This document shows positions 1 to 64,000 of a stretch of 64,000 bases of DNA, in pieces. Source of the stretch: Tritonibacter mobilis (GTDB lineage: Bacteria > Pseudomonadota > Alphaproteobacteria > Rhodobacterales > Rhodobacteraceae); contig NZ_LNWY01000015.1 of NCBI RefSeq assembly GCF_001681715.1, positions 1 to 64,000 of the forward strand, given 5' to 3'. Within the stretch, counting starts at the first letter, position 1. Each line of letters begins with the position of its first letter. The position numbers were made by a program, and so were the translations under genes. The notes under the pieces were generated by a model that searched no databases, was not told the origin of the DNA, and was given only the letters and a program-made list of their open reading frames with translations.

Positions 1-712
1 TGCGCAGCGGAATATCGAGCTGGGGATGATCGTAGAGATCCTCGAACCAGATCGTGCCGGTCTTACCCTGACGCGTGACGGAAACCTGCGCAATCTCAGG
101 TTCGATCGCAACACCACCCGCCTGTGCCAGCATCGTGGCGAGCGTCCGGGTGGGGCGCTCAATCGGGTAGACGCCTTGCGCGCCGACCGCACCGGTGAGG
201 CTCACAGTGGCCCCATCGCCCGCCATACGGCGCACCTGTACTTGCGGATCGGGGGTCTGATCTTCGAGCTTTTTGGTGATGGCTTCACGCAGCTGCTCGG
301 GCGTGTTGCCGGAGGCGCGCACGCGGCCCGCGTAGGGCACAAAGATATAGCCCGCACCATCGACCTGCACTTCTTCCAGCAGGGTGGCATTGGCCCCTGC
401 GCTGGCCAGCAGCCCGTCATCGACGTTTTCCCAGATGGTCAGGCCGAGGATATCGCCGGGGCGGATGATGTCGGATGTCAGAACCGAGGCTTTGGTGAAT
501 TGGTCGGAAAAGCCAAGTGCGGGCACCACAGCGGTGGCGCGCGCAACGCGGTCATTCACGGATACCACAAAGGCGTCGCCCTGTTTCTGGACGGACCCTG
601 CAAAGATCTGACGTTTATTCGGGCCCACCTTGGGCAGCCCGCATGATGCTGCGAGGGCGACCGCAGCCAGCAAGGCCACGGGGCGCGCCCATCGTAAAGT
701 CATGGGTTTCAC
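1..712 (-). CDS. Polysaccharide export lipoprotein, Wza/KpsD-like (3' end cut by window edge)
   Basis: This frame runs off the left edge, so the C-terminus is missing. It has an N-terminal hydrophobic stretch ending in a lipobox (LAASC, Cys about residue 24), which predicts an outer-membrane lipoprotein. A poly-export (SLBB-containing) region follows: 'RPGDILGLTIWEN' and 'VDGAGYIFVPYAGRVRASG' are typical of Wza/KpsD polysaccharide export channels. I chose the GTG at 712 because GAGGAG lies 8 nt upstream (721-726); an in-frame ATG at 703 is the alternative. It lies 96 nt downstream of the kpsS-like gene on the same strand, which fits a capsule export operon. The family forms the outer-membrane exit pore for capsule or exopolysaccharide. 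Confidence 0.82.
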   Translation of the reverse strand, partial: MKPMTLRWARPVALLAAVALAASCGLPKVGPNKRQIFAGSVQKQGDAFVVSVNDRVARATAVVPALGFSDQFTKASVLTSDIIRPGDILGLTIWENVDDGLLASAGANATLLEEVQVDGAGYIFVPYAGRVRASGNTPEQLREAITKKLEDQTPDPQVQVRRMAGDGATVSLTGAVGAQGVYPIERPTRTLATMLAQAGGVAIEPEIAQVSVTRQGKTGTIWFEDLYDHPQLDIPLR

Positions 713-808
713 TGCTCGGTCTCCTCGACCTATGTTTATTTTGCCTCAAGTTTTGCGTCCAAATTAGCGAACTGTCACGTAAAAATCCAGTCGCGCTTGT
801 ATTTGGAG

Positions 809-2113
809 TCAGCTCACAACCCGCAAGTGTTGCCTTGGTGCTGCTGTCCCGCGCAGGAGCGCATCATAGGGATCATCGGCAGAGAGCATCATATCCACCA
901 CCTGCCGCAGCAATTGCCGCCGCCCGGAGCGGGAATAAAACCCGCCGGGAAACTGCGAGGTTTCCAACAGATAGCGGCGATATTGCTTGTAGGCGCGGCC
1001 ATCGGGGCGGGCAGGGGTGGCAAAGAACTCTGCAAGGCTTTGAGTCGAGGAAAATTCAGGCTTGTCATAGACCGCGCGGCCAAAGACCTTGAGCGGCAAG
1101 CCGCGCCAGAGCACCTGTTGACCGGCGGTGGAGTTGACGGTGACGGCGGTGCGGGCCTCGTTCAGAAGGCCTGCGAGCTTGCCTCCGCGCACATAGTGGA
1201 CCCGCCCCTCGACGCCATGTTCGGCCGCAAGCCGTTTGAGCGCGCGACGGATCGGGGCGCGGCCATCCTCAAGCGGATGCGCCTTGAACACCAGATGATG
1301 GTGGCGCGGCGCGCCCTCGGCAAAGCCAGCGACCACCACCTCAAGGAATTCGGTGATGGTCGAAAAGGGCGAATGGGCCTGAAAGGCGCTGTCATGCTCC
1401 AGCTGCAACAGCGCCAGATGATAGGGAAAACCACCGCGCTTGATGCGGGCGGTGGCAAGGCGGCGGTGCAGCGCATGCAGCGGCATCATCAGCAGGCGGT
1501 TGAGATAGAGCTGGAATTCCTTGGTCACCGGCAGCGCGCGGTGGGGGCGGAAATTGCGGTAGCCCTGGTTCCAGAACATGACGAACCAGTGATAGAGCGC
1601 GCCGTAAATCACATGCTGGCGGGTGTCGCCCCAATGCGCAGGTGGCATCGGCATTTCCAAATCACTCTGCGCCAGTGCTCGCTCCATCTCGGCAACGGGC
1701 ATCTGCATCAGCCGAGAGTTGCCATTGGTGCCATCACGTTCATAAGTGACCCAATAGGGGCGCAGGTAGCCCTCTTCGAAGGTGTGAACCGTGACGCCCC
1801 GTGTGCGTGCAATTTCAACCGCATGGGCGTGAATGGGGCGGGTGTCGCCATAAAGCACGATATCGGTGACGGCGTGGTCCTCAAGCAAGGCCGAAAAGCG
1901 CGCAGGCCATGCCTCTAAGGTGTCGCGAAAGGCGATGTAGTTTGACTTATCCGGCCAAAACATCCGGTCGCCCGTGTTAAAGCCAACCCGGCGCACCTCG
2001 CAACCGGCAGCCCGGAGCATGCGCGCCAAGGCCCCAAAGAACGGCCCATGCGGGCCTTGCAAAAACAAGAAGCTACGGGTTTCAGTCGATCCGTGTGTCG
2101 ATCTCTTTGGCAT
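809..2113 (-). CDS. kpsS: Capsular polysaccharide export/Kdo-linker protein, KpsS family
   Basis: The 434-aa protein has the KpsS/Capsule_synth hallmarks: an N-terminal 'FLFLQGPHGPFFGALARML', then 'LYGDTRPIHAHAV' and 'HTFEEGYLRPYWVTYERDG'. Known KpsS proteins act in the cytoplasm and add the first beta-Kdo residue of the lipid linker that anchors group 2 type capsules. The length is close to that of the family. It is the first gene of a minus-strand pair with the Wza/KpsD-like lipoprotein gene, so a role in capsule assembly and export is likely. It diverges from ribE across about 296 nt. No strong Shine-Dalgarno is visible before the ATG at 2113, so the start is uncertain by a few codons. Confidence 0.82.
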   Translation of the reverse strand: MPKRSTHGSTETRSFLFLQGPHGPFFGALARMLRAAGCEVRRVGFNTGDRMFWPDKSNYIAFRDTLEAWPARFSALLEDHAVTDIVLYGDTRPIHAHAVEIARTRGVTVHTFEEGYLRPYWVTYERDGTNGNSRLMQMPVAEMERALAQSDLEMPMPPAHWGDTRQHVIYGALYHWFVMFWNQGYRNFRPHRALPVTKEFQLYLNRLLMMPLHALHRRLATARIKRGGFPYHLALLQLEHDSAFQAHSPFSTITEFLEVVVAGFAEGAPRHHHLVFKAHPLEDGRAPIRRALKRLAAEHGVEGRVHYVRGGKLAGLLNEARTAVTVNSTAGQQVLWRGLPLKVFGRAVYDKPEFSSTQSLAEFFATPARPDGRAYKQYRRYLLETSQFPGGFYSRSGRRQLLRQVVDMMLSADDPYDALLRGTAAPRQHLRVVS

Positions 2114-2409
2114 CTGTGCTCGATCCGATAGTCACATGGGTCGGGCGTGGCCATTCTGATGCGGCCTGTCGAGAGGGTGTTTGATCTCGCCCGTGTTCAC
2201 GCGTTCTGGTTTGTTTTACGGTGTCTTTGCTGAAAACCTAATCTTGGTAAAGTCTGTTAAACCTAAACTAGAGCAAAAGTATGACCAATTGCCTTATGGG
2301 GCACAGAGAGCCTCTTGAGCCGGAGGCGGGCAGGGGCTAGCTCTGGTGGGAAGGCGTCCGCAAGACAGGGGCGCGGCACTCTCAAGCGGCACTATCAAGG
2401 AGTTCGCCC
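2114..2409. other. Divergent intergenic region kpsS/ribE
   Basis: About 296 nt separate the capsule gene from ribE. The middle (about 2205-2300) is AT-rich and is the likely promoter zone. I looked for an FMN riboswitch (RFN element) before ribE and could not recognise its conserved blocks. A Shine-Dalgarno AAGGAG precedes the ribE ATG. Confidence 0.5.
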
Positions 2410-3015
2410 ATGTTTACCGGGATCATCACCGATGTGGGAACCATCACCGAGCTGGAACAGACCGGCGACCTGCGCGCCCGCATCCAGACGGCCTATGACA
2501 CCGGCAGCATCGACATGGGGGCGTCAATCGCCTCGGATGGGGTGTGCCTGACCGTGGTGGCGCTGGGGCCGGATTGGTATGACGTGCAGATCTCGGCTGA
2601 GACTATTTCAAAAACCAACATTGATGGACGTGGCAATCACAAGGGCTGGTTTGTCGGCAAGCGGGTCAATCTGGAACGCGCGCTGAAGGTCGGCGACGAG
2701 CTGGGCGGCCATATCGTGTCGGGTCATGTGGATGGCGTGGCCGAAGTGGTCGAGATGCGCGATGAGGGCGACAGCACCCGCGTCACGCTGCGCGCGCCCA
2801 AGGATCTGGCGCGCTTTATTGCGCCCAAAGGCTCGGTTGCGCTCAATGGCACCTCGCTGACGGTGAATGAGGTGGAGGGCTGTGATTTTGGTATCAATTT
2901 CATCCCACATACCAAAGAGGTCACCACTTGGGGGGATGTCAGCGTCGGGGATCTGATCAACCTCGAGATCGACACGCTGGCCCGTTATGTGGCGCGCCTG
3001 CAGGAGAGCCTGTGA
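2410..3015 (+). CDS. ribE: Riboflavin synthase alpha subunit
   Basis: The 201-aa protein starts MFTGIITDVGTI, the invariant start of riboflavin synthase. It contains two tandem lumazine-binding halves of about 95 residues; the second begins near 'SGHVDGVAEV' and contains 'LNGTSLTVNEVEG'. The enzyme dismutates two 6,7-dimethyl-8-ribityllumazine molecules into riboflavin and the pyrimidinedione precursor, in the cytosol. It is the first gene of a rib cluster that continues with an unknown gene, ribBX, ribH and nusB. ribD, usually adjacent in Rhodobacteraceae, is not seen; two capsule genes lie upstream on the other strand instead. The stop codon overlaps the next start by one base. Confidence 0.95.
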   Translation: MFTGIITDVGTITELEQTGDLRARIQTAYDTGSIDMGASIASDGVCLTVVALGPDWYDVQISAETISKTNIDGRGNHKGWFVGKRVNLERALKVGDELGGHIVSGHVDGVAEVVEMRDEGDSTRVTLRAPKDLARFIAPKGSVALNGTSLTVNEVEGCDFGINFIPHTKEVTTWGDVSVGDLINLEIDTLARYVARLQESL

Positions 3016-3620
3016 TGTCGCGGGGCTCAGAACAGGGCACAGGGTCGATGCCGGGGCTGGGGCACAACGGTGGCCCCAGCATGGAGCCGGGCGTGCTGTG
3101 GCGCACCCATGCGTGGCGCTCGGCGCAAAAGAAACTGATGCCCAACACCATCCCCAAGCTGGTGCTGCAAATGCGCCTGAAACGGGCCGCCGAGCTGGGT
3201 ATGGACTATCAGACCTATGCAAAGGTGCGCCAGACCTCCGGTCAGGATGTGCTGGGGCTGTTGTTTTCTGCCAATGCGCTGCGTCTGTTGCGCGACCCGC
3301 ACCTGCCGGACCTTGAGCGCGCCGCACTGGCGCGCGTCGAACACGCAGGGCGCCTGGCGCTGATCTATCGCCCGCTCGCTCCGGAGGTGGTGGAGGCGGC
3401 CAATCCGGAGATTGATATCGCAGGGTCGGCTCCTGTCTTTACCGAAGGCTGGGGCGCGATGCGCGACAAGGTACAGAGTGTGATGCGTCAGCGTGGCTTG
3501 TCCGGGGCATCGGTCGTGGTGATCGGGGATGCGCCGCTGGAACGGGAATGGACCACAGCAGGCCGCGCCGCCGCCTACCTGAGCGCGGCGGAGTATTTTA
3601 AGAACGGCGCACACAACTAA
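3015..3620 (+). CDS. Conserved protein of unknown function inside the rib operon
   Basis: I do not recognise a characterised family for this 201-aa protein. The ATG at 3015 overlaps the ribE stop (TGATG), which implies translational coupling. The N-terminus carries 'MPGLGHNGGPSMEPG', a GHNGGP motif that recurs near the N-termini of small uncharacterised alphaproteobacterial proteins. The rest is soluble, mostly helical and basic (for example 'LMPNTIPKLVLQMRLKRAAELG'), followed by an alpha/beta-like tail with 'GASVVVIGDAPLER'. There is no signal peptide or membrane segment. Its position between ribE and ribBX suggests a flavin-related or simply co-transcribed role; this is inference from context. 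Confidence 0.75.
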   Translation: MSRGSEQGTGSMPGLGHNGGPSMEPGVLWRTHAWRSAQKKLMPNTIPKLVLQMRLKRAAELGMDYQTYAKVRQTSGQDVLGLLFSANALRLLRDPHLPDLERAALARVEHAGRLALIYRPLAPEVVEAANPEIDIAGSAPVFTEGWGAMRDKVQSVMRQRGLSGASVVVIGDAPLEREWTTAGRAAAYLSAAEYFKNGAHN

Positions 3621-4171
3621 GACCGGGGCGACCTCGTCTTGGCGCTCCGTTTGGTGGGTCATTTCATAATGTGCGACCTGTTGGCAGGCGTTCAAAGTAA
3701 AAGGGACGGCGCCGCCACAAAGGCGGAAATGGCCGGGGGTATCCCCCCGCGTGCTCAACGTTATCTCTGCACTGCTCCCCCGAAAGGGAAGCCGGCTCCT
3801 GGTGATGCCGAAGGTTTTAAATCCGGCGGATGATCGCGATCCCCGCCAATATACTGTTGTTTCCCTTAAGGCTGATAACCACTGCGTGCGCTTGGGGCGC
3901 AACGGGGATGCGAGGCGCTGCCTCGCGCTCCGGGATATTTGGGGTTAGAAGAAAGATCCGGCCCTCATATTCTTCTAACGACAAATATCCTGGGGTGAAT
4001 TGGCCAAAGGCCAAGAGGGGCAAAGCCCCTGTGAGTGGTGCCGGTTGCGCACCCGCATGTGCCGCTTGCAGGGCTGGTATTTGCGCCGCGTGTGAGCTAT
4101 CCCGACGGGGACAATCGTGGCGCGGACAGGTCATCCGACCCTGCGCCCCATCAGTGAAAGGCCAGTTGCAG
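3621..4171 (+). other. Long intergenic region within the rib cluster
   Basis: A gap of about 550 nt separates the unknown gene from ribBX. Its second half holds the 124-bp palindromic repeat at 3907-4030. I found no convincing gene; short open frames here lack ribosome sites and known motifs. ribBX may therefore have its own promoter in the last 140 nt. Confidence 0.5.
3907..4030 (+). repeat. 124-bp composite palindromic intergenic repeat, copy A
   Basis: The element is built of four consecutive inverted repeats: GCGAGGC/GCCTCGC; a long stem with GGATATTTG paired to CAAATATCC, continuing as GTTAGAAGAA paired to TTCTTCTAAC; TTGGCC/GGCCAA; and GGGGC/GCCCC. An equally long copy (124 bp, same orientation) lies at 21087-21210. 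Most differences between the copies fall in the apical loop of the long stem, while the arms are nearly unchanged, which indicates a structured repeat. It has no coding content. Confidence 0.8.
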
Positions 4172-5296
4172 ATGAGCTATGAGACGCCCGGCCCTGTCGA
4201 GTCTGAGTTGCGCGACGCCATCAGCCCCATCGAGGAGATCATCGCCGCCGCCCGTGCGGGGAAGATGTATATCCTGGTGGATCATGAGGACCGCGAAAAC
4301 GAGGGTGATCTGATCATCGCGGCGGAGTTTGCCGATGCGGATGCGATCAACTTCATGGCCACCCACGGGCGCGGGCTTATTTGTCTGCCGATGACCGCCG
4401 AGCGGATCGACCGGCTGGGGTTGCCGATGATGGCGGTGAATAATTCCTCGCGCCATGAGACGGCATTCACCGTGTCGATCGAGGCGCGTGAGGGGGTGGA
4501 TACCGGGATCTCGGCTGCGGATCGGGCGCTGACCGTGGCCACCGCCATTAATGAGCAAAATACCATGGCTGCGATTGCCACGCCGGGCCATGTGTTCCCC
4601 TTGCGGGCCAAGCGGGGCGGCGTGCTGGTCCGCGCTGGCCATACCGAAGCCTCGGTTGATATTTCGCGCATTGCGGGGCTGGATCCTTCGGCCGTGATCT
4701 GCGAGATCATGAAAGACGATGGCACCATGGCGCGGCTGCCGGATCTGGTGGAGTTTGCCAAAACCCACGACATGAAGATCGGCACGATTTCCGATCTGAT
4801 CGCCTATCGTGCCAAGAATGACAATCTGGTGGATGAGACCGCGCGCAAGACCGTGACCTCGGAATATGGCGGCGCGTGGGAAATGCGGATCTTTACTGAC
4901 CAGACCCATGATGTGGAACACGTCGTGCTGATCAAGGGCGACATCTCCACGCCCGAGCCTGTGCTCACACGGACCCATGCGCTGCATGAGGCCTCTGACC
5001 TGTTGGGGCTGGGGCCAAAACCGGCGGGCGAGTTGCCCAAGGCGATGCAGCTGGTGGCCGAAGAGGGGCGCGGGGTGGTGTGCCTGTTCCGCCAGCCGCG
5101 CAATGCGCTCTATGCCTCGGATGAGGACGGGGTGCGCACGATCAAGCAAACCGGTCTTGGCGCGCAAATTCTCAATAAACTCGGCATTGAAGAGCTGATC
5201 CTGCTCACCGACTCGCCGGAAACCAAATATGTTGGGCTGGATGCCTATGGGCTGTCGATCGTCGGCACCCGTCCCATCCTGTCCAGTGACAGCTAA
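4172..5296 (+). CDS. ribB: 3,4-dihydroxy-2-butanone 4-phosphate synthase with degenerate GTP cyclohydrolase II-like domain (RibBX type)
   Basis: The 374-aa protein has a complete RibB domain at about residues 15-215: 'DHEDRENEGD' (37-46), 'ATPGHVFPL', 'GHTEA' (156-160) and 'ICEIM' (176-180). It makes the four-carbon unit of riboflavin from ribulose 5-phosphate. Residues about 225-370 align with GTP cyclohydrolase II ('AEEGRGVVCLF', 'LLTDSPETKYVGL'). However, the zinc-binding cysteine block (E. coli RibA Cys54, 65, 67) is replaced by 'RTHALHEASDLLG', which has no cysteine. This matches the published RibBX variant, in which the C-terminal domain lacks cyclohydrolase activity. The start is the ATG at 4172; a GTG at 4154 is the alternative. 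ribH follows 14 nt later. Confidence 0.92.
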   Translation: MSYETPGPVESELRDAISPIEEIIAAARAGKMYILVDHEDRENEGDLIIAAEFADADAINFMATHGRGLICLPMTAERIDRLGLPMMAVNNSSRHETAFTVSIEAREGVDTGISAADRALTVATAINEQNTMAAIATPGHVFPLRAKRGGVLVRAGHTEASVDISRIAGLDPSAVICEIMKDDGTMARLPDLVEFAKTHDMKIGTISDLIAYRAKNDNLVDETARKTVTSEYGGAWEMRIFTDQTHDVEHVVLIKGDISTPEPVLTRTHALHEASDLLGLGPKPAGELPKAMQLVAEEGRGVVCLFRQPRNALYASDEDGVRTIKQTGLGAQILNKLGIEELILLTDSPETKYVGLDAYGLSIVGTRPILSSDS

Positions 5297-5310
5297 AGGA
5301 GGCCTGCGTC

Positions 5311-5835
5311 ATGGCCGGACAAGAAAGCCACTACATCCTGCCGCGCCCGGAATTCGACAAACCGGTGAAGCTGCTGATCGTGGTGTCGCCCTATTACAAG
5401 GACATCGCCGACAATATGGTTGCCGGTGCGGTGGCCGAGATCGAGGCCGTGGGCGGCTCTTATGAGGTGGTCGAGGTCCCCGGCGCGCTGGAAGTGCCCA
5501 CAGCCATTGGCATTTCGGACCGGGCGTCGAACTTTGACGGCTATGTGGCGCTGGGCTGTGTGATCCGTGGCGAGACCACCCATTACGACACGGTTTGTAA
5601 TGACAGCTCGCGCGCCTTGCAGCTCTTGGGTCTTCAGGGGCTGTGCATCGGCAATGGCATCCTGACGGTCGAGAACCGCCAGCAGGCTGAGGTGCGTGCC
5701 GATCCCAAGGATCAAAACAAGGGGGGCGGCGCGGCGGCTGCGGCCTTGCATCTGATCGCGCTCGCGCGTAAGTGGGGCGCCCAGACCAAGGGTGTAGGAT
5801 TCAAACCTGCCTCCGACTCTTACCGGCTCGCCTGA
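5311..5835 (+). CDS. ribH: 6,7-dimethyl-8-ribityllumazine synthase
   Basis: The 174-aa lumazine synthase contains 'LLIVVSPYYKDIADNMVAGA' near the N-terminus, the family motif 'EVPGALEVPTAI' and 'GYVALGCVIRGETTHYD', followed by 'GILTVENRQQAEVRA' with the substrate-loop glutamate and arginine. It condenses the ribE by-product pyrimidinedione with dihydroxybutanone phosphate, the product of the ribBX enzyme, to give lumazine. The family assembles into pentamers or 60-mer shells in the cytosol. AGGAGG precedes the ATG. The gene lies 14 nt after ribBX and 23 nt before nusB, so it is clearly in one operon. Confidence 0.94.
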   Translation: MAGQESHYILPRPEFDKPVKLLIVVSPYYKDIADNMVAGAVAEIEAVGGSYEVVEVPGALEVPTAIGISDRASNFDGYVALGCVIRGETTHYDTVCNDSSRALQLLGLQGLCIGNGILTVENRQQAEVRADPKDQNKGGGAAAAALHLIALARKWGAQTKGVGFKPASDSYRLA

Positions 5836-5858
5836 TTTTAACAACGGATCCCTCGCTC

Positions 5859-6353
5859 ATGACCTCCAAAGACGCCCCGAAACCGGGCCAGAAACCGGGA
5901 AAAAACAAGACGCAGGCGCGCTCTGCTGCCCGTCTTTATGCGGTGCAGGCGCTGTTTCAGATGGAGCAGAGCGACCAGAGCACCAATAAGGTGATCGTGG
6001 AGTTTGAGGATCATCGTTTCGGCGCGACCTATGAGGGCGATGAATATGCCGAGGGCGACACCAAGCTGTTTCGCAAGCTGGTGAACGATGCGGTGAATTA
6101 TCAGGCAAAGATCGACCAGATGACCGATCGCGCGCTGGTGGCGAAATGGCCGATTGCCCGCATCGACCCAACCCTGCGGGCGCTGTTTCGTGCAGCGGGC
6201 GCGGAGTTTGTCGAGAGCGATACGCCGGTCAAAGTGGTGATCAACGAATACGTCGATATTGCGCGCGCCTTCTTCCCGGAAGGGCGCGAGGCGAGCTTTG
6301 TCAACGCAGTGCTGGACCATATGGCACGCGAAGCAAAGCCCGAGGCGTTCTGA
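5859..6353 (+). CDS. nusB: Transcription antitermination factor NusB
   Basis: The 164-aa protein has a basic N-terminal tail, then 'ARSAARLYAVQALFQME', the NusB RNA-binding helix region, and the C-terminal motif 'VVINEYVDIARAFFPEG...FVNAVLDHMA' that defines the family. NusB binds boxA RNA with S10 (NusE) and promotes antitermination in rRNA operons. ribH-nusB linkage is a widespread bacterial arrangement. The ATG at 5859 is taken because the family N-terminus fits there. A hairpin with a T-run (6404-6435) closes the operon. Confidence 0.94.
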   Translation: MTSKDAPKPGQKPGKNKTQARSAARLYAVQALFQMEQSDQSTNKVIVEFEDHRFGATYEGDEYAEGDTKLFRKLVNDAVNYQAKIDQMTDRALVAKWPIARIDPTLRALFRAAGAEFVESDTPVKVVINEYVDIARAFFPEGREASFVNAVLDHMAREAKPEAF

Positions 6354-6403
6354 CAGTCAGCCTGTCAGACAGGGCGAAGAAACGACGCAAAACAGTTCTA
6401 ATG

Positions 6404-6435
6404 AGGCGCATGACGATGGGTCCTGCGCCTTTTTT
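6404..6435 (+). terminator. Rho-independent terminator after nusB
   Basis: AGGCGCA (6404-6410) pairs with TGCGCCT (6424-6430) over a 13-nt loop and is followed directly by TTTTT. It sits 50 nt after the nusB stop. Confidence 0.7.
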
Positions 6436-6630
6436 CATTGAAACCTGAGAGCTTAGCGCCAGTTCATAGTCCGATTGGCGCGGATTGCATGCTTTTTAAT
6501 CAGCAATTTGCGTTGGCAGCAAAAAGCTGCCAGCTTGCAAGTACTGGACACCTCTGCCCGTCACAGGGCTGAGGCGGTCCTGCCCGGAAACGAAAACGCC
6601 CCAAAAGGGCTGCCAGAAACAGGAGGGGAC

Positions 6631-7047
6631 ATGTTTCACAAAGTAGTCGTGCCAGTGGACCTGGCGCATGAAGCCGCATTGCAGAAAGCTCTGCAAGTGG
6701 CTGCAACAATGGCAAAAACCCATGCCGCAGAGGTGTGTTATGTGGGGGTGGCCTCGGCCAGTCCCAGTGCACTTGCCCGCAGCCCTGCGGAATACAAGGC
6801 AAAGCTGGAGAGTTTTGCCCAGAGCCAAGCAGCGCAATATGCGATCAAGGCCAGCGCCCATGCCATCATGAGCCACGACCCGGCAACCGATCTCAATAAG
6901 GCGCTGGAGGCTGCCATTGCGGATCTGCAGGCGGATCTGGTGGTGATGGCGACCCATGTGCCGAATATCTCGGATTACATCTGGGCCGGTCACGGCGCCC
7001 ATGTTGCAGCGCACAGCACCGCATCGGTGCTCTTGGTGCGTGATTGA
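6631..7047 (+). CDS. Universal stress protein, UspA family
   Basis: The 138-aa single Usp domain begins 'MFHKVVVPVDLAHEAALQKAL' (strand 1 and the first helix) and ends 'HSTASVLLVRD', the usual last strand. 'ADLVVMATHVPN' is the conserved fourth strand. The nucleotide-binding glycine/serine loop near 'WAGHGAHVAAHST' is only partly like the ATP-binding G-2x-G-9x-G(S/T) consensus, so ATP binding is uncertain. AGGAGG precedes the ATG. It lies 40 nt upstream of a BCCT transporter gene, probably in one transcript; Usp proteins next to osmolyte transporters (for example TeaD in Halomonas) can modulate transport, which makes that role plausible here. Confidence 0.85.
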   Translation: MFHKVVVPVDLAHEAALQKALQVAATMAKTHAAEVCYVGVASASPSALARSPAEYKAKLESFAQSQAAQYAIKASAHAIMSHDPATDLNKALEAAIADLQADLVVMATHVPNISDYIWAGHGAHVAAHSTASVLLVRD

Positions 7048-7087
7048 CTGACATAGAATTGAAACTCCGAAACGAAAGGCGGTACCT

Positions 7088-8737
7088 ATGACCGACCAAA
7101 CGACGGAAACGTCCGACGGCATTCCAAGCCCGGACGGCGCAGCACATATCATTGATACGGAATATGAAATCGGGCAAGACAACCTTGAGGGGTCTGTCGG
7201 TCCTTTCGGGTTTGACATCCACAACCCGGTGTTTGCGATCTCTGGCCTCGCGATTGTGGCCTTTGTGTTCTACACGCTTGCCCTGCCCGAACAGGCGGGG
7301 TCGCTGTTCTCCTGGCTGTTCAGCACAGTCACCAAGGGCTTTGATTGGTTCTTCCTCGGTGCCGCGAATATCTTCGTGATCTTCTGTCTGTTCCTGATCG
7401 TGACGCCCTTTGGCAACGTCAGGCTGGGCGGCACTGAAGCAGAGCCCGACTATAGCTATATCGGCTGGTTTGCGATGCTTTTCGCGGCCGGTATGGGCAT
7501 CGGTCTGATGTTCTACGGGGTCTCGGAACCGCTGAGCCACTTTGCCTCTTCTATGGGCGGCACCGCCGCTGAGAATGGCGCGCGCACCGACTGGGCCCCC
7601 TTGGGCGGCGCGGCTGGAAATGAAGCGGAAGCCGTGCGTCTGGGCATGGCCGCGACGATCTTTCACTGGGGTCTGCACCCTTGGGCGATCTATGCGGTGG
7701 TGGCGCTGGCGCTGGCTTTGTTCAGCTATAACAAGGGCTTGCCGCTGACCATCCGCTCTGCCTTCTATCCGATCTTTGGCGATGCGGTCTGGGGCTGGGT
7801 CGGTCATGTGATCGACATTCTGGCGGTATTTGCGACGCTCTTTGGTCTGGCGACCTCGCTCGGCTTTGGCGCAACGCAGGCCAATGCGGGCCTCAATGAG
7901 CTGTTCGGCATTGCGGTTGGTCCGACCACCGAGGTGATCCTGATTTCGGCGATTACCGCAGTGGCGCTGGTGTCGGTGATGCGTGGTCTTGATGGCGGGG
8001 TGAAAATCCTGTCGGAAATCAACATGGGTCTGGCGTTCCTGCTGCTGATTTTTGTGCTGCTGGTGGGGCCGACCGTGTTCCTGCTGTCGCTGTTTTGGGA
8101 TTCGCTGGTGGCCTATGTGCAGTTCCTGCCCGCGCTGTCGAACCCGGTGGGGCGTGAGGACGTCAACTTCATGCAGGGCTGGACTTCGTTCTACTGGGCG
8201 TGGTGGATTTCCTGGTCGCCGTTTGTGGGCATGTTCATCGCCCGCGTGAGCCGGGGCCGCACCGTGCGCGAGTTCATCATCTGCGTGCTGTTGATCCCGT
8301 CGATGGTCTGCGTGTTGTGGATGAGCGTCTTTGGCGGCACCGCGATCTATCAGGTGATCACCGACGGCTACACCGTCGCCCAAGAGGCAACGCTGGAGCT
8401 GAAGCTCTTTAAGATGCTGGACGTGATGCCGCTTGCGGGGATCACTTCGCTGGTGGGCATCGTGCTGGTTATCGTGTTCTTCGTGACCTCCTCGGACTCC
8501 GGGTCGCTGGTGATCGATACCATCACCGCCGGGGGCAAGGTCGACGCGCCGGTGCCGCAGCGTGCCTTTTGGTGCATCTTTGAAGGGGCGGTTGCGATCG
8601 TGCTCTTGCTGAGTGCGGGCGGTCTGCAATCCTTGCAGTCGATGGTGATCTCCACCGGTCTGCCCTTCACGGTGGTGCTGCTGATCATGTGCTACGCGAT
8701 CCTGCGCGGCCTAATGAGCGAGCGCAAAAACACCTGA
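7088..8737 (+). CDS. BCCT family betaine/carnitine/choline transporter
   Basis: The 549-aa polytopic membrane protein has the 12-helix BCCT pattern. The signature 'FYWAWWISWSPFVGMFIARV' and the following 'SRGRTVREF' are clear (about residues 370-400), as are 'AGMGIGLMFYGVSEPLSHF' and 'TSSDSGSLVID'. BCCT carriers import quaternary-ammonium solutes such as glycine betaine, choline or DMSP with Na+ or H+. The hydrophilic N-terminus is about 45 residues; the C-terminus is short, without the long regulatory tail of osmosensing BetP. The substrate cannot be told from sequence. The gene follows the Usp gene and ends before a strong terminator. Confidence 0.93.
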   Translation: MTDQTTETSDGIPSPDGAAHIIDTEYEIGQDNLEGSVGPFGFDIHNPVFAISGLAIVAFVFYTLALPEQAGSLFSWLFSTVTKGFDWFFLGAANIFVIFCLFLIVTPFGNVRLGGTEAEPDYSYIGWFAMLFAAGMGIGLMFYGVSEPLSHFASSMGGTAAENGARTDWAPLGGAAGNEAEAVRLGMAATIFHWGLHPWAIYAVVALALALFSYNKGLPLTIRSAFYPIFGDAVWGWVGHVIDILAVFATLFGLATSLGFGATQANAGLNELFGIAVGPTTEVILISAITAVALVSVMRGLDGGVKILSEINMGLAFLLLIFVLLVGPTVFLLSLFWDSLVAYVQFLPALSNPVGREDVNFMQGWTSFYWAWWISWSPFVGMFIARVSRGRTVREFIICVLLIPSMVCVLWMSVFGGTAIYQVITDGYTVAQEATLELKLFKMLDVMPLAGITSLVGIVLVIVFFVTSSDSGSLVIDTITAGGKVDAPVPQRAFWCIFEGAVAIVLLLSAGGLQSLQSMVISTGLPFTVVLLIMCYAILRGLMSERKNT

Positions 8738-8764
8738 GCGACCCTGCACTGACAGACATGAGAG

Positions 8765-8794
8765 ACGGCGCCCTTTGCGGGGCGCCGTTTTTTT
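8765..8794 (+). terminator. Rho-independent terminator after the BCCT gene
   Basis: GGCGCCC and GGGCGCC form a GC-rich stem around a short loop (about 8767-8787), followed by a run of seven T. It lies about 30 nt after the transporter stop. Confidence 0.85.
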
Positions 8795-8923
8795 ATGCGT
8801 CGCGTCGTGCGGTTTGGGGAAATAGTCAAACCCGACGCGGCCAAATCGTCGCATCATCTTCTGTGCGCTGGACCGGGGGGCCGCTGCGCCCTAGATTTAA
8901 AGGGTAGCCGCAAGGAGAGTGTC

Positions 8924-9244
8924 ATGCCTGAACTGATTAAGCTCTATATCAGAAGCGCCCTTTGGGGGCTGGTGCTGGCCGCGATTTTTGTAGGCATCCT
9001 GTTGTGGTTCAACATCGCCAATCTTGGTGCGCTGGTCTTTGGATCTGACGCGGGCGTCGTCGCAGTGCTGGCGCTGTGGATTTCCAATGCGGTGGTCTTT
9101 GGCGGCGTTCAGTTCGGCTTTAAGATCATGGCCATGGCGGAACGTGAGGACCCCCCGCGCGGTGGCACCTGGGTTGGGCCAGAGTTGCAAGCGGTGCCGG
9201 TCCCGGCCAAAGCTGCACAGGCCGGTCGCCCCACCAAACGCTGA
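8924..9244 (+). CDS. Small two-helix inner-membrane protein of unknown function
   Basis: The 106-aa protein is preceded by AAGGAG 7 nt before the ATG. It has two predicted transmembrane helices, about residues 8-30 ('YIRSALWGLVLAAIFVGILL') and 41-66 ('AGVVAVLALWISNAVVFGGV'), then a hydrophilic proline/alanine-rich tail of about 35 residues ending in KR. I do not recognise a named family. It stands alone between two terminators, so it has its own transcription unit. Confidence 0.7.
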   Translation: MPELIKLYIRSALWGLVLAAIFVGILLWFNIANLGALVFGSDAGVVAVLALWISNAVVFGGVQFGFKIMAMAEREDPPRGGTWVGPELQAVPVPAKAAQAGRPTKR

Positions 9245-9276
9245 GGGCTGGCTCCTCTGGGATTGGCTGAACACAG

Positions 9277-9303
9277 GCCGCGCAATGTCTTGCGCGGCTT
9301 TTT
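9277..9303 (+). terminator. Rho-independent terminator
   Basis: GCCGCGCA (9277-9284) pairs with TGCGCGGC (9291-9298) with a 6-nt loop and is followed by TTTTT. It ends the small membrane-protein transcript. Confidence 0.8.
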
Positions 9304-9557
9304 GTTTGCAGGCGTTAGCGTGGGAAAAGCGGCGGGAACCACCAGTCAACCGTGCGGCGTTGATTCCCGAGGACCTGTATGTACAGGTGGGCGCCAGGTA
9401 AACGGACCAGGATCCGGACAGAGCCAGCTCCCTCGGAATTGCTTAAGGCCACTGGAATGCTGCCTGTCACGAGAAGGGGAGAACCCGCCTTCGCAATAGG
9501 TAGTGCGGCGCGCGCCCGTGCACAAGGGGGCGCGTGGGGATGTGGGGCTTGATTTTT
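9304..9557. other. Intergenic region without a recognisable gene
   Basis: About 250 nt upstream of mmcB. The minus strand around 9430-9500 has weak resemblance to the second half of a tRNA, but the arms do not pair; no gene is called. The promoter of mmcB should lie at its right end. Confidence 0.4.
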
Positions 9558-9572
9558 GTTCATGAATTGTTC
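9558..9572 (+). promoter_or_regulatory. SOS (LexA) box upstream of mmcB
   Basis: GTTC-ATGAATT-GTTC is a perfect match to the alphaproteobacterial LexA operator GTTC-N7-GTTC. It ends 11 nt before the mmcB ATG, so bound LexA would block transcription or initiation. mmcB is a known SOS gene in Caulobacter, which supports the call. Confidence 0.85.
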
Positions 9573-9583
9573 ACTTTTGGCGC

Positions 9584-10132
9584 ATGGCAAATCAGCACCT
9601 CGATCAAGATGAGTTCGACACCCCCACACGGGAGGCGGTCCCGCCTGAGGGCGATGAGGCGACACTGGCCCTGCTGCAGCCGGGACAGCGTCTGGCGCGT
9701 GGGGTCGGCCGCTATCTGCGCTCGATGGGATTTGCCTCGGTTGAGGAATTCGTCCCCGCGCGCGGGCTGCGGGTGGATGTGATGGCACTGGGGCCAAAGG
9801 GCGAATTATGGGTGATCGAGTGCAAATCCAGCCGCGCCGATTTTCAGAGCGATTGCAAATGGCAGGGCTATCTGGAGTGGTGCGACCGGTACTTCTGGGC
9901 GGTTGACGTGGATTTTCCCACCGACCTGCTGCCCGAGGGCACCGGGCTGATCCTCGCCGATGCCTATGATGGCGAAGTGGTGCGTATGGCCCCAGAGCAG
10001 AAACTGCCCCCGGCGCGGCGCAAAAAGATGATCCAGAAATTCGCCATGGATGCCGCCCGCCGCCTGCAGCGGCTCAGAGATCCAAGACCCGGACGGGATG
10101 GGCTGCTGTTGTCTCCAAGCGAGGGAGAATGA
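9584..10132 (+). CDS. mmcB: MmcB family DNA repair protein
   Basis: The 182-aa protein matches the MmcB/COG5321 family. The core 'RVDVMALGPKGELWVIECKS' carries D65, E79 and K81 in a D-x13-E-x-K arrangement typical of PD-(D/E)xK nuclease folds, followed by 'DWKWQGYLEWCDRYFWAV'-like family sequence (seen here with C-K-W). In Caulobacter mmcB is SOS-induced and contributes to mitomycin C tolerance with the mutasome genes. The perfect LexA box just upstream (9558-9572) predicts DNA-damage induction here. The C-terminal basic segment (about 145-170) may contact DNA. Catalytic activity is inferred from the motif only. Confidence 0.88.
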   Translation: MANQHLDQDEFDTPTREAVPPEGDEATLALLQPGQRLARGVGRYLRSMGFASVEEFVPARGLRVDVMALGPKGELWVIECKSSRADFQSDCKWQGYLEWCDRYFWAVDVDFPTDLLPEGTGLILADAYDGEVVRMAPEQKLPPARRKKMIQKFAMDAARRLQRLRDPRPGRDGLLLSPSEGE

Positions 10133-10171
10133 CCTGAGGATGGCCCAAGAGACCCGAACACGGCCTACAGA

Positions 10172-11236
10172 TCAGGCCGTGAGGTCGATGGCGGCTTTGG
10201 CCGGGGGGACGATGTAGATGATGTCATTGTGCCCATCGAGTTGCAGGGCGAGCATCTGCCGTTGTTCCTGCGCCTCGGCGGCCTCTCGCTGGGGATTGCG
10301 CTCATAAGGTTCTGCGGCTGCGATCAGCGGATCGCTGGGCGGCGTGCGCAGCTCCGCGCCCTGAGTGGGGGCAGCGTCCGCCGTCAACACCCGTGGCACA
10401 GGGGCGCGGTCCGGGCGATCCAGCGCGGCGGCGCTGCCCGGTGCCTCAGACAAGGCTCCGGTCAGGCCGACACCCTCATCCGAGATCAACTCTGCAGATT
10501 GCGATGTGCGCGATTGGGTCTGATAGGCGTAGGCCTTCTGGGCGAGGGCAATCAGATCCGCACTGGCCCGTCTTTGGTCTTCTGTCAGGGGGAGGCTGAT
10601 CACGGTGTTGGAGGTCATGCTCTCTCCTGATTGCGAAGGTTGTGGGGCCTCGCTGGGGGCCGGGGGGACGGTACGATCCGCGGCGGCGTTGGGCTGTGGG
10701 GCATCGGCTGGGGGCAGGCCGATGATGAAGACCCCGTCATCCATCACATAGATCACCCGTGGAGGACGCGCGGCAGCGCTGGTTTCTGCTGTGGCATCCG
10801 TGGGCGCGGCCGCAGGTGTTGCGTTAAGGTCCGCCGGGGCTTCTGCCGCCGACGGGAGACCGTCCGGCATCCTGCCGGACTGCTGCATTGCGACGCCGGA
10901 AGGATACACCGCAAGGGCGTCCTTGTCCGTCACCGGGGTCGCAGGCAAGCGGGAAACCTGAGTGCGCAGAAAGTTCAGCACTTTCTCCATGTGATCGACC
11001 GTATCCGAGATCTGGTTCATCGCGGATTTCCAGCCCGGCTCGGGCGGTTTGGTCACCTGATCGATCATTTTCTCGCGGGCGCGCCGGGCCTGAGAGACCT
11101 GATTTTGCAATTGGTTGGCGGTCAGCTTGTCTGAATTCGAAATGGAAAACGCGGCGGCCCGCGGACCATTCGCAGAGGCGATGGCGCTCGGTAGGGTCAC
11201 AGCTGGTCCCAACGGCGGGGTTGTAAAATGGTACAT
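10172..11236 (-). CDS. Ala/Pro-rich protein of unknown function
   Basis: I do not recognise this 354-aa protein. The ATG at 11236 has GGAG 11 nt upstream (from CTTGGAG), better than the upstream ATG at 11269. Residues about 35-95 form an amphipathic helical segment ('TANQLQNQVSQARRAREKMI', then 'SAMNQISDTVDHMEKVLNFL'), likely coiled coil. The rest is low-complexity, rich in Ala, Pro, Thr and Asp. There is no clear signal peptide. A hairpin (ACGGCCT/AGGCCGT, 10160-10180) overlaps its stop and may act as a convergent terminator with mmcB. The composition resembles disordered scaffold or flagellar hook-length-type proteins, but no motif proves this. Confidence 0.6.
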   Translation of the reverse strand: MYHFTTPPLGPAVTLPSAIASANGPRAAAFSISNSDKLTANQLQNQVSQARRAREKMIDQVTKPPEPGWKSAMNQISDTVDHMEKVLNFLRTQVSRLPATPVTDKDALAVYPSGVAMQQSGRMPDGLPSAAEAPADLNATPAAAPTDATAETSAAARPPRVIYVMDDGVFIIGLPPADAPQPNAAADRTVPPAPSEAPQPSQSGESMTSNTVISLPLTEDQRRASADLIALAQKAYAYQTQSRTSQSAELISDEGVGLTGALSEAPGSAAALDRPDRAPVPRVLTADAAPTQGAELRTPPSDPLIAAAEPYERNPQREAAEAQEQRQMLALQLDGHNDIIYIVPPAKAAIDLTA

Positions 11237-11441
11237 CACACACGCTCCAAGTAGAAACTTGACGTTCATTAATCATTTGGAGGTAGAGGTTAACACGGCC
11301 CTAACTTCCGTAAACGGAACCCGTCAAATTCGATGGATTTTGCCGCTCTGGCAGACCGTCGCGCGCAGTTAGGCACGCACTTGCGGTAATTTAATGGGCG
11401 ATTGTTGGATGTTATGATGTCGACAGCGGTGTTTTGGGCAC

Positions 11442-11466
11442 AAAAAAGCCGGGCGCAAAGCCCGGC
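11442..11466 (-). terminator. Rho-independent terminator of the DUF6324-type gene
   Basis: On the minus strand GCCGGGC (11466-11460), a GCAAA-complement loop and GCCCGGC (11454-11448) form a perfect 7-bp stem followed by six T. It lies 26 nt after the stop of the small gene. Confidence 0.85.
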
Positions 11467-11492
11467 GATCCTGTCGAAAAAAGACGCGCTAT

Positions 11493-11681
11493 TCAGGAGC
11501 TGACAGCACGCGCGGCCTGTGCCGCTGCACGGATTTCATCAGCGATTTCTTCGGCTTCCTCGGGGTCGAAGTCCATCGGGATCTCAAGCCCATCGGCTTC
11601 GATGAAAATGCGCACCATCCCGGCATCGGTCGGGCCGATCTGCATGTTCGCCTCAATGTCGCGTTCGGTATTGATCCCCAT
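11493..11681 (-). CDS. Small acidic conserved protein (DUF6324-like)
   Basis: The 62-aa protein begins MGINTERDIEANMQIGP and ends in an acidic then alanine-rich helix ('DFDPEEAEEIADEI' then 'RAAAQAARA'). AAGGAG lies 6 nt before the ATG at 11681. It resembles the short Rhodobacteraceae family I recall as DUF6324; the family number is from memory. There is no transmembrane segment. It has its own terminator and stands alone, upstream of and divergent from the tRNA-His gene. Function unknown. Confidence 0.72.
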   Translation of the reverse strand: MGINTERDIEANMQIGPTDAGMVRIFIEADGLEIPMDFDPEEAEEIADEIRAAAQAARAVSS

Positions 11682-11934
11682 GTGCAGCTCCTTCGGGTTG
11701 CGGATCGCGGTAGGAACTCCTGCTAGCCTGCAAGCCCTTAAAAAGCAAGATGTCGCCTCTTGCCCACGCACGGCGCGCCCTTTGATTGGGAAAACAGGGG
11801 GTGAGAGGGAATCACTGCGGCCTCAAACGGGCTATTTCCGGACATCTGAACGGGCGCAGATCTATGCGGACAGGGGGAGGACAGAAGAATTTGCCCTTGC
11901 GCAAAAAAGTGCAAAAAACTTGTGACATGAGCTC

Positions 11935-11963
11935 TTGCACTCTGATTTTCTGTGTTGTAAATC
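11935..11963 (+). promoter_or_regulatory. Likely sigma-70 promoter of tRNA-His
   Basis: TTGCAC (11935-11940) and TAAATC (11958-11963) are separated by exactly 17 nt. Transcription would start about 10 nt upstream of or at the tRNA 5' end (11973). The surroundings are AT-rich compared with neighbouring DNA. Confidence 0.5.
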
Positions 11964-11972
11964 GCCCCCAGT

Positions 11973-12049
11973 GCCGCCTTAGCTCAGTTGGTTAGAGCGC
12001 TTGATTGTGGATCAAGAGGTCCCTGGTTCGAGACCAGGAGGTGGTACCA
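11973..12049 (+). tRNA. tRNA-His (GTG anticodon), CCA encoded
   Basis: The cloverleaf is complete. The acceptor GCCGCCT (11973-11979) pairs with AGGTGGT (12039-12045); the D-arm starts GCTC; the anticodon stem CTTGA/TCAAG holds the loop TTGTGGA with anticodon GTG; the T-arm is CCTGG-TTCGAGA-CCAGG; then A73 and encoded CCA. The base before the acceptor is T, not G, and the discriminator is A, not C. This is the known alphaproteobacterial exception to the universal G-1:C73 identity element. Confidence 0.96.
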
Positions 12050-12155
12050 TCCCCTTAACATCATGTCATGAAACGGTTTTGCGCCTGTTGGCGACCGATA
12101 CGGCCATTCGTAGCGACGCGTGGCCGTGCAGCCTGTGGATAGGGCTGCGACTTGG

Positions 12156-12464
12156 CTAGTCGATCTGAATGCTCTGGCGCAGCGCACCGGTTTCGCTGTC
12201 GAGGATCAGGATTTGATCGTCGGTGGTCACCACCGCCAGCCAGCCGGTGCCAAAGGTTACGGCCCGCGCCGTTGCGCCATCTGGCAGGGTAATGTCTGCC
12301 GGAAGCCGGGGAGCGGAGGTGTCATCAGACAAACGGATGACAAGCAGCGCAATTACCACTAGAACCCCGCCCACCATGATCACCGTGAGCGTGGTCACGA
12401 GGCGGCGCAGGAAACGCAGCTGCGCCGGTTCGGTAATGTTTTCAGGTTCGGAAGGATGAGTCAT
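12156..12464 (-). CDS. Small membrane-anchored protein (DUF6476-like)
   Basis: The 102-aa protein has a hydrophilic N-terminus, one transmembrane helix at about residues 24-45 ('TTLTVIMVGGVLVVIALLVI') and a periplasmic C-terminal part with beta character ('AVTFGTGWLAVVTTDDQILI' then 'LDSETGALRQSIQID'), like a single beta-propeller blade. I recall this as the Rhodobacteraceae DUF6476 family. It is divergent from rluD, and the two ATG codons overlap by two bases (12462-12465), so each ribosome-binding region lies inside the other gene. The Shine-Dalgarno is weak. Confidence 0.72.
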   Translation of the reverse strand: MTHPSEPENITEPAQLRFLRRLVTTLTVIMVGGVLVVIALLVIRLSDDTSAPRLPADITLPDGATARAVTFGTGWLAVVTTDDQILILDSETGALRQSIQID

Positions 12465-13500
12465 GGCCAGCCGCCGCATTGAATTTGTGATCGCGGACAA
12501 CCCGCCCAAGCGGCTTGATAAAGCGATTGCGCGCGATGTGCCAGAGGAAGCGAACCTGTCGCGCACCCGTCTGGCCCGTCTGATCGAAAGCGGTGGCGTT
12601 GAGGTGGACGGGGCAGTGGCCAGTGACGCCAAGGCCCGCGCCCCTGAGGGCGCGCAGATCATCATCACGGTCGAGGACGCCGAGGAGAGCCACATCGGCC
12701 CCGAGGATATCGCGCTCGATGTGATCTATGAGGACGCCGACCTTATCGTCATCAACAAACCGGCAGGCATGGTGGTGCATCCGGCCCCCGGCAGCCCGTC
12801 GGGGACGCTGGTCAATGCGCTTTTGCATCATTGCGGCGCGGATCTCTCCGGTGTGGGCGGGGTAAAGCGCCCCGGCATCGTGCACCGGATCGACAAGGAG
12901 ACCTCGGGTCTCTTGGTGGTGGCGAAATCGGACGCCGCGCATCAGGGGCTGGCGGCGCAGTTTGAGCGTCACAGCGTCGAGCGCTATTATCAGGCGGTCT
13001 GCTACGGGGTGCCCGACGCCAATGACCCGCGTCTGCGCGGTGTGCGCGGTGCGAGTTTTGAGCCGGGCAATATCCTCAAGCTCACCACCCAGCTTGCACG
13101 CCACAAGACCGACCGCCAACGGCAAGCGGTGTTGTTTGAAGGCGGCCGCCACGCGGTGACCCGCGCCCGCATCATCGAGGCTTTTGGTGCCCCTGCGACA
13201 GCCTCCTTGGTGGAGTGCTGGCTGGAAACCGGGCGCACCCATCAGATCCGGGTGCATATGGCGCATGCGGGCCATGGTCTGCTGGGCGATCCCACCTATG
13301 GCGGCAAGCGCAAGATCTCTCCCAAGGCGCTGAGCGCGGCGGGGCTTGTGGCCATTAACAATTTTCAAAGGCAAGCCCTGCACGCCGCCGTTCTGGGCTT
13401 TAAGCACCCGGTGAGCGGCGAGATGATGCGCTTTGAGGCCCCGCTGCCCGAAGACATGCAGGCCTTGATCGCAGCCCTTCGGATGCCGGTTGCGATTTAG
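12463..13500 (+). CDS. rluD: 23S rRNA pseudouridine synthase, RluA/RluD family
   Basis: The 345-aa protein has an N-terminal S4 RNA-binding domain (about residues 15-75, 'LSRTRLARLIESGGVEVDG') and a pseudouridine synthase domain with the catalytic motif 'HRIDKETSG' (141-149; Asp144 is the nucleophile), 'VINKPAGMVVHP' and 'LETGRTHQIRVHM'. The S4 plus RluA layout fits RluD, which modifies helix 69 of 23S rRNA. AAGGA lies 6 nt before the ATG, inside the oppositely oriented DUF6476-like gene. Target positions cannot be proven from sequence. Confidence 0.92.
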   Translation: MASRRIEFVIADNPPKRLDKAIARDVPEEANLSRTRLARLIESGGVEVDGAVASDAKARAPEGAQIIITVEDAEESHIGPEDIALDVIYEDADLIVINKPAGMVVHPAPGSPSGTLVNALLHHCGADLSGVGGVKRPGIVHRIDKETSGLLVVAKSDAAHQGLAAQFERHSVERYYQAVCYGVPDANDPRLRGVRGASFEPGNILKLTTQLARHKTDRQRQAVLFEGGRHAVTRARIIEAFGAPATASLVECWLETGRTHQIRVHMAHAGHGLLGDPTYGGKRKISPKALSAAGLVAINNFQRQALHAAVLGFKHPVSGEMMRFEAPLPEDMQALIAALRMPVAI

Positions 13501-13738
13501 GGGGAGGGGTACCCACGCTCTGAAGTTTGGAGGTGTGCGGCGAATGTCTTAAGCGGGGCATCTGTAAACGATGCTGCAATCCAAACGAATGGCCGCATTG
13601 AGCCCGAACTTGTTTATTTCAACACGGCACACGAATGGCAATGATTACGGTTAGGCACAAAACCTATGAAGGCAATCGCGCTTTGAGCAACGCTTTGAGC
13701 AGTCTAAAAGCAGTATCGATAATTTTTGGTTTTGTGAA
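13501..13738. other. Intergenic region after rluD
   Basis: The region is AT-richer than its surroundings and leads into the orphan ORF. No RNA gene, terminator or known repeat is recognised. Confidence 0.4.
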
Positions 13739-14125
13739 ATGACCAAAGACGAAGAGGGACTTGCCTTTTCCACGGAAGAATTGTCGAAGGCTTTGGAAAT
13801 CTGCACGCATTCAAGTAGGAGTTCATTGACCGCAAGCGGCCAAAATCCGGGATACTTGTTCTGGCGCTCCCAACGTTGGATTGATGTTAGTGAGCATTTC
13901 GGTGACAGAAAGTCTAAGATGCTATTGGAGGCACTCGAAGTCATCTCTGACGACTTTCGCAACCTAGAGAGAGCTTTTTTGCTGAAAGCGCAGAACAAGG
14001 GTGACACGCGGCCTGCGTTTGATTGGCGCAAGCAGATAGTAATGGCTTTTGGAAATAAGTTCCCCGATACGCCGTCAAAGGTTCTGTCGTGTCTGGAGGC
14101 AGACTTTGCACATAGGCACAGATAG
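13739..14125 (+). CDS. Hypothetical low-GC ORF, possible horizontal acquisition
   Basis: This 128-aa frame has noticeably lower GC and less GC-biased third codon positions than its neighbours. It encodes a soluble, mostly helical protein ('STEELSKALEICTHSS', 'ALEVISDDFRNLERAFLLKA') without recognised motifs. There is no clear Shine-Dalgarno before the ATG. An antisense frame of similar length overlaps it, so coding is not certain. It sits between rluD and the sulfatase gene, flanked by gene-poor low-GC DNA, as expected for a recent insertion or decayed island. It could be a remnant of a larger gene. Confidence 0.42.
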   Translation: MTKDEEGLAFSTEELSKALEICTHSSRSSLTASGQNPGYLFWRSQRWIDVSEHFGDRKSKMLLEALEVISDDFRNLERAFLLKAQNKGDTRPAFDWRKQIVMAFGNKFPDTPSKVLSCLEADFAHRHR

Positions 14126-14290
14126 CCCCCATCGAATATAAACTAAACAACCAAGCCAACGCTTGACTAAGTGACTACCTAAAGCAGTCGTCGGCGTAGC
14201 CGCAGCGAAATGGTGCTTTGTCCCGCATTCCACTACTCCACCACGACTGATGGCGCGCTCCGGTCCCCACTGTTCCCGGCGCTTCGCACC

Positions 14291-15919
14291 TCACCCCGGT
14301 GGCTTGCCGCGGTATTTCACGGTTAGCTCGGCGGGGACGTCTTCGGGTTCATAGACCCCGAGCAGAATGCCTTTGCCGCGGGAGGCGCCGCGTCCTGCAA
14401 TGATCTGCGCGTCTGAGCGGGTGATGCGTTGTGACATGCGCCGACCCCATTGGCCGAGGCGCGCATACATCATGTCGATCACCTCGCGATGTGTGGCGCT
14501 GCGGCCAAGGTCGTTAAACTCTTGCGGGTCGTTCTCCAGATCAAACAGCATTGGCGGCAGGCCGCCCTCGGCGTGCATGAACTTCCAGCGCGTGTCTGTC
14601 ACCATAAAGAGCCGCGCATCGCGGGGGGCGATGCCGAGCTTCACACTCATCGGTGTGCCGGAATAGTCGTATTCGCTGATTGCGTAATCCCGCCACGCCT
14701 CGGGCGTCTGGCCATGCAACCATGGTGTGAGCGCGCGACCCTCCAGGATGTGATCTGCGACCTCGCCGCCGGCGGCCTCCACAAAGGTCGGGAGCAGGTC
14801 GATGTTTTCCACCAGCGCGTCGCAGGTGGTGCCTCGGGTGGCGTTGGCCTCGGGGCGGGGATCATAGATGATCATCGGCACTTTGACGGAGGGCTCGTGA
14901 AAGAGATCCTTCTCGCCCAGCCAGTGATCGCCCAGATAGTCGCCGTGGTCAGAGGTGATCACGATCATCGTGTCATCCATCCGGCCGGTGTCCTCAAGGT
15001 ATTGAAACAGCCGCCCCATCTGGTCGTCGCATTGCTTGATGAGGCCCATATAGGTGGGGATGGCGGCCTGCCGGACTTCTTCGCGCGAGAAGGCCTGACC
15101 GATGGCATTGCCCATGAAGGCACCGTAAACGGGGTGGGGATCGTCGCGCTCTGCGGGGTCTTTGACGGCGGGCAGCACATGGTCCGGCCCGTACATGTCG
15201 TGATAGGGCGCGGGCACGATATAGGGCCAATGGGGTTTGATGTAGCTCACATGCGCGCACCACGGCCCCTCGGCTTGCTCAATGAACTCGATGGTCTTGG
15301 TGGTGAGCCACGGGGTTTCGCTGTCTTCCTCGGCAATATTCGCGGCCTTCTGCGCATTGGCCATGAACCAGCCGGAGGCCATCTCGTCGCCCTCAAGCCC
15401 CGCATTGGCAAAGTCGTGCCAAGGGTTGTGTCCTGCGTAGCCCTTTGATTTGAGGTATTCATTATAGGGGCTGCGTTTTTGGTCATAAAACCCGTCCGGC
15501 CCCTCGGCCCAGAGGCCATCGTCGCGGATCCAGACGTCAAAGCCGCATTCGGCTTGTCGTGCGCCAATCACGCTGTCGGGGCTGAGACCGAGGCGGGCCA
15601 TGCCTTCGCTGTCGGCATTCATGTGGGTCTTGCCAATGAGCCAGCAGCCCATGCCTGCCTTGCGCAGGTGATCCCCCATGGTCCATTCGCCCACTCGCAG
15701 CGGCGAGTTGTTCCATTGCGCCCCGTGGCTGGAGACATAGCGCCCGGTGTAGCAGCTCATCCTTGCGGCGCCGCAGATGGGCGATTGCACATAGGCGTTG
15801 GTGAACCGCACGCCGCGCTCGGCCAGCCGGTCGATATGGGGCGTTTTCAGATGCGGATGACCGGCGCAGCTTAGGTAGTCAAACCGCAGTTGGTCGAACA
15901 TGATAAAGAGGATATTCAT
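14291..15919 (-). CDS. Sulfatase/alkaline phosphatase superfamily hydrolase
   Basis: The 542-aa cytoplasmic-type sulfatase begins 'MNILFIMFDQLRFDYLSCAG' with the first metal Asp (D9). The active-site motif is C49-G-A-A-R53 within 'SPICGAARMSCYTGRY', a C-x-A-x-R variant of the formylglycine signature. 'VITSDHGDYLGDHWLGEKD' supplies further metal ligands. The enzyme should hydrolyse sulfate esters or, in the phosphonate-monoester-hydrolase branch, phosphonate or phosphate esters. There is no signal peptide, so the substrate must be imported. It is divergent from an IclR regulator, with a palindrome between them. A matching transporter is not adjacent. Confidence 0.88.
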   Translation of the reverse strand: MNILFIMFDQLRFDYLSCAGHPHLKTPHIDRLAERGVRFTNAYVQSPICGAARMSCYTGRYVSSHGAQWNNSPLRVGEWTMGDHLRKAGMGCWLIGKTHMNADSEGMARLGLSPDSVIGARQAECGFDVWIRDDGLWAEGPDGFYDQKRSPYNEYLKSKGYAGHNPWHDFANAGLEGDEMASGWFMANAQKAANIAEEDSETPWLTTKTIEFIEQAEGPWCAHVSYIKPHWPYIVPAPYHDMYGPDHVLPAVKDPAERDDPHPVYGAFMGNAIGQAFSREEVRQAAIPTYMGLIKQCDDQMGRLFQYLEDTGRMDDTMIVITSDHGDYLGDHWLGEKDLFHEPSVKVPMIIYDPRPEANATRGTTCDALVENIDLLPTFVEAAGGEVADHILEGRALTPWLHGQTPEAWRDYAISEYDYSGTPMSVKLGIAPRDARLFMVTDTRWKFMHAEGGLPPMLFDLENDPQEFNDLGRSATHREVIDMMYARLGQWGRRMSQRITRSDAQIIAGRGASRGKGILLGVYEPEDVPAELTVKYRGKPPG

Positions 15920-15991
15920 AGCGCAGGCCCCACTGGTGTTTCACCAAAGAGGATAGGCCAGTGAAAGATGCGCAAAAACCCTTTGTCAAAA

Positions 15992-16010
15992 CATGCCGCT
16001 CAGTGGCATG
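15992..16010. promoter_or_regulatory. Palindrome between sulfatase and IclR genes, candidate operator
   Basis: CATGCC (15992-15997) and GGCATG (16005-16010) are perfect inverted arms 7 nt apart. It ends 7 nt before the IclR ATG and lies about 75 nt upstream of the sulfatase start, a position suited to autoregulation plus control of the sulfatase gene. Confidence 0.5.
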
Positions 16011-16017
16011 ACGGGAC

Positions 16018-16824
16018 ATGTTGAAAGAAAACCGCTCTCTTGATCGTGGCATCGAAATTCTGGAGACCCTTGCGCGCGAGGGGGCGATGTCGCTTGCGGA
16101 TTTGCACCGCGCCACGGGGCTGCCCAAGAGCACCATCCGGCGGCTGTTGCAGACTTTGATCGCGCGTAAGATCGTGCGCCGCTCGCTGGCGGACCAGCTG
16201 TACCGAACTTTGGTGGTGTTTCCCGATATTTCCGGCGAGGTGATGCCCAAGGGGATGTTGCATATGGCCGATGCGGCGATCCCACGCGCACTGGCGCTCA
16301 CGAAGGCCATTGGCTGGCCTTCGGATATCCATATCCGCGAGGCGCGCGCGATGCGGATTATCGACAATACCCGTCAGGCCAGCACGTTTCACGTTCAGCG
16401 GGGCCAGATCAATCAGCGGGTGAGCCTGTTTGGATCGGCGGCCGGGGTGGCCTGTCTGGCCGAGATGACAGATGCAGAAATTGCCAAGACCTATGAGGCG
16501 CTGAAGCCCGATTTGCATTGGGGACCGGTGCGGTTCGGTATGGATCTGGCGGCATTGATGAAGCGGATCGAGCGGGCGCGCCGGCTGGGATATGCGGAGC
16601 GGTCGACGGCGCAGATCAGCGATCATGACTGGGATACCGACCTGCGTGCCATTGCGGTCCCGATCAAGGCGGGCGGGCAGGTGCTGGGCGGGCTCTCGGT
16701 TCTGTGGCTCAGGACCTATAAACCGGTCGAGGAGTTTGCAGCGCTGCATCTGCCTGCGCTGCAAGAGGCGGCCGCCGGGATCAATGCGGCCCTTGATGAG
16801 GTCTGGGAGGGCGGGGCGCTCTGA
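16018..16824 (+). CDS. IclR family transcriptional regulator
   Basis: The 268-aa protein has an N-terminal winged helix ('LDRGIEILETLAREGAMSLA' then 'DLHRATGLPKSTIRRLLQTL', about residues 8-55) and a C-terminal IclR effector (GAF-like) domain ending 'LQEAAAGINAALDEV'. It binds DNA as a dimer or tetramer, and a small metabolite modulates it. It is divergent from the sulfatase gene and convergent with the DAO-type oxidoreductase; the first is the probable target. The ATG at 16018 has only a weak ribosome site (ACGGGAC). Confidence 0.9.
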   Translation: MLKENRSLDRGIEILETLAREGAMSLADLHRATGLPKSTIRRLLQTLIARKIVRRSLADQLYRTLVVFPDISGEVMPKGMLHMADAAIPRALALTKAIGWPSDIHIREARAMRIIDNTRQASTFHVQRGQINQRVSLFGSAAGVACLAEMTDAEIAKTYEALKPDLHWGPVRFGMDLAALMKRIERARRLGYAERSTAQISDHDWDTDLRAIAVPIKAGGQVLGGLSVLWLRTYKPVEEFAALHLPALQEAAAGINAALDEVWEGGAL

Positions 16825-16841
16825 GGCGCACCCGACGCATG

Positions 16842-18152
16842 TCACAGCAGGCTTTCGGCTGCCTGTTTGGCGAGAAAGGCGCTGCGGTACAGCTGGGTTT
16901 TCACCGCGCGCCCCCGGTCGGGTTTCAGGTCGGTGATCGGCAGCGGCAGGCTGTCCTCTGACGCGCCGGAGAACAGATCCGCCAGCGCCCGGCCAAACAT
17001 CGTGCCGGTGGTGATGCCGCGTCCATTATAGCCCACCGGGGAATAGAGCCCTTCGTCCAGCCGGTGAATGCGGAACAGGTGATCGGGGGTGAAGGCGATC
17101 TGCCCGTGCCATGCGTCCGCGAACTCCAGCGCGCCGAGGTCGGGGAACAGGCGGCGCAGCTTGCGCTCTGCCCAGCGGCGGGTGAGGCCCTCGGTGCCGC
17201 CCACCACCGACCCCATGGAGCCGATAATCAGACGCCCCGCCTGATCGCGGCGCAGCGAGAACATGATCTTGCCGGTGTCCCACAGGCCCTGACCCTCGGG
17301 CAGGATTGAACCGGCCTCGGCACCAAGGGGCTGGGTGGCCATCTGGAAGAAATGGATCGGCGTGAAACTCTGCGCCAGCCCCGGCCACAGGTCATTGCTA
17401 TAGGCGTTGGTGGCGATGACAACGCGCCCGGCGGTGATCACACCGCGGTCTGTCTCCACCTTCCAGTCTGCGCCGTCTTTCTTCAGCGCACGTACCTTGG
17501 TCCCGGTGGAAATGTCTGCCCCGGCAGCCCGTGCGGCACGGGCCAATCCGCGTGCATAGCCCATCGGATTGATGGTGCCTGCGCGCGCATCCAAGAGCCC
17601 GCCGTGAAATTTTGCGGTGCCGGTCTTTTCGGCGGTCTCGCCCGCGCTCAGCAGGCGCACCGGCGCACCAAGCGCTTGCCAGCCTGCGGCGCGGGCCTCA
17701 AGATCGCGCAGCCCCGATGCGGCATGTGCGGCGTGGATGGTGCCTGCGCGGGTGGCCTCGCAGCGGATCTGATATTGCTCGATCAGCGAGAAGACATAGT
17801 CGGGCATACCGCCCAGCTCGCGCACCAATGCACCGCCATGCACCTTGCCCAGCATCTGCTCCACCTGTTGCGGTGGCAGCCACAGACCGGCATTGACCAG
17901 CCCCACGTTGCGCCCGGAGCCACCATGGCCGATCTCGGCGGCCTCCAGCACGTGACACGACAGCCCCTTGAGCGCGCCGTGTAGCGCGGTCGACAGCCCC
18001 GTGTAGCCGCCGCCCACGATGGCCACATCGACGCGGGCGTCCTGTGTCAGGGGATTGGCATAGGTGGGTTCCTCGGATGAGCGGTCCCACAGAGAAATCG
18101 GTTCGGAACGCGGCTGACCGGCGGATTGGGAAAGGGACGTGTCTGTGGTCAC
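16842..18152 (-). CDS. FAD-dependent amine/amino-acid oxidoreductase (DAO family, PuuB-like)
   Basis: I chose the GTG at 18152 because GAGGAG lies just upstream; a longer frame to 18242 lacks such support. The 436-aa protein has the FAD dinucleotide motif 'VDVAIVGGGYTGLSTAL' (41-57) and the DAO C-terminal signature 'LYSPVGYNGRGITTGTMFGR'. 'SGRNVGLVNAGLW' resembles gamma-glutamylputrescine oxidase and related enzymes. The likely reaction is oxidative deamination or N-dealkylation of a primary or secondary amine, releasing H2O2 or reducing the quinone pool. Its neighbours (a convergent IclR gene and a divergent rhodanese gene) do not reveal the substrate. Confidence 0.85.
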   Translation of the reverse strand: MTTDTSLSQSAGQPRSEPISLWDRSSEEPTYANPLTQDARVDVAIVGGGYTGLSTALHGALKGLSCHVLEAAEIGHGGSGRNVGLVNAGLWLPPQQVEQMLGKVHGGALVRELGGMPDYVFSLIEQYQIRCEATRAGTIHAAHAASGLRDLEARAAGWQALGAPVRLLSAGETAEKTGTAKFHGGLLDARAGTINPMGYARGLARAARAAGADISTGTKVRALKKDGADWKVETDRGVITAGRVVIATNAYSNDLWPGLAQSFTPIHFFQMATQPLGAEAGSILPEGQGLWDTGKIMFSLRRDQAGRLIIGSMGSVVGGTEGLTRRWAERKLRRLFPDLGALEFADAWHGQIAFTPDHLFRIHRLDEGLYSPVGYNGRGITTGTMFGRALADLFSGASEDSLPLPITDLKPDRGRAVKTQLYRSAFLAKQAAESLL

Positions 18153-18331
18153 GCTGATCTCCTCGCATGTTCGGGGGCAGGGTCGGCGCATCAATGTACC
18201 GGGCCTGCGGGCGACACTGGGGCAGGGCAGGGCGGCTGTCAATTGCTGTGATCACGCACCCCGCCGCCGGGGCTGGCGTGGGCGCAAAGCTGCCCCTAGA
18301 GTGTTGGAAACACACGCCGCAGGAGGTCCGG

Positions 18332-18733
18332 ATGGCACAGCTCAAGACAACATCGGCGCAGATGGTCGCCGCAGCCCGCGCCCGCATCGAGGAAATCACT
18401 GCGGCAGAGGCGATTGCCCTGCATGGCACGCCGGAAGTGGTGTTTGTCGACCTGCGCGATGTACGGGAACGCCAGCGCGTGGGGTTTATCCCCGGCAGTT
18501 TTCATTGTCCGCGCGGCATGCTGGAATTCTGGGTCGATCCCGACAGCCCCTATTTCAAAGAGATCTTTGCCGAAGAAAAACGCTTTGTCTTTCATTGCGC
18601 CTCGGGATGGCGGTCGGCCCTGTCGGTGGCGATGTTGCAGGACATGGGGTTTGAGGCCGCGCACATCAGCGACGGGTTTTCCGGCTGGCTCAAGGCAGGC
18701 GGCCCGGTGGTGGCTCCGGTCGACGAGGGCTAG
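18332..18733 (+). CDS. Single-domain rhodanese-like protein
   Basis: The 133-aa protein starts at ATG 18332 with AGGAGG 6 nt upstream. A rhodanese fold covers residues about 20-125: 'VVFVDLRDVRERQRVGFIPG', then the active-site loop 'FHCASGWRSA' with Cys89, then 'ISDGFSGWLKAGG'. Such proteins carry sulfane sulfur as a cysteine persulfide or act as redox-linked sulfurtransferases. There is no signal peptide. It is divergent from the DAO-type oxidoreductase gene and appears monocistronic. Confidence 0.9.
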   Translation: MAQLKTTSAQMVAAARARIEEITAAEAIALHGTPEVVFVDLRDVRERQRVGFIPGSFHCPRGMLEFWVDPDSPYFKEIFAEEKRFVFHCASGWRSALSVAMLQDMGFEAAHISDGFSGWLKAGGPVVAPVDEG

Positions 18734-18848
18734 CGTCCCGCCCTGACAGCAGGCCAAGGGGTTCATATCGCGACAAAAACGCGGCATTTCCGGGGCGCGC
18801 GTGATGGTCTTTGCGGGGTGCTGTGGCCCGGCTGCACTAGTGGCGCGA

Positions 18849-18864
18849 TTAAGTGTTGGTTAAC
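18849..18864 (+). promoter_or_regulatory. CtrA-type box upstream of the LpxR-like gene
   Basis: TTAA-GTGTTGG-TTAAC matches the CtrA consensus TTAA-N7-TTAAC exactly. It lies 46 nt before the ATG at 18910, in the promoter region. A second full match lies upstream of the next gene. Confidence 0.65.
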
Positions 18865-18909
18865 CAGAGAGGGCCTAGAGACACCAATAACCCACCAGCA
18901 GGTATTCAG

Positions 18910-19851
18910 ATGATCCGATCCTTCGCGCTGGCGCTTTGCGCCGCGATTGCGCTTCCTTTGGCCAGCACTGTGCAGGTGGCGGAGGCGGCCCCGTCAGAGG
19001 CGCTGAAACGTCACCGGATCGGCTATGGCCACCTGATCGACAATGATCTGATCGGCGATGGCAAGGATCGCTGGCGCACCGGGTCTGTCGCCTCGTCGCG
19101 GATTTACGGCTACGGCTGGGACGGGCAGGCCCCTGCGACCTTCGGAGAGCTGCTGGAGCTGCGCTTTCTGGGCCAGATCATCGCCCCAGACAATCTGCGC
19201 AATCCGGCTGCGGGTGATCGGCCTTGGGCGGGGGCCCTGTCGCTGGGGCTGCACACGCATATGCAGCGCGGGTCACTGGAGATCTCGCTTGGCGGCGATC
19301 TGGTCTTTATCGGCCCGCAAACCGGGCTCGACGGGTTTCAGGACGCGCTGCATGATCTGGCCAACACCACGCGCCCGTCGGATGCGGTGCGCGATGCGCA
19401 GATCCTCAACACGATACGCCCCACGTTCGTCGGCGAGCTGGGCAAAACCATCACGCTGGGCCCGCGCAGCCGTCTGCGCCCCTTTGTCGAGGCGCGCGCC
19501 GGGGATGAGACATTGGTGCGAATCGGCGCGGATCTGACCCTGGGCACAGCCGGGCAGGGCGAACTCCTGGTGCGCGATCCGGTGACGGGCCAGCGCTACC
19601 GGACGATGTATGATACCCGTGGCCTGAGTTTCACGCTGGGGGGCGATGTGGCGCATGTGGCACAGTCGGTCTACCTGCCGGAAGGGCGCGGATACGCGCT
19701 GAATTCACGTCGCGACCGCCTGCGCGCAGGGTTGCACTGGCAAGGCGACGGGCGCGATTTCTTTTATGGAATTACCTATCTGGGCAAGGAGTTCTCTGGT
19801 CAGGACACAGGCCAGATCGTCGGCTCCCTGCGACTGCGCTGGACATTTTGA
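18910..19851 (+). CDS. LpxR-like outer-membrane lipid A deacylase family protein (DUF2219)
   Basis: The 313-aa protein has a signal peptide (about 1-26, ending VAEA) and a beta-barrel with a final 'LRLRWTF' strand (terminal Phe). The LpxR signature is visible: 'DNDLIGDGKDRWRTGS' (44-59, matching the conserved Asn-Asp and Thr) and 'FIGPQTGLDGFQDALHDL' with His148, the candidate catalytic histidine. LpxR of Salmonella removes the 3'-acyloxyacyl chain of lipid A in a Ca2+-dependent way. Activity here is inferred from motif retention. A CtrA box lies upstream. Confidence 0.82.
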   Translation: MIRSFALALCAAIALPLASTVQVAEAAPSEALKRHRIGYGHLIDNDLIGDGKDRWRTGSVASSRIYGYGWDGQAPATFGELLELRFLGQIIAPDNLRNPAAGDRPWAGALSLGLHTHMQRGSLEISLGGDLVFIGPQTGLDGFQDALHDLANTTRPSDAVRDAQILNTIRPTFVGELGKTITLGPRSRLRPFVEARAGDETLVRIGADLTLGTAGQGELLVRDPVTGQRYRTMYDTRGLSFTLGGDVAHVAQSVYLPEGRGYALNSRRDRLRAGLHWQGDGRDFFYGITYLGKEFSGQDTGQIVGSLRLRWTF

Positions 19852-19930
19852 CGTGGTTTTTACGCCACGGTCTCCGGGTCAAAAGCAAACCGGCACCGGG
19901 GATTAAGTCTTCCACCTAGGGGCCTGATTT

Positions 19931-19946
19931 GTTAACGCTTCATTAA
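19931..19946 (-). promoter_or_regulatory. CtrA-type box upstream of the Hint-domain gene
   Basis: On the minus strand TTAA-TGAAGCG-TTAAC is an exact TTAA-N7-TTAAC match (on the plus strand GTTAACGCTTCATTAA). It ends 37 nt before the ATG at 19984. Together with the box at 18849 it makes two consecutive genes candidate CtrA targets. Confidence 0.65.
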
Positions 19947-19983
19947 TAATTGAGATGAACTCAACTGAGGCAGGCTAGAGCGG

Positions 19984-21045
19984 ATGAAGACGGGCTTTTG
20001 CGGCACGTTTGTCATCTCTTGGACGCAAACGGAAATTGATGGTCTCGAGGCGGCACCTGTTGCCGCACTTGAGGTGGGCGCTGCGTGGTCATGGCATGGG
20101 GACGCCGTGCGCGTGGACGGGCCATCAGAGCTGTTGCGTCTGGATATGGCAGATGGGGAACAGGACCTTCGGCGTCGTGCGGCGCGCACGGTGCGCCGCC
20201 TCGTGGGCGCCGCCGTGCAGAACCGCAGTGATATTCATGCGATTGATATCGATGACCCGGTGACGGACAGCAGCTTCATCGTGACCAACGGCGTACAAAG
20301 CTATACCGTCACCGTGATCGAAGCGGGCCGTGGGCGGCCTGCGCTGTTGATGTTTGTGGATGAAATCCCGCCGCGCAACACCGATCTCTGGGTGGTGCAT
20401 CATGCGCTGGGATATCTCGGTGCGGATCAGGCTCCACGCGACCCCGGCGTGATTTGCTTTACCCCGGGGACACGTATTGCCACGCCCGATGGGCCAAAAC
20501 CCGTGGAAACCCTGCGTGAAGGCGATCGGGTGCAAACCCGCGACAACGGCGCACAGGTGGTGCAATGGATCGGCGCCCGCCGGATGAGCGGAGCGCGGTT
20601 GTTTGTCATGCCGGGGCTGCGTCCGATACGCATCCGTGCCGGAGCGCTGGGTATCGATCGCCCGGAACGCGAACTCTTGGTGTCACCAGAGCATCGCATG
20701 CTGGTGCGCGGCCGCGCGGCGCGGGCACTCTTTAATGAGCCGGAGGTGCTGGTGGCCGCACGCGACCTGATCAATGGTCGCACCATCGAGGTCGACAGCT
20801 CCGTGCGCGAAGTGACTTATGTTCACCTGCTGCTGGAACATCATCAGGTGATCTGGGCCAATGGGGTAGAGACCGAGAGCTTCCACCCTGCTCATGCCGC
20901 CCTCTCTGCGCTGGATGACAGTGACCGCAAGCGCCTGCTGCGCCGTTTACCGGGGATTGAGCATGACCCCGCCAGCTATGGCGCTTTTGCGCGGCGCAAC
21001 CTCTCGGCGTCTGAGGCCGCTATCTTGATGCACAACGCGGCCTGA
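19984..21045 (+). CDS. Hint (Hedgehog/intein-like) domain protein
   Basis: The 353-aa protein has a novel N-terminal region (1-155) followed by a Hint domain. 'CFTPGTRIATPDG' (158-170) is the splicing-domain N-terminus with the nucleophilic Cys158, 'VETLREGDRVQTRDNG' is the next block, and 'LLVSPEHRMLVRG' carries the conserved His237. Hint domains cleave or rearrange their own peptide backbone at the cysteine. The C-terminus (about 300-353) lacks the intein HN terminus, so cleavage or ligation to a nucleophile is more likely than true splicing. There is no signal peptide, though some family members are secreted by type I export. It is probably under CtrA control. Confidence 0.85.
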   Translation: MKTGFCGTFVISWTQTEIDGLEAAPVAALEVGAAWSWHGDAVRVDGPSELLRLDMADGEQDLRRRAARTVRRLVGAAVQNRSDIHAIDIDDPVTDSSFIVTNGVQSYTVTVIEAGRGRPALLMFVDEIPPRNTDLWVVHHALGYLGADQAPRDPGVICFTPGTRIATPDGPKPVETLREGDRVQTRDNGAQVVQWIGARRMSGARLFVMPGLRPIRIRAGALGIDRPERELLVSPEHRMLVRGRAARALFNEPEVLVAARDLINGRTIEVDSSVREVTYVHLLLEHHQVIWANGVETESFHPAHAALSALDDSDRKRLLRRLPGIEHDPASYGAFARRNLSASEAAILMHNAA

Positions 21046-21086
21046 GCGTAACCTGGCGGAGCGCCTGCGGCGCACAGGTTTGTTGA

Positions 21087-21210
21087 GATGCGAGGCGTTG
21101 CCTCGCGCTCCGGGATATTTCGGGTTAGAAGAAGAAGCCCGGCCCCCAACTCTTCTAACGCCAAATATCCTGGGGTGAATTGGCCGCAGGCCAAGAGGGG
21201 CAACGCCCCT
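21087..21210 (+). repeat. 124-bp composite palindromic intergenic repeat, copy B
   Basis: Same length, orientation and order of inverted repeats as the copy at 3907-4030: GCGAGGC/GCCTCGC; GGATATTT paired with AAATATCC and GTTAGAAGA with TCTTCTAAC; TTGGCC/GGCCAA; GGGGC/GCCCC. The apical loop differs between copies. It lies between the Hint gene and rpsD. Confidence 0.8.
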
Positions 21211-21481
21211 TTGGGTGGTTTCGGGCAAAGCTGCCGCTTCTCACTTGACACGGCCAAGCGATCCTGTAGAAGCGCGGCTTCATTGGTGTTGGTGGCCCCC
21301 GCAAGGGGATGCCTGTCAAGGTCGAGGATCATCAGATCCAAACCCAAGAGGACAACGCCCTTTATCGCCGTGGCGAGCCTGATCTGGTTCTGACGGTTGT
21401 GTGTCGCGCGCGTCCGCAACCTGAAAAGTGGGAACCGGTTTTCGGAGCGAGTTGCGGAGCCAAATGTAAAGGAGATCAGCC
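21211..21481 (+). other. Upstream region of rpsD
   Basis: About 270 nt that should hold the rpsD promoter and leader. I cannot define a clear promoter; AAGGAG at about 21469-21474 is the rpsD ribosome site. Confidence 0.35.
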
Positions 21482-22102
21482 GTGACAAAACGCACGTCTG
21501 CCAAGTACAAAATTGACCGCCGCATGGGCGAAAACATCTGGGGCCGTCCGAAGTCCCCGGTGAACCGTCGTGAATATGGCCCCGGCCAGCACGGTCAGCG
21601 CCGTAAAGGCAAACTGTCCGACTTCGGTATTCAGCTGCGCGCCAAGCAGAAGCTGAAAGGCTACTACGGTGACCTGACCGAGAAACAATTCCGTCGCATC
21701 TACGGCGAAGCCGAGCGTGTGAAAGGCGACACCGGTGAAAACCTCATCGGTCTGCTGGAGCGTCGTCTGGACGCTGTTGTCTACCGCGCCAAATTCGTGC
21801 CGACCGTCTTTGCGGCCCGTCAGTTCGTGAACCACGGCCATGTGCTGGTGAACGGCAAGCGCGTCAACATCCCCTCCTACCGCGTCAAAGAAGGCGACGT
21901 GATCGAGGTGCGTGAAAAGTCCAAGCAGAACGTAGCTGTTCTGGAGGCCGTTCAGCTCGCAGAGCGTGACGTTCCGGATTACATCGAAGTTGACCACTCC
22001 AAGCTGACCGCCACTTTCGTGCGCGCGCCTGGTTTGGCCGATGTGCCGTACCCGGTGATGATGGAACCGAACCTCGTGGTCGAATTCTACGCCAAAAACT
22101 AA
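21482..22102 (+). CDS. rpsD: 30S ribosomal protein S4
   Basis: The 206-aa S4 starts at a GTG with AAGGAG 7 nt upstream. The N-terminal part '[20 protein letters not shown]' is the alphaproteobacterial form. The S4 RNA-binding domain lies at about residues 95-160 ('[20 protein letters not shown]', '[20 protein letters not shown]'). S4 nucleates assembly of the small subunit body and often autoregulates translation. Codon use is strongly optimised (UCC, CGT, GGT), unlike its neighbours, as expected for a highly expressed gene. It stands alone rather than in the alpha operon. Confidence 0.97.
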
Positions 22103-22144
22103 TGCTGGTGCGCCCAATGGGGCGCGTCTGCTACCAGTTGGAAA

Positions 22145-22172
22145 AGCCGCTCCGTTTTGGGGCGGCTTTTTT
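22145..22172 (+). terminator. Rho-independent terminator after rpsD
   Basis: AGCCGCTCC (22145-22153) pairs with GGGGCGGCT (22159-22167) across GTTTT and is followed by five T. Confidence 0.88.
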
Positions 22173-22302
22173 CATGTCGTCGTTTTTGGAGAGGTGCAAT
22201 ATGAGGAAGGGCTTGGGTTTGAGAGGAATTGCCGGGTAGGGTGGAGATAAAACCGGGTCTTTGTGGTTGCACCTGCGGTCCGGATAAATTGGAGAGACCA
22301 CC

Positions 22303-22890
22303 ATGCCAAAGATTTCCGCCTTGTGTCGGGCGTTGACCTGCGGGGCTGCGCTGACAGTCGGTTTGACGGTTGCGGCGCTGGCTGCACCCGTAAAGCTCAC
22401 CCCGGCCAACCCGCAGCCATCAGGGCTGAAGCCGGGGTTGTCTGTGCGCTATGCGTATCCTTCTGATGTGAAGAGCCTTGCTGCCGCGCGCAGTGCGCTC
22501 AAATACAAGGTTGAACAAGGGGCGCCGCTCAAGGGGCTGGATTACCGCGACACCGAGCTGGGGCAGAATGTGCTCACCGCCAAACGCGCTGAGCGGGTGG
22601 TGGCCGATATTCGCGGTTACGTGCGCTTTGATGCGCCGGGCATCTACACGATCGATTTTCTGACCAATGATGGCCTGCATGCGGTGGTCGGCGGTCAGGT
22701 GGTGGGCGAGTTTGATGGCCGCCAGCCCTGCGAGGAGACCTTTGCGGTTGAGGTCGAGGTGCCAGAGGCCGGATGGTATCCGCTCAAGGCGCTGTGGTTC
22801 CAGCGCACCAATACCGCCTGTTTGCACATGCGGGCGGGGCCTGCGGGCAAACGTCCCAAATGGATGCCGAATGCGGCGTTTGGGCACTGA
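22303..22890 (+). CDS. Secreted PA14-like domain protein
   Basis: The 195-aa protein has a signal peptide (about 1-27, 'ALTCGAALTVGLTVAALAAP'). The mature part contains a PA14-type beta-sandwich: 'IRGYVRFDAPGIYTIDFLTN', then 'DGLHAVVGGQVVGEFDG', then 'VPEAGWYPLKALWFQRTNTA'. PA14 domains usually bind carbohydrates. Two cysteines in the mature part (at 'QPCEE' and 'TACLHM') could form a disulfide in the periplasm. GGAGAGACC precedes the ATG. It stands alone between rpsD and a GNAT gene, so its partner is unknown. Confidence 0.78.
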   Translation: MPKISALCRALTCGAALTVGLTVAALAAPVKLTPANPQPSGLKPGLSVRYAYPSDVKSLAAARSALKYKVEQGAPLKGLDYRDTELGQNVLTAKRAERVVADIRGYVRFDAPGIYTIDFLTNDGLHAVVGGQVVGEFDGRQPCEETFAVEVEVPEAGWYPLKALWFQRTNTACLHMRAGPAGKRPKWMPNAAFGH

Positions 22891-22962
22891 TATCGAAAGG
22901 GAGCAGGGCGGGTTTGCCGCGACCTGTGCCCCTCATTTTTCACGTAAACCATTGGAATACAT

Positions 22963-23430
22963 ATGATAGACATTCGTCCGGCCGTGTCAGCGGACGCCGA
23001 AGACATTGCCGTCGTGCTGGAGGCCCTGCGTCAGGCGGGCCGGCGCAAGACCGCAGGAGACGCGGCATTTGTGCGCGAGACTTACATTGAGAATGACAAT
23101 CGCATCGCCTGTTCGGTCGCGGTTGATGCGGCGGGGCGGCTGTTGGGGTTTCAGTCCTTGCAGATCGCGCCGGAGGGCAATCCCTATGGCGCGCCGGTGG
23201 GCTGGGGCGTGATCGGCACGCATCTGCATCCCGATGCCAGCGGGCAGGGGATTGGGCGCGCCTTGTTTGCGGTGACGCGCGCGGCGGCTGAGGATGCGCG
23301 TTTGCCCGCGATCGAAGCCCTGATCGGTGCTGATAACGCACAAGGTTTGGGCTATTACAGTGCCATGGGATTTGTCGACTATCGCGAGACGCCCAAGGCG
23401 GTGGGCAAGAAGCTGGTTCTCACCACCTGA
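22963..23430 (+). CDS. GNAT family N-acetyltransferase
   Basis: The 155-aa protein has the GNAT layout: 'MIDIRPAVSADAEDIAVVLE' at the N-terminus, the acetyl-CoA motif A 'WGVIGTHLHPDASGQGIGRA' (Q-G-I-G-R) at about residues 85-105, and 'YYSAMGFVDYRETPKAVGKK' at the C-terminus. It transfers an acetyl group to a primary amine of an unknown small molecule. It is convergent with the Lrp-type regulator and not obviously part of an operon. Confidence 0.88.
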   Translation: MIDIRPAVSADAEDIAVVLEALRQAGRRKTAGDAAFVRETYIENDNRIACSVAVDAAGRLLGFQSLQIAPEGNPYGAPVGWGVIGTHLHPDASGQGIGRALFAVTRAAAEDARLPAIEALIGADNAQGLGYYSAMGFVDYRETPKAVGKKLVLTT

Positions 23431-23476
23431 GGTCATGCGTTGTGATCCCGCGTTGTGATTACTTGGTGTCTGCCCA

Positions 23477-23938
23477 TCAAACCGGCAGCGGGCGACCTTC
23501 GGCAATGGCTTCCATGGCGAAATAGGAGGTCACGCTGTCCAGTTCGACACCCGCGATCAGGCGTTGATAGACCTTGTCATAACTCGCCATGTCGCGGGTC
23601 ACGACCTTGAGCTGATAGTCGTAATCGCCACCGATGCGGTGAAAATCCACCACCTCCGGGATCGTCAGCACATGGCGGCGAAACTGCGCCAGCCACTCGG
23701 CCGAGTGATGCCGGGTGCGCAGCATCACAAAGACCACCAGACCGAGATCGAGCTGGCTGCGATCCACTTCGGCGCGGGTGCCGCGCAGGATGCCCTTGTC
23801 CTGCAAGGCCCTGAGCCGCCGCCAGCAGGCGTTTTGCGACAGGCCGACTCGTTCGGCGAGATCGCGTTGCGACAGGCTGCCATCCCGTTGCAGGGCACGT
23901 AAAAGGTCGCGGTCAATTTGATCGATGTTTTTCGACAT
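23477..23938 (-). CDS. Lrp/AsnC family transcriptional regulator
   Basis: The 153-aa protein has an N-terminal HTH ('IDQIDRDLLRALQRDGSLSQ', 'RDLAERVGLSQNACWRRLRA') and a C-terminal RAM/AsnC ligand domain ('FVMLRTRHHSAEWLAQFRRH', 'HRIGGDYDYQLKVVTRDMAS'). Lrp-type proteins sense amino acids. It is divergent from a class-V aminotransferase gene, its most likely target. No Shine-Dalgarno is obvious before the ATG at 23938. The AT-rich palindromes immediately upstream could be its own operator. Confidence 0.92.
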   Translation of the reverse strand: MSKNIDQIDRDLLRALQRDGSLSQRDLAERVGLSQNACWRRLRALQDKGILRGTRAEVDRSQLDLGLVVFVMLRTRHHSAEWLAQFRRHVLTIPEVVDFHRIGGDYDYQLKVVTRDMASYDKVYQRLIAGVELDSVTSYFAMEAIAEGRPLPV

Positions 23939-24044
23939 ATGCGGATCATATGATATGCATATTAGGCTGTCACCTGTGTAAGTATGTGAAAATGACCAAT
24001 CACTGGTGGTCTATCATTGCTGAAATGGCAATGAGGGCGCGACA
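23939..24044. promoter_or_regulatory. Divergent control region lrp / aminotransferase
   Basis: The 106-nt region contains ATATGCATAT and neighbouring CATATG repeats near the lrp start, and TCATTGC (24014-24020) with its inverted copy GCAATGA (24028-24034) next to the aminotransferase start. These are plausible Lrp-type sites; no binding is proven. Confidence 0.45.
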
Positions 24045-25469
24045 ATGATCCTTGAACAGTTCAAAACGGCGATCAAACACACAGCGGATGCGGGGGAGCT
24101 TGCTCAGGCGCTGATCGGCGAGGGGGTGATGATCCCCGGTCTCAACGGCGATGTGCCGCTGGTCTATGCGGATTACGTGGCCTCGGGGCGTGCGATGCGC
24201 CCGGTCGAAGCGTTCATTTCCGAAAAACTGCTGCCGTTTTATGCCAATTCCCACACCGAGGCCTCCTATTGCGGTCAGTATGTCACCCGCCTGCGCCGCG
24301 AAGCCCGGGCCGAGATTGCGCGGCTGACGGGTGCGGCGGACGACTGCGAGGTGATCTTTGCAGGCTCCGGTGCCACCGCGGGTTTGAACCGGTTGGTGAA
24401 GCTTTTGGGGATCGAGGAGGCGACGCGCCCGGTGGTGTTCATCGGCCCCTATGAGCATCACTCCAATATTCTGCCGTGGCGCGAGAGTCGCGCCGAGGTG
24501 GTGGAAATTCCCGAAGGCACCGAGGGCGGGGTCGATCTGGTGGCGCTTGAGGCGGCCTTGGTTGCGCATGCGGATGCAGATCTGAAAATCGGCAGTTTCT
24601 CGGCGGCCTCAAATGTGACCGGGATTATCACCGATCCCGATCCGGTGACCCGGCTGTTGCGCACGCACGGCGCACTTGCGGTTTGGGACTATGCCGGTGG
24701 CGGGCCTTATCTGCCCATCGACATGGGCGCGCATGGGGCGGAGCCAAAGGACGCCGTTGTGGTCTCGCCGCATAAGTTTCCGGGCGGGCCGGGGGCGTCG
24801 GGCGTGCTGGTGCTGCGCCGGGATGCGGTACGCGCGCGAAACCCTTCGTGGCCCGGGGGCGGCACGGTGAGTTTCGTGTCGCCGTGGTCGCATCGCTATG
24901 CGGACAGTCTGGCCGCGCGCGAGGAGGCGGGCACTCCGAATGTGGTGGGTGACATCCGCGCGGCGCTTGCGTTCCTGGTCAAGGAGGCCGTGGGGCAGGA
25001 CCACATTGAGGCGCGCGAAGCCCGCTATGCGGCCAAGGCACGGGCGGCTTGGGCGAATGTGCCGGGGCTGACGCTTCTGGGGCATGAGAGCGCCCATCGC
25101 TTGCCGATCTTTTCCTTCACCGTGGACGGGGCATCCGGCGCGCCGGTGCATCAGCAGTTGTTTACGCGCATGTTGAGCGATGTCTACGGCATTCAGGCGC
25201 GCGGCGGTTGTGCTTGCGCGGGGCCTTATGCGCACCGCCTGCTGGAGATCGACCAGCCACAATCCGAGGCTCTGCTTGGCGATCTTCTGGCCGGGCGGGA
25301 GTTGCAAAAACCCGGTTGGGTGCGGCTCAACTTCTCTTATCTGATGGAGGAGGCGACCGTGGACTATGTGATCGAGAGCGTTGCAAAGCTGGTGGCAGAG
25401 GCCGAAGAAATCGCTGCCGCCTATGATGCCGACCCGAGCACCGCACGCTTCCAGCCGCGTGCGGCTTGA
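24045..25469 (+). CDS. Class V aminotransferase (cysteine desulfurase/selenocysteine lyase-like)
   Basis: The 474-aa PLP enzyme has 'YADYVASGRAMRPVEAFI' and 'HTEASYCGQYVTRLRREAR' at the N-terminus, 'IFAGSGATAGLNRLVK' binding the cofactor phosphate, and Lys244 in 'VVVSPHKFPGGPGASGVLV' as the Schiff-base residue. 'GIQARGGCACAGPYAHR' resembles the NifS/SufS active-site cysteine loop, so desulfurase activity is possible. It is longer than SufS (about 405 aa) and lies apart from any suf genes. It is divergent from an Lrp-type regulator, which suggests an amino-acid-responsive role. Confidence 0.87.
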   Translation: MILEQFKTAIKHTADAGELAQALIGEGVMIPGLNGDVPLVYADYVASGRAMRPVEAFISEKLLPFYANSHTEASYCGQYVTRLRREARAEIARLTGAADDCEVIFAGSGATAGLNRLVKLLGIEEATRPVVFIGPYEHHSNILPWRESRAEVVEIPEGTEGGVDLVALEAALVAHADADLKIGSFSAASNVTGIITDPDPVTRLLRTHGALAVWDYAGGGPYLPIDMGAHGAEPKDAVVVSPHKFPGGPGASGVLVLRRDAVRARNPSWPGGGTVSFVSPWSHRYADSLAAREEAGTPNVVGDIRAALAFLVKEAVGQDHIEAREARYAAKARAAWANVPGLTLLGHESAHRLPIFSFTVDGASGAPVHQQLFTRMLSDVYGIQARGGCACAGPYAHRLLEIDQPQSEALLGDLLAGRELQKPGWVRLNFSYLMEEATVDYVIESVAKLVAEAEEIAAAYDADPSTARFQPRAA

Positions 25470-25835
25470 TCCCTCAGTATAATCTATGAACGGACGTTGT
25501 GATTGAGGTGTTTCGCCTCGGGCTTTGCCCGAGGCGACCCGCGCCGCGTGCCCTTTGGGCACGCGGCGCGGCCCGGCCCAACGGGAGGATGTGCTCTGCT
25601 GCGGTGGATCTGCCAGATCCGGGACAGGCGCAAAAATGGGGGTCATGTGTGGCGTGGACGTGGCCAAAGGGGCACGGACGACGGGCGGGAGCCTCCCCGG
25701 GCGAGCGAGGTGTGCGTGCTCTGGCAGCGACAGGCGGCCCCATAGGTGTGTTGATGAAGCATTGAGGACAGTTGCGGCTTTTCCCATCGCGCCGAGGGCG
25801 CTATGACGAACAGGTTCGCGAAGGAGCTCAACGAT
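25470..25835. other. Intergenic hairpin-rich region upstream of hisC
   Basis: A gap of about 365 nt, largely GC-rich inverted repeats at its left end (25514-25570). Open frames in both strands across it are by-products of the repeats. AAGGAG precedes the hisC ATG at 25836. Confidence 0.5.
25514..25570. repeat. Two adjacent perfect GC-rich hairpins
   Basis: CGCCTCGGGC (25514-25523) pairs with GCCCGAGGCG (25527-25536), and a 14-base arm at 25540-25553 pairs perfectly with 25557-25570; both have a TTT loop. A possibly related cluster lies at 28861-28914, with a similar flank (CCCAACGGG... here, CCCAACGCGGGG... there). Confidence 0.75.
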
Positions 25836-26924
25836 ATGACCCAAATCACACCGCAACCCGGTATCATGGACATCGCCCTCTATCAGGGTGGCGCAGCCCA
25901 TGTGGACGGGGTGAGCAATGTGACCAAGCTCTCCTCCAATGAGAACCCGCTGGGCGCAAGCCCCAGGGCGGTGGAGGCGATGGCGCAGGCTGTCACCAGC
26001 ATGCATCGGTATCCGAGCTCCGACCATATCGCCCTGCGCACCGCCATTGCCGAAACCCACGGGCTGGATGCTGAACGCATCATCTGCGGGGCGGGCAGCG
26101 ATGAGATCATCGCTTTTCTGTGTCAGTGCTATGCCGGGCCGGGGGATGAGGTGCTTTATACCGAGCACGGGTTTGCCATGTATCGCATTTCCGCCCTTGC
26201 CGCCGGGGCCACCCCGGTCGAAGTGAAGGAGCGCGAGCGCGTCACCGATGTGGATGCGCTGCTGGCAGGCTGCACGCCGCAGACCAAGCTGGTGTTCATC
26301 GCCAACCCCAACAACCCCACTGGCACCATGATTTCCGAGGCCGAGGTGGCGCGCCTTGCCGATGGTATCCCGGAGGATGCGATCCTCGTGCTGGATGGGG
26401 CCTACGCTGAGTATGTCGAGGGCTTTGACGCCGGTGCAAGCCTCATCGAGGCGCGTGAAAACGTGGTGATGACCCGCACGTTCTCCAAGATCTACGGACT
26501 GGGGGGCGCGCGTGTGGGCTGGGGCTATGGGCCAAAGCCGATCATCGACGTACTCAATCGTGTACGCGGGCCGTTCAATGTCTCGGTGACGGCGCTTGCC
26601 GGGGCCGAGGCCGCGGTGCGGGATCGTGCGTATGTCGAAACCTGCCGCGTCGAGAACGCCAAATGGCGCGGCTGGCTGGCGGATCAACTGGCCGGGCTGG
26701 GCGTGCCGTCGGACACATCCTGTACCAACTTCATTCTGGCGCGCTTTGCCTCCCAAGCGGAAGCGGAAGCCTGTGACGATTTCCTGAAACAACGCGGCCT
26801 GATCGTGCGCCGGGTGGCGGGGTATAACCTGCCCACCGCCTTGCGGATCACTGTCGGAGACGAGACCGCATGCCGTGCGGTTGCAAGCGCGGTCAAGGAC
26901 TTCAAGGCCGGGGCGGCACAATGA
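25836..26924 (+). CDS. hisC: Histidinol-phosphate/aromatic aminotransferase
   Basis: The 362-aa class I PLP aminotransferase has '[17 protein letters not shown]' at the N-terminus, '[15 protein letters not shown]', and Lys218 in '[17 protein letters not shown]' as the cofactor lysine. HisC-type enzymes transaminate histidinol phosphate and also aromatic amino acids. Here the gene overlaps by 4 nt (ATGA) with a prephenate-dehydrogenase-type gene, so a role in tyrosine/phenylalanine synthesis is at least as likely as one in histidine synthesis. The start at 25836 has AAGGAG 9 nt upstream; an upstream in-frame ATG at 25803 is less likely. Confidence 0.92.
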
Positions 26925-27853
26925 GCGAGATGTCAGTCAAACCCGTCTACAACCGCGTGGCATTGATCGGTCTTGGGCTGATTGCATCCTCGATGTTCTG
27001 GGCCATCAAACGCGCGGGGCTTGCGGGGGAAGTCACCGGCTATGCCCGCAGCCCGGAGACCCGCGACACCGCGCGCCGGATTGGTCTGTGTGATCGGGTC
27101 TGCGACACCGCAAGTGCGGCGGTTGAGGGCGCGGATCTCGTGGTGCTCTGCGTGCCGGTTGGGGCGATGGGCGCGGTTGCGGCCGAGATTGCACCGGCGT
27201 TGATGCCCGGCGCGACGGTCTCCGATGTGGGATCGGTCAAGCGCCATGTGATCGAGGATGTGGCGCCGCATATTCCAGATGGCGTGCATTTTGTGCCCTC
27301 ACACCCGCTTGCGGGGACCGAGCATTCCGGTCCCGAGTCGGGCTTTGCAGAGCTGTTTGACAACCGCTGGTGCCTGTTGGTGCCAGTGGAGGGCAGCGCC
27401 CCGGAGGCGGTGGCGCAGCTGCGCGCCCTCTGGGAAGGGATGGGCGCGCATGTGGATGAGATGGACGCCGATCACCATGATCTGGTGCTGGCGGTGACCA
27501 GCCACACGCCGCATTTGATCGCCTATACAATGGTGGGGGTGGCAGATGATCTGCGCCGCGTGACCGATAGCGAAGTGATCAAATATTCTGCGGCGGGGTT
27601 TCGCGACTTCACCCGGATTGCGGCCTCGGACCCGACCATGTGGCGCGATGTGTTCCTGACCAACAAGGACGCCACGCTGGAAATCTTGGGCCGGTTCACC
27701 GAGGAGCTCTTTGCCCTGCAACGGGCGATCCGCACCGGGGATGGCGCGCATCTGCACGACTATTTCACCCGCACCCGCGCCATCCGGCGGGGCATTATCG
27801 AGGCTGGTCAGGACACTGCCGCGCCGGACTTTGGTCGCGGGCCGAAAAAATGA
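26921..27853 (+). CDS. tyrC: Prephenate/arogenate dehydrogenase
   Basis: The 310-aa protein has an N-terminal NAD(P) Rossmann motif ('[20 protein letters not shown]', about 13-32) and the prephenate dehydrogenase blocks '[13 protein letters not shown]', '[20 protein letters not shown]' and '[15 protein letters not shown]'. It oxidatively decarboxylates prephenate or arogenate in the tyrosine branch. Translational coupling with hisC (ATGA overlap) supports a joint aromatic pathway, with the aminotransferase acting before or after this step. Its own stop overlaps the next start (ATGA). Confidence 0.92.
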
Positions 27854-28716
27854 GGGCGCGCGCGGGGGCACGGCTGGCTGGCGTTGCCATGGTGCTGATC
27901 CATGCTGGCTGCGGGCTGGTTGCTGCCGCGCCTGAAACCACCCCGCGCCCGCCGCTGGAACGCGGGGCAGAGCTGGCGCTGACGGAGGTCACTGAGGTCT
28001 CTGCTGTGGCGGCGACACGGACGGTGCCAGCGCCACAGATGCGCCCACACATCCGACCAGTGTCTGCACAGATCATCGCAGCCGCCGCCCGTCCGGTGGA
28101 TCTGGCTCCGGTGGCACCGGGGGAAACCCTGCGCCCGATGATGCGCACGCCGGAGTTCGAGCAGCAGGTGCTCTTTGGGCGTGCCAAACGGCGGCGCGGC
28201 TCTGTTTGCGGCGATATCGACATCCAGGGTGAAGAGGCGGGGGATATTCCCGGCAAGCTCCGTGGGTGCGGCGCGCGTGATGCGGTGCGGGTGCGGTCGG
28301 TGTCGGGGGTGACGCTGAGCAGGCCTGCGCTGATGACTTGCGAGACGGCAAAGGCGCTGAATAAATGGGTGTCGCGCGACGTGGAGACGGCGTTTGGTCG
28401 CTCTAACCGAGTGGTTCAGCTCAGGGTGGCAGCCGGGTATAGCTGCCGGACGCGCAACAACCGTCCGGGGGCGAAAATCTCTGAACACGGGCGGGGTCGG
28501 GCAATTGATATTTCCGGCTTTACGCTTGAGAGCGGGACCACAGTAAGCGTGTTGAAGGGCTGGCGTGATCGCTCGACGCGCAAAGCCCTGCAACGCCTGT
28601 GGAAAGCGGCCTGCGGGCCGTTTCGCACCGTGTTGGGGCCAGATGCGGATATCTATCACCGCGATCACTTTCACCTTGATGTGGCCCGCCATCGCAGCGG
28701 GCGTTACTGCCGTTAA
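27850..28716 (+). CDS. Extensin-like family protein
   Basis: The 288-aa protein starts at the ATG overlapping the tyrC stop. It has a basic N-terminus with a signal-like hydrophobic segment and a possible lipobox ('MVLIHAGCG'), a Pro/Ala-rich linker (about 25-110), and a C-terminal extensin-like domain: 'GDIPGKLRGCGARDAVRVRS', 'CETAKALNKWV', 'KISEHGRGRAIDISGF' and 'DIYHRDHFHLDVARH'. The His/Asp pattern resembles D-Ala-D-Ala carboxypeptidase (VanY/MepA-like) folds, so a cell-wall role in the periplasm is plausible. Cysteines (at 'SVCGDI', 'RGCGAR', 'MTCET', 'YSCRT', 'AACGPF', 'YCR') may form disulfides. Confidence 0.87.
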   Translation: MRARAGARLAGVAMVLIHAGCGLVAAAPETTPRPPLERGAELALTEVTEVSAVAATRTVPAPQMRPHIRPVSAQIIAAAARPVDLAPVAPGETLRPMMRTPEFEQQVLFGRAKRRRGSVCGDIDIQGEEAGDIPGKLRGCGARDAVRVRSVSGVTLSRPALMTCETAKALNKWVSRDVETAFGRSNRVVQLRVAAGYSCRTRNNRPGAKISEHGRGRAIDISGFTLESGTTVSVLKGWRDRSTRKALQRLWKAACGPFRTVLGPDADIYHRDHFHLDVARHRSGRYCR

Positions 28717-28987
28717 GCGCCGCATTCGTGTTCCGGTGGCTCTCCCGCCCCCGCAGGGGCGCGACCGCGCAAGGCACACCCATATCAGCACGATCAGCGC
28801 GTGGGCCTAAGTCGCATATCATTTCACAGTTGCGCGCGCCCCTTGGCGGGGTTGAGCCGGGCAGCCAGTCCCGTACCGGGACTGGCTGCGGCGCCGGGCC
28901 GAATGGCCCGGCGCTATGCCCAACGCGGGGCGATGTGCCCTGCAAGGGCGCAGCGGCAAGGGGCGGGAGGGCCACCGGCGCGGGGCG
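28717..28987. other. Intergenic hairpin-rich region
   Basis: About 270 nt between convergent genes, very GC-rich in its second half, with the two hairpins listed at 28861-28914 and further short inverted repeats. No gene is seen. Confidence 0.5.
28861..28914. repeat. Two adjacent perfect GC-rich hairpins
   Basis: GCAGCCAGTCCCG (28861-28873) pairs with CGGGACTGGCTGC (28877-28889) over a 3-nt loop, and GCGCCGGGCC (28891-28900) pairs with GGCCCGGCGC (28905-28914) over GAAT. The pair sits between convergent genes and could serve as a factor-independent transcription barrier or a dispersed repeat. Confidence 0.75.
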
Positions 28988-30001
28988 CTAACGCAGGATC
29001 AGGCGCGGTGCGGGACCAAGCGGGATCGGGCCGATGGTGATATAGCCGCTGCGAAAGCCCAGCGTGATATCCAGATCCTCCGGGTTGCCACTGGCCCGCG
29101 CCAGCACCGCGATCACCCGGCTGGCCTGTTCGCGTGCGGTGGCGGACATCAGCCCGGTGTCTTCTGCCATTTCCAGAAACTCCGCCCAGGCCTCAACCTG
29201 CAAGGCCAGTTCTCCGGTGGGAATGCCTGTGGCATCCACCTCAAGCGTGCCTGCGCTTTTGATGCGCATATCCCCCCACTTTGCCTCCAGCAGGTCGATG
29301 TCGATCATGCGGGGTTGCGGGCGGCGTTGCTCCAGTGCGTTGCGATCCCATACGGTATCGAAGGTTACATCCGCCACCAGAGTGAGTGTCTCAAAGGTCT
29401 GTGGCAACTCAGGTGCGGCGCGCAGCAGGCGGCGCAGGTCCGTGCCGGGGCGAAAGGCATGTGCTTCTGCGGTGATCTGATAGTTTTCGGCCGGATCGCT
29501 TTGGACCACGCGCAGGTTCAGATCGCCGGCGCTGAGGACGCTGTTTTGCCCGTCGCCAATGCTCCACGCGCCGGAGGTCAGCCCCAACTCCTCCAACTCC
29601 AGCGCCAAGCCGGGTGCAAGAAACAGATCCGCCTGCAACCCTTCGGTCGTAATCACCGCTGTTTGATCATAATAGGACAGGCGCTGATCGCCGTCAGAGA
29701 AGCGCAGGCTCTGATGTCCGGGCCAAATCGCAGGGCTTTGCAACTCCAGCCAATCGGTGCGCCAGGCCGCTCCGGTGCCGGGATCGGCCAGTGTAGGTCT
29801 GTCGATGCGGGTCACATGCCGCCATGGAAAACCGCCCAGCGTGCCAGCGGGGGCAATCTCGCCCACCTCCACCTGCCAGCCGCGCGTCGCCTGCATTTGA
29901 AACCAGCCCTGAACGCTCTGGCGCAGACCCCAGGCGGCCACGGCCCAGTAGAGCCCCCAGATCACACAGAGCCCCAGAAGGATCTTCAGACCGCGTTTCA
30001 T
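28988..30001 (-). CDS. DUF2125 family envelope protein
   Basis: The 337-aa protein starts at the ATG at 30001 with AAGGGG upstream. It has one N-terminal membrane segment ('GLKILLGLCVIWGLYWAVAA', about 4-24), then a periplasmic beta-rich domain with 'GWQVEVGEIAPAGTLGGFPW' and repeated amphipathic strands, ending 'GPIPLGPAPRLILR'. This matches the alphaproteobacterial DUF2125 family, which resembles AsmA/lipid-transfer-like barrel halves. Function is uncharacterised; envelope homeostasis is a guess from topology. It is divergent from chaC with only 68 nt between. Confidence 0.85.
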   Translation of the reverse strand: MKRGLKILLGLCVIWGLYWAVAAWGLRQSVQGWFQMQATRGWQVEVGEIAPAGTLGGFPWRHVTRIDRPTLADPGTGAAWRTDWLELQSPAIWPGHQSLRFSDGDQRLSYYDQTAVITTEGLQADLFLAPGLALELEELGLTSGAWSIGDGQNSVLSAGDLNLRVVQSDPAENYQITAEAHAFRPGTDLRRLLRAAPELPQTFETLTLVADVTFDTVWDRNALEQRRPQPRMIDIDLLEAKWGDMRIKSAGTLEVDATGIPTGELALQVEAWAEFLEMAEDTGLMSATAREQASRVIAVLARASGNPEDLDITLGFRSGYITIGPIPLGPAPRLILR

Positions 30002-30069
30002 GCCGCACTGCCCCTTTTGTTTCCGCCCGTTTTGCTGTTTACAGGCGCTCGCAATAAAGGACCAGTAAC

Positions 30070-30597
30070 ATGACGATGTGGGTATTTGGATACGGCTCTC
30101 TTCTGTGGAACCCGGAGTTCCCGATCGCGCAAAGCGAAGTGGCAACGCTGCATGGTTTTGCCCGCTCGTTCTGCATGCGCTCGATCCACCACCGCGGCAG
30201 CGAAGAGATCCCCGGACTGGTGCTGGCGCTGGATGCGCAAGAAGATGCCCATTGCAAGGGGCTGGCCCTGCGGGTCGAACCCGGCCACGAGGAGGCAACG
30301 CTGGCTGCGCTGCGCGAACGTGAGTTGATTTCCTCGGCCTATGTGGAGCGCTTTCTCGATGTGGAACTGGCCAGCGGTGAGGTGGTGAATGCGGTGGTCT
30401 ATGTAATCGACCCGCATCACGTCCAATATTGCCATCTGGAGCTGGAAGAGCAGGCGCGGATCATCGCCCATGCGGTAGGCGGACGGGGGCCGAACAGCGA
30501 ATATCTGTTCAATACCGCAGGGCATCTGGATGAAATCGGCCTGAGCGATCCTGACCTCAGCTGGCTGACAGAGCGGGTCCGGCAGATTTTGTCATAA
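30070..30597 (+). CDS. chaC: Glutathione-specific gamma-glutamylcyclotransferase (ChaC type)
   Basis: The 175-aa protein has the GGCT-fold glycine loop 'FGYGSLLWNPEFP' (6-18) and 'LRERELISSAY' with Glu85 as the likely general acid/base. 'FCMRSIHHRGSEEIPGLVLA' is typical of the ChaC family. The enzyme cleaves glutathione into 5-oxoproline and Cys-Gly in the cytosol. AAAGGA lies 9 nt before the ATG at 30070; a second ATG at 30076 also fits. It is divergent from the DUF2125 gene, with the stator-like gene pair downstream. Confidence 0.9.
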   Translation: MTMWVFGYGSLLWNPEFPIAQSEVATLHGFARSFCMRSIHHRGSEEIPGLVLALDAQEDAHCKGLALRVEPGHEEATLAALRERELISSAYVERFLDVELASGEVVNAVVYVIDPHHVQYCHLELEEQARIIAHAVGGRGPNSEYLFNTAGHLDEIGLSDPDLSWLTERVRQILS

Positions 30598-30675
30598 ATC
30601 CTTGGCGACCATGGGACTTTCAGTCTAGGCTGCAGGCGCAGAACCAAGACAAAGCCTATCGGGAGCCGCAAGGAA

Positions 30676-31866
30676 ATGGCGCATCACGAACGCGAAGGCC
30701 GGCCACAATTTTCACAGCCGGTGCGCCAGGTTGTCATGATGCTGATTGCATTGGGACTGGCAGGCGCGGGGGCCTTTATGGCGTTGCCTCGGGTGATGCC
30801 GGTCTTTGAGGCGAACCCCTATCTCAACGGGTTTATCGCCTTTGTGTTTGTGATCGGGGTGTTGGCGACCTTCTGGCAGGTGGTGCAGCTGATCAATTCG
30901 GTGCGCTGGATCGAACGCTTTGCCGCCGGGATCACCACGGATGATGATCGTGCGCCCTCGATGCTGGCGCCATTGGCGGCGCTGTTGCGCTCTCGGGGCG
31001 CGCGGATGCAACTTGGGTCTGCCTCGACACGCTCCATTCTGGATTCCGTGGCAGAACGCATTGACGAGGAGCGCGAGATCACGCGCTACATCGTCAACCT
31101 TTTGATTTTCCTTGGCCTTCTTGGCACGTTTTACGGGTTGGCGACCACGGTTCCGGCGGTGGTCGACACCATCCGCAGCCTAGCACCGCAGGATGGCGAA
31201 GAGGGGGTTGCGATCTTCAACCGGCTGATGACCGGCCTTGAATCGCAGTTGGGCGGCATGGGCGTGGCCTTTGCCTCCTCGCTTCTTGGTCTTGCGGGCT
31301 CATTGATCGTGGGCTTGCTGGAGCTGTTTGCGGGCCATGGTCAGAACCGGTTTTACCGCGAGCTCGAAGAATGGCTGTCGTCTTTCACCCGTGTCAGTTT
31401 TTCCTCGGGCGAGGAGGGCGGCACTGGCGACAGCAACCTTGTGGCTGGTGTGCTCGATACGATGGCCGAGCAGATGGACGCGCTGCAGGCGATGTTTGTT
31501 CAAACCGCCGAGGGGCGCGCGGAGGTTGAGGGCAAGCTCTCGCGTCTGATCGACACCATCGAAGAGATGAACCGTCGTCAGGATGATGTGGCGTCGATTT
31601 CCGGCGCATTGGAGCGCGTGGCCGTCGGCCAAGAGACCATTGCCGAGCTGATGCGCGCGCATGGGGATGTGGGCATTGATGCCGAAAGCCGCATGCGGCT
31701 GCGCTCGATTGATGTGCAGATGCTGCGCATTCTGGAAGAAATCTCCGCCGGGCGGCAGGAGAGCCTTGCGGAGTTGCGCAAGGATATCGACCTCTTGGTC
31801 AAAGCCTTTGCAGGCCCGCGTGGCATGGACCGTGCAGCGCGAATGGCGGCGCGGAAAGAGAGCTGA
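30676..31866 (+). CDS. MotA/TolQ/ExbB-family proton channel subunit
   Basis: The 396-aa protein has about four transmembrane helices: 18-38 ('VVMMLIALGLAGAGAFMALP'), 49-71 ('LNGFIAFVFVIGVLATFWQV'), about 137-162 ('LLIFLGLLGTFYGLATTVPA') and about 193-216 ('MGVAFASSLLGLAGSLIVGL'). The last two are the MotA/TolQ pore helices, with their Thr- and Gly-rich faces. The C-terminal part (about 240-385) is cytoplasmic and helical, with probable coiled coil ('LDTMAEQMDALQAMFVQTAE'). AGCCGCAAGGA precedes the ATG. The stop lies 3 nt before the MotB-like partner, so they form one unit. The family makes pentamers around a dimer of the partner and couples ion flow to torque or force. The physiological output is unknown. 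Confidence 0.85.
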   Translation: MAHHEREGRPQFSQPVRQVVMMLIALGLAGAGAFMALPRVMPVFEANPYLNGFIAFVFVIGVLATFWQVVQLINSVRWIERFAAGITTDDDRAPSMLAPLAALLRSRGARMQLGSASTRSILDSVAERIDEEREITRYIVNLLIFLGLLGTFYGLATTVPAVVDTIRSLAPQDGEEGVAIFNRLMTGLESQLGGMGVAFASSLLGLAGSLIVGLLELFAGHGQNRFYRELEEWLSSFTRVSFSSGEEGGTGDSNLVAGVLDTMAEQMDALQAMFVQTAEGRAEVEGKLSRLIDTIEEMNRRQDDVASISGALERVAVGQETIAELMRAHGDVGIDAESRMRLRSIDVQMLRILEEISAGRQESLAELRKDIDLLVKAFAGPRGMDRAARMAARKES

Positions 31867-31869
31867 TCC

Positions 31870-34224
31870 ATGGCCCTGAAGCGCCGTACCGGTCAACGTT
31901 TCCAAGGGTCCATCTGGCCCGGCTTTGTGGATGCGATGACCGGGCTTTTGCTGGTTCTGATGTTTGTGCTGACCATTTTTATGGTGGTGCAATTTGTCCT
32001 GCGCGAGACGATCTCCGGTCAGGAAACCGAACTGGATGAGCTCTCGACCGAGGTGCGGGCGTTGGCGCGGGCGCTTGGCGTCAAAGAGCGCGAGGCCAGC
32101 CAGTTGCAGGCCCGTTTGGGGGCGCTTGGGGCGACACTGAATTCGGCCCGTTCCGATCTGGACGCAGCGCAGGATCAGATCACGGCCCAACAAGCCCGCA
32201 TCAGCGCGCTGACGCAGGAACGGGACGCGGCGACCTCGGATCTTGCGGCGGCACGCACGCAGATTTCCGATTTTGAGGCACAGGTGACCGCATTGATTGC
32301 CGGGCGCGACAGTGCCGAGGCGCAGATCGCCGATCTCACGGCAGAGCGCGACGCGCTGGATGCCGCACGCGGTGAACTCTTGTCGGAACAAGAGGCGCTG
32401 AACCTCGCATTGGCGCAATTGCGCGATGAGGTCGACGCAGAGGCGGAGGCCGCACGTCTGGCGGCGGCACGCACCGAAGCTCTGCAAGCGCTGGTCGCGG
32501 ATCTGCGCAAGGAGGGCGAGGCGCAATCCGCCCGCGTGGCAGAACTGGAAGAGACGCTCTCTGAAGAAGAGGCCAATCGTCTGACTGAGGCTGCAGCGGC
32601 TGAAGCCTTGCGCGCGCGGCTGGAGAATGCCGATGCTGAACTCACGGCGATGACGCTGTCGCTGGAGGCAGAGCGCAAGAAAGCCGAAGATACGCTGACA
32701 TTGCTGGCCGCTGCCGAAAGCGCCCGAAATAAGCTGAATTCCGAACTGGAAGACGCGCTCTCGGCCATTGAAGAGGCCAAGGCGCAGGCAAATGACCGCG
32801 ATGAGCTGGCAGAGCGCCTGACGCGGGTGCTGGCCCAGATGGAAGTCACCGAGAGCACTGCATCGGCGCGCGTTTTGGCCCTCGAGGCAGAGCTGGACCG
32901 GGTGCGGACCGAGAGTGCCGCGACCCGCGCCCGACTCACCGGCGAGTTGGAGACCGCCCGTCAACAGGCCGCAGACACCCGTGGGCAGCTTGAGGCTGAA
33001 CTGACCCGGCAACAGGCGGCCACGGTCGAAACCGAGAGCCAATATCAGGCCCAGTTGCGCGATGTGCAGAGCGCTTTTGACAAGGAACGCCGCCTTCTGG
33101 AGGATCGCCTTGCCAGCCTGCAAGCGGAGGCGGAAACCACACGGCGCGACCTGCAGGATCAGCTTGCGACCCTGCGTGGTCAGGCCCAGGAAACCCGCAG
33201 CGGTCTGGAGACCCGTCTTGCGCGTGCCGAGGCAGATCTGGCTGCAGCACGCGCGGCGGCAAGCTCCACCGCAGAGGAACGGGCTTCGGTCGAGCAGCGC
33301 TTGTTGGTCGCGCTGGAGGCGCTGGAACGGGCGCAGGCGGCGGCCACGGATCAGGAGGTTTTGCAAAGCCGCCTTCTGGCCGCCCTCGCGGAGAAGGATG
33401 ATTTTGCGCAAAACCTCACCGAGCAGAAAACCCTTGCGGAACAGCGCGCGGATCTGCTGGCACAGGCGCGCAGTGCCTTGGCCGAGGAAAAGCAGGTCTC
33501 GGAAGAGGCGCGCCGCGAGACGGCGCTTTTGAATCAGCAGGTGGCGGCGTTGCGCGAACAGCTTGGCGGTTTGCAGGCCCTCTTGGGTGATTTCAAGGAA
33601 CGCGACGCTGCGCAGGGCATCCAGTTGCAAAGCCTCGGTCAGGATCTGAACACTGCGCTGGCACGCGCAGCCGCCGAAGAGCGCCGCCGCCGGATACTGG
33701 AAGAGCAGGAACGCAAGCGGCTGGAGGCGGAGCGGGAGCGGCTCGCCAATGAAGCCAAGGATCTGGAACAGTACCGTTCGGAGTTTTTTGGCCAGTTGCG
33801 CAGCCTTCTGGGCGATCAGGAAGGGGTGCGGATTGAGGGGGACCGGTTTGTCTTTGCCTCGGAGGTGTTGTTTGCACTGGGAAGCGCCGAACTCTCTGAG
33901 GCGGGAAAGACCGAAATCGCCAAAGTCGCGCGCATCTTGCAAAACGTGGCTGCCGCGATTCCCGATGACATCAACTGGATCATTCGCGTCGATGGGCACA
34001 CGGACAATCAGCGGTTTTCGGGCACTGGCAAATACGCCGATAACTGGGAACTCAGTCAGGGCAGGGCGCTGTCGGTGGTGCGCTACATGATGGATGAGCT
34101 GGGCATTCCCCCCGGACGGCTGGCCGCAAATGGATTTGGCGAATTTCAGCCGGTTAATCCGGCCGACACCCCCGAAGCGCGGGCGCAAAACCGCCGAATC
34201 GAATTGAAGCTTACGGAACGCTGA
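31870..34224 (+). CDS. MotB/OmpA-like stator subunit with giant periplasmic coiled coil
   Basis: The 784-aa protein has one N-terminal transmembrane helix (about 18-45) that begins 'WPGFVDAMTGLLLVLMFVLT'. Asp21 in the P-x-x-x-D context matches the proton-carrying Asp of MotB, TolR and ZorB. Residues about 46-630 are one long heptad-like helix rich in Ala, Glu, Arg, Gln and Leu (for example 'QARISALTQERDAATSDLAA'), predicted coiled coil. Residues about 640-784 are an OmpA/MotB peptidoglycan-binding domain ('RVDGHTDNQRFSGTGKYADN', 'LGIPPGRLAANGFGEFQPVN', 'NRRIELKL'). It is therefore a stator B subunit whose wall anchor is separated from the channel by about 600 residues. Ordinary MotB has a short linker of tens of residues. 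Confidence 0.85.
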   Translation: MALKRRTGQRFQGSIWPGFVDAMTGLLLVLMFVLTIFMVVQFVLRETISGQETELDELSTEVRALARALGVKEREASQLQARLGALGATLNSARSDLDAAQDQITAQQARISALTQERDAATSDLAAARTQISDFEAQVTALIAGRDSAEAQIADLTAERDALDAARGELLSEQEALNLALAQLRDEVDAEAEAARLAAARTEALQALVADLRKEGEAQSARVAELEETLSEEEANRLTEAAAAEALRARLENADAELTAMTLSLEAERKKAEDTLTLLAAAESARNKLNSELEDALSAIEEAKAQANDRDELAERLTRVLAQMEVTESTASARVLALEAELDRVRTESAATRARLTGELETARQQAADTRGQLEAELTRQQAATVETESQYQAQLRDVQSAFDKERRLLEDRLASLQAEAETTRRDLQDQLATLRGQAQETRSGLETRLARAEADLAAARAAASSTAEERASVEQRLLVALEALERAQAAATDQEVLQSRLLAALAEKDDFAQNLTEQKTLAEQRADLLAQARSALAEEKQVSEEARRETALLNQQVAALREQLGGLQALLGDFKERDAAQGIQLQSLGQDLNTALARAAAEERRRRILEEQERKRLEAERERLANEAKDLEQYRSEFFGQLRSLLGDQEGVRIEGDRFVFASEVLFALGSAELSEAGKTEIAKVARILQNVAAAIPDDINWIIRVDGHTDNQRFSGTGKYADNWELSQGRALSVVRYMMDELGIPPGRLAANGFGEFQPVNPADTPEARAQNRRIELKLTER

Positions 34225-34263
34225 CAGCGCGTGGCGCGTATTTGGTAAAACTACAATTAAATA

Positions 34264-34295
34264 AGGCTCCGGCGGTGTTTCAACCGCCAGAGCCT
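34264..34295 (+). terminator. Stem-loop after the stator-like genes
   Basis: AGGCTC-C-GGCGGT and ACCGCC-A-GAGCCT form an 11-12 bp stem with one mismatch and a 6-nt loop. There is no T-run directly after it, so it may be a factor-dependent or mRNA-protecting structure. Confidence 0.5.
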
Positions 34296-34493
34296 GCGTT
34301 CTAAAATAGGACTTTTGAAAACAGGACGGCACCACCACTCACGGCTTATTGGATTCGTCCGGGTTCTTTTTATCATAGTTTGCCCGTTTTTCCAATAAAT
34401 TATCACCCATGAGAGTTTTTTGTGCTATACTCTTCAGTACAAATTCGATTTACCGCCGCCATGTCTGTGAGCATCGTTTCAGGAGGGGCATTT

Positions 34494-34796
34494 TTGGACA
34501 GATTACGCGCCATATTCGAACTGCGTGACATGTTGCGTCAAATGGAGCGCGACATCGGTCTGGAGGATCTAAGCCCAGCCGAAAAAGACGTCTTTCAAGC
34601 CGCTCATCGTCTGACGGATGCGCCGGGGCAGTTGGTCTTGTCCGATCAGATCCGTCAGCACCCGCTGACCAGCGGCATCGCACAGGCCACATTTCACCGC
34701 GCGTTGCGGTCACTGCTGGAACTCGGCTTTCTGGAGCGGCCCGAGGGCGCGCGGGCCAAACATTACATGGTGCGTAAGGACCTGCTGCACGACTAA
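34494..34796 (+). CDS. Small winged-helix DNA-binding protein
   Basis: I chose TTG at 34494 because AGGAGG lies 7 nt upstream; ATG codons at 34422 and 34461 would add 11-24 residues without a ribosome site. The 100-aa protein has 'MDRLRAIFELRDMLRQMERD' followed by a winged helix ('LSPAEKDVFQAAHRLTDAPG', 'SGIAQATFHRALRSLLELGF', 'LERPEGARAKHYMVRKD') of MarR/GntR-like size. It is probably a dimeric transcription regulator. The family is not named with confidence. Upstream DNA (34300-34420) is AT-rich and likely holds its promoter. Confidence 0.68.
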   Translation: MDRLRAIFELRDMLRQMERDIGLEDLSPAEKDVFQAAHRLTDAPGQLVLSDQIRQHPLTSGIAQATFHRALRSLLELGFLERPEGARAKHYMVRKDLLHD

Positions 34797-34909
34797 ACCC
34801 CGCACCAGTTTCTGACAATTTATTGCATAACGTCACGTTGAGACCGGTTTCCGGCAGGTCTGGCGCGAGATGAATTGCCTTGTCGCTCTTTCGCGTCTAA
34901 AGCTTGCGT

Positions 34910-35506
34910 ATGAGAGCAGCTGATAGTTTTTCACCCGGCGTGGGTGGCTTTGTGATGATCGCTCTGACGTATATCATATGTCATGGCATCACGATCTGGG
35001 TGATTGCCCCTGCGCAGCGTTTCTTTCTCGATGATGTTTCTGTCCTCGCCAGCTTGGCGTATCTGCCGCATGGGGTCCGGGTTCTCAGCATTTGGCTGGT
35101 AGGTTGGCGGGCGCTGCTGCCGCTGGTTGTCGGCGCGATACTTGCCAATCTGATTTTCACCAGCGCGGATATCCTAGACCTGATGCACGATAAGATGTGG
35201 CTGTCGCTCGCGATGAGTGTGCTTTCGGCCTATTTTGCTTTTGAACTGCTGCGTGCCTCTGGCATATCGGCCTATGCGGGGGGCGGGCGCAGGGTCAATT
35301 GGCGCAAGCTTCTGTTGGCCGGGCTGTTGGCGTCGGTGTTCAATTCCATCAGTCAGACTTTGATTTTCTCAGGTATACTCGCGCCGAGCGGTAAGCTGAC
35401 AGAGCTCGCTTCCTTTGCAATCGGTGACCTGCTGGGTCAGGTCGTGTTGATGTTTGGCCTGATGATGATTTTCCGCGCCCTGCGTAGCCCCACGGCCAGC
35501 GCCTGA
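34910..35506 (+). CDS. MASE1-like integral membrane protein (stand-alone sensor domain)
   Basis: The 198-aa protein has about five to six hydrophobic helices (for example 'GGFVMIALTYIICHGITIWV', 'ALLPLVVGAILANLIFTSAD', 'LLAGLLASVFNSISQTLIFS', 'LGQVVLMFGLMMIFRALRSP'). The segment 'LASLAYLPHGVRVLSIWLVG' is reminiscent of the MASE1 sensory domain, which is normally fused to histidine kinases or diguanylate cyclases. No output domain follows. It could be a truncated or accessory sensor. The ATG at 34910 and a TTG at 34904 are both possible starts; no strong ribosome site is seen. Confidence 0.65.
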   Translation: MRAADSFSPGVGGFVMIALTYIICHGITIWVIAPAQRFFLDDVSVLASLAYLPHGVRVLSIWLVGWRALLPLVVGAILANLIFTSADILDLMHDKMWLSLAMSVLSAYFAFELLRASGISAYAGGGRRVNWRKLLLAGLLASVFNSISQTLIFSGILAPSGKLTELASFAIGDLLGQVVLMFGLMMIFRALRSPTASA

Positions 35507-35640
35507 TCTTCGGGCTGAGTGCCTTGATACGGGTGAGGATTGGGCTCGCGAACATCAGAACCGTTATCCGCAGGCCGTTAATTTCATGCGACGTTAAACT
35601 CATGCGACAGGGTTTAAGGTTCTGGACCCAGACACGCCAA

Positions 35641-35675
35641 AACGCCCGCCTCAGTTATCCGAGGCGGGCGTTTTT
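35641..35675. terminator. Bidirectional terminator between MASE1-like gene and clpA
   Basis: AACGCCCGCCTC pairs with GAGGCGGGCGTT across AGTTATCC, followed by TTTTT on the plus strand; an A-tract (CCAAAACG) on the other side serves the minus strand. The genes are convergent. Confidence 0.88.
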
Positions 35676-35711
35676 AATTTACATCAGGCGCTTGCACCTT
35701 TGGCGCGTTGC

Positions 35712-38048
<2,337 letters not shown>

Positions 38049-38249
38049 GGGCGTGCTCCTCTGTCTTGGGTCATGGGGATCGGTCGCCACCGGGCGGGCC
38101 GGTCCTGTCCCATAACCATGTCCTCATACTGTTAGAGTTTGGTTGATAGAACGTAAGCTTCAAGGGCTTTTTGCGTGATTGTGGTCACAATTCCCGACAT
38201 TGTGCTCACATATCTTGTGCGAAATTGATGGGGAGGCCGGAAAACGACA

Positions 38250-39065
38250 TCAGAATCTGTCTTTCGCAGCCCTGATATGGGCAAAGACCTCCGCATCTTC
38301 AACCCCCTCCAATCCCAGAGATTTCTTTAGATCCGCATCCCCTGCGCGCAAAAACGGATTGGTGGCTTTTTCCAGCTCCAGCCGTGCGGGAACGGTGGGA
38401 AGATCACTTTTACGCGCCTGAGAAATTTCACGGGCTCTTTTTTGCAGCGCCGCATTATCGGGGTCGATGCTGAGCGCAAAGCGGGCGTTACTTTCTGTAT
38501 ATTCGTGGCCCGAGAAGACCAAAGTGTCGTCGGGCAGGGCGGCGAGGGTGGTCATGGTGTGCCACATCATGGCGGGCATGCCCTCAAAGAGGCGGCCGCA
38601 TCCCATCACCATCAGGCTGTCGGCACTAAACAGGGCAGGGCCTTCGGGATAATAAAAGGCGATATGGCCGAGGGTATGGCCGGGCACCGCGATCACCTGA
38701 CAGCGTCCCGCGCCGGTGCCGCCCTCAAAACCGGGTTCCAGCTCCATATCAAGGGGAGCGCCCTGCGCCGCGATTTTATCGGCCTCGGCCTTGGGGCCCA
38801 TCACGGGGCAGCCATACTTGTCGCGCAACGCGTTGATCGCGCCCACATGGTCATGGTGGTGATGGGTGATCATGATGACGCCGAGGTTCCAGCCGCGCGC
38901 CTCAAGCGCGGCAATGATCGGTGCGGCCTCGGGGGCGTCGATCACCGCGACCCCGTCGGGGCCGTTGACCAGATAGGCGTAGTTGTCCGCAAGACACGGT
39001 ACTGTGACGATTTCGAGGCCATTTGCCACGGTGGTGGGGAAAGAGGTCTGATCGGGCATGGTCAT
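38250..39065 (-). CDS. gloB: Hydroxyacylglutathione hydrolase (glyoxalase II)
   Basis: The 271-aa metallo-beta-lactamase-fold protein has the metal motif 'THHHHDHVGA' (67-76), 'VPGHTLGHIAFYYPEG', 'SADSLMVMGCGRLFEGMP' and 'FSGHEYTESNARFAL'. The C-terminal domain includes 'KATNPFLRAGD', the glutathione-binding region. It hydrolyses S-lactoylglutathione to lactate and glutathione, completing methylglyoxal detoxification. The ATG at 39065 or the one two codons later (39059) may be used. It is divergent from a methyltransferase gene, with 55 nt between. Confidence 0.94.
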   Translation of the reverse strand: MTMPDQTSFPTTVANGLEIVTVPCLADNYAYLVNGPDGVAVIDAPEAAPIIAALEARGWNLGVIMITHHHHDHVGAINALRDKYGCPVMGPKAEADKIAAQGAPLDMELEPGFEGGTGAGRCQVIAVPGHTLGHIAFYYPEGPALFSADSLMVMGCGRLFEGMPAMMWHTMTTLAALPDDTLVFSGHEYTESNARFALSIDPDNAALQKRAREISQARKSDLPTVPARLELEKATNPFLRAGDADLKKSLGLEGVEDAEVFAHIRAAKDRF

Positions 39066-39120
39066 TCGCTTTCACATTGCTAGACTGCCCCCAGAGTGAC
39101 CGAAGCAATGGGCGTCTGCA

Positions 39121-39867
39121 ATGCATCTGGATGTGCAGGATCTGAGGAATTTCTACTACCGCAGCACCTTGGGGCGCGCGGCGCAGGCCTCGATCCGAGG
39201 GCAATTGTTGCGGATGTGGCCCGACGCCACCGGCGAGACGATTGCGGGATTTGGCTTTGCGGCCCCGTTGTTGCGGCCCTACCTGAGTGAGGCGCGCCGG
39301 GTCATGGCCTTGATGCCGGGGCCACAGGGGGTGATGCAATGGCCGGCAGGGCAGCCCAATGTGTCGGTGTTGTGCGAGGAGACCTCTTGGCCGGTGGAGA
39401 CGGGGCGCGTCGACCGGCTGGTTCTGTTGCATGGTCTTGAAACCTCGGAACAGCCCTCAGCCCTGCTGGATGAATGCTGGCGGGTGATGGCGCCGCGGGG
39501 CAGGGCGATCTTTATTGTGCCCAATCGTGGCGGGCTTTGGGTGCGCTCGGATGCGACGCCCTTTGGCTATGGTCGGCCCTATACGCTGACACAGCTGGAA
39601 AACCAGCTGCGCGGGCATCAGTTCACCATCGAGCAGCACGCGGCCGCCCTCTATCGCCTGCCCAGCCCGCGCCGCTTCTGGCTGAAGTCGGGCGCGATGA
39701 TCGAGCGGGTGGGGCGCAGGCTTCCGGCGATGATGGCGGCGGGTGTGTTTCTGGTGGAGGTTTCCAAGCAGACCCATCCGCAAAAGGGCCATATGATCCG
39801 CACGCGCCGCACCAATCCGATCCGGGTGCTGGAAGGGCTGTCCAACCCGATTGCGGAGCCAGCATAA
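39121..39867 (+). CDS. Class I SAM-dependent methyltransferase
   Basis: The 248-aa protein resembles Methyltransf_11 family members. The usual glycine-rich motif I is weak ('[20 protein letters not shown]'), while the post-motif region '[20 protein letters not shown]' then '[20 protein letters not shown]' is clear. It starts at an ATG with little ribosome-site signal. It is divergent from gloB, with only 55 nt between, an arrangement common in Rhodobacteraceae. The substrate is unknown, and the weak SAM motif leaves activity open. Confidence 0.8.
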
Positions 39868-40269
39868 AGCGCAAGTTTGAGATGCAAGTGCATGGCTGTT
39901 TGATGGGCACGATTGCCGGGTGATCGTTGTCGACGCTTCATGGGCGAGATTCGACATTGTGTACGCTTGTGTACCGAAATGACGCAATATGACGCAATTT
40001 GCGCCTCTGGAATCGCATCCCCGCAGCTGGGGGGCGTAATTTTTTTACCATTAGAGCTGCGTCAAACCACCGTAGTTTTGTTAAGTCATTGAAAAGGCGT
40101 GGAATCGGATTTCGCGGCTTCGGACAGAGGGAGTTGCTAGGTCGCAAAGGCTCTGCTACATCCACGCTGATTTCGATGCCCGGCCAAAAATCGGGCGACC
40201 TCACGCCCCCGGATGCTACCTGCCAGGACGCATATAAACCGGGGCCAAAATAATATCGGAAGGGTGGAC
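39868..40269 (+). other. Upstream region of the atp operon
   Basis: About 400 nt without a gene. It includes exact tandem direct repeats with a 10-bp period (GTGTAC at 39959 and 39969; ATGACGCAAT at 39979 and 39989), and the likely promoter of atpHAGDC. GGAAGG precedes the atpH GTG. Confidence 0.5.
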
Positions 40270-40830
40270 GTGTCCGAACCAGCTTCGATTTCCGCAGGCA
40301 TTGCCGACCGCTATGCCACAGCGATCTTTGATATCGCTGCCGAGAGCAATGCTCTCGATAACCTCGAGACAAGCATCAATGATCTGGCAGCCGCTTTGGC
40401 TGACAGCGAAGACCTGCGCACTCTCATCACTTCACCGCTGGTGTCGCGTGACGAACAAGCAGCCGCCATCTCTGCCGTGGCAGACAAGATGGGGCTTGTT
40501 GAAGTTCTGCGCAACTCCCTCGCGCTGATGGCGGCCAAACGCCGCCTGTTTGTGGTTCCAGCCCTGATCGACGCCCTGCGTGCTCGCATTGCCGAAGCCC
40601 GCGGCGAGGTCACAGCCGACGTTGTTTCCGCTAAGGCACTGACCAAGACCCAGAGCGATAAACTGGCCAAAACCCTCGCAGAGCGCGTGGGCAAAAAGGT
40701 CACCATCAATGCCACCGTCGATGCAAGCATCATCGGCGGTCTCGTCGTAAAAGTGGGCTCGAAGATGATCGACAGCTCGATCCGCTCCAAGCTCAACTCC
40801 CTACAGAATGCAATGAAAGAGGTCGGATAA
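40270..40830 (+). CDS. atpH: F1F0 ATP synthase delta subunit
   Basis: The 186-aa protein starts at a GTG ('SEPASISAGIADRYATAIFD') with GGAAGG about 7 nt upstream. The delta/OSCP signature is present: N-terminal helical bundle 'DRYATAIFDIAAESNALDNL', and the C-terminal 'KKVTINATVDASIIGGLVVK' then 'VGSKMIDSSIRSKLNSLQNA'. It forms the top of the peripheral stalk that holds F1 to the membrane part. It is the first gene of atpHAGDC; the Fo genes (atpIBEF) are not here, as usual in alphaproteobacteria. atpA begins at the very next base after its stop. Confidence 0.95.
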   Translation: MSEPASISAGIADRYATAIFDIAAESNALDNLETSINDLAAALADSEDLRTLITSPLVSRDEQAAAISAVADKMGLVEVLRNSLALMAAKRRLFVVPALIDALRARIAEARGEVTADVVSAKALTKTQSDKLAKTLAERVGKKVTINATVDASIIGGLVVKVGSKMIDSSIRSKLNSLQNAMKEVG

Positions 40831-42372
<1,542 letters not shown>

Positions 42373-42387
42373 GGAGAGAGACAGCAC

Positions 42388-44708
<2,321 letters not shown>

Positions 44709-44719
44709 GGAGGGCCCTG

Positions 44720-45133
44720 ATGGCTGATACGATGCAATTCGATCTCGTGAGCCCGGAGCGTAGCCTTGCTTCGCTTCAGGCCCGCGCGGTCCAGATCCCC
44801 GGCTCCGAGGGTGACATGACGGCGATGCCCTTGCACGCGCCGACACTCACCACCCTGCGTCCGGGCATCCTGAAGGTGGAAGCACCGGAAGGCACCACGG
44901 AGTATCTCGTCACCGGCGGGTTTGCCCAGATCACTGCCGAGGGCCTGTCGGTTCTCGCAGAGCGGGCAATCCCCATGGATGAGATGACCCGCGCCCATCT
45001 GGACGAGCTCATCGAGGAAGCCCGCGCCATGTACAAGACCGCCAAGGATGATGAGTCCGCACACGGTCTGGTGGAAGACGCGGCCAAGCTGCTTGCAGAT
45101 ATGGAAGCGCTCGGGACCCACATGAGCCTCTGA
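44720..45133 (+). CDS. atpC: F1F0 ATP synthase epsilon subunit
   Basis: The 137-aa protein has the N-terminal beta-sandwich '[20 protein letters not shown]', then '[20 protein letters not shown]', and a C-terminal helical hairpin ('[20 protein letters not shown]'). It couples the gamma shaft to the c-ring and can inhibit hydrolysis. It ends the atpHAGDC operon, followed by a strong terminator at 45160-45195. Confidence 0.96.
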
Positions 45134-45159
45134 CACCACTGTCAGAACCTAAGAGACAA

Positions 45160-45195
45160 GAAACCGGCCTGCGCCCTGCAGGCCGGTTTCTTTTT
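45160..45195 (+). terminator. Rho-independent terminator of the atp operon
   Basis: GAAACCGGCCTGC (45160-45172) pairs perfectly with GCAGGCCGGTTTC (45178-45190) over a 5-nt loop, then TTTTT. It lies 27 nt after the atpC stop. Confidence 0.95.
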
Positions 45196-45251
45196 GGTAA
45201 GGGTTGGACGATACTTTCAATTTGTTGATTGTTTGAAGGTTGAGGTTCCAA

Positions 45252-45608
45252 ATGCCTACAGTGCGTCTGTGGAGTTCCCGCACCGGCATCGCGCAGGGTG
45301 ATGTGGAGGTGTTCTCAGAGTTCGACTCGGGCGGCACCATGTGGACGGGCGAGGGGGAGCGTGAACGCCGTCTGCATCTGCGCTTTGACGATGCCTTTGC
45401 CGCACCGCCTGCCGTGCATGTGACAGCGTCGCTGATGGATATGGACCACACCGCCGCCTATCGCGCGGAATTGGTGGCCGAAGAGGTCACCACCGAGGGC
45501 TTTGACATCGTTTTCCGCACCTGGTCCGACAGCCGGGTCGCCCGCGTCCGCGCCGCGTGGATGGCCATTGGCGATATGCCGTTTGAGGACGACTGGGTGG
45601 TGGACTAG
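45252..45608 (+). CDS. H-type lectin domain protein
   Basis: The 118-aa protein consists almost entirely of an H-lectin-type beta-sandwich: 'GIAQGDVEVFSEFDSGGTMW', 'RRLHLRFDDAFAAPPAVHVT', 'ASLMDMDHTAAYRAELVAEE', and 'GFDIVFRTWSDSRVARVRAA' with 'WMAIG' near the end, as in snail agglutinins (HPA) and discoidin-II-like lectins. There is no signal peptide, so it is cytoplasmic or exported by another route. It follows the atpC terminator, and the same neighbourhood is, to my knowledge, seen in related Rhodobacteraceae. The link to ATP synthase is unknown. The start is the ATG at 45252. Confidence 0.82.
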   Translation: MPTVRLWSSRTGIAQGDVEVFSEFDSGGTMWTGEGERERRLHLRFDDAFAAPPAVHVTASLMDMDHTAAYRAELVAEEVTTEGFDIVFRTWSDSRVARVRAAWMAIGDMPFEDDWVVD

Positions 45609-45698
45609 GGGCGGTATCACGTCGTGCATGTGCCACGACTTGGATCAAGGCAGCGTTGGGGGCTCGGTCAAACGCCCCCAGATGAGAATATCCCAGTG

Positions 45699-46403
45699 CT
45701 ACTCGTAGGCGAGCACCATTTGGCCGGAGGCGCTTCTTCGGATGAACAGTTCCACCAAAGCCAAATTTATCGGGAAGCAGAGCATATGCGCCAGCGCATA
45801 GCCGCGTTCGGCTTCAACGCCGAGCAGAGCAAAAAACGCGACCAGCAGATAAACAGTGAGAATTGCCAGTAATACCGCGTAGCTTCTCAGCATCCACTGC
45901 CCGTGTTGCAGGTATTGCTTCTTCCAGATGTGATAAAAGGCAATCCCCACAAAGGAGATACCCAAGATGCCCCCAAGGATGTTGGAAATGATCGTGTTTG
46001 TGCCGCCAATCATTGGAAGCGAAAAGGAAATATAGGCCCCGAGCCCCAGACCAAGCGTCGCGGTAAACGCATAAAAATACCCGCTTGCCCGGTGCAGTAG
46101 GGGCGCTTTTTGTCGAACAACAGGAAGGAACTGGATGATCCCTGCTATCAGCGCCACCGATGCCGCAGTGATATGACCGACAACGGCAAATTCGCTTGAT
46201 TGATAAAGCGGCTGCTGTCGCACAGAGAATTCATGCCAGAAGCTACTCTGCTGCCCGGAGAGATACTCCAGCATCGCATCTGTTTCAGCGAGTGCCAAAA
46301 CGGATGCGGCACCACCGAATAGATACCGAAGCGAATAGAGCGCGATCATTAACGTGAGGGCGATACCAACATATAAAACGACGTGTCTTGCGATTTTCAA
46401 CAT
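45699..46403 (-). CDS. DUF2306 family integral membrane protein
   Basis: I chose the ATG at 46403 (AAGGA about 7 nt upstream); a frame extending to 46511 would run over the operator palindromes and is unlikely. The 234-aa protein has about six to seven hydrophobic helices ('VVLYVGIALTLMIALYSLRY', 'SVALIAGIIQFLPVVRQKAP', 'ATLGLGLGAYISFSLPMIGG', 'NILGGILGISFVGIAFYHIW', 'AVLLAILTVYLLVAFFALLG'), with 'LHRASGYFYAF' and 'HGQWMLRSYA' as family motifs containing conserved histidines. Function is unknown; such proteins resemble cytochrome-b561-like folds. GC is lower than in its neighbours. It is divergent from copA, behind a tandem palindromic operator. Confidence 0.8.
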   Translation of the reverse strand: MLKIARHVVLYVGIALTLMIALYSLRYLFGGAASVLALAETDAMLEYLSGQQSSFWHEFSVRQQPLYQSSEFAVVGHITAASVALIAGIIQFLPVVRQKAPLLHRASGYFYAFTATLGLGLGAYISFSLPMIGGTNTIISNILGGILGISFVGIAFYHIWKKQYLQHGQWMLRSYAVLLAILTVYLLVAFFALLGVEAERGYALAHMLCFPINLALVELFIRRSASGQMVLAYE

Positions 46404-46473
46404 AACGGTCCTTGGTCGGCCATCCTGCACCTCTCCATCAGAGAAGGGGCAATTGCGCCTGCTGAGTTTGTAA

Positions 46474-46509
46474 TTGACCATGGTCATATTTAAATAAATG
46501 ACCGAGGTC
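46474..46509. promoter_or_regulatory. Tandem palindromic operators upstream of the DUF2306 gene
   Basis: TGACCATGGTCA (46474-46485) and TGACCGAGGTCA (46498-46509) share the arms TGACC/GGTCA and are centred 24 bp apart, flanked by AT-rich DNA (ATTTAAATAAA). The dyad is like TetR- or MarR-type sites. The regulator is not encoded next to it. Confidence 0.65.
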
Positions 46510-46613
46510 AATTAAATGATTGCAAGATCACTGTCGCGTGGGGCGCGTTCCCGATTGGCGCAGACCAGCCAATGACGTCCAAAACCGGTGTGTAAAAAAT
46601 CTCATATTGCCTC

Positions 46614-46644
46614 TTGAGCTTCCAGTGACAGGAACCCCTACATG
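46614..46644 (+). promoter_or_regulatory. Candidate MerR/CueR-type promoter of copA
   Basis: TTGAGC (-35, 46614-46619) and TACATG (-10, 46639-46644) are 19 bp apart. That overlong spacer is typical of promoters activated by MerR-family proteins such as CueR. The spacer holds an imperfect dyad TTCCAGTGACAGGAA. It lies about 30 nt upstream of the copA ATG. Confidence 0.6.
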
Positions 46645-46674
46645 GAAGACAATAGGCAATAACGGAGTCGTTCC

Positions 46675-49119
46675 ATGACCCAACCGATCACCGCCCGCCT
46701 CTCGATTGAGGGTATGACCTGCGCTGGATGCGTGGGGCGTGTTGACCGCACCTTGGCGGCACTGCCGGGGCTTAGTGATGTCTCGGTGAACCTCGCCAAT
46801 GAGACCGCGCAGATCACCGCAGCCAACCGCGAGGCGCTGGAGCACGCCGACAGCGCCCTGCGCGATCTTGGCAAACCGGCGCGCCATCAGATGGTGCAGT
46901 TGTCCATCGCGGGTATGACTTGCGGCGGCTGCGTCGGCCGGGTGGAGCGCGCGATCAAGGCGCTGCCCGGTGTGGTCTCGGCCAATGTGAACCTCGCCGC
47001 CGAGAGCGCGCAGGTGGAGATCCTGCAAGGGGTGGTGACGCCCTCGCAAGTGGCGGCAGCCAGCACCGAAGCGGGCTATCGCGCCCGCCCGGCAGAGGCG
47101 CGCGACAGCGAGGACCGCAGCGCCCGTAAGGACCGTGAGGCGCGTGATCTGCGTCGTCAGGTCTGGATCGCCGCCATGCTGACCCTGCCGGTGTTTTTGT
47201 TGGAAATGGGCGGCCACATGGTCCCGGCGGTGCATCACTGGATCGCGCAGACCATCGGCATGCAGACCTCATGGGTGATCCAGGCCGTGCTGACCACGGC
47301 GGTGCTGTTCCTTCCCGGTCGGGCCTTTTTCACGCTGGGGCTGCCCGCTTTGCGCAAGGGCGCGCCTGATATGAACAGCCTTGTGGCGCTCGGGGCAGGG
47401 GCCGCGTGGATCTACTCTCTGGTGGCGACTTTTGTCCCTTCTCTGCTGCCTGCCGATGTGCGTGCGGTTTATTTCGAGGCGGCAGCGATGATCGTGACCC
47501 TGATCCTGATTGGCCGTTGGCTGGAGGCCCGCGCCAAGGGCCGCACGGGGGCCGCCATTCAGGCGCTGGTGGGCTTGCAGGCCCGCCATGCCCGCCGACT
47601 GACCAAGGATGGCCAGCCCGAGGATGTGGATGTGGATGATCTTGCCCCCGGTGATCGCATCCTTGTGCGTCCCGGCGAACGCATCCCCACCGATGGCGAG
47701 GTGCTGGAGGGCAGCGCCCATGTGGATGAGAGCATGATCTCGGGCGAGCCGATCCCGGTGGAGAAATCCGCAGGCGCTGCGGTCACCGGCGGGACTGTGA
47801 ATGGCGAGGGCAGTCTCACCGTCAGCGTGACCCGCACCGGGGCCGAGACCACGCTGGCGCAGATCATCCGCATGGTCGAGGACGCGCAGGGTGCCAAACT
47901 GCCGATCCAGAGCCTCGTGGATAAGGTCACCCTGCGCTTTGTGCCGGTGGTGATGGGGCTGGCGCTGCTGACGGTGGCCGTATGGCTGATGGTAGGGCCG
48001 GAGCCCACATTGACCAACGCCCTGGTGGCCGGGGTGTCGGTGCTGATCATCGCCTGTCCCTGCGCCATGGGTCTGGCGACGCCGACCTCGATCATGGTCG
48101 GGACGGGGCGCGCGGCAGAGCTTGGTGTGTTGTTTCGTAAGGGCGACGCGCTACAATCCCTCAACGAGGTCGATATTATCGCCTTTGACAAGACCGGCAC
48201 CCTGACAGAGGGCCGCCCGTCACTGGTGGCGCTGCACCCGACCGCAGGGTTTGACCGCGCCGAGGTATTGGGTGCAGTGGCGGCGGTAGAGGCACGTTCC
48301 GAGCATCCCATCGCCCGCGCGCTGGTGACAGCCGCGCAGGACGAGGGCCTGACTCTCGCGGAGGTCAGTGATTTTCAGAGCCACACAGCGCGCGGTGTCA
48401 CCGCCAAGGTTGCCGGGCGCGTGATCCATATCGGCAGCGCGCGATTGATGTCAGAGGCTGGCATCAGCGTTGATGCGCTGGCGGCAGAGGCGCTCGAGCG
48501 CGCCAACCGGGGTGAAAGCGTGCTCTACACCGCCATCGACGGCCAGCTTGCGGCGCTGCTGGCGGTGGCAGACCCGATCAAACCGACCAGTGCCGCAGCA
48601 ATCAAAGCGCTGCGGGCGATGGGCAAGGATGTGGCGATGATCTCTGGCGATGCTCCGGCCACCGCAGAGGCCATTGCCCGCGATCTGGGCATCTCCCATG
48701 TGGTTGCAGGTGTTGCCCCTGAGGGCAAAGTGGCCGCGCTCAAGGATCTTGCCTCACGCGGGCGCAAGCTGGGCTTTGTCGGCGATGGCATCAACGACGC
48801 ACCGGCCTTGGCGCAGGCGGATGTGGGGATTGCGATTGGCACCGGCACCGATGTGGCGATTGAGGCCGGCGATGTGGTGCTGATGTCGGGCGATCTCGGC
48901 GGCGTGGTGACGGCGATCAATATCTCGCACAGGACGTTGGTGAACATCCGCCAGAACCTCGGCTGGGCCTTTGTCTACAACGCCGCGCTGATCCCGCTGG
49001 CGGCGGGCGCGCTCTATCCGGCATTCGGCATATTGCTCTCGCCAGTGTTTGCCGCCGGGGCGATGGCGCTGTCGTCGGTGTCGGTGCTGACCAATGCGCT
49101 GCGGCTGCGGCGGGCCTAA
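46675..49119 (+). CDS. copA: Copper-exporting P1B-type ATPase
   Basis: The 814-aa protein has two heavy-metal-associated domains, with GMTCAGC (13-19) and GMTCGGC (80-86), and eight membrane helices. The CPC transport motif is Cys461-Pro-Cys463 ('IIACPCAMGLATPTS'), the phosphorylation Asp is D505 ('DKTGTLTEG'), and the hinge 'GDGINDAPALAQADVGIA' is present. This is the Cu+ export signature. AACGGAG precedes the ATG. A MerR-type promoter lies upstream, though no cueR gene is adjacent in this window. It pumps Cu+ from the cytosol. Confidence 0.95.
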   Translation: MTQPITARLSIEGMTCAGCVGRVDRTLAALPGLSDVSVNLANETAQITAANREALEHADSALRDLGKPARHQMVQLSIAGMTCGGCVGRVERAIKALPGVVSANVNLAAESAQVEILQGVVTPSQVAAASTEAGYRARPAEARDSEDRSARKDREARDLRRQVWIAAMLTLPVFLLEMGGHMVPAVHHWIAQTIGMQTSWVIQAVLTTAVLFLPGRAFFTLGLPALRKGAPDMNSLVALGAGAAWIYSLVATFVPSLLPADVRAVYFEAAAMIVTLILIGRWLEARAKGRTGAAIQALVGLQARHARRLTKDGQPEDVDVDDLAPGDRILVRPGERIPTDGEVLEGSAHVDESMISGEPIPVEKSAGAAVTGGTVNGEGSLTVSVTRTGAETTLAQIIRMVEDAQGAKLPIQSLVDKVTLRFVPVVMGLALLTVAVWLMVGPEPTLTNALVAGVSVLIIACPCAMGLATPTSIMVGTGRAAELGVLFRKGDALQSLNEVDIIAFDKTGTLTEGRPSLVALHPTAGFDRAEVLGAVAAVEARSEHPIARALVTAAQDEGLTLAEVSDFQSHTARGVTAKVAGRVIHIGSARLMSEAGISVDALAAEALERANRGESVLYTAIDGQLAALLAVADPIKPTSAAAIKALRAMGKDVAMISGDAPATAEAIARDLGISHVVAGVAPEGKVAALKDLASRGRKLGFVGDGINDAPALAQADVGIAIGTGTDVAIEAGDVVLMSGDLGGVVTAINISHRTLVNIRQNLGWAFVYNAALIPLAAGALYPAFGILLSPVFAAGAMALSSVSVLTNALRLRRA

Positions 49120-49160
49120 CGGTCCTGCGCTGTCACCGGCGGACAATGCCAGTCGCGAGT

Positions 49161-49192
49161 GGAGGGGGAAATTCATTGAAATTTCCCCCTCC
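49161..49192 (+). terminator. Perfect 13-bp stem-loop after copA
   Basis: GGAGGGGGAAATT (49161-49173) pairs with AATTTCCCCCTCC (49180-49192) over a 6-nt loop. No T-run follows directly. It lies 42 nt after the copA stop and may end or protect the transcript. Confidence 0.55.
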
Positions 49193-49244
49193 GCATGTAC
49201 GCTCTCCATATTCGACATGTAATATATGAGTTGGAGAGTTTTCT

Positions 49245-50738
49245 ATGAAAGTCATTTCAGCGCTCGCGACCGCAGTGGTCGCCGCAACCAGCTTGCCGGA
49301 TATTGCGCGTGCCACGGACATGGCTGTCGTCGCCTCTGATGGGTGCATTTTGACCATCGGGCGCGATGTCGACACAAGCCCCGGCTTTGCACTGCCAGTT
49401 AAATTCATCGACATAGATCGTGCGCCCCCCGCAACGGTGGACAAGAGCGCTCTTACGCCCATCGCAACGGCGCTTGCGGTGAAGCTTGTGGAGACGGCTT
49501 TTGAATCCGGTGTGAGCTATCTGAACAAGAAAGCGAACCCGGAACCGGAGACAGCGGAGCGGACCCTTGCAGTTGACCTGTTTCGGGTGGCGCAGGATAT
49601 GAAAGTGCCTGCGCCAACAGATAAAGAGCCCGCCAAGGAAAAGATAGTCCGACCCGTGTTCTTGAATCCAGCGCTGAAGTGCCTGACAATTGTCACGGCA
49701 TCTGCTCCGATCCGGACTGAGGCAGGGGTGATCAGCACTGCTGATCTGCTCCAAAAGATCGCGCAGGATGAAGAAAATGTGGAGCCATGGACGGACTACA
49801 CAGAGACGAATGGCCTATCTGATGAAACGGCGGGATATCGTTTGGCAAAAGCGGGGATTGCTTTGTTTGACGGTGGCACTTTGGGGTCGATCTTGGAGCT
49901 TCGGTTGGAGCTATCCGCCGATGGTAGCGCGTTTCGCTATGTGCCGGTCTATTTCGACGTGATGAATTTCGCGACCAAGGGCAAAGAAAAACGCGACATC
50001 GGTTTCACCATCAAACTCGCAAGCCTCGGCCAGACGGCAGAGAACAATATCGCATTGGCGAGTTTTCACGCCAATCAGCTCGCTGTTGTCAAAGGTGACG
50101 GCGACAACGCCGGTTTGAGCGTGCAATCGAGCAAAGCCTTCGGTGGTTTTGGCCCGGCAACAGTTCAGGCGGTGATGGGGCGGGGGGCATGGTCCAAGTT
50201 CGTGATGCCAGATGCGGCGCTGCCACAGAATATCGTGGAACTTTTGAATTTTAGCGCGTTGCCGACGCTCGAGAATATTCCTGAATTTGCGGATTTCATC
50301 AGCGAAGCAAAACGCTTGCAGGGTGGTCCATTCACCTACAAACCGATGAATATTTCCGTTTCATTTGAAGAGAGCACCGAAGCCTCACAGATCGTCACCT
50401 TCCTGAATGACTTTGTAAAAGAAAATGATGCGCTCAAGGATCAGTTGAAACAGTCGACGATCAAGGCGCTAGGGCTGCAATCCGATGCGGCTGATCTGGC
50501 GGAGCTTACGGCTCTCAAGCAAAAAGAAATCGACGCAGCCAAGGCGTATCTTGCGGTTTTTGAGGCTGACCCCAATCACCTTCTGCCGGAAAAAGCAGAC
50601 TGGTTCAAAAAGCAAGTGAAGGATCGCAAGGAGCAAATCGCAAAGATGGAGGCCGAGCTTGCTGCATTGAAATTTGGTGAGGACCCCTATGCGCCCACGC
50701 AGGGACTAGACAATCCTGAACCAGAAATCGAAGGGTAG
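49245..50738 (+). CDS. Secreted protein of unknown function with C-terminal coiled coil
   Basis: I do not recognise this 497-aa protein. It has a signal peptide (about 1-24, ending ARAT) and two cysteines that could pair ('DGCILTI' and 'LKCLTIV'). The middle is beta-rich ('SILELRLELSADGSAFRYVP'). The C-terminal 120 residues are charged and helical, probably coiled coil ('LTALKQKEIDAAKAYLAVFE', 'KKQVKDRKEQIAKMEAELAA'). GC is lower than in neighbouring genes. A clear promoter-like AT-rich segment and a GGAG ribosome site (TTGGAGAG) precede the ATG. It sits between copA and a convergent EamA transporter gene without a partner. Confidence 0.72.
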   Translation: MKVISALATAVVAATSLPDIARATDMAVVASDGCILTIGRDVDTSPGFALPVKFIDIDRAPPATVDKSALTPIATALAVKLVETAFESGVSYLNKKANPEPETAERTLAVDLFRVAQDMKVPAPTDKEPAKEKIVRPVFLNPALKCLTIVTASAPIRTEAGVISTADLLQKIAQDEENVEPWTDYTETNGLSDETAGYRLAKAGIALFDGGTLGSILELRLELSADGSAFRYVPVYFDVMNFATKGKEKRDIGFTIKLASLGQTAENNIALASFHANQLAVVKGDGDNAGLSVQSSKAFGGFGPATVQAVMGRGAWSKFVMPDAALPQNIVELLNFSALPTLENIPEFADFISEAKRLQGGPFTYKPMNISVSFEESTEASQIVTFLNDFVKENDALKDQLKQSTIKALGLQSDAADLAELTALKQKEIDAAKAYLAVFEADPNHLLPEKADWFKKQVKDRKEQIAKMEAELAALKFGEDPYAPTQGLDNPEPEIEG

Positions 50739-50826
50739 GGCGGTTCTGCCGAAAGAGACTGCGGAAACTGGTCTGCGGGGCGTTCACATTGATCGCCGGG
50801 GCGGTGAGGCGATGCCTCTGCCGCCC

Positions 50827-51705
50827 CTATTTTGCCGCCAACACCGGAGCATGGCTGCGTTGATGGACCACCAGTGAGCCAAAGCCCGACAATACGATCA
50901 GCGCCAATCCGCAGAGCGAGATGACATCCGGCCAATCGCCAAAGACCACAACGCCCAGCACGGTTGCCGAAATTAGCTGACTGTAGACCAGTGGCGCAAT
51001 GAGCGAGGCTTCGGCGGTTTTGCTGGCAACCACCAGAATGTAGTTCCCGACCGCCGACCCAAGCGCGCTGATGGCGAGCAGCGCCATGATCGGCCAGCTT
51101 AGCGCAGGCAGATCCGCGCTGATCCCGACAGGCGTCAGCAAAAGCGACCCGATCAGCAGTTGCGACATCAGCAACAGGCGCGGGCGGTAGCTGCCTGCAA
51201 CGGTGCGCGTCACGGCCAGATAAGTCCCGTAGCAGCCCCCGGCGGCCAGCGCATAAAGCAGACCAAAGCTCGCGCCGAAACCGGGTTTTACGACCAGCAT
51301 CACACCGATGAACCCCAACCCCAGCAGCAAGCTGCGTTGGAGCGAAGGACGTTCACCCAAAAACAGCACCGCAATGACATAAGACACGATGGGCCCGACG
51401 AAAAATGCGCCAAACACATTGGCGATCGGCTCTGTCTTGAGCGCGGTGAGAATGCAGGAGATGCCACCGGTGACCAACCCGGCGCGCAGCCAGACCCGCC
51501 AGTCGCGGGCGATGTAGAGCTCGCTCAGACGCATTCCGCTGAGCGGCAGCAGCACCAATGCCCCAAGCGCAAAGCGCGACCATGCCACCACCACCGGATC
51601 AACTCCGCGCGCCGTCAGCAGCTTTCCGGCGGTGTCGCCCATGACCACACAGGTAACGGCAGTGAATACAAGAGCGGCAAGGCGCAGCAGGTCGGTGGTT
51701 CTCAT
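50827..51705 (-). CDS. EamA/DMT family transporter
   Basis: The 292-aa protein starts at ATG 51705 and has ten hydrophobic helices in two EamA repeats ('LAALVFTAVTCVVMGDTAGK' starts the first; 'LLYALAAGGCYGTYLAVTRT' starts the second), with 'PIVSYVIAVLFLGERPSLQR' closing the first repeat, as usual. Members export amino acids or other metabolites. The substrate is not deducible. It is convergent with the secreted-protein gene. Confidence 0.88.
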   Translation of the reverse strand: MRTTDLLRLAALVFTAVTCVVMGDTAGKLLTARGVDPVVVAWSRFALGALVLLPLSGMRLSELYIARDWRVWLRAGLVTGGISCILTALKTEPIANVFGAFFVGPIVSYVIAVLFLGERPSLQRSLLLGLGFIGVMLVVKPGFGASFGLLYALAAGGCYGTYLAVTRTVAGSYRPRLLLMSQLLIGSLLLTPVGISADLPALSWPIMALLAISALGSAVGNYILVVASKTAEASLIAPLVYSQLISATVLGVVVFGDWPDVISLCGLALIVLSGFGSLVVHQRSHAPVLAAK

Positions 51706-52026
51706 GAGGGCAACTTTATGCAGGGGCGGATGAGAAGGGCCTATCAGGTGCTGCGGGCGCTTCAAAGCGCTCTCTGAGCAATGTTGTGGAGTGTGAGTAC
51801 GGAGTTGATGAGGCCGGCCCAAAGGCGCAAACACTCTCGGACCCAGATGAGGCGATTTGATAGCGGATCAGGTAGGTGTCCTGCGCATGAAGGTCAATCG
51901 GGTTGTCCGGGAGAATATCAGACCGGCCCGGCATGTGCGGCGGAGAGATGCCTCAATGCGGAGACAGGCGTTGGCAGCAGGCTCGCACTAAGCTGACCGT
52001 CAGCTGTGCGGGACAAACCTGCCGTT
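51706..52026. other. Intergenic region without recognised gene
   Basis: About 320 nt between two minus-strand genes. Open frames here lack ribosome sites and motifs. It should contain the promoter for the EamA gene. Confidence 0.4.
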
Positions 52027-52389
52027 CTAAATTTCGGTATAGCCGCTTTGAACAAGACGTTTGACCGTTGGATACCTAAGCCGCAGATAGGCTAAAATGC
52101 CGCTTAGTTCGTTCTCAATGTCGATATCATCGGGACACTGCAAAATGCTCACTTCTGAGGCGTCGTCCATATAGCTTCGCGCTGTAACCTGTGTGCCCGT
52201 GTGTTCGAAGGTGTACTGCAAGTAATTGTAAAAGTAGGAGCATTCCCCCGACCGTGGATCAAGGTCGGTATCAACGAGATGCTCGACTTTGCTTGGCAAC
52301 TGTTCGCTGAGGCCATTCACGGTAAGTGCTCTTTTTTCTCGATACCCGAAGGTGTTGCTGACGATGTTTGGATGGTCAACATATGCCAT
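52027..52389 (-). CDS. Hypothetical protein, lower GC
   Basis: The 120-aa protein has no recognised family. It is soluble and acidic in the middle ('DDASEVSILQCPDDIDIENE') with aromatic-rich beta segments ('GECSYFYNYLQYTFEHTGTQ') and ends in a basic helix ('LAYLRLRYPTVKRLVQSGYT'). There is no convincing Shine-Dalgarno before the ATG at 52389. GC and codon use are atypical for the window, so it may be acquired or specific to this lineage. Coding is likely but not certain. Confidence 0.5.
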   Translation of the reverse strand: MAYVDHPNIVSNTFGYREKRALTVNGLSEQLPSKVEHLVDTDLDPRSGECSYFYNYLQYTFEHTGTQVTARSYMDDASEVSILQCPDDIDIENELSGILAYLRLRYPTVKRLVQSGYTEI

Positions 52390-52502
52390 TTCGCTGCGTT
52401 CGCATCAATCAAGCATCATGGTAGGTATGGGCTCAAAAGCCGCTTTTAGAACGCCCAACGAACAGCCGCACGAATGGCGGGTTACATTTGAGGGCCGTCC
52501 AC

Positions 52503-52537
52503 AAAAAAACACCCCACAACATCTCGCGGGGTGTTTT
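52503..52537 (-). terminator. Rho-independent terminator of prs
   Basis: On the minus strand ACACCCC and GGGGTGT form a stem, followed by seven T (complement of 52503-52509). It lies 19 nt after the prs stop. Confidence 0.85.
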
Positions 52538-52555
52538 GATGAGATCTGAGGGATC

Positions 52556-53578
52556 TTAGCTCTGGCTGTTGTAGAGCGACTCGTAGATCGGGATCAGGGT
52601 CTTGTCCTCAAACAGCGAGGACACAGAAGTGCCATGCCAGATGTTCAGGATCGCTTGGGTAAACAGCGGTGCGGTCGGCAGGATGCGGATGTTGGGTGCA
52701 TTCAGAACCGCCTCGGAAGGCTGAATGGAATCGGTCAGGACCAGCGATTTCATCACCGAATTGGTCACGCGCTCCACGGCAGGGCCGGACATGACGCCGT
52801 GGCTGATGTAGGCGTGGACCTCTTTGGCTCCGTTATCCAAAAGCACCTGAGCCGCCTTGCATAGCGTACCAGCCGTGTCGCACATGTCGTCGACGATTAG
52901 GCAGATCTTGCCGGTGACATCGCCGATCACGGTCATCTCGGCAATTTCACCGGGTTTTTCGCGGCGTTTGTCGACGATGGAGAGCGGCGCATTGATGCGT
53001 TTGGCCAACTCGCGGGCGCGGGCCACGCCGCCCACGTCGGGAGAGACCACCATCAGGTCGTCCATGCTGTCCTTGAACTGGGCCTTCACGTCCAGCGCGA
53101 AGATCGGGCTGGCATAGAGGTTGTCCACCGGAATGTCGAAAAAGCCCTGAATTTGCGCGGCGTGCAGATCGAGGGTCAGAACCCGCTCAATGCCTGCACC
53201 GGTCAGCATGTTGGCGACCAGCTTTGCCGAGATCGGCGTGCGGGCCTTGGTGCGGCGATCCTGACGGGCATAGCCGAAGTATGGAATAACCGCTGTAATG
53301 CGCTGTGCCGAGGAGCGGCGCAGCGCATCGGCGATGATCAGCAGCTCCATCAGATTGTCGTTGGCCGGGTTCGACGTCGGCTGGATGATGAACATATCCT
53401 CGCCGCGCACGTTCTCGTAGACTTCGACAAAGATTTCGCCGTCGTTAAAGCGCTCGACACGGGCGCTGACGAGCTCTTGGTCGACGCCGCGATGCATGCT
53501 CATGCGGCGCGAGATTGATTTGGCGAGCGGAAGATTGGCGTTCCCAGCGATGAGCTTGGGTTCGTTCAAGGTCGGCAT
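52556..53578 (-). CDS. prs: Ribose-phosphate pyrophosphokinase
   Basis: The 340-aa PRPP synthetase starts at the ATG at 53578 ('[20 protein letters not shown]'). It has '[20 protein letters not shown]', the flexible loop '[20 protein letters not shown]', the metal/ATP motif '[15 protein letters not shown]', and the PRPP loop '[17 protein letters not shown]'. It transfers pyrophosphate from ATP to ribose 5-phosphate, feeding purine, pyrimidine, histidine and NAD synthesis. It is about 25 residues longer than E. coli Prs. It stands alone, is divergent from the thioredoxin-fold gene and has its own terminator. Confidence 0.96.
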
Positions 53579-53682
53579 TGGCTGATTATCCCCAGGCAGC
53601 AATGTGACAGATTCGTGATATTGAACCCCGCTTAACACGCACATAGTCTCGGGCCTAGTTCTAAGCACGAGGAATTCTCGCC

Positions 53683-54297
53683 ATGACCGCCTCCGCCCCC
53701 TCAATCGACTACTATTTTTCCACACTGTCGCCTTTCAGCTACCTTGCCGGGCAACGTCTGGAAGAAATTGCCGCCCGCCATAGCGCGGCGGTAACCTATA
53801 AGCCGTTTGACATTATGGCGCTGTTTGCGCGCACCGAGGGCACACCGCCCAAGGACCGTCACCCGGCGCGGCAAGACTACCGGCTGATCGAAATTGAGCG
53901 TCAGTCCAAACGCACCGGTCTGCCGCTCAACCTGAAGCCAGCGCATTGGCCCACCAATGCGGCGCCCTCCTCCTATGCGATCATTGCGGCGCAAAAGGCC
54001 GGTGGCGGTGATCTTGGGGCATTGGTGCATGCCACGTTGCGTGCGATCTGGTCCGAGGAGCGCGATATCGCGCAGGATGATGTGGTGAAATCTCTGTTGC
54101 AGAGCGCCGGTTTCGACCCCGCGCTGGCGGATAGCGGTTTGCTGACCGGCGCGGAGATCTATGCGCAAAACCTCGAGGATGCGGTGAACGCAGGTGTCTT
54201 TGGCGCGCCTTTCTACGTGACGGCAGACGGGGCGAAATTCTGGGGGCAGGACCGGCTGGAGGATCTCGACTGGCATCTTGGGGGGCAGGGCGCGTGA
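53683..54297 (+). CDS. DsbA-family 2-hydroxychromene-2-carboxylate isomerase-like protein
   Basis: The 204-aa protein has the HCCA isomerase/GST-kappa layout: '[20 protein letters not shown]' with Ser in place of the DsbA CxxC, '[20 protein letters not shown]', and '[20 protein letters not shown]', the cis-proline loop and C-terminal signature. Family members bind glutathione and isomerise aromatic breakdown products. It overlaps the following hydrolase gene by 4 nt (GTGA), so the two are co-expressed, which suggests a two-step catabolic or detoxifying function. The substrate is unknown. Confidence 0.87.
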
Positions 54298-55130
54298 GTC
54301 TGGATATGACCTCCCTGCCGCAAGAGGTATACCATCGCAGCTTTGGCACGGGCGCACGCGCGGTTCTGGCAGTGCATTGCTCGCTGGCGCACTCGGGTGC
54401 CTGGCGGGGGCTGGTGGCGGCGCTGGGCGAAGATCAGGTGAGGTTCGAGGCCTTTGACATGCTCTCGCACGGCAAGAGCCCTGATTGGGACGGGCAGGGG
54501 CTTCTGCAACAGCGCAATGCCGAGGCCGGCTTGCTCCTTCTGGAGGCTTTGGTTGCGCGCGCGGGTGGTCCTGTGGATCTGGTCGGGCATTCTTTTGGTG
54601 CCACGGTGGCGCTGGCGATGGCCGAGATGCGCCCGGAGCTGGTGCGCAGCCTTGTGATGATCGAGCCGGTCCTGTTTGCCGCGGCCCAAGTGCAATACCC
54701 CGAGGCACTGGTCCAGATGCGGGCCGATCATCAGGCGGTGCGCGCGCCTTATGAGGCGGGCGATGTGGAACATGCCACCCGGCTTTTTAACCGTGCATGG
54801 GGGACGGGCTATCCCAAATGGCCGGACCTGCCGGAGCGCGCCCGCGCGGCGATGGTGCGGTCTTTTCCGGCGGTGATGGACTGTGACAGTCAGGTCTATG
54901 ATGACGCGGTGGGGCTGCTGGCACCCGGCGCGCTGGAAGCGCTGCCGATGCCGGTGCTGGTGATGCAGGGGGGCGCGACCCAGCCGATCATGTCTGCGGT
55001 GACTGAGGCGCTGTCAGCGCGGATGCCGGAGGCGCAGGTCGCGGTCATCGAGGGCGCGGGCCACATGGTGCCGGTGACACATCCCGAGGCGGTGGCCGAG
55101 GTGATCGGAAATTTCTGGCCCGAGGGATGA
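54294..55130 (+). CDS. Alpha/beta-fold hydrolase
   Basis: The 278-aa protein starts at a GTG overlapping the previous stop. The fold is clear: 'VLAVHCSLAHSGAWRGLVAA', the nucleophile elbow 'VDLVGHSFGATVALAMAEM' (Ser in G-H-S-F-G), and a C-terminal 'VIEGAGHMVPVTHPEAVAEV' with the catalytic His. It is an esterase, lactonase or C-C hydrolase of unknown substrate. Translational coupling with an HCCA-isomerase-like gene hints at aromatic or glutathione-linked chemistry. Confidence 0.87.
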   Translation: MSLDMTSLPQEVYHRSFGTGARAVLAVHCSLAHSGAWRGLVAALGEDQVRFEAFDMLSHGKSPDWDGQGLLQQRNAEAGLLLLEALVARAGGPVDLVGHSFGATVALAMAEMRPELVRSLVMIEPVLFAAAQVQYPEALVQMRADHQAVRAPYEAGDVEHATRLFNRAWGTGYPKWPDLPERARAAMVRSFPAVMDCDSQVYDDAVGLLAPGALEALPMPVLVMQGGATQPIMSAVTEALSARMPEAQVAVIEGAGHMVPVTHPEAVAEVIGNFWPEG

Positions 55131-55165
55131 GCCTCTGCTGATCGGCGTTTGGGCCGGTCAGCCCC

Positions 55166-55636
55166 TTAGACCGGTTCCTCGATAATGTAGTCTTCCCATT
55201 CCTCCAGCGGCGTGTCGAATTCCGACACGGTCATGCCGCGCACAGAGACCCCGGCGCGATGCACGCTGTCCGGATCGCCCGTCACCAGCGGGTGCCAGTC
55301 GGGCAGGGGGTTGCCCTCCCACAGACGGCGATAGGCGCAGGTCTGCGGCATCCAATAGGCGTGGGTGTCGAGGTTTTCGGGCTTCAGCACGATGCATTCG
55401 GGGATGAAACTGTGCCGGGTCTCGTAATGGGCGCATTGGCAGGACTGATCGTCCAGCAGGCGGCAGGCCACGCGCGTCAGCGCCACCTCACCGGTGTCTT
55501 CGTCTTCCAGCTTGTTGAGGCAGCATTTGCCGCAGCCGTCACACAGCGCTTCCCATTCGCGCGGCGAGAGTTTCTTGAGCGGTTTCTTTTCCCAGAACTT
55601 GGGCGCAAGCCCGTCCCGGTCGATCTGATTGGTCAT
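55166..55636 (-). CDS. YcgN family cysteine-cluster protein (UPF0260)
   Basis: The 156-aa protein carries many ordered cysteines: 'ALCDGCGKCCLNKLEDEDTG', 'RVACRLLDDQSCQCAHYETR', 'PECIVLKPENLDTHAYWMPQ', 'TCAYRRL'. This is the YkgJ/YcgN zinc/iron-chelating cluster pattern. The function of the family is not established; it probably binds Fe-S or Zn. GAGAGGG lies just before the ATG at 55636. The gene follows ribF by 10 nt in the same direction, and the two are probably co-transcribed. Confidence 0.9.
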   Translation of the reverse strand: MTNQIDRDGLAPKFWEKKPLKKLSPREWEALCDGCGKCCLNKLEDEDTGEVALTRVACRLLDDQSCQCAHYETRHSFIPECIVLKPENLDTHAYWMPQTCAYRRLWEGNPLPDWHPLVTGDPDSVHRAGVSVRGMTVSEFDTPLEEWEDYIIEEPV

Positions 55637-55646
55637 GTCGGCCCTC

Positions 55647-56579
55647 TCAGAGCGTTTGGAGGATGGCGCGGGCCTGATCGCAATCGGCCTGCATCTGGGC
55701 GATGAAGGGCTCCAGCCCGTCAAAAGTCATCTCCGGGCGCAGGTAGTCCACCAGCCCGACGGACAGATGCGCGCCATAAAGGTTGCCCTTGAAATCAAAG
55801 AGATAGGTCTCGATGTTGGGCTGTTCGCCGTCAAACATCGGCCGCACCCCGACGGAGGCGGCACCGTGGTAGCTGCCCTTATGGGGGCCGTCGAGCACAT
55901 CCACCAGCACCGCATAGACGCCAAAGGCAGGCGGGTGCAACCCGTCGATGGACTGGTTCGCGGTGGGAAAGCCAAGCTCGCGGCCACGCTGCTCGCCGCC
56001 GATCACCTCGCCCTCGATGCGGTGCCAATGGCCCAGCATGGCGGCGGCGTCGCGGGGGCGGCCTTCGCTCAGGGCGGTGCGGATCGCGGTGGAGGACACC
56101 GTGTGTTTGGAATATTCCATCAAAGGCGCGATGGTGACGCCAAAGCCCATCTCCTGTCCGAAGCGCTGGAGATCCTCGACGGTGCCCGCGCGGCCCTTGC
56201 CAAAGCAGAAATCGGCACCCACCACCACATGCGCCAGCCCCAGGCCTTCAAAGATCACCTTGCGGGCAAACTCCTCAGGCGTCAGCGACGAGAGCGCTTG
56301 GTTGAAATTCAGCTGATAGAGCTTTTCAACGCCGATCTTTTCCAGCCGATGCGCGCGCGCCTCTGCCGACATCAGGCGAAAGGGCGGGGCATTGGGGGCA
56401 AAGAACTCGCGCGGGTGCGGCTCAAAGGTCATGACACCCAAGGGCGCTTCTGGTGCGGCCTGCCGCGCCAGATCAATGACCGAGCGATGGCCGCGGTGGA
56501 CGCCATCGAAATTGCCGATCGCGACGGTGGCCCCGCGATCTTGGTCGTCAACAAATTGATAATCACGGATGATGCGCAT
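55647..56579 (-). CDS. ribF: Bifunctional riboflavin kinase/FAD synthetase
   Basis: The 310-aa protein has an N-terminal FAD synthetase (nucleotidyltransferase) domain with 'ATVAIGNFDGVHRGHRSVID' (H-x-G-H), 'LMSAEARAHRLEKIGVEKLY' and 'SSTAIRTALSEGRPRDAAAM', and a C-terminal riboflavin kinase domain with 'GRELGFPTANQSIDGLHPPA', 'FGVYAVLVDV', 'YHGAASVGVRPMFD' and 'NIETYLFDFKGNLYGAHLSV'. It converts riboflavin to FMN and FAD. It completes the pathway whose other genes lie at 2410-5835. It is followed by the YcgN-type gene. Confidence 0.95.
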   Translation of the reverse strand: MRIIRDYQFVDDQDRGATVAIGNFDGVHRGHRSVIDLARQAAPEAPLGVMTFEPHPREFFAPNAPPFRLMSAEARAHRLEKIGVEKLYQLNFNQALSSLTPEEFARKVIFEGLGLAHVVVGADFCFGKGRAGTVEDLQRFGQEMGFGVTIAPLMEYSKHTVSSTAIRTALSEGRPRDAAAMLGHWHRIEGEVIGGEQRGRELGFPTANQSIDGLHPPAFGVYAVLVDVLDGPHKGSYHGAASVGVRPMFDGEQPNIETYLFDFKGNLYGAHLSVGLVDYLRPEMTFDGLEPFIAQMQADCDQARAILQTL

Positions 56580-56707
56580 GGCGTTTCCCTAGCTCTGAGT
56601 GGGGGATGGCGCAAGGGTGCTGTGCCCGAGTGACGTTCAGTGAAGGGGATGATGTGGAATTTAGGTATTTGTAAAAAGATGAAGCCCTGCGCGAGATGCG
56701 TCTGCGA

Positions 56708-57685
56708 TCATGCATATGAGCGGTCTTTGTAGGGAACAGTTTCCAGCCGTGCGATCAGATTGTTCAGCAGCTTTTCCTCGGCGCGGTTGCGCACGGTGTC
56801 GGGGTTCCAGACCAGATAGACATCGACCTCTGGCAGATCCTCGAACGGGGGCACCTGCCACAGCAGCCCGTCGCGCAGGTCGCGGGCCACCACATGTTTG
56901 GGCAAGGGACCGATACCAAGGCCTGCCATGATCATGCGCCGCACCTCTTCCAGATTTTCCGACACGCCTGTTACTTGCGTTGCAAGTGCGGCGCGGGCGC
57001 GCAGGAGGGTCACGTCCTGCAACGCGTCTTGCAGGCGATCATTGTCAAACACCACCGTTGCGTGGCCTTTGAGATCGTCCAGCGTCAGGTCGCTGCGACC
57101 AAACAGAGGATGGCGCGGGCCGCAAAACAGCGCGAATGTCTCGCGGTAGACGGGGATATAGCGCAGGTTGGGGTCCGGTTCGCGCACCAAAGCCAGTGCA
57201 AAGCTCACCCGCTTTGCCGCCACCGCAGCGATGGCATCACCACTGGTGATCACATCGATGGCGAGGCTTGCCTTTGGGTGCTCGGCGTAGAAATCGCCAA
57301 TGACCGAATCAAACAGCGGGCAGAGCACATGGCTGGCCACCGCAATGCGCACATGGCCGCTGATTTCGGGGGCGACGGTGCGCATCAGGGTGGCGAGCCG
57401 CAGGATTGAGCCGTTGATGTTCACCGCCTCGCGATAAAGGAGCTCCCCCGCTTCGGTGAGCGCGAAATGTCCCGGCGAGCGGTCGATCAGGCGCTGGCCC
57501 AGCTGGTCTTCCAGTTTTTTCAGGGCGACCGAAACCGTGGGCTGTTTTAGCCGCAATTGCTCTGCCGCCTCGGTCACAGAACCGCTCTCAGCGAGCACCA
57601 CAAAGGTGCGCAACAGGTTCCAGTTCATCTCACGGGTGAGGCGTTCGGGGTCGATGTGGTGCGGGGCCGGTTGGGGTTGTGACAT
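56708..57685 (-). CDS. LysR family transcriptional regulator
   Basis: The 325-aa protein has a typical LysR N-terminal HTH ('LRTFVVLAESGSVTEAAEQL', then 'RLKQPTVSVALKKLEDQLGQ', about 25-65) and a substrate-binding-type effector domain ('VRIAVASHVLCPLFDSVIGD', 'RRMIMAGLGIGPLPKHVVAR'). The frame starts with about 17 extra residues before 'LTREMNWNLLRTF'; an internal ATG may be the true start. It is divergent from the TRAP transporter operon across 250 nt that hold a palindrome (57780-57795), so it most likely controls that operon in response to its substrate. Confidence 0.92.
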   Translation of the reverse strand: MSQPQPAPHHIDPERLTREMNWNLLRTFVVLAESGSVTEAAEQLRLKQPTVSVALKKLEDQLGQRLIDRSPGHFALTEAGELLYREAVNINGSILRLATLMRTVAPEISGHVRIAVASHVLCPLFDSVIGDFYAEHPKASLAIDVITSGDAIAAVAAKRVSFALALVREPDPNLRYIPVYRETFALFCGPRHPLFGRSDLTLDDLKGHATVVFDNDRLQDALQDVTLLRARAALATQVTGVSENLEEVRRMIMAGLGIGPLPKHVVARDLRDGLLWQVPPFEDLPEVDVYLVWNPDTVRNRAEEKLLNNLIARLETVPYKDRSYA

Positions 57686-57779
57686 TCTTTTAAAAACAGA
57701 TCCCTATGGCGAATTTTGTGGGGCGGGCTATTGCGCCAAATCGCCGTGTTGCGCGCCTTCATTATTTAAATCTATGTTG

Positions 57780-57795
57780 AGATAATCAATTATCT
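57780..57795. promoter_or_regulatory. Palindrome between lysR and the TRAP operon
   Basis: AGATAAT-CA-ATTATCT is a perfect inverted repeat (7 + 2 + 7) in AT-rich DNA, about 95 nt from the LysR start and 140 nt from dctP. This is a plausible LysR recognition site. Confidence 0.5.
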
Positions 57796-57935
57796 ATTTG
57801 ATCTATTTCAGATCCCTCCGCAGATTTCGCTGAAACACAACGTAGCGCAGCCACCCTCGGCAGAAGCGGCAAGAGCCGACAGAGGGGGCATTTGGTCAAT
57901 GCGCTGCAACGACAACAGGGAACGGAGTTTTTCTC

Positions 57936-58937
57936 ATGCGTAAGTCACTATGGACCACCGCAGCCACGGCGGCTGCTTTCACCCTGTCGCTGGGCGCGGC
58001 GGAGGCGGCCGATATGCGGCTCAAACTCGCGGGCGTCGTCCCGGTCGAACATTTCGGCAATGATATCCTGAAACAGATCGAAGCCGATATCGAAGGCGCT
58101 GATGTGGGCCTCTCGGTGACGCTGTTTGAGGCCGGGCAGCTTGGTTCTGGCGAAGAACTGTTCGAGGACGCCGCGCGCGGCAACGTCGATCTGGTGCATT
58201 CCGTGATCTATGCCCACCGCGACCCGGTGCTGGAGATCAACTCCTTGCCCTATCTGGTGTCGAGCTTTGACGAGATGGAGAATATCTACCTCAACAAGGA
58301 CAGCGCCTTTAACGAGATTTTTGCCGAGCGGCTTGAAGGGCTGGGGCTGAAACTGCTGGCCAATGCGCCCGAAGGGTTCATCGGTGTGGTGGCCGAAACC
58401 CTGCCCGAAAACGCAACCACCGTGGGCGACAAGGGCGTCAACATCCGCGTCTGGTCCAGTCAGGTGATCAAGAACACTGTGGAGGCCATGGGCTTTAACG
58501 CGACCACAATGAACTGGGGCGAGGTCTTCCCGGCGATCCAGTCCGGCGTCGTGGATGGGGCGATCTGCTGCACCGCGCAACTGGCCTATAGCGCCTTTGC
58601 CACCTCGGATGTGGGCAAGTATTTCATTCCCTATGGCGCGGTGGTCGAGAACACCACCTATTACGCCTCCATGGAAACATGGGACGAGATGAACGACGAA
58701 CAGCGCGCCGCCGTACAGGCCGCGTTCGACAAGGCCGCGCAGAGCTATTTTGCCGAGGCCAAGGCCAATGAAGCGGGCTACATCGATAAGCTCAAGGAAA
58801 CCGGCTACGAGGTGGTCGAAGTCTCTGACGCCGAGCGCAGCGCCATTGCCGAGACCGTGCGCAAGGACGTCTGGCCCGGCATTGCCGAGATCGTCGGTCA
58901 GGATGTGATCGACCGCCTGATGGCCCCCAGTAACTGA
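57936..58937 (+). CDS. TRAP transporter solute-binding protein, DctP family
   Basis: The 333-aa protein has a signal peptide (about 1-24, 'TAATAAAFTLSLGAAEAAD'). The mature DctP fold is shown by 'MRLKLAGVVPVEHFGNDILK', 'GQLGSGEELFEDAARGNVDL', and the signature 'NIRVWSSQVIKNTVEAMGFN' then 'ATTMNWGEVFPAIQSGVVDG', whose Arg typically binds a carboxylate. It captures an organic acid-type ligand in the periplasm. It is the first gene of the DctPQM unit. The second half has family-specific Cys-Cys ('DGAICCTAQL'). The ligand is not determinable. Confidence 0.93.
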   Translation: MRKSLWTTAATAAAFTLSLGAAEAADMRLKLAGVVPVEHFGNDILKQIEADIEGADVGLSVTLFEAGQLGSGEELFEDAARGNVDLVHSVIYAHRDPVLEINSLPYLVSSFDEMENIYLNKDSAFNEIFAERLEGLGLKLLANAPEGFIGVVAETLPENATTVGDKGVNIRVWSSQVIKNTVEAMGFNATTMNWGEVFPAIQSGVVDGAICCTAQLAYSAFATSDVGKYFIPYGAVVENTTYYASMETWDEMNDEQRAAVQAAFDKAAQSYFAEAKANEAGYIDKLKETGYEVVEVSDAERSAIAETVRKDVWPGIAEIVGQDVIDRLMAPSN

Positions 58938-59009
58938 TCCCAATGCTCTGACAGTGCGCAGGCCCCGGCATCCGAGGCCTGTCCTTGATCTCCAGACGGT
59001 GACTGCATC

Positions 59010-59573
59010 ATGAAAGACCTGAGCCGGGATTTGCCGCCCGGGCTGGCCAAGCTGGTCCGCATCCTGTTGCGGCTGCAAACGATCTATGTGTGCTTTGGCT
59101 GTATCGCCATGGCGCTGACCTTCTTCCTCGTGGTGGTGTTCCGATATGGCTTTAACGCCGATCTGTTCGCCTATGAGGAATGGCTGCTGATCATCTGTTT
59201 CTGGCTCTATTTCATCGCTGCCGCCATTGGTACCTGGGAGGGGGCGCATGTGAACGCCGATCTCTTGGATTTTGTCATCCTTGATCCCGTCAAACGGCGT
59301 GCGCGGGCGATCCTGATCACCGGGATCGAGCTTTTGGTGACCTTGGTGCTGTTTTACTGGTCCACGGTGATGATGATCGAGGAAATCGGCGATTATCCCC
59401 GCTATCAGACCACGATTGCCCTTCAAATTCCGTTCTTTGTGCCGCGTGCGGCGATCTTTGTCGGCTTTGGCCTGATGGGGTTCTACAGCGCGCTGCGGCT
59501 CTATATTTTCCTGAAACTTCCGGCGGCGCGCTTTGCCGTGCCCGCCGATAGCGACCCTGCCGCAGGAGCCTGA
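59010..59573 (+). CDS. TRAP transporter small permease, DctQ family
   Basis: The 187-aa protein has four membrane helices ('FGCIAMALTFFLVVVFRYGF', 'EEWLLIICFWLYFIAAAIGT', 'ILITGIELLVTLVLFYWSTV', 'AAIFVGFGLMGFYSALRLYI') and the DctQ motif 'FAYEEWLLI...GTWEGAHVNADL'. It pairs with the large permease in the inner membrane. dctM follows after 4 nt. Confidence 0.92.
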   Translation: MKDLSRDLPPGLAKLVRILLRLQTIYVCFGCIAMALTFFLVVVFRYGFNADLFAYEEWLLIICFWLYFIAAAIGTWEGAHVNADLLDFVILDPVKRRARAILITGIELLVTLVLFYWSTVMMIEEIGDYPRYQTTIALQIPFFVPRAAIFVGFGLMGFYSALRLYIFLKLPAARFAVPADSDPAAGA

Positions 59574-59577
59574 AGCC

Positions 59578-60864
59578 ATGATTATCCTCGGCAGTCTTTT
59601 GATCCTGTGTGTGCTTCTCCTGATTGGTGTGAGCGTGCCTCTTGCCTTTGGGGGCGTGCTGGTTTTTATCGGTGTGTTTGGCGGCCATGACGTGACCGGG
59701 TTCCTGCCCACCGGCCATTGGAAGATGAACTCCATCGTGCTGCTTGCGATCCCGCTGTTCATTCTCGCCGGTGCCATCATGGAGCGGGGGCGGATCGCTG
59801 CGCCGCTGGTTTCCGTGGCGGAACTTCTGGTGGGGCGTATCCACGGGGGCCTCAGCGCGGCGGCGGTGTTCGCCAGCGGCATTTTTGGCTCGATCTCCGG
59901 CTCGGCGGCGGCGACGCTCACCTGCATCGGGTCGATCATGATGCCGCACCTGAAGGCCGCGAATTACCCGCGCGGCCCGGCGGCGGCGCTGATCGTGGCG
60001 GCCTGTCCCTTGGGGCTGCTGATCCCGCCGTCCTCGTCGCAGATCCTTTATGCCTGGGTGGCGCAGCAATCGGTGCTCAAGTGTTTCCTCTCGACCGTGG
60101 TGCCGGGGCTGATCCTGATTACGCTTTTGTGCATGGTGAACTATGTGCTGATGCGCAAGGCGGACCTGAAACTGTTGGAACGCCCGGCAAGCTACCCGCA
60201 GGAATTTGTGCGGCGCAGCGGGCGGGCCTTTCCGGCGCTGTTGATGCCGATCATCATCCTGGGTGGCATCTACGGCGGCATCATGACCCCGACCGAGGCT
60301 GCAGGCGTGGCGGTGATCTATGCCATTCCGGTGGGCCTGTTCATCTATCGCGGCCTCACGCCCCAGAACATCTGGCCGACCCTGCGCTATGCGGGCACCA
60401 CGATTGGCGTGGTGATGCTGATGGTCTTTGTGGTGGTGATCGTCAGCCGCTTTCTGGTGTTCGAAGACATCCCCGGCATGGCCAAGGATCTGATCTTTTC
60501 GATCTCGGACAACCCGATCGTGATCCTGCTGATGGTCAACCTGGTGATGATCCTTATCGGCATGCTGATGGATGATATTTCGGGTCTGTTGCTGTCGGCA
60601 CCGCTCTTGTTGCCCATCGTGCAAAGCGTCGGCATGGACCCGGTGCATTTTGCCGCCGTCCTTGGCGTCAATCTCGGCATGGCCAATATCACGCCGCCCA
60701 CCGCGCCGCTGTTGTATCTCGGCGCAAAGGTCACCGACACGCCCGTGAGCGAGATGCTGAAGCCCACCTTCATCATGATCGTCTTTGCGTGGCTGCCGAC
60801 GCTGCTGATCACCACCTTTGTGCCCGAGGTGGCGCTGTGGCTGCCCAATATTGTCTTTGGCTGA
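59578..60864 (+). CDS. TRAP transporter large permease, DctM family
   Basis: The 428-aa protein has about 12-13 helices and the TRAP_DctM motifs: 'ALLIGVSVPLAFGGVL'-like start, 'IVLLAIPLFILAGAIMERGR', 'SGIFGSISGSAAATLTCIGS', 'LLIPPSSSQILYAWVAQQSV', 'GGIYGGIMTPTEAAGVAVIY' and 'GMANITPPTAPLLYLGAKVT'. It carries Na+-coupled import of the ligand delivered by DctP. The ATG at 59578 has AGGAG 11 nt upstream. The amidohydrolase gene follows after 18 nt, which links transport to catabolism. Confidence 0.93.
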   Translation: MIILGSLLILCVLLLIGVSVPLAFGGVLVFIGVFGGHDVTGFLPTGHWKMNSIVLLAIPLFILAGAIMERGRIAAPLVSVAELLVGRIHGGLSAAAVFASGIFGSISGSAAATLTCIGSIMMPHLKAANYPRGPAAALIVAACPLGLLIPPSSSQILYAWVAQQSVLKCFLSTVVPGLILITLLCMVNYVLMRKADLKLLERPASYPQEFVRRSGRAFPALLMPIIILGGIYGGIMTPTEAAGVAVIYAIPVGLFIYRGLTPQNIWPTLRYAGTTIGVVMLMVFVVVIVSRFLVFEDIPGMAKDLIFSISDNPIVILLMVNLVMILIGMLMDDISGLLLSAPLLLPIVQSVGMDPVHFAAVLGVNLGMANITPPTAPLLYLGAKVTDTPVSEMLKPTFIMIVFAWLPTLLITTFVPEVALWLPNIVFG

Positions 60865-60882
60865 GGCCGCAAGGAGCCCCCT

Positions 60883-61911
60883 ATGAAAGCGATCTATGAT
60901 CCCCGCCAGCGCGCCCATAATCCCAGCCAGTTCATGGCTTTGGGCGTGATGAGGCCGAACCCCGAACAGCCCGAACGCACCGAGATCCTACGCTCCGGCG
61001 CGGAGGCGGCAGGCTGTACGTTTACAGCGCCCGAGGACGCAGGCCTTGGCCCCATTGCAGCACTGCATTCGCCGGAATACCTGACATTCCTGCAAACGAT
61101 CCATGCCCGCTGGTCTGAGATTGAGGGCGCAGGTCCCGAGGTGATTTCTCATATCAAGCCGGGGGATCGCCGTGACAGCTATCCACGTTCCGCGCTGGGG
61201 CAGGCGGGCTATCATCAGGCCGATACTTCCTGTCCGATCAATGCCGAGACTTGGGGCTCTGCCTATTGGTCGGCGCAGACCGCGATCAGCGCCGCTGATT
61301 TGGTGGCGGGGGGTGAGCGCGCGGCCTATGCGCTGTGCCGCCCGCCGGGGCATCATGCCTTTGGCGATATGGCGGGGGGCTTTTGTTTTCTAAATAACTC
61401 CGGCATTGCCGCGCAGCTCTTGCGAGATCGGGGTCTCAGACCGGCAATTTTGGATGTGGACGTGCATCATGGCAATGGCACGCAGGGATTGTTTTATGAT
61501 CGCGACGATGTGCTGACGCTCTCGATCCATGCTGATCCGGCGGATTTTTACCCGTTCTTCTGGGGCCACAGTTCTGAACGCGGCGAGGGCCGGGGGCGGG
61601 GCTATAACCTCAACCTGCCGTTGCCGCGTGGCACCGATGATGCGCCGTTCTTAACTGCGCTTCAAACCTGCCTTGAGTGGGTGCATGCTTTTGGCACGGA
61701 TGTACTGGTCATTGCGCTGGGACTTGATGCCTCAGAGGATGATCCGTTTCAGGGCTTTCAGGTCACTGGCGACGGGTTTTCGCGTGTCGGTGAGGCGATT
61801 GCCCGTGCAGGGCTTCCGACGCTTTTTGTGCAGGAAGGCGGTTACATTTCCGACAGTCTCGGCCATAACCTCACCCGTGTGCTTGGCGGATTTACCTCCG
61901 CTGCGCGCTGA
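60883..61911 (+). CDS. Histone deacetylase-like / acetylpolyamine amidohydrolase
   Basis: The 342-aa protein has the HDAC-superfamily catalytic set: 'CRPPGHHAFGDMAGGFCFLN' (His157, His158), zinc ligands Asp193 and His195 ('ILDVDVHHGNGTQ'), Asp282 ('LGLDASEDDP') and Tyr321 ('QEGGYIS'). Bacterial members remove acetyl or other acyl groups from acetylpolyamines or acylated small molecules. It is in the DctPQM operon (18 nt gap), so the likely substrate is what the transporter imports, or its derivative. AAGGAG precedes the ATG. Cytosolic, Zn-dependent. Confidence 0.9.
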   Translation: MKAIYDPRQRAHNPSQFMALGVMRPNPEQPERTEILRSGAEAAGCTFTAPEDAGLGPIAALHSPEYLTFLQTIHARWSEIEGAGPEVISHIKPGDRRDSYPRSALGQAGYHQADTSCPINAETWGSAYWSAQTAISAADLVAGGERAAYALCRPPGHHAFGDMAGGFCFLNNSGIAAQLLRDRGLRPAILDVDVHHGNGTQGLFYDRDDVLTLSIHADPADFYPFFWGHSSERGEGRGRGYNLNLPLPRGTDDAPFLTALQTCLEWVHAFGTDVLVIALGLDASEDDPFQGFQVTGDGFSRVGEAIARAGLPTLFVQEGGYISDSLGHNLTRVLGGFTSAAR

Positions 61912-61949
61912 TGCATTTCCTTTCAATCCTCAAACTATAGAGATCTTCC

Positions 61950-62300
61950 ATGAGCGATATCACCTACGCCCACACCAACCAACGCATGAGCCAGATCGTC
62001 ACCCATGGCGACACCATCTACCTTGCCGGTCAGGTCGGCACCGCCGGGGCCAGCGTGACCCAGCAAACGCAGGACTGCCTTGATAAGATCGACGCGCTGC
62101 TGGCCGAGGCTGGCTCCTCCAAAGAGCGCATCCTGCAAGCGACCATCTGGCTCGCGGATATGGCTGATTTTGCCGAGATGAACACCGTGTGGGATGCATG
62201 GGTTGCCGAAGGCCGCGCCCCTGCGCGTGCCTGCGGTGAATCCAAGCTGGCAACCCCTGAATACACCGTTGAGATCCTGATCACCGCCGCCAAGGGCTGA
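61950..62300 (+). CDS. RidA family reactive-imine deaminase
   Basis: The 116-aa Rid-fold protein has 'NQRMSQIVTHGDTIYLAGQV', 'TQQTQDCLDKIDALLAEAGS' and the family signature 'ERILQATIWLADMADFAEMN', then 'TVWDAWVAEGRAPARACGES', with the substrate-binding Arg near 'APARAC'. Rid proteins hydrolyse enamines and imines formed by PLP or flavin enzymes to ketoacids and ammonia. Placed between an amidohydrolase and an amino-acid oxidase gene, it probably clears the imine made by the oxidase. Confidence 0.92.
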   Translation: MSDITYAHTNQRMSQIVTHGDTIYLAGQVGTAGASVTQQTQDCLDKIDALLAEAGSSKERILQATIWLADMADFAEMNTVWDAWVAEGRAPARACGESKLATPEYTVEILITAAKG

Positions 62301-62398
62301 TCCTTTCGGGCCATGCGCCCGCGGTTTGAAATCAACACGCATGCCCGCGAGGATTGGTGGGCATGCGCCGAAACCTTTGCCTAGAGGAGCCCTCTCTC

Positions 62399-63643
62399 AT
62401 GTCCGAAATTCTGGTTCTGGGGGGCGGCATGGTGGGTATCGCAACCGCGCTGGAGTTGCAGGCGCGGGGGCATGCGGTCACGGTTGTTGACCGCAAGCCA
62501 CCGGGACAAGAGACGAGCTATGGCAACGCGGGCCTCATTCAGGCCGAAGCTGCCGAGCCCTATGCGATGCCTCGCGCACTGCCAGAGATTCTGGATATCA
62601 TTCTGGGGCGCAGCAACGATGTGGTGTGGTCGCCGCGCGGGGTTTTCAGCCAGTTGCCCGCACTCTGGCAATACTACCGCTATTCGCACCCCCGTCGCCA
62701 TCAAGTGCTGTCGCAGCCCAACGCGCAACTGATCCGCAGCGCCTGCGCCGATCACAACCGCTGGATCACGCTTGCGGGGGCTGAGGATCTGATGGCGCAT
62801 GATGGCTATCTGTCGGTGTTTCAGGACGCGGCAGAATTTGACGCTATGGCGAATGATCTTGACCGGCTGCGACACAGCTACGGCATCGACAGCGCCACCC
62901 TGAGTGGTGCGGACCTCTGTAAAGCGGAGCCTTTGTATCAAACCCCGCCCGCAGGCGCGATCCATTGGCGCGAAGTCTGGAGCTGTGCGGCCCCCGGCGA
63001 ACTCGTCACGCGGTACGCGGAACTGTTCCAGAGACAGGGCGGCGCCATCCGCATTGGCGATGCCAGCACGCTGCGCCGTGCGGGCCACGCTTGGGAGGTG
63101 CAGACCGACACGGAGCAGGTGAGCGGCGAACATGCGGTCATCGCACTCGGGCCTTGGACGCCGCCACTGCTGGCGCAACTGGGCTACCGGGTGCGGATGA
63201 TCATGAAACACGGCGCGCACCGGATGTACCCAAAGGCCCCAACGCTGCGCCGCCCGATCTTTGATGCCTGCCACGGGGTTGTGCTCTGCAGTATGCGGGG
63301 TGGCTTGCGGATGACCTGCGGTGTGGCGCTGGAGGCCTCGGGCCGGGTGCCGGATGTGCGCCAGCTTGATCGCGCGGCCAAGGGGATACCGGCCTATATG
63401 GATCTCGGCGCGGCAGAGCCGGGGCCGATCTGGCGCGGCACACGGCCCTTTCTGCCCGATATGCTGCCCATGATCGGTGCTGCCCCGCGACATGACCGCC
63501 TCTGGTTTCATTTTGGCCATGGGCACCAAGGGTTTACCCTCGGCCCCACAACCGCACGTCATCTCGCCAATCTGATCGACGGCGGTGACGCGGGGCCGGT
63601 GGCCGCGTTCCTGCCAGAACACCGCCCCAGTGTTTTAATGTGA
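62399..63643 (+). CDS. FAD-dependent D-amino-acid dehydrogenase-like oxidoreductase
   Basis: The 414-aa protein starts at ATG 62399 with GAGGAG 9 nt upstream. It has the FAD motif 'EILVLGGGMVGIATALELQA' (GGGxxG 8-13) and the DadA-type 'SYGNAGLIQAEAAEPYAMP'. The C-terminus 'WFHFGHGHQGFTLGPTTARH' is the FAD-contact signature. The DadA family oxidises D-amino acids to imino acids with electrons to the quinone pool. RidA upstream fits imine processing. The exact substrate is unknown, possibly the de-acylated product of the amidohydrolase. Confidence 0.9.
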   Translation: MSEILVLGGGMVGIATALELQARGHAVTVVDRKPPGQETSYGNAGLIQAEAAEPYAMPRALPEILDIILGRSNDVVWSPRGVFSQLPALWQYYRYSHPRRHQVLSQPNAQLIRSACADHNRWITLAGAEDLMAHDGYLSVFQDAAEFDAMANDLDRLRHSYGIDSATLSGADLCKAEPLYQTPPAGAIHWREVWSCAAPGELVTRYAELFQRQGGAIRIGDASTLRRAGHAWEVQTDTEQVSGEHAVIALGPWTPPLLAQLGYRVRMIMKHGAHRMYPKAPTLRRPIFDACHGVVLCSMRGGLRMTCGVALEASGRVPDVRQLDRAAKGIPAYMDLGAAEPGPIWRGTRPFLPDMLPMIGAAPRHDRLWFHFGHGHQGFTLGPTTARHLANLIDGGDAGPVAAFLPEHRPSVLM

Positions 63644-63670
63644 CGACTTGGTCGTGACAGCGCAGGCGGT

Positions 63671-64000
63671 CTAGGCGCGCAGCCGTTCGCCTTTGGGATC
63701 AAAGGGTGGCTCAGCAAGGATCACCGCCCGGTGGGGGCGGCCCAGCACCATCACCTCCACCTCATCGCCGGGTTGCGCTCCCTTCACATAGCCAAGCGCC
63801 AGCGACATGCCGACCGTGTAGCCATAGGTGCCCGAGGTCACCCGGCCAATGCCGTGCCCATCCTTGAAAATAGGCTCGCCCCCCGTTGCATCGGCATTGG
63901 AGGCCGTCACATCCTCATCATTGAGCTGCAACAGAACCAATTCCTCGCGCGCGGGCGTGGCCAATGCGGCTTCGGCGGCAGATTTGTTGAGGAACTCCTT
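63671..64000 (-). CDS. C-terminus of a GcvT-domain protein (sarcosine/dimethylglycine dehydrogenase-like), cut by window edge
   Basis: Only the last 109 residues are in the window; the gene continues to the right. The sequence 'GRVTSGTYGYTVGMSLALGY' with 'DPKGERLRA' at the end is the C-terminal GcvT barrel of aminomethyltransferase-like proteins, often fused to an FAD oxidoreductase in sarcosine or dimethylglycine dehydrogenases. Such enzymes demethylate methylated amines with tetrahydrofolate. It is convergent with the DadA-like gene and may belong to the same catabolic theme, though on the other strand. Confidence 0.85.
   Translation of the reverse strand, partial: KEFLNKSAAEAALATPAREELVLLQLNDEDVTASNADATGGEPIFKDGHGIGRVTSGTYGYTVGMSLALGYVKGAQPGDEVEVMVLGRPHRAVILAEPPFDPKGERLRA

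Follow-up and report, generated by a model that had tools for sequence, protein, structure and literature searches.

The described systems closest to the locus reported here are the flagellar stators MotAB and PomAB, the TolQR and ExbBD pairs, the Zorya system and the generic ion transporters (GITs). The flagellar pairs carry an Asp-bearing membrane helix and an OmpA domain, with a plug and a glycine-rich linker, and their A subunits may be related in fold to the A protein described below. TolR and ExbD are not known to have an OmpA domain or long coils. In Zorya, the channel subunit (ZorA), whose helical tail lies in the cytoplasm, is paired with a B subunit that has one Asp helix and a peptidoglycan-binding domain (ZorB), and the effectors are ZorC/D/E; the complex is reported as 5:2 in PMC11890865. 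GITs are non-flagellar stator homologues, and the B subunits of this group have no discernible homology to OmpA according to PMC12505986.

A further case comes from the flagella-less Komagataeibacter hansenii, whose adjoining motA and motB genes encode proteins of 348 and 321 aa, with four transmembrane helices, and with one transmembrane helix plus OmpA, respectively. PMC6570709 describes longer cells upon motA/motB overexpression and polar GFP fusions, a phenotype interpreted by the authors as motility. Judging from the lengths, topology and BLAST table of that paper, this pair is probably a homologue of the one presented here; its B protein is short, and the data come from overexpression. 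The open-access literature searched gave no description of the family as a stator-like machine. PMC5513736 and PMC10746277 returned nothing for MotA, ExbB, TolQ or OmpA, and PMC9275681, on CenKR and tolQRAB, has a table naming RSP_1880 as a “peptidoglycan-binding domain-containing protein”.

The pair lies in a stretch of 64,000 nt of the Tritonibacter mobilis genome (hereafter, the window), where all the features discussed are on the forward strand. The A gene (30676–31866) encodes a 396-aa putative channel protein of the four-helix MotA/TolQ/ExbB type with a helical cytoplasmic tail, and the B gene (31870–34224) a 784-aa protein with a membrane helix, a long coil and an OmpA domain. An earlier note, made from the window alone, had given these coordinates, this gene order and a 3-nt gap (31867–31869), all of which hold. 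It had also seen no flagellar, Tol or defence neighbours, and we found none among the scanned adjacent genes: there is no tolA, and a Zor search of both genes that follow B was empty at E 1. Upstream sits chaC (gamma-glutamylcyclotransferase; 30070–30597), identified by Pfam and usual at this place in Rhodobacteraceae, for which we claim no functional link; the upstream neighbours chaC, DUF2125 and extensin-like were scanned with Pfam only.

The AF2 model of A (mean pLDDT 81.3) confirms the four helices anticipated from the sequence (residues 16–46, 48–83, 115–168 and 177–243), which are followed by the helical tail (253–379; 31432–31812) with a conserved LRSIDVQMLRILEEISAGRQE motif close to its end. 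Residues 115–243 (31018–31404), comprising TM3 and TM4, hold the bulk of the invariant residues according to alignment and model. In a 31-row alignment the GLLGT motif, including T151, is invariant (31/31), and the TM4 position occupied by Val197 in the window is Thr in most relatives. All 50 matches listed by Foldseek are TolQ, ExbB, ZorA or MotA (prob 0.84–1.00; best E 1.9e-3), with nothing at E ≤0.001, and a VIA structure comparison aligned 191 residues at Z 11.9 with an rmsd of 3.9, close to unrelated helical bundles in the same list, which reach Z 10.1 (a designed bundle). The window A scores 16.6 bits (E 0.0066) against PF01618, below the Pfam gathering score of 22.9, which the Sinorhizobium meliloti homologue clears with 23.9 bits. 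When solved structures were searched by sequence, the matches listed for the full A profile were coiled coils aligned to the tail, and the channel part alone gave one chance match only (E 0.4).

The membrane helix of B (residues 20–46; 31927–32007), which we take to be of the DxMT type found in MotB, has at its start the Asp21 that had been picked out earlier (codon 31930–31932). Of 195 B proteins, 194 keep this residue, and the remaining one has its start codon placed too late. At the other end, the OmpA-like peptidoglycan-binding domain (655–784; 33832–34221) is confirmed by Pfam (1.2e-18, residues 667–775), and its Asp712 and Arg732, presumably the diaminopimelate-binding positions by OmpA/Pal structures, are invariant in 50 rows. 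Between both ends, residues 46–650 run for 605 residues with 0 prolines, and their hydrophobicity has a best period of 3.49 with power 17.6, whereas none of 300 shuffles of these 605 residues rose above 10.2. The heptad register is near-unbroken from 46 to about 340 (N-coil, 46–340; 32005–32889), drifts at about 340–540 with local periods of 3.56–3.6, or 5.75 at 424–507, and is strong again at 508–591. These segments correspond to a weakly conserved, proline-free variable middle (341–521; 32890–33432) and a C-coil (522–650; 33433–33819). Taken alone, the 84-residue windows 172–297 and 424–549 are weak (power 4.8–6.6, the shuffles being of all 605 residues together). In a single-chain AF2 model of B the middle is nearly all helix, though confidence is low (mean pLDDT 69.5) and the helix is interrupted at 218–255, 463–467 and 573–591. 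Thus, the earlier claim of a continuous heptad-like region of about 585 residues stands in its extent, and is slightly too uniform in view of the drift at ~340–540 and the AF2 breaks.

The family has a name. B belongs to PRK09039 (NF006542), with 956 bits versus a curated cut-off of 388, and three other B proteins, of 327, 342 (S. meliloti) and 2363 aa, each pass one of the five models NF006542–NF006546. As it stands in the NCBIfam output, the entry, “peptidoglycan -binding protein”, is a name only, and says nothing of function, partner or length behaviour. The suggestion of an uncharacterised machine needs correcting in so far as the family, though functionally blank, is named and spread across Alphaproteobacteria, not peculiar to the T. 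mobilis genome, and the probable K. hansenii homologue has been overexpressed and imaged. A is matched in 197 of 289 sampled genomes of the class, mostly as a single copy, the other 92 giving no match at E 1e-10, and an OmpA-bearing B follows A in 119 of 121 loci (L068 and L095, with a next ORF lacking OmpA, were dropped). The loci studied comprise 60 from the class, hand-picked from the 197 class matches listed and mostly one per family, 60 of 100 family matches, and the best 80 of 586 named loci, in 4 of which B was absent from the sequence examined. Plasmid matches amount to five records, all large Sinorhizobium/Shinella replicons, and a phage search gave no match to the pair.

The surroundings are conserved too. 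A chaC motif stands directly upstream of A in 123 of 141 loci, and the conserved genes upstream of the pair are chaC, or efp, inositol-phosphatase-like and C genes, the last encoding a secreted, Pro-rich, OmpA-like protein (51 C tails were read). Among the class loci, single-linkage clusters that include shadow ORFs contain C in 51/60, the inositol-phosphatase-like gene in 52/60 and efp in 44/60, and strict motif counts are lower (38, 47 and 21 of 60, respectively). Gene C lies 1,468 nt upstream of A in L092 and 485 nt in L067, and 14 of the 51 C proteins show a strict VxVNLxxLDxL start pattern. It was not found in the T. mobilis genome, where the C profile gives just two matches at E 0.01 (4.6e-6 and 2.8e-4), one being a different OmpA lipoprotein-like protein and the other Pal-like. 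Probably, C completes the machine in most of the other Alphaproteobacteria sampled. We considered and rejected a tie between gain or loss of C and coil length, since B length in the class set shows no difference between proteins with C (median 432, 51 proteins) and without it (329–911, 7 proteins; p 0.64). Rhodobacteraceae B proteins are longer than those of class loci with C (medians 676 vs 432), a contrast of one clade, and therefore we make no causal claim.

Among relatives, the length of B spans 327–2363 aa while both of its ends stay constant, with a coil of ~140 to 2170 residues that is unusually long mainly in Rhodobacteraceae. This coil is nearly proline-free: 8 prolines occur in 86,801 middle residues versus 1,445 in 29,250 C-terminal residues, and 188 of the 195 middles have none. 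In Rhodobacteraceae, the distance from the membrane helix to landmark 172–206, located in 128 of 133 proteins, keeps one phase modulo 7 in 128/128 (12 lengths), and that to landmark 242–276 in 126/133 (31 lengths); 25 of these 31 distinct lengths share one phase class (P 1.6e-15, kinship not corrected). Landmark 536–570 of the C-coil, located in 127 of 133, is likewise in one phase with the OmpA domain in 127/127 (5 lengths). Moduli 5, 6 and 8–11 gave no share comparable to modulo 7. Regex landmarks matched only 73, 66 and 129 of 137 proteins, and the phase counts therefore use ungapped matching; identical B proteins were counted once, L120 was left out of the phase analyses and L147 out of the first ungapped-landmark analysis. 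Neither of two controls has a heptad lock: the tail of A was measured in 64 and 50 proteins and the Pro-rich linker of C in 24, with regex landmarks that catch only part of each set.

From the N-coil to the C-coil, the Rhodobacteraceae lose this phase, with 78 lengths in all 7 phases (commonest, 43/127), so that a loose joint may interrupt the shaft at this point. In the class set, the span from membrane helix to OmpA follows one phase in 42/58 proteins, and that phase or one 3/4 residues off in 56/58, offsets that are the classic stammer and stutter. Whole spans speak against a strict heptad rule: when all pairs sharing 70% A identity or more are compared, a multiple of 7 accounts for only 80 of 402 nonzero differences, versus 57 expected by chance, and for 36/117, 13/44 and 7/12 at 75%, 80% and 85% identity. 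At the level of sequence, what is new here is the wide length range of B between constant ends and a coil that changes its length mostly in whole heptads. A contrasting case of conserved coil length and depleted indels is given in PMC8598163.

The reading that we moderately favour, for a function still putative, is that a coiled-coil shaft connects a proton-driven motor with the cell wall. A and B would assemble as a non-flagellar A5B2 stator, where five A subunits make the channel, two B helices sit inside it and Asp21 relays protons. Beyond the membrane, the two B chains would pair in parallel and in register, as a coiled coil reaching an OmpA-domain dimer clamped on peptidoglycan, and the motor would act on the wall via this coil. 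Coil length would be nearly free while the dimer seam is kept unbroken, and because of that demand we propose that length evolves by whole-heptad gain or loss. The role would likely be in envelope mechanics tied to cell poles or division. Points that count against this reading are the phase loss between the coil halves and the whole-span counts, the low AF2 confidence for B, the modest fold statistics of A, its Val197 in TM4, the motility interpretation given for K. hansenii, and the 92 class genomes without an A match. The parts, their adjacency and gene order, their conservation and the phase-lock are read directly from the genes; the 5:2 assembly, proton flow, parallel dimer, force transmission and cellular role are what we infer. 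From the proton-driven envelope machine of the earlier note, the stator-like pair survives, and the proton drive and envelope function are still proposals.

A stator-like machine has been kept by many Alphaproteobacteria, mostly in one copy and with conserved neighbours. Its coil, with more than tenfold length variation and a heptad phase mostly protected, offers a test of what the periplasmic segment of a stator is for: a force-transmitting coil should accept insertions of whole heptads but not out-of-phase ones, which would tell whether the B subunits of this superfamily are shafts or anchors. A more daring version, doubtful as it stands, regards these pairs as an unrecognised family of envelope machines that run on protons and stand apart from Mot, Tol, Ton and Zorya, where an unbroken periplasmic shaft of ~20 to 320 nm carries torque or tension and most species other than Rhodobacteraceae add a secreted OmpA-like partner. 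A shaft longer than the periplasm is wide, the case in many species, would lie along the wall and work remotely, like a torsion spring or a winch. If this were true, length evolution by heptad quanta would be a natural experiment on shaft mechanics.

A passive tether, in which a long leash holds A-B to the wall as a channel for ions or as a scaffold and the coil gives dimerization and reach without doing work, seems rather improbable. It would suit lengths of 327–2363 aa that bear no sign of a fixed reach, as well as the unconserved register between the coil halves of Rhodobacteraceae, expected without torque along the entire rod. However, a flexible leash has no need of a proline-free, heptad-locked sequence, nor does it fit the single phase from membrane helix to OmpA of most of the class set or the conservation of the channel-type Asp21 and T151.

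Less probable still is a Tol-like or Zorya-like machine, whether the pair plays a TolQRA-Pal role at pole or septum or descends from, or acts like, Zorya. PADLOC, a library without cut-offs, gives partial ZorA (6.9e-10) and ZorB (2.9e-22) matches, hhalign places A slightly nearer to ZorA (E 8.1e-5, probability 61%) than to TolQ (1.7e-4, 50%), a tree groups A with three ZorA on very long branches, and the K. hansenii phenotypes concern cell length and poles. Against this, the pair is mostly single-copy among conserved chromosomal neighbours and not in an island, no Zor effector or other defence gene was found in the adjacent genes scanned, its long element is periplasmic and on B, and A scores 17.2 bits for the NCBIfam ZorA_4 versus a cut-off of 500. 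Profile PDLC00647 hits 2/144 class genomes at E 1e-15, neither a clean ZorA, and PDLC00597 hits 3/249 phylum genomes at E 1e-40, from one genus, which supplied the ZorA rows of the tree; T. mobilis is among the matches of neither search. With TolQR and ExbBD, A shares the GLxGT motif and probably its fold, TolQ and ExbB being the nearest solved folds among the matches listed, but B has an OmpA domain, no tolA adjoins the pair, and T. mobilis has its own TolQRA (L001) and ExbBD sets, named by eye, away from it. B also differs from the GITs in its clear OmpA domain and, beside ZorB, is an exception to the claim, in PMC12505986, that B subunits outside the flagellar systems have no homology to OmpA.

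Quite unlikely is a mere mutation process, with slippage or unequal exchange of heptad-like DNA repeats setting the lengths and the coil as a low-complexity expansion. Close relatives do differ by gaps of exactly 7, 14 or 28 residues often, and 46 of 60 gaps of at least 5 residues are multiples of 7 (in 18 hand-picked pairs, with an aligner that may favour heptad shifts), but slippage leaves the proline-free middles unexplained, and net lengths between landmarks outside the coil are also locked in the class set. An ordinary flagellar stator drifted out of its operon, as the OmpA domain, the MotB-like helix and the motA/motB naming in PMC6570709 might suggest, is highly improbable, since T. mobilis encodes another protein that is MotA-like (L005), B occurs at E ≤1.7e-76 in every one of the 10 family genomes, out of 41, that give no MotA-band match, G023 has a MotA band and no A match, and B misses the MotB NCBIfam cut-offs (PRK06667, 72.8 vs 300; PRK07734, 63.7 vs 301), bearing a nearly proline-free coil in the place of plug and linker. 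The A-B pair is distinct from the flagellar stator, TolQR, ExbBD and Zorya.

Returning to the shaft favoured above, the coil does exceed the periplasm width by far, but the idea that the helix must fold back finds no support as a hairpin of two arms. A whole-arm antiparallel hairpin is rejected because the arms vary independently: the N-arm, from the membrane helix to landmark 242–276, takes 31 values (109–2037) and the C-arm, from landmark 536–570 to OmpA, only 5 (105–133), without co-variation. Hairpins may still form within the variable middle. As a minor observation, the N-arm value of 2037 can belong only to the 2363-aa protein, and may reflect a relocated motif.

The reading frames confirm the gene pair that the earlier note had described: two adjoining frames on the forward strand, 3 nt apart, encode protein A (30676-31866; four helices, 396 aa) and protein B (31870-34224; 784 aa), the latter with a membrane helix in which Asp21 sits within DAMTGLLL, a long coil and a C-terminal OmpA domain (Pfam E 1.2e-18). 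That sequence observation stands as a whole; the interpretation attached to it is right in part. The anatomy of the pair is unusual, and the pair is widely kept. The Pfam MotA_ExbB model gives A 16.6 bits, under its curated cut-off of 22.9. With the AF2 model of A (pLDDT 81.3), all 50 rows listed by Foldseek are TolQ, ExbB, ZorA or MotA entries, the best of them at E 1.9e-3 and prob 1.00, and a VIA comparison with TolQ yields Z 11.9 over 191 residues (rmsd 3.9), against Z values up to 10.1 for unrelated helical bundles. Asp21 is kept in 194 of 195 B proteins (58 from other Alphaproteobacteria, the class set; 136 from the family and named sets of Rhodobacteraceae; and that of the window), the odd one having a start picked too late.

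With 956 bits, window B falls squarely within NCBIfam NF006542 (PRK09039, 'peptidoglycan -binding protein'), and the five PRK09039 models, 342-627 positions long, also accept B proteins of 342 aa (S. meliloti), 327 aa and 2363 aa. Among the best 80 of 586 named loci, two of whose records (L208, L216) bear other or broader labels, the closest relatives of A come from Tritonibacter (82%) and Leisingera (81%), on which basis the window is assigned to Rhodobacteraceae. A was matched in 197 of 289 class genomes at E 1e-10, with a single match per genome in all but four among the matches listed, and in 52 of 199 phylum genomes at E 1e-6, eight of them outside the class; no match to A was found in the complete genome G023 or in the eight genomes listed for genome family f11. 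B was matched in all 100 family genomes, the window's own included, a few of these matches being at the level of OmpA only. Some genomes of 0.7-1.1 million bases retain A; in one of 0.9 Mb, the A homologue (G156:C2:75975-76745) has two in-frame stops and is an apparent pseudogene.

The coil of window B (residues 46-650) consists of 21% Ala, 15% Leu, 14% Glu and 11% Arg, with zero proline, and its hydrophobicity has a period of 3.49 (power 17.6; none of 300 shuffles exceeded 10.2). From residue 51 to the last 150 residues, 188 of the 195 B proteins are proline-free; the middles contain 8 prolines in 86,801 residues, the C-terminal parts 1,445 in 29,250. N- and C-terminal blocks are conserved in B alignments and the middle poorly so, and length ranges over 327-911 aa in the class set (median 433.5, n 58), 435-2363 aa in the family set (median 722, n 60) and 472-1157 aa in the named set (median 628, n 76). 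The longest homologue seen (L149:4683-11771, 2363 aa) has the same ends as the others, and the accompanying A matches no Pfam model at 0.01. If each residue adds about 0.15 nm, the coil would measure about 90 nm in the window, and the extremes, for the shortest and the longest protein, would be about 20 and about 320 nm.

This length changes mostly in whole heptads. To locate blocks of window B in relatives, ungapped BLOSUM62 matching was used and the best place had to lead the second-best by a margin; distances were then counted in 133 Rhodobacteraceae B proteins, identical ones taken once. Block 172-206 lies at 12 different distances from the membrane helix, all in a single class modulo 7 wherever the block was found (128/128); block 242-276 lies at 31, with 126 of 133 proteins in one class (25/31 when each length is taken once, P 1.6e-15, kinship not corrected); and from the C-coil block (536-570) to the OmpA domain, five distances share one class in 127/127. 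Moduli 5, 6 and 8-11 give no share beyond what repeated lengths produce. Between the N- and C-halves in Rhodobacteraceae the phase is lost (78 lengths, commonest class 43/127), and over the full distance from membrane helix to OmpA the commonest class holds only 43/133. In the class set this full distance, running between two landmarks that lie outside the coil, takes 40 values; 42 of 58 proteins share one modulo-7 class, and a further 14 are shifted from it by 3 or 4 residues. Two controls with regex landmarks gave no favoured class: in A, the span from TM4 to the conserved end motif (sets of 64 and 50 proteins), and in protein C, treated below, the linker rich in Pro (24/51). Of 29 pairs of reciprocal closest relatives, 8 show no difference in span, and the remaining 21 include 13 whose spans are a multiple of 7 apart. 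Over all pairs, the share of nonzero span differences divisible by 7 goes from 7/12 at 85% A identity to 13/44 at 80%, 36/117 at 75% and 80/402 at 70%, a fading that drift of the middle would lead one to expect. Of the 60 gaps of 5 residues or more in 18 hand-chosen pairs, 46 have a length divisible by 7, although the aligner may favour heptad shifts.

Judged from these sequences, the coil acts like a genuine, uninterrupted seam of nearly free length and fixed register, the register being kept over the entire rod for most class-set proteins and within each half in Rhodobacteraceae. A leash would need no such register-keeping. The fold-back proposed earlier is unlikely in the form of a whole-arm hairpin, because the N- and C-arm lengths vary without correlation. 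The variable middle in Rhodobacteraceae may contain a joint, or stutters may have built up in it, which would fit the register drift seen at 340-540 of window B; AF2 is unsure over all of B. The phase-lock indicates an unbroken seam, but it would leave the azimuth of the far end unfixed, since extra heptads would also advance the supercoil.

Identity with a flagellar stator is rejected: B is kept in genomes without a MotA-type band (10 of 10 such family genomes, E 1.7e-76 or better), and its MotB equivalog scores fall far below the NCBIfam cut-offs. A PF01618 search of 41 family genomes showed this weaker band in 31 and not in the other 10 (row count). The window's genome has five further PF01618 proteins, named by eye as a TolQ with TolR and TolA, three ExbB-like sets and one MotA-like protein. 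Regarding Zorya, PADLOC matches A to ZorA1 (6.9e-10) and B to ZorB3 (2.9e-22); hhalign on small alignments relates A weakly to both ZorA (8.1e-5, probability 61%) and TolQ (1.7e-4, 50%), with ZorA slightly ahead, and in a tree A groups with three ZorA on branches too long to trust. ZorAB is reported to be a 5:2 motor that depends on its tail, on binding to the wall and on ion flow (PMC11890865). Non-flagellar B subunits are described as having no OmpA homology (PMC12505986), to which the present B family, with its OmpA domain, is an exception, as ZorB is.

The sole phenotype lead for the family comes from a study in K. hansenii (PMC6570709), whose MotA (348 aa, 4 TM) and MotB (321 aa, 1 TM + OmpA; 46-48% identity to alphaproteobacterial homologues) are probably orthologues of A and B by size, topology and homology. 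In this bacterium without flagella, overexpression of motA or motB led to longer cells, about threefold colony spreading and looser cellulose with yields raised by 6% and 20%, and GFP fusions lay at one pole or at both. The phenotype was taken by the authors as motility, and E. coli was unchanged. From these phenotypes we suggest, with modest confidence, that the A-B machine may act in envelope mechanics near the poles or division. In searches of open-access PMC text, no paper was found that, judged by listings and passages, describes the PRK09039 coil, the way its length varies or the gene order C-A-B.

In 51 of 60 class loci (L045-L104) a gene for protein C lies upstream of A on the same strand, adjoining it in nearly all, and looks like a third component. 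C has a signal-like N-terminus (by eye), a start with the consensus VxVNLxVLDxL (20 aligned rows; strict pattern in 14/51), a linker rich in Pro and a C-terminal domain resembling OmpA (Pfam 1.6e-11, 5.9e-13, 9.8e-13 and 6.8e-7 in the four scanned). Wall binding by C is doubtful, since 'AYA' (read by eye) replaces the usual OmpA 'HTD', whose residues presumably bind the wall. Further upstream stand, by eye, an inositol-monophosphatase-like gene (52/60) and efp (44/60). A profile search found no C in the window's genome, and chaC occupies that upstream place in 123 of 141 Rhodobacteraceae loci; in S. meliloti, genes for thiamine phosphate synthase, a sel1-repeat protein and inositol monophosphatase lie upstream, with no C between them and the pair.

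In the window, a Pfam scan placed chaC, DUF2125 and an extensin-like gene upstream of A, and an HTH-like and a ClpA-type protein downstream of B, where a 200-aa membrane-type protein (34904-35506) matches nothing in Pfam, NCBIfam or PADLOC at E 1; the reported absence of flagellar, Tol and defence genes beside the pair holds for all neighbours scanned. Downstream of B on the opposite strand, L105, L109, L117 and other loci carry an M23-like secreted protein (by eye); 37 of 141 Rhodobacteraceae loci have its motif on the minus strand. Very long open frames that lie opposite other genes of the window (24609-26921, 31300-34338 and 36237-37871) are probably an effect of high-GC codon usage, not genes.
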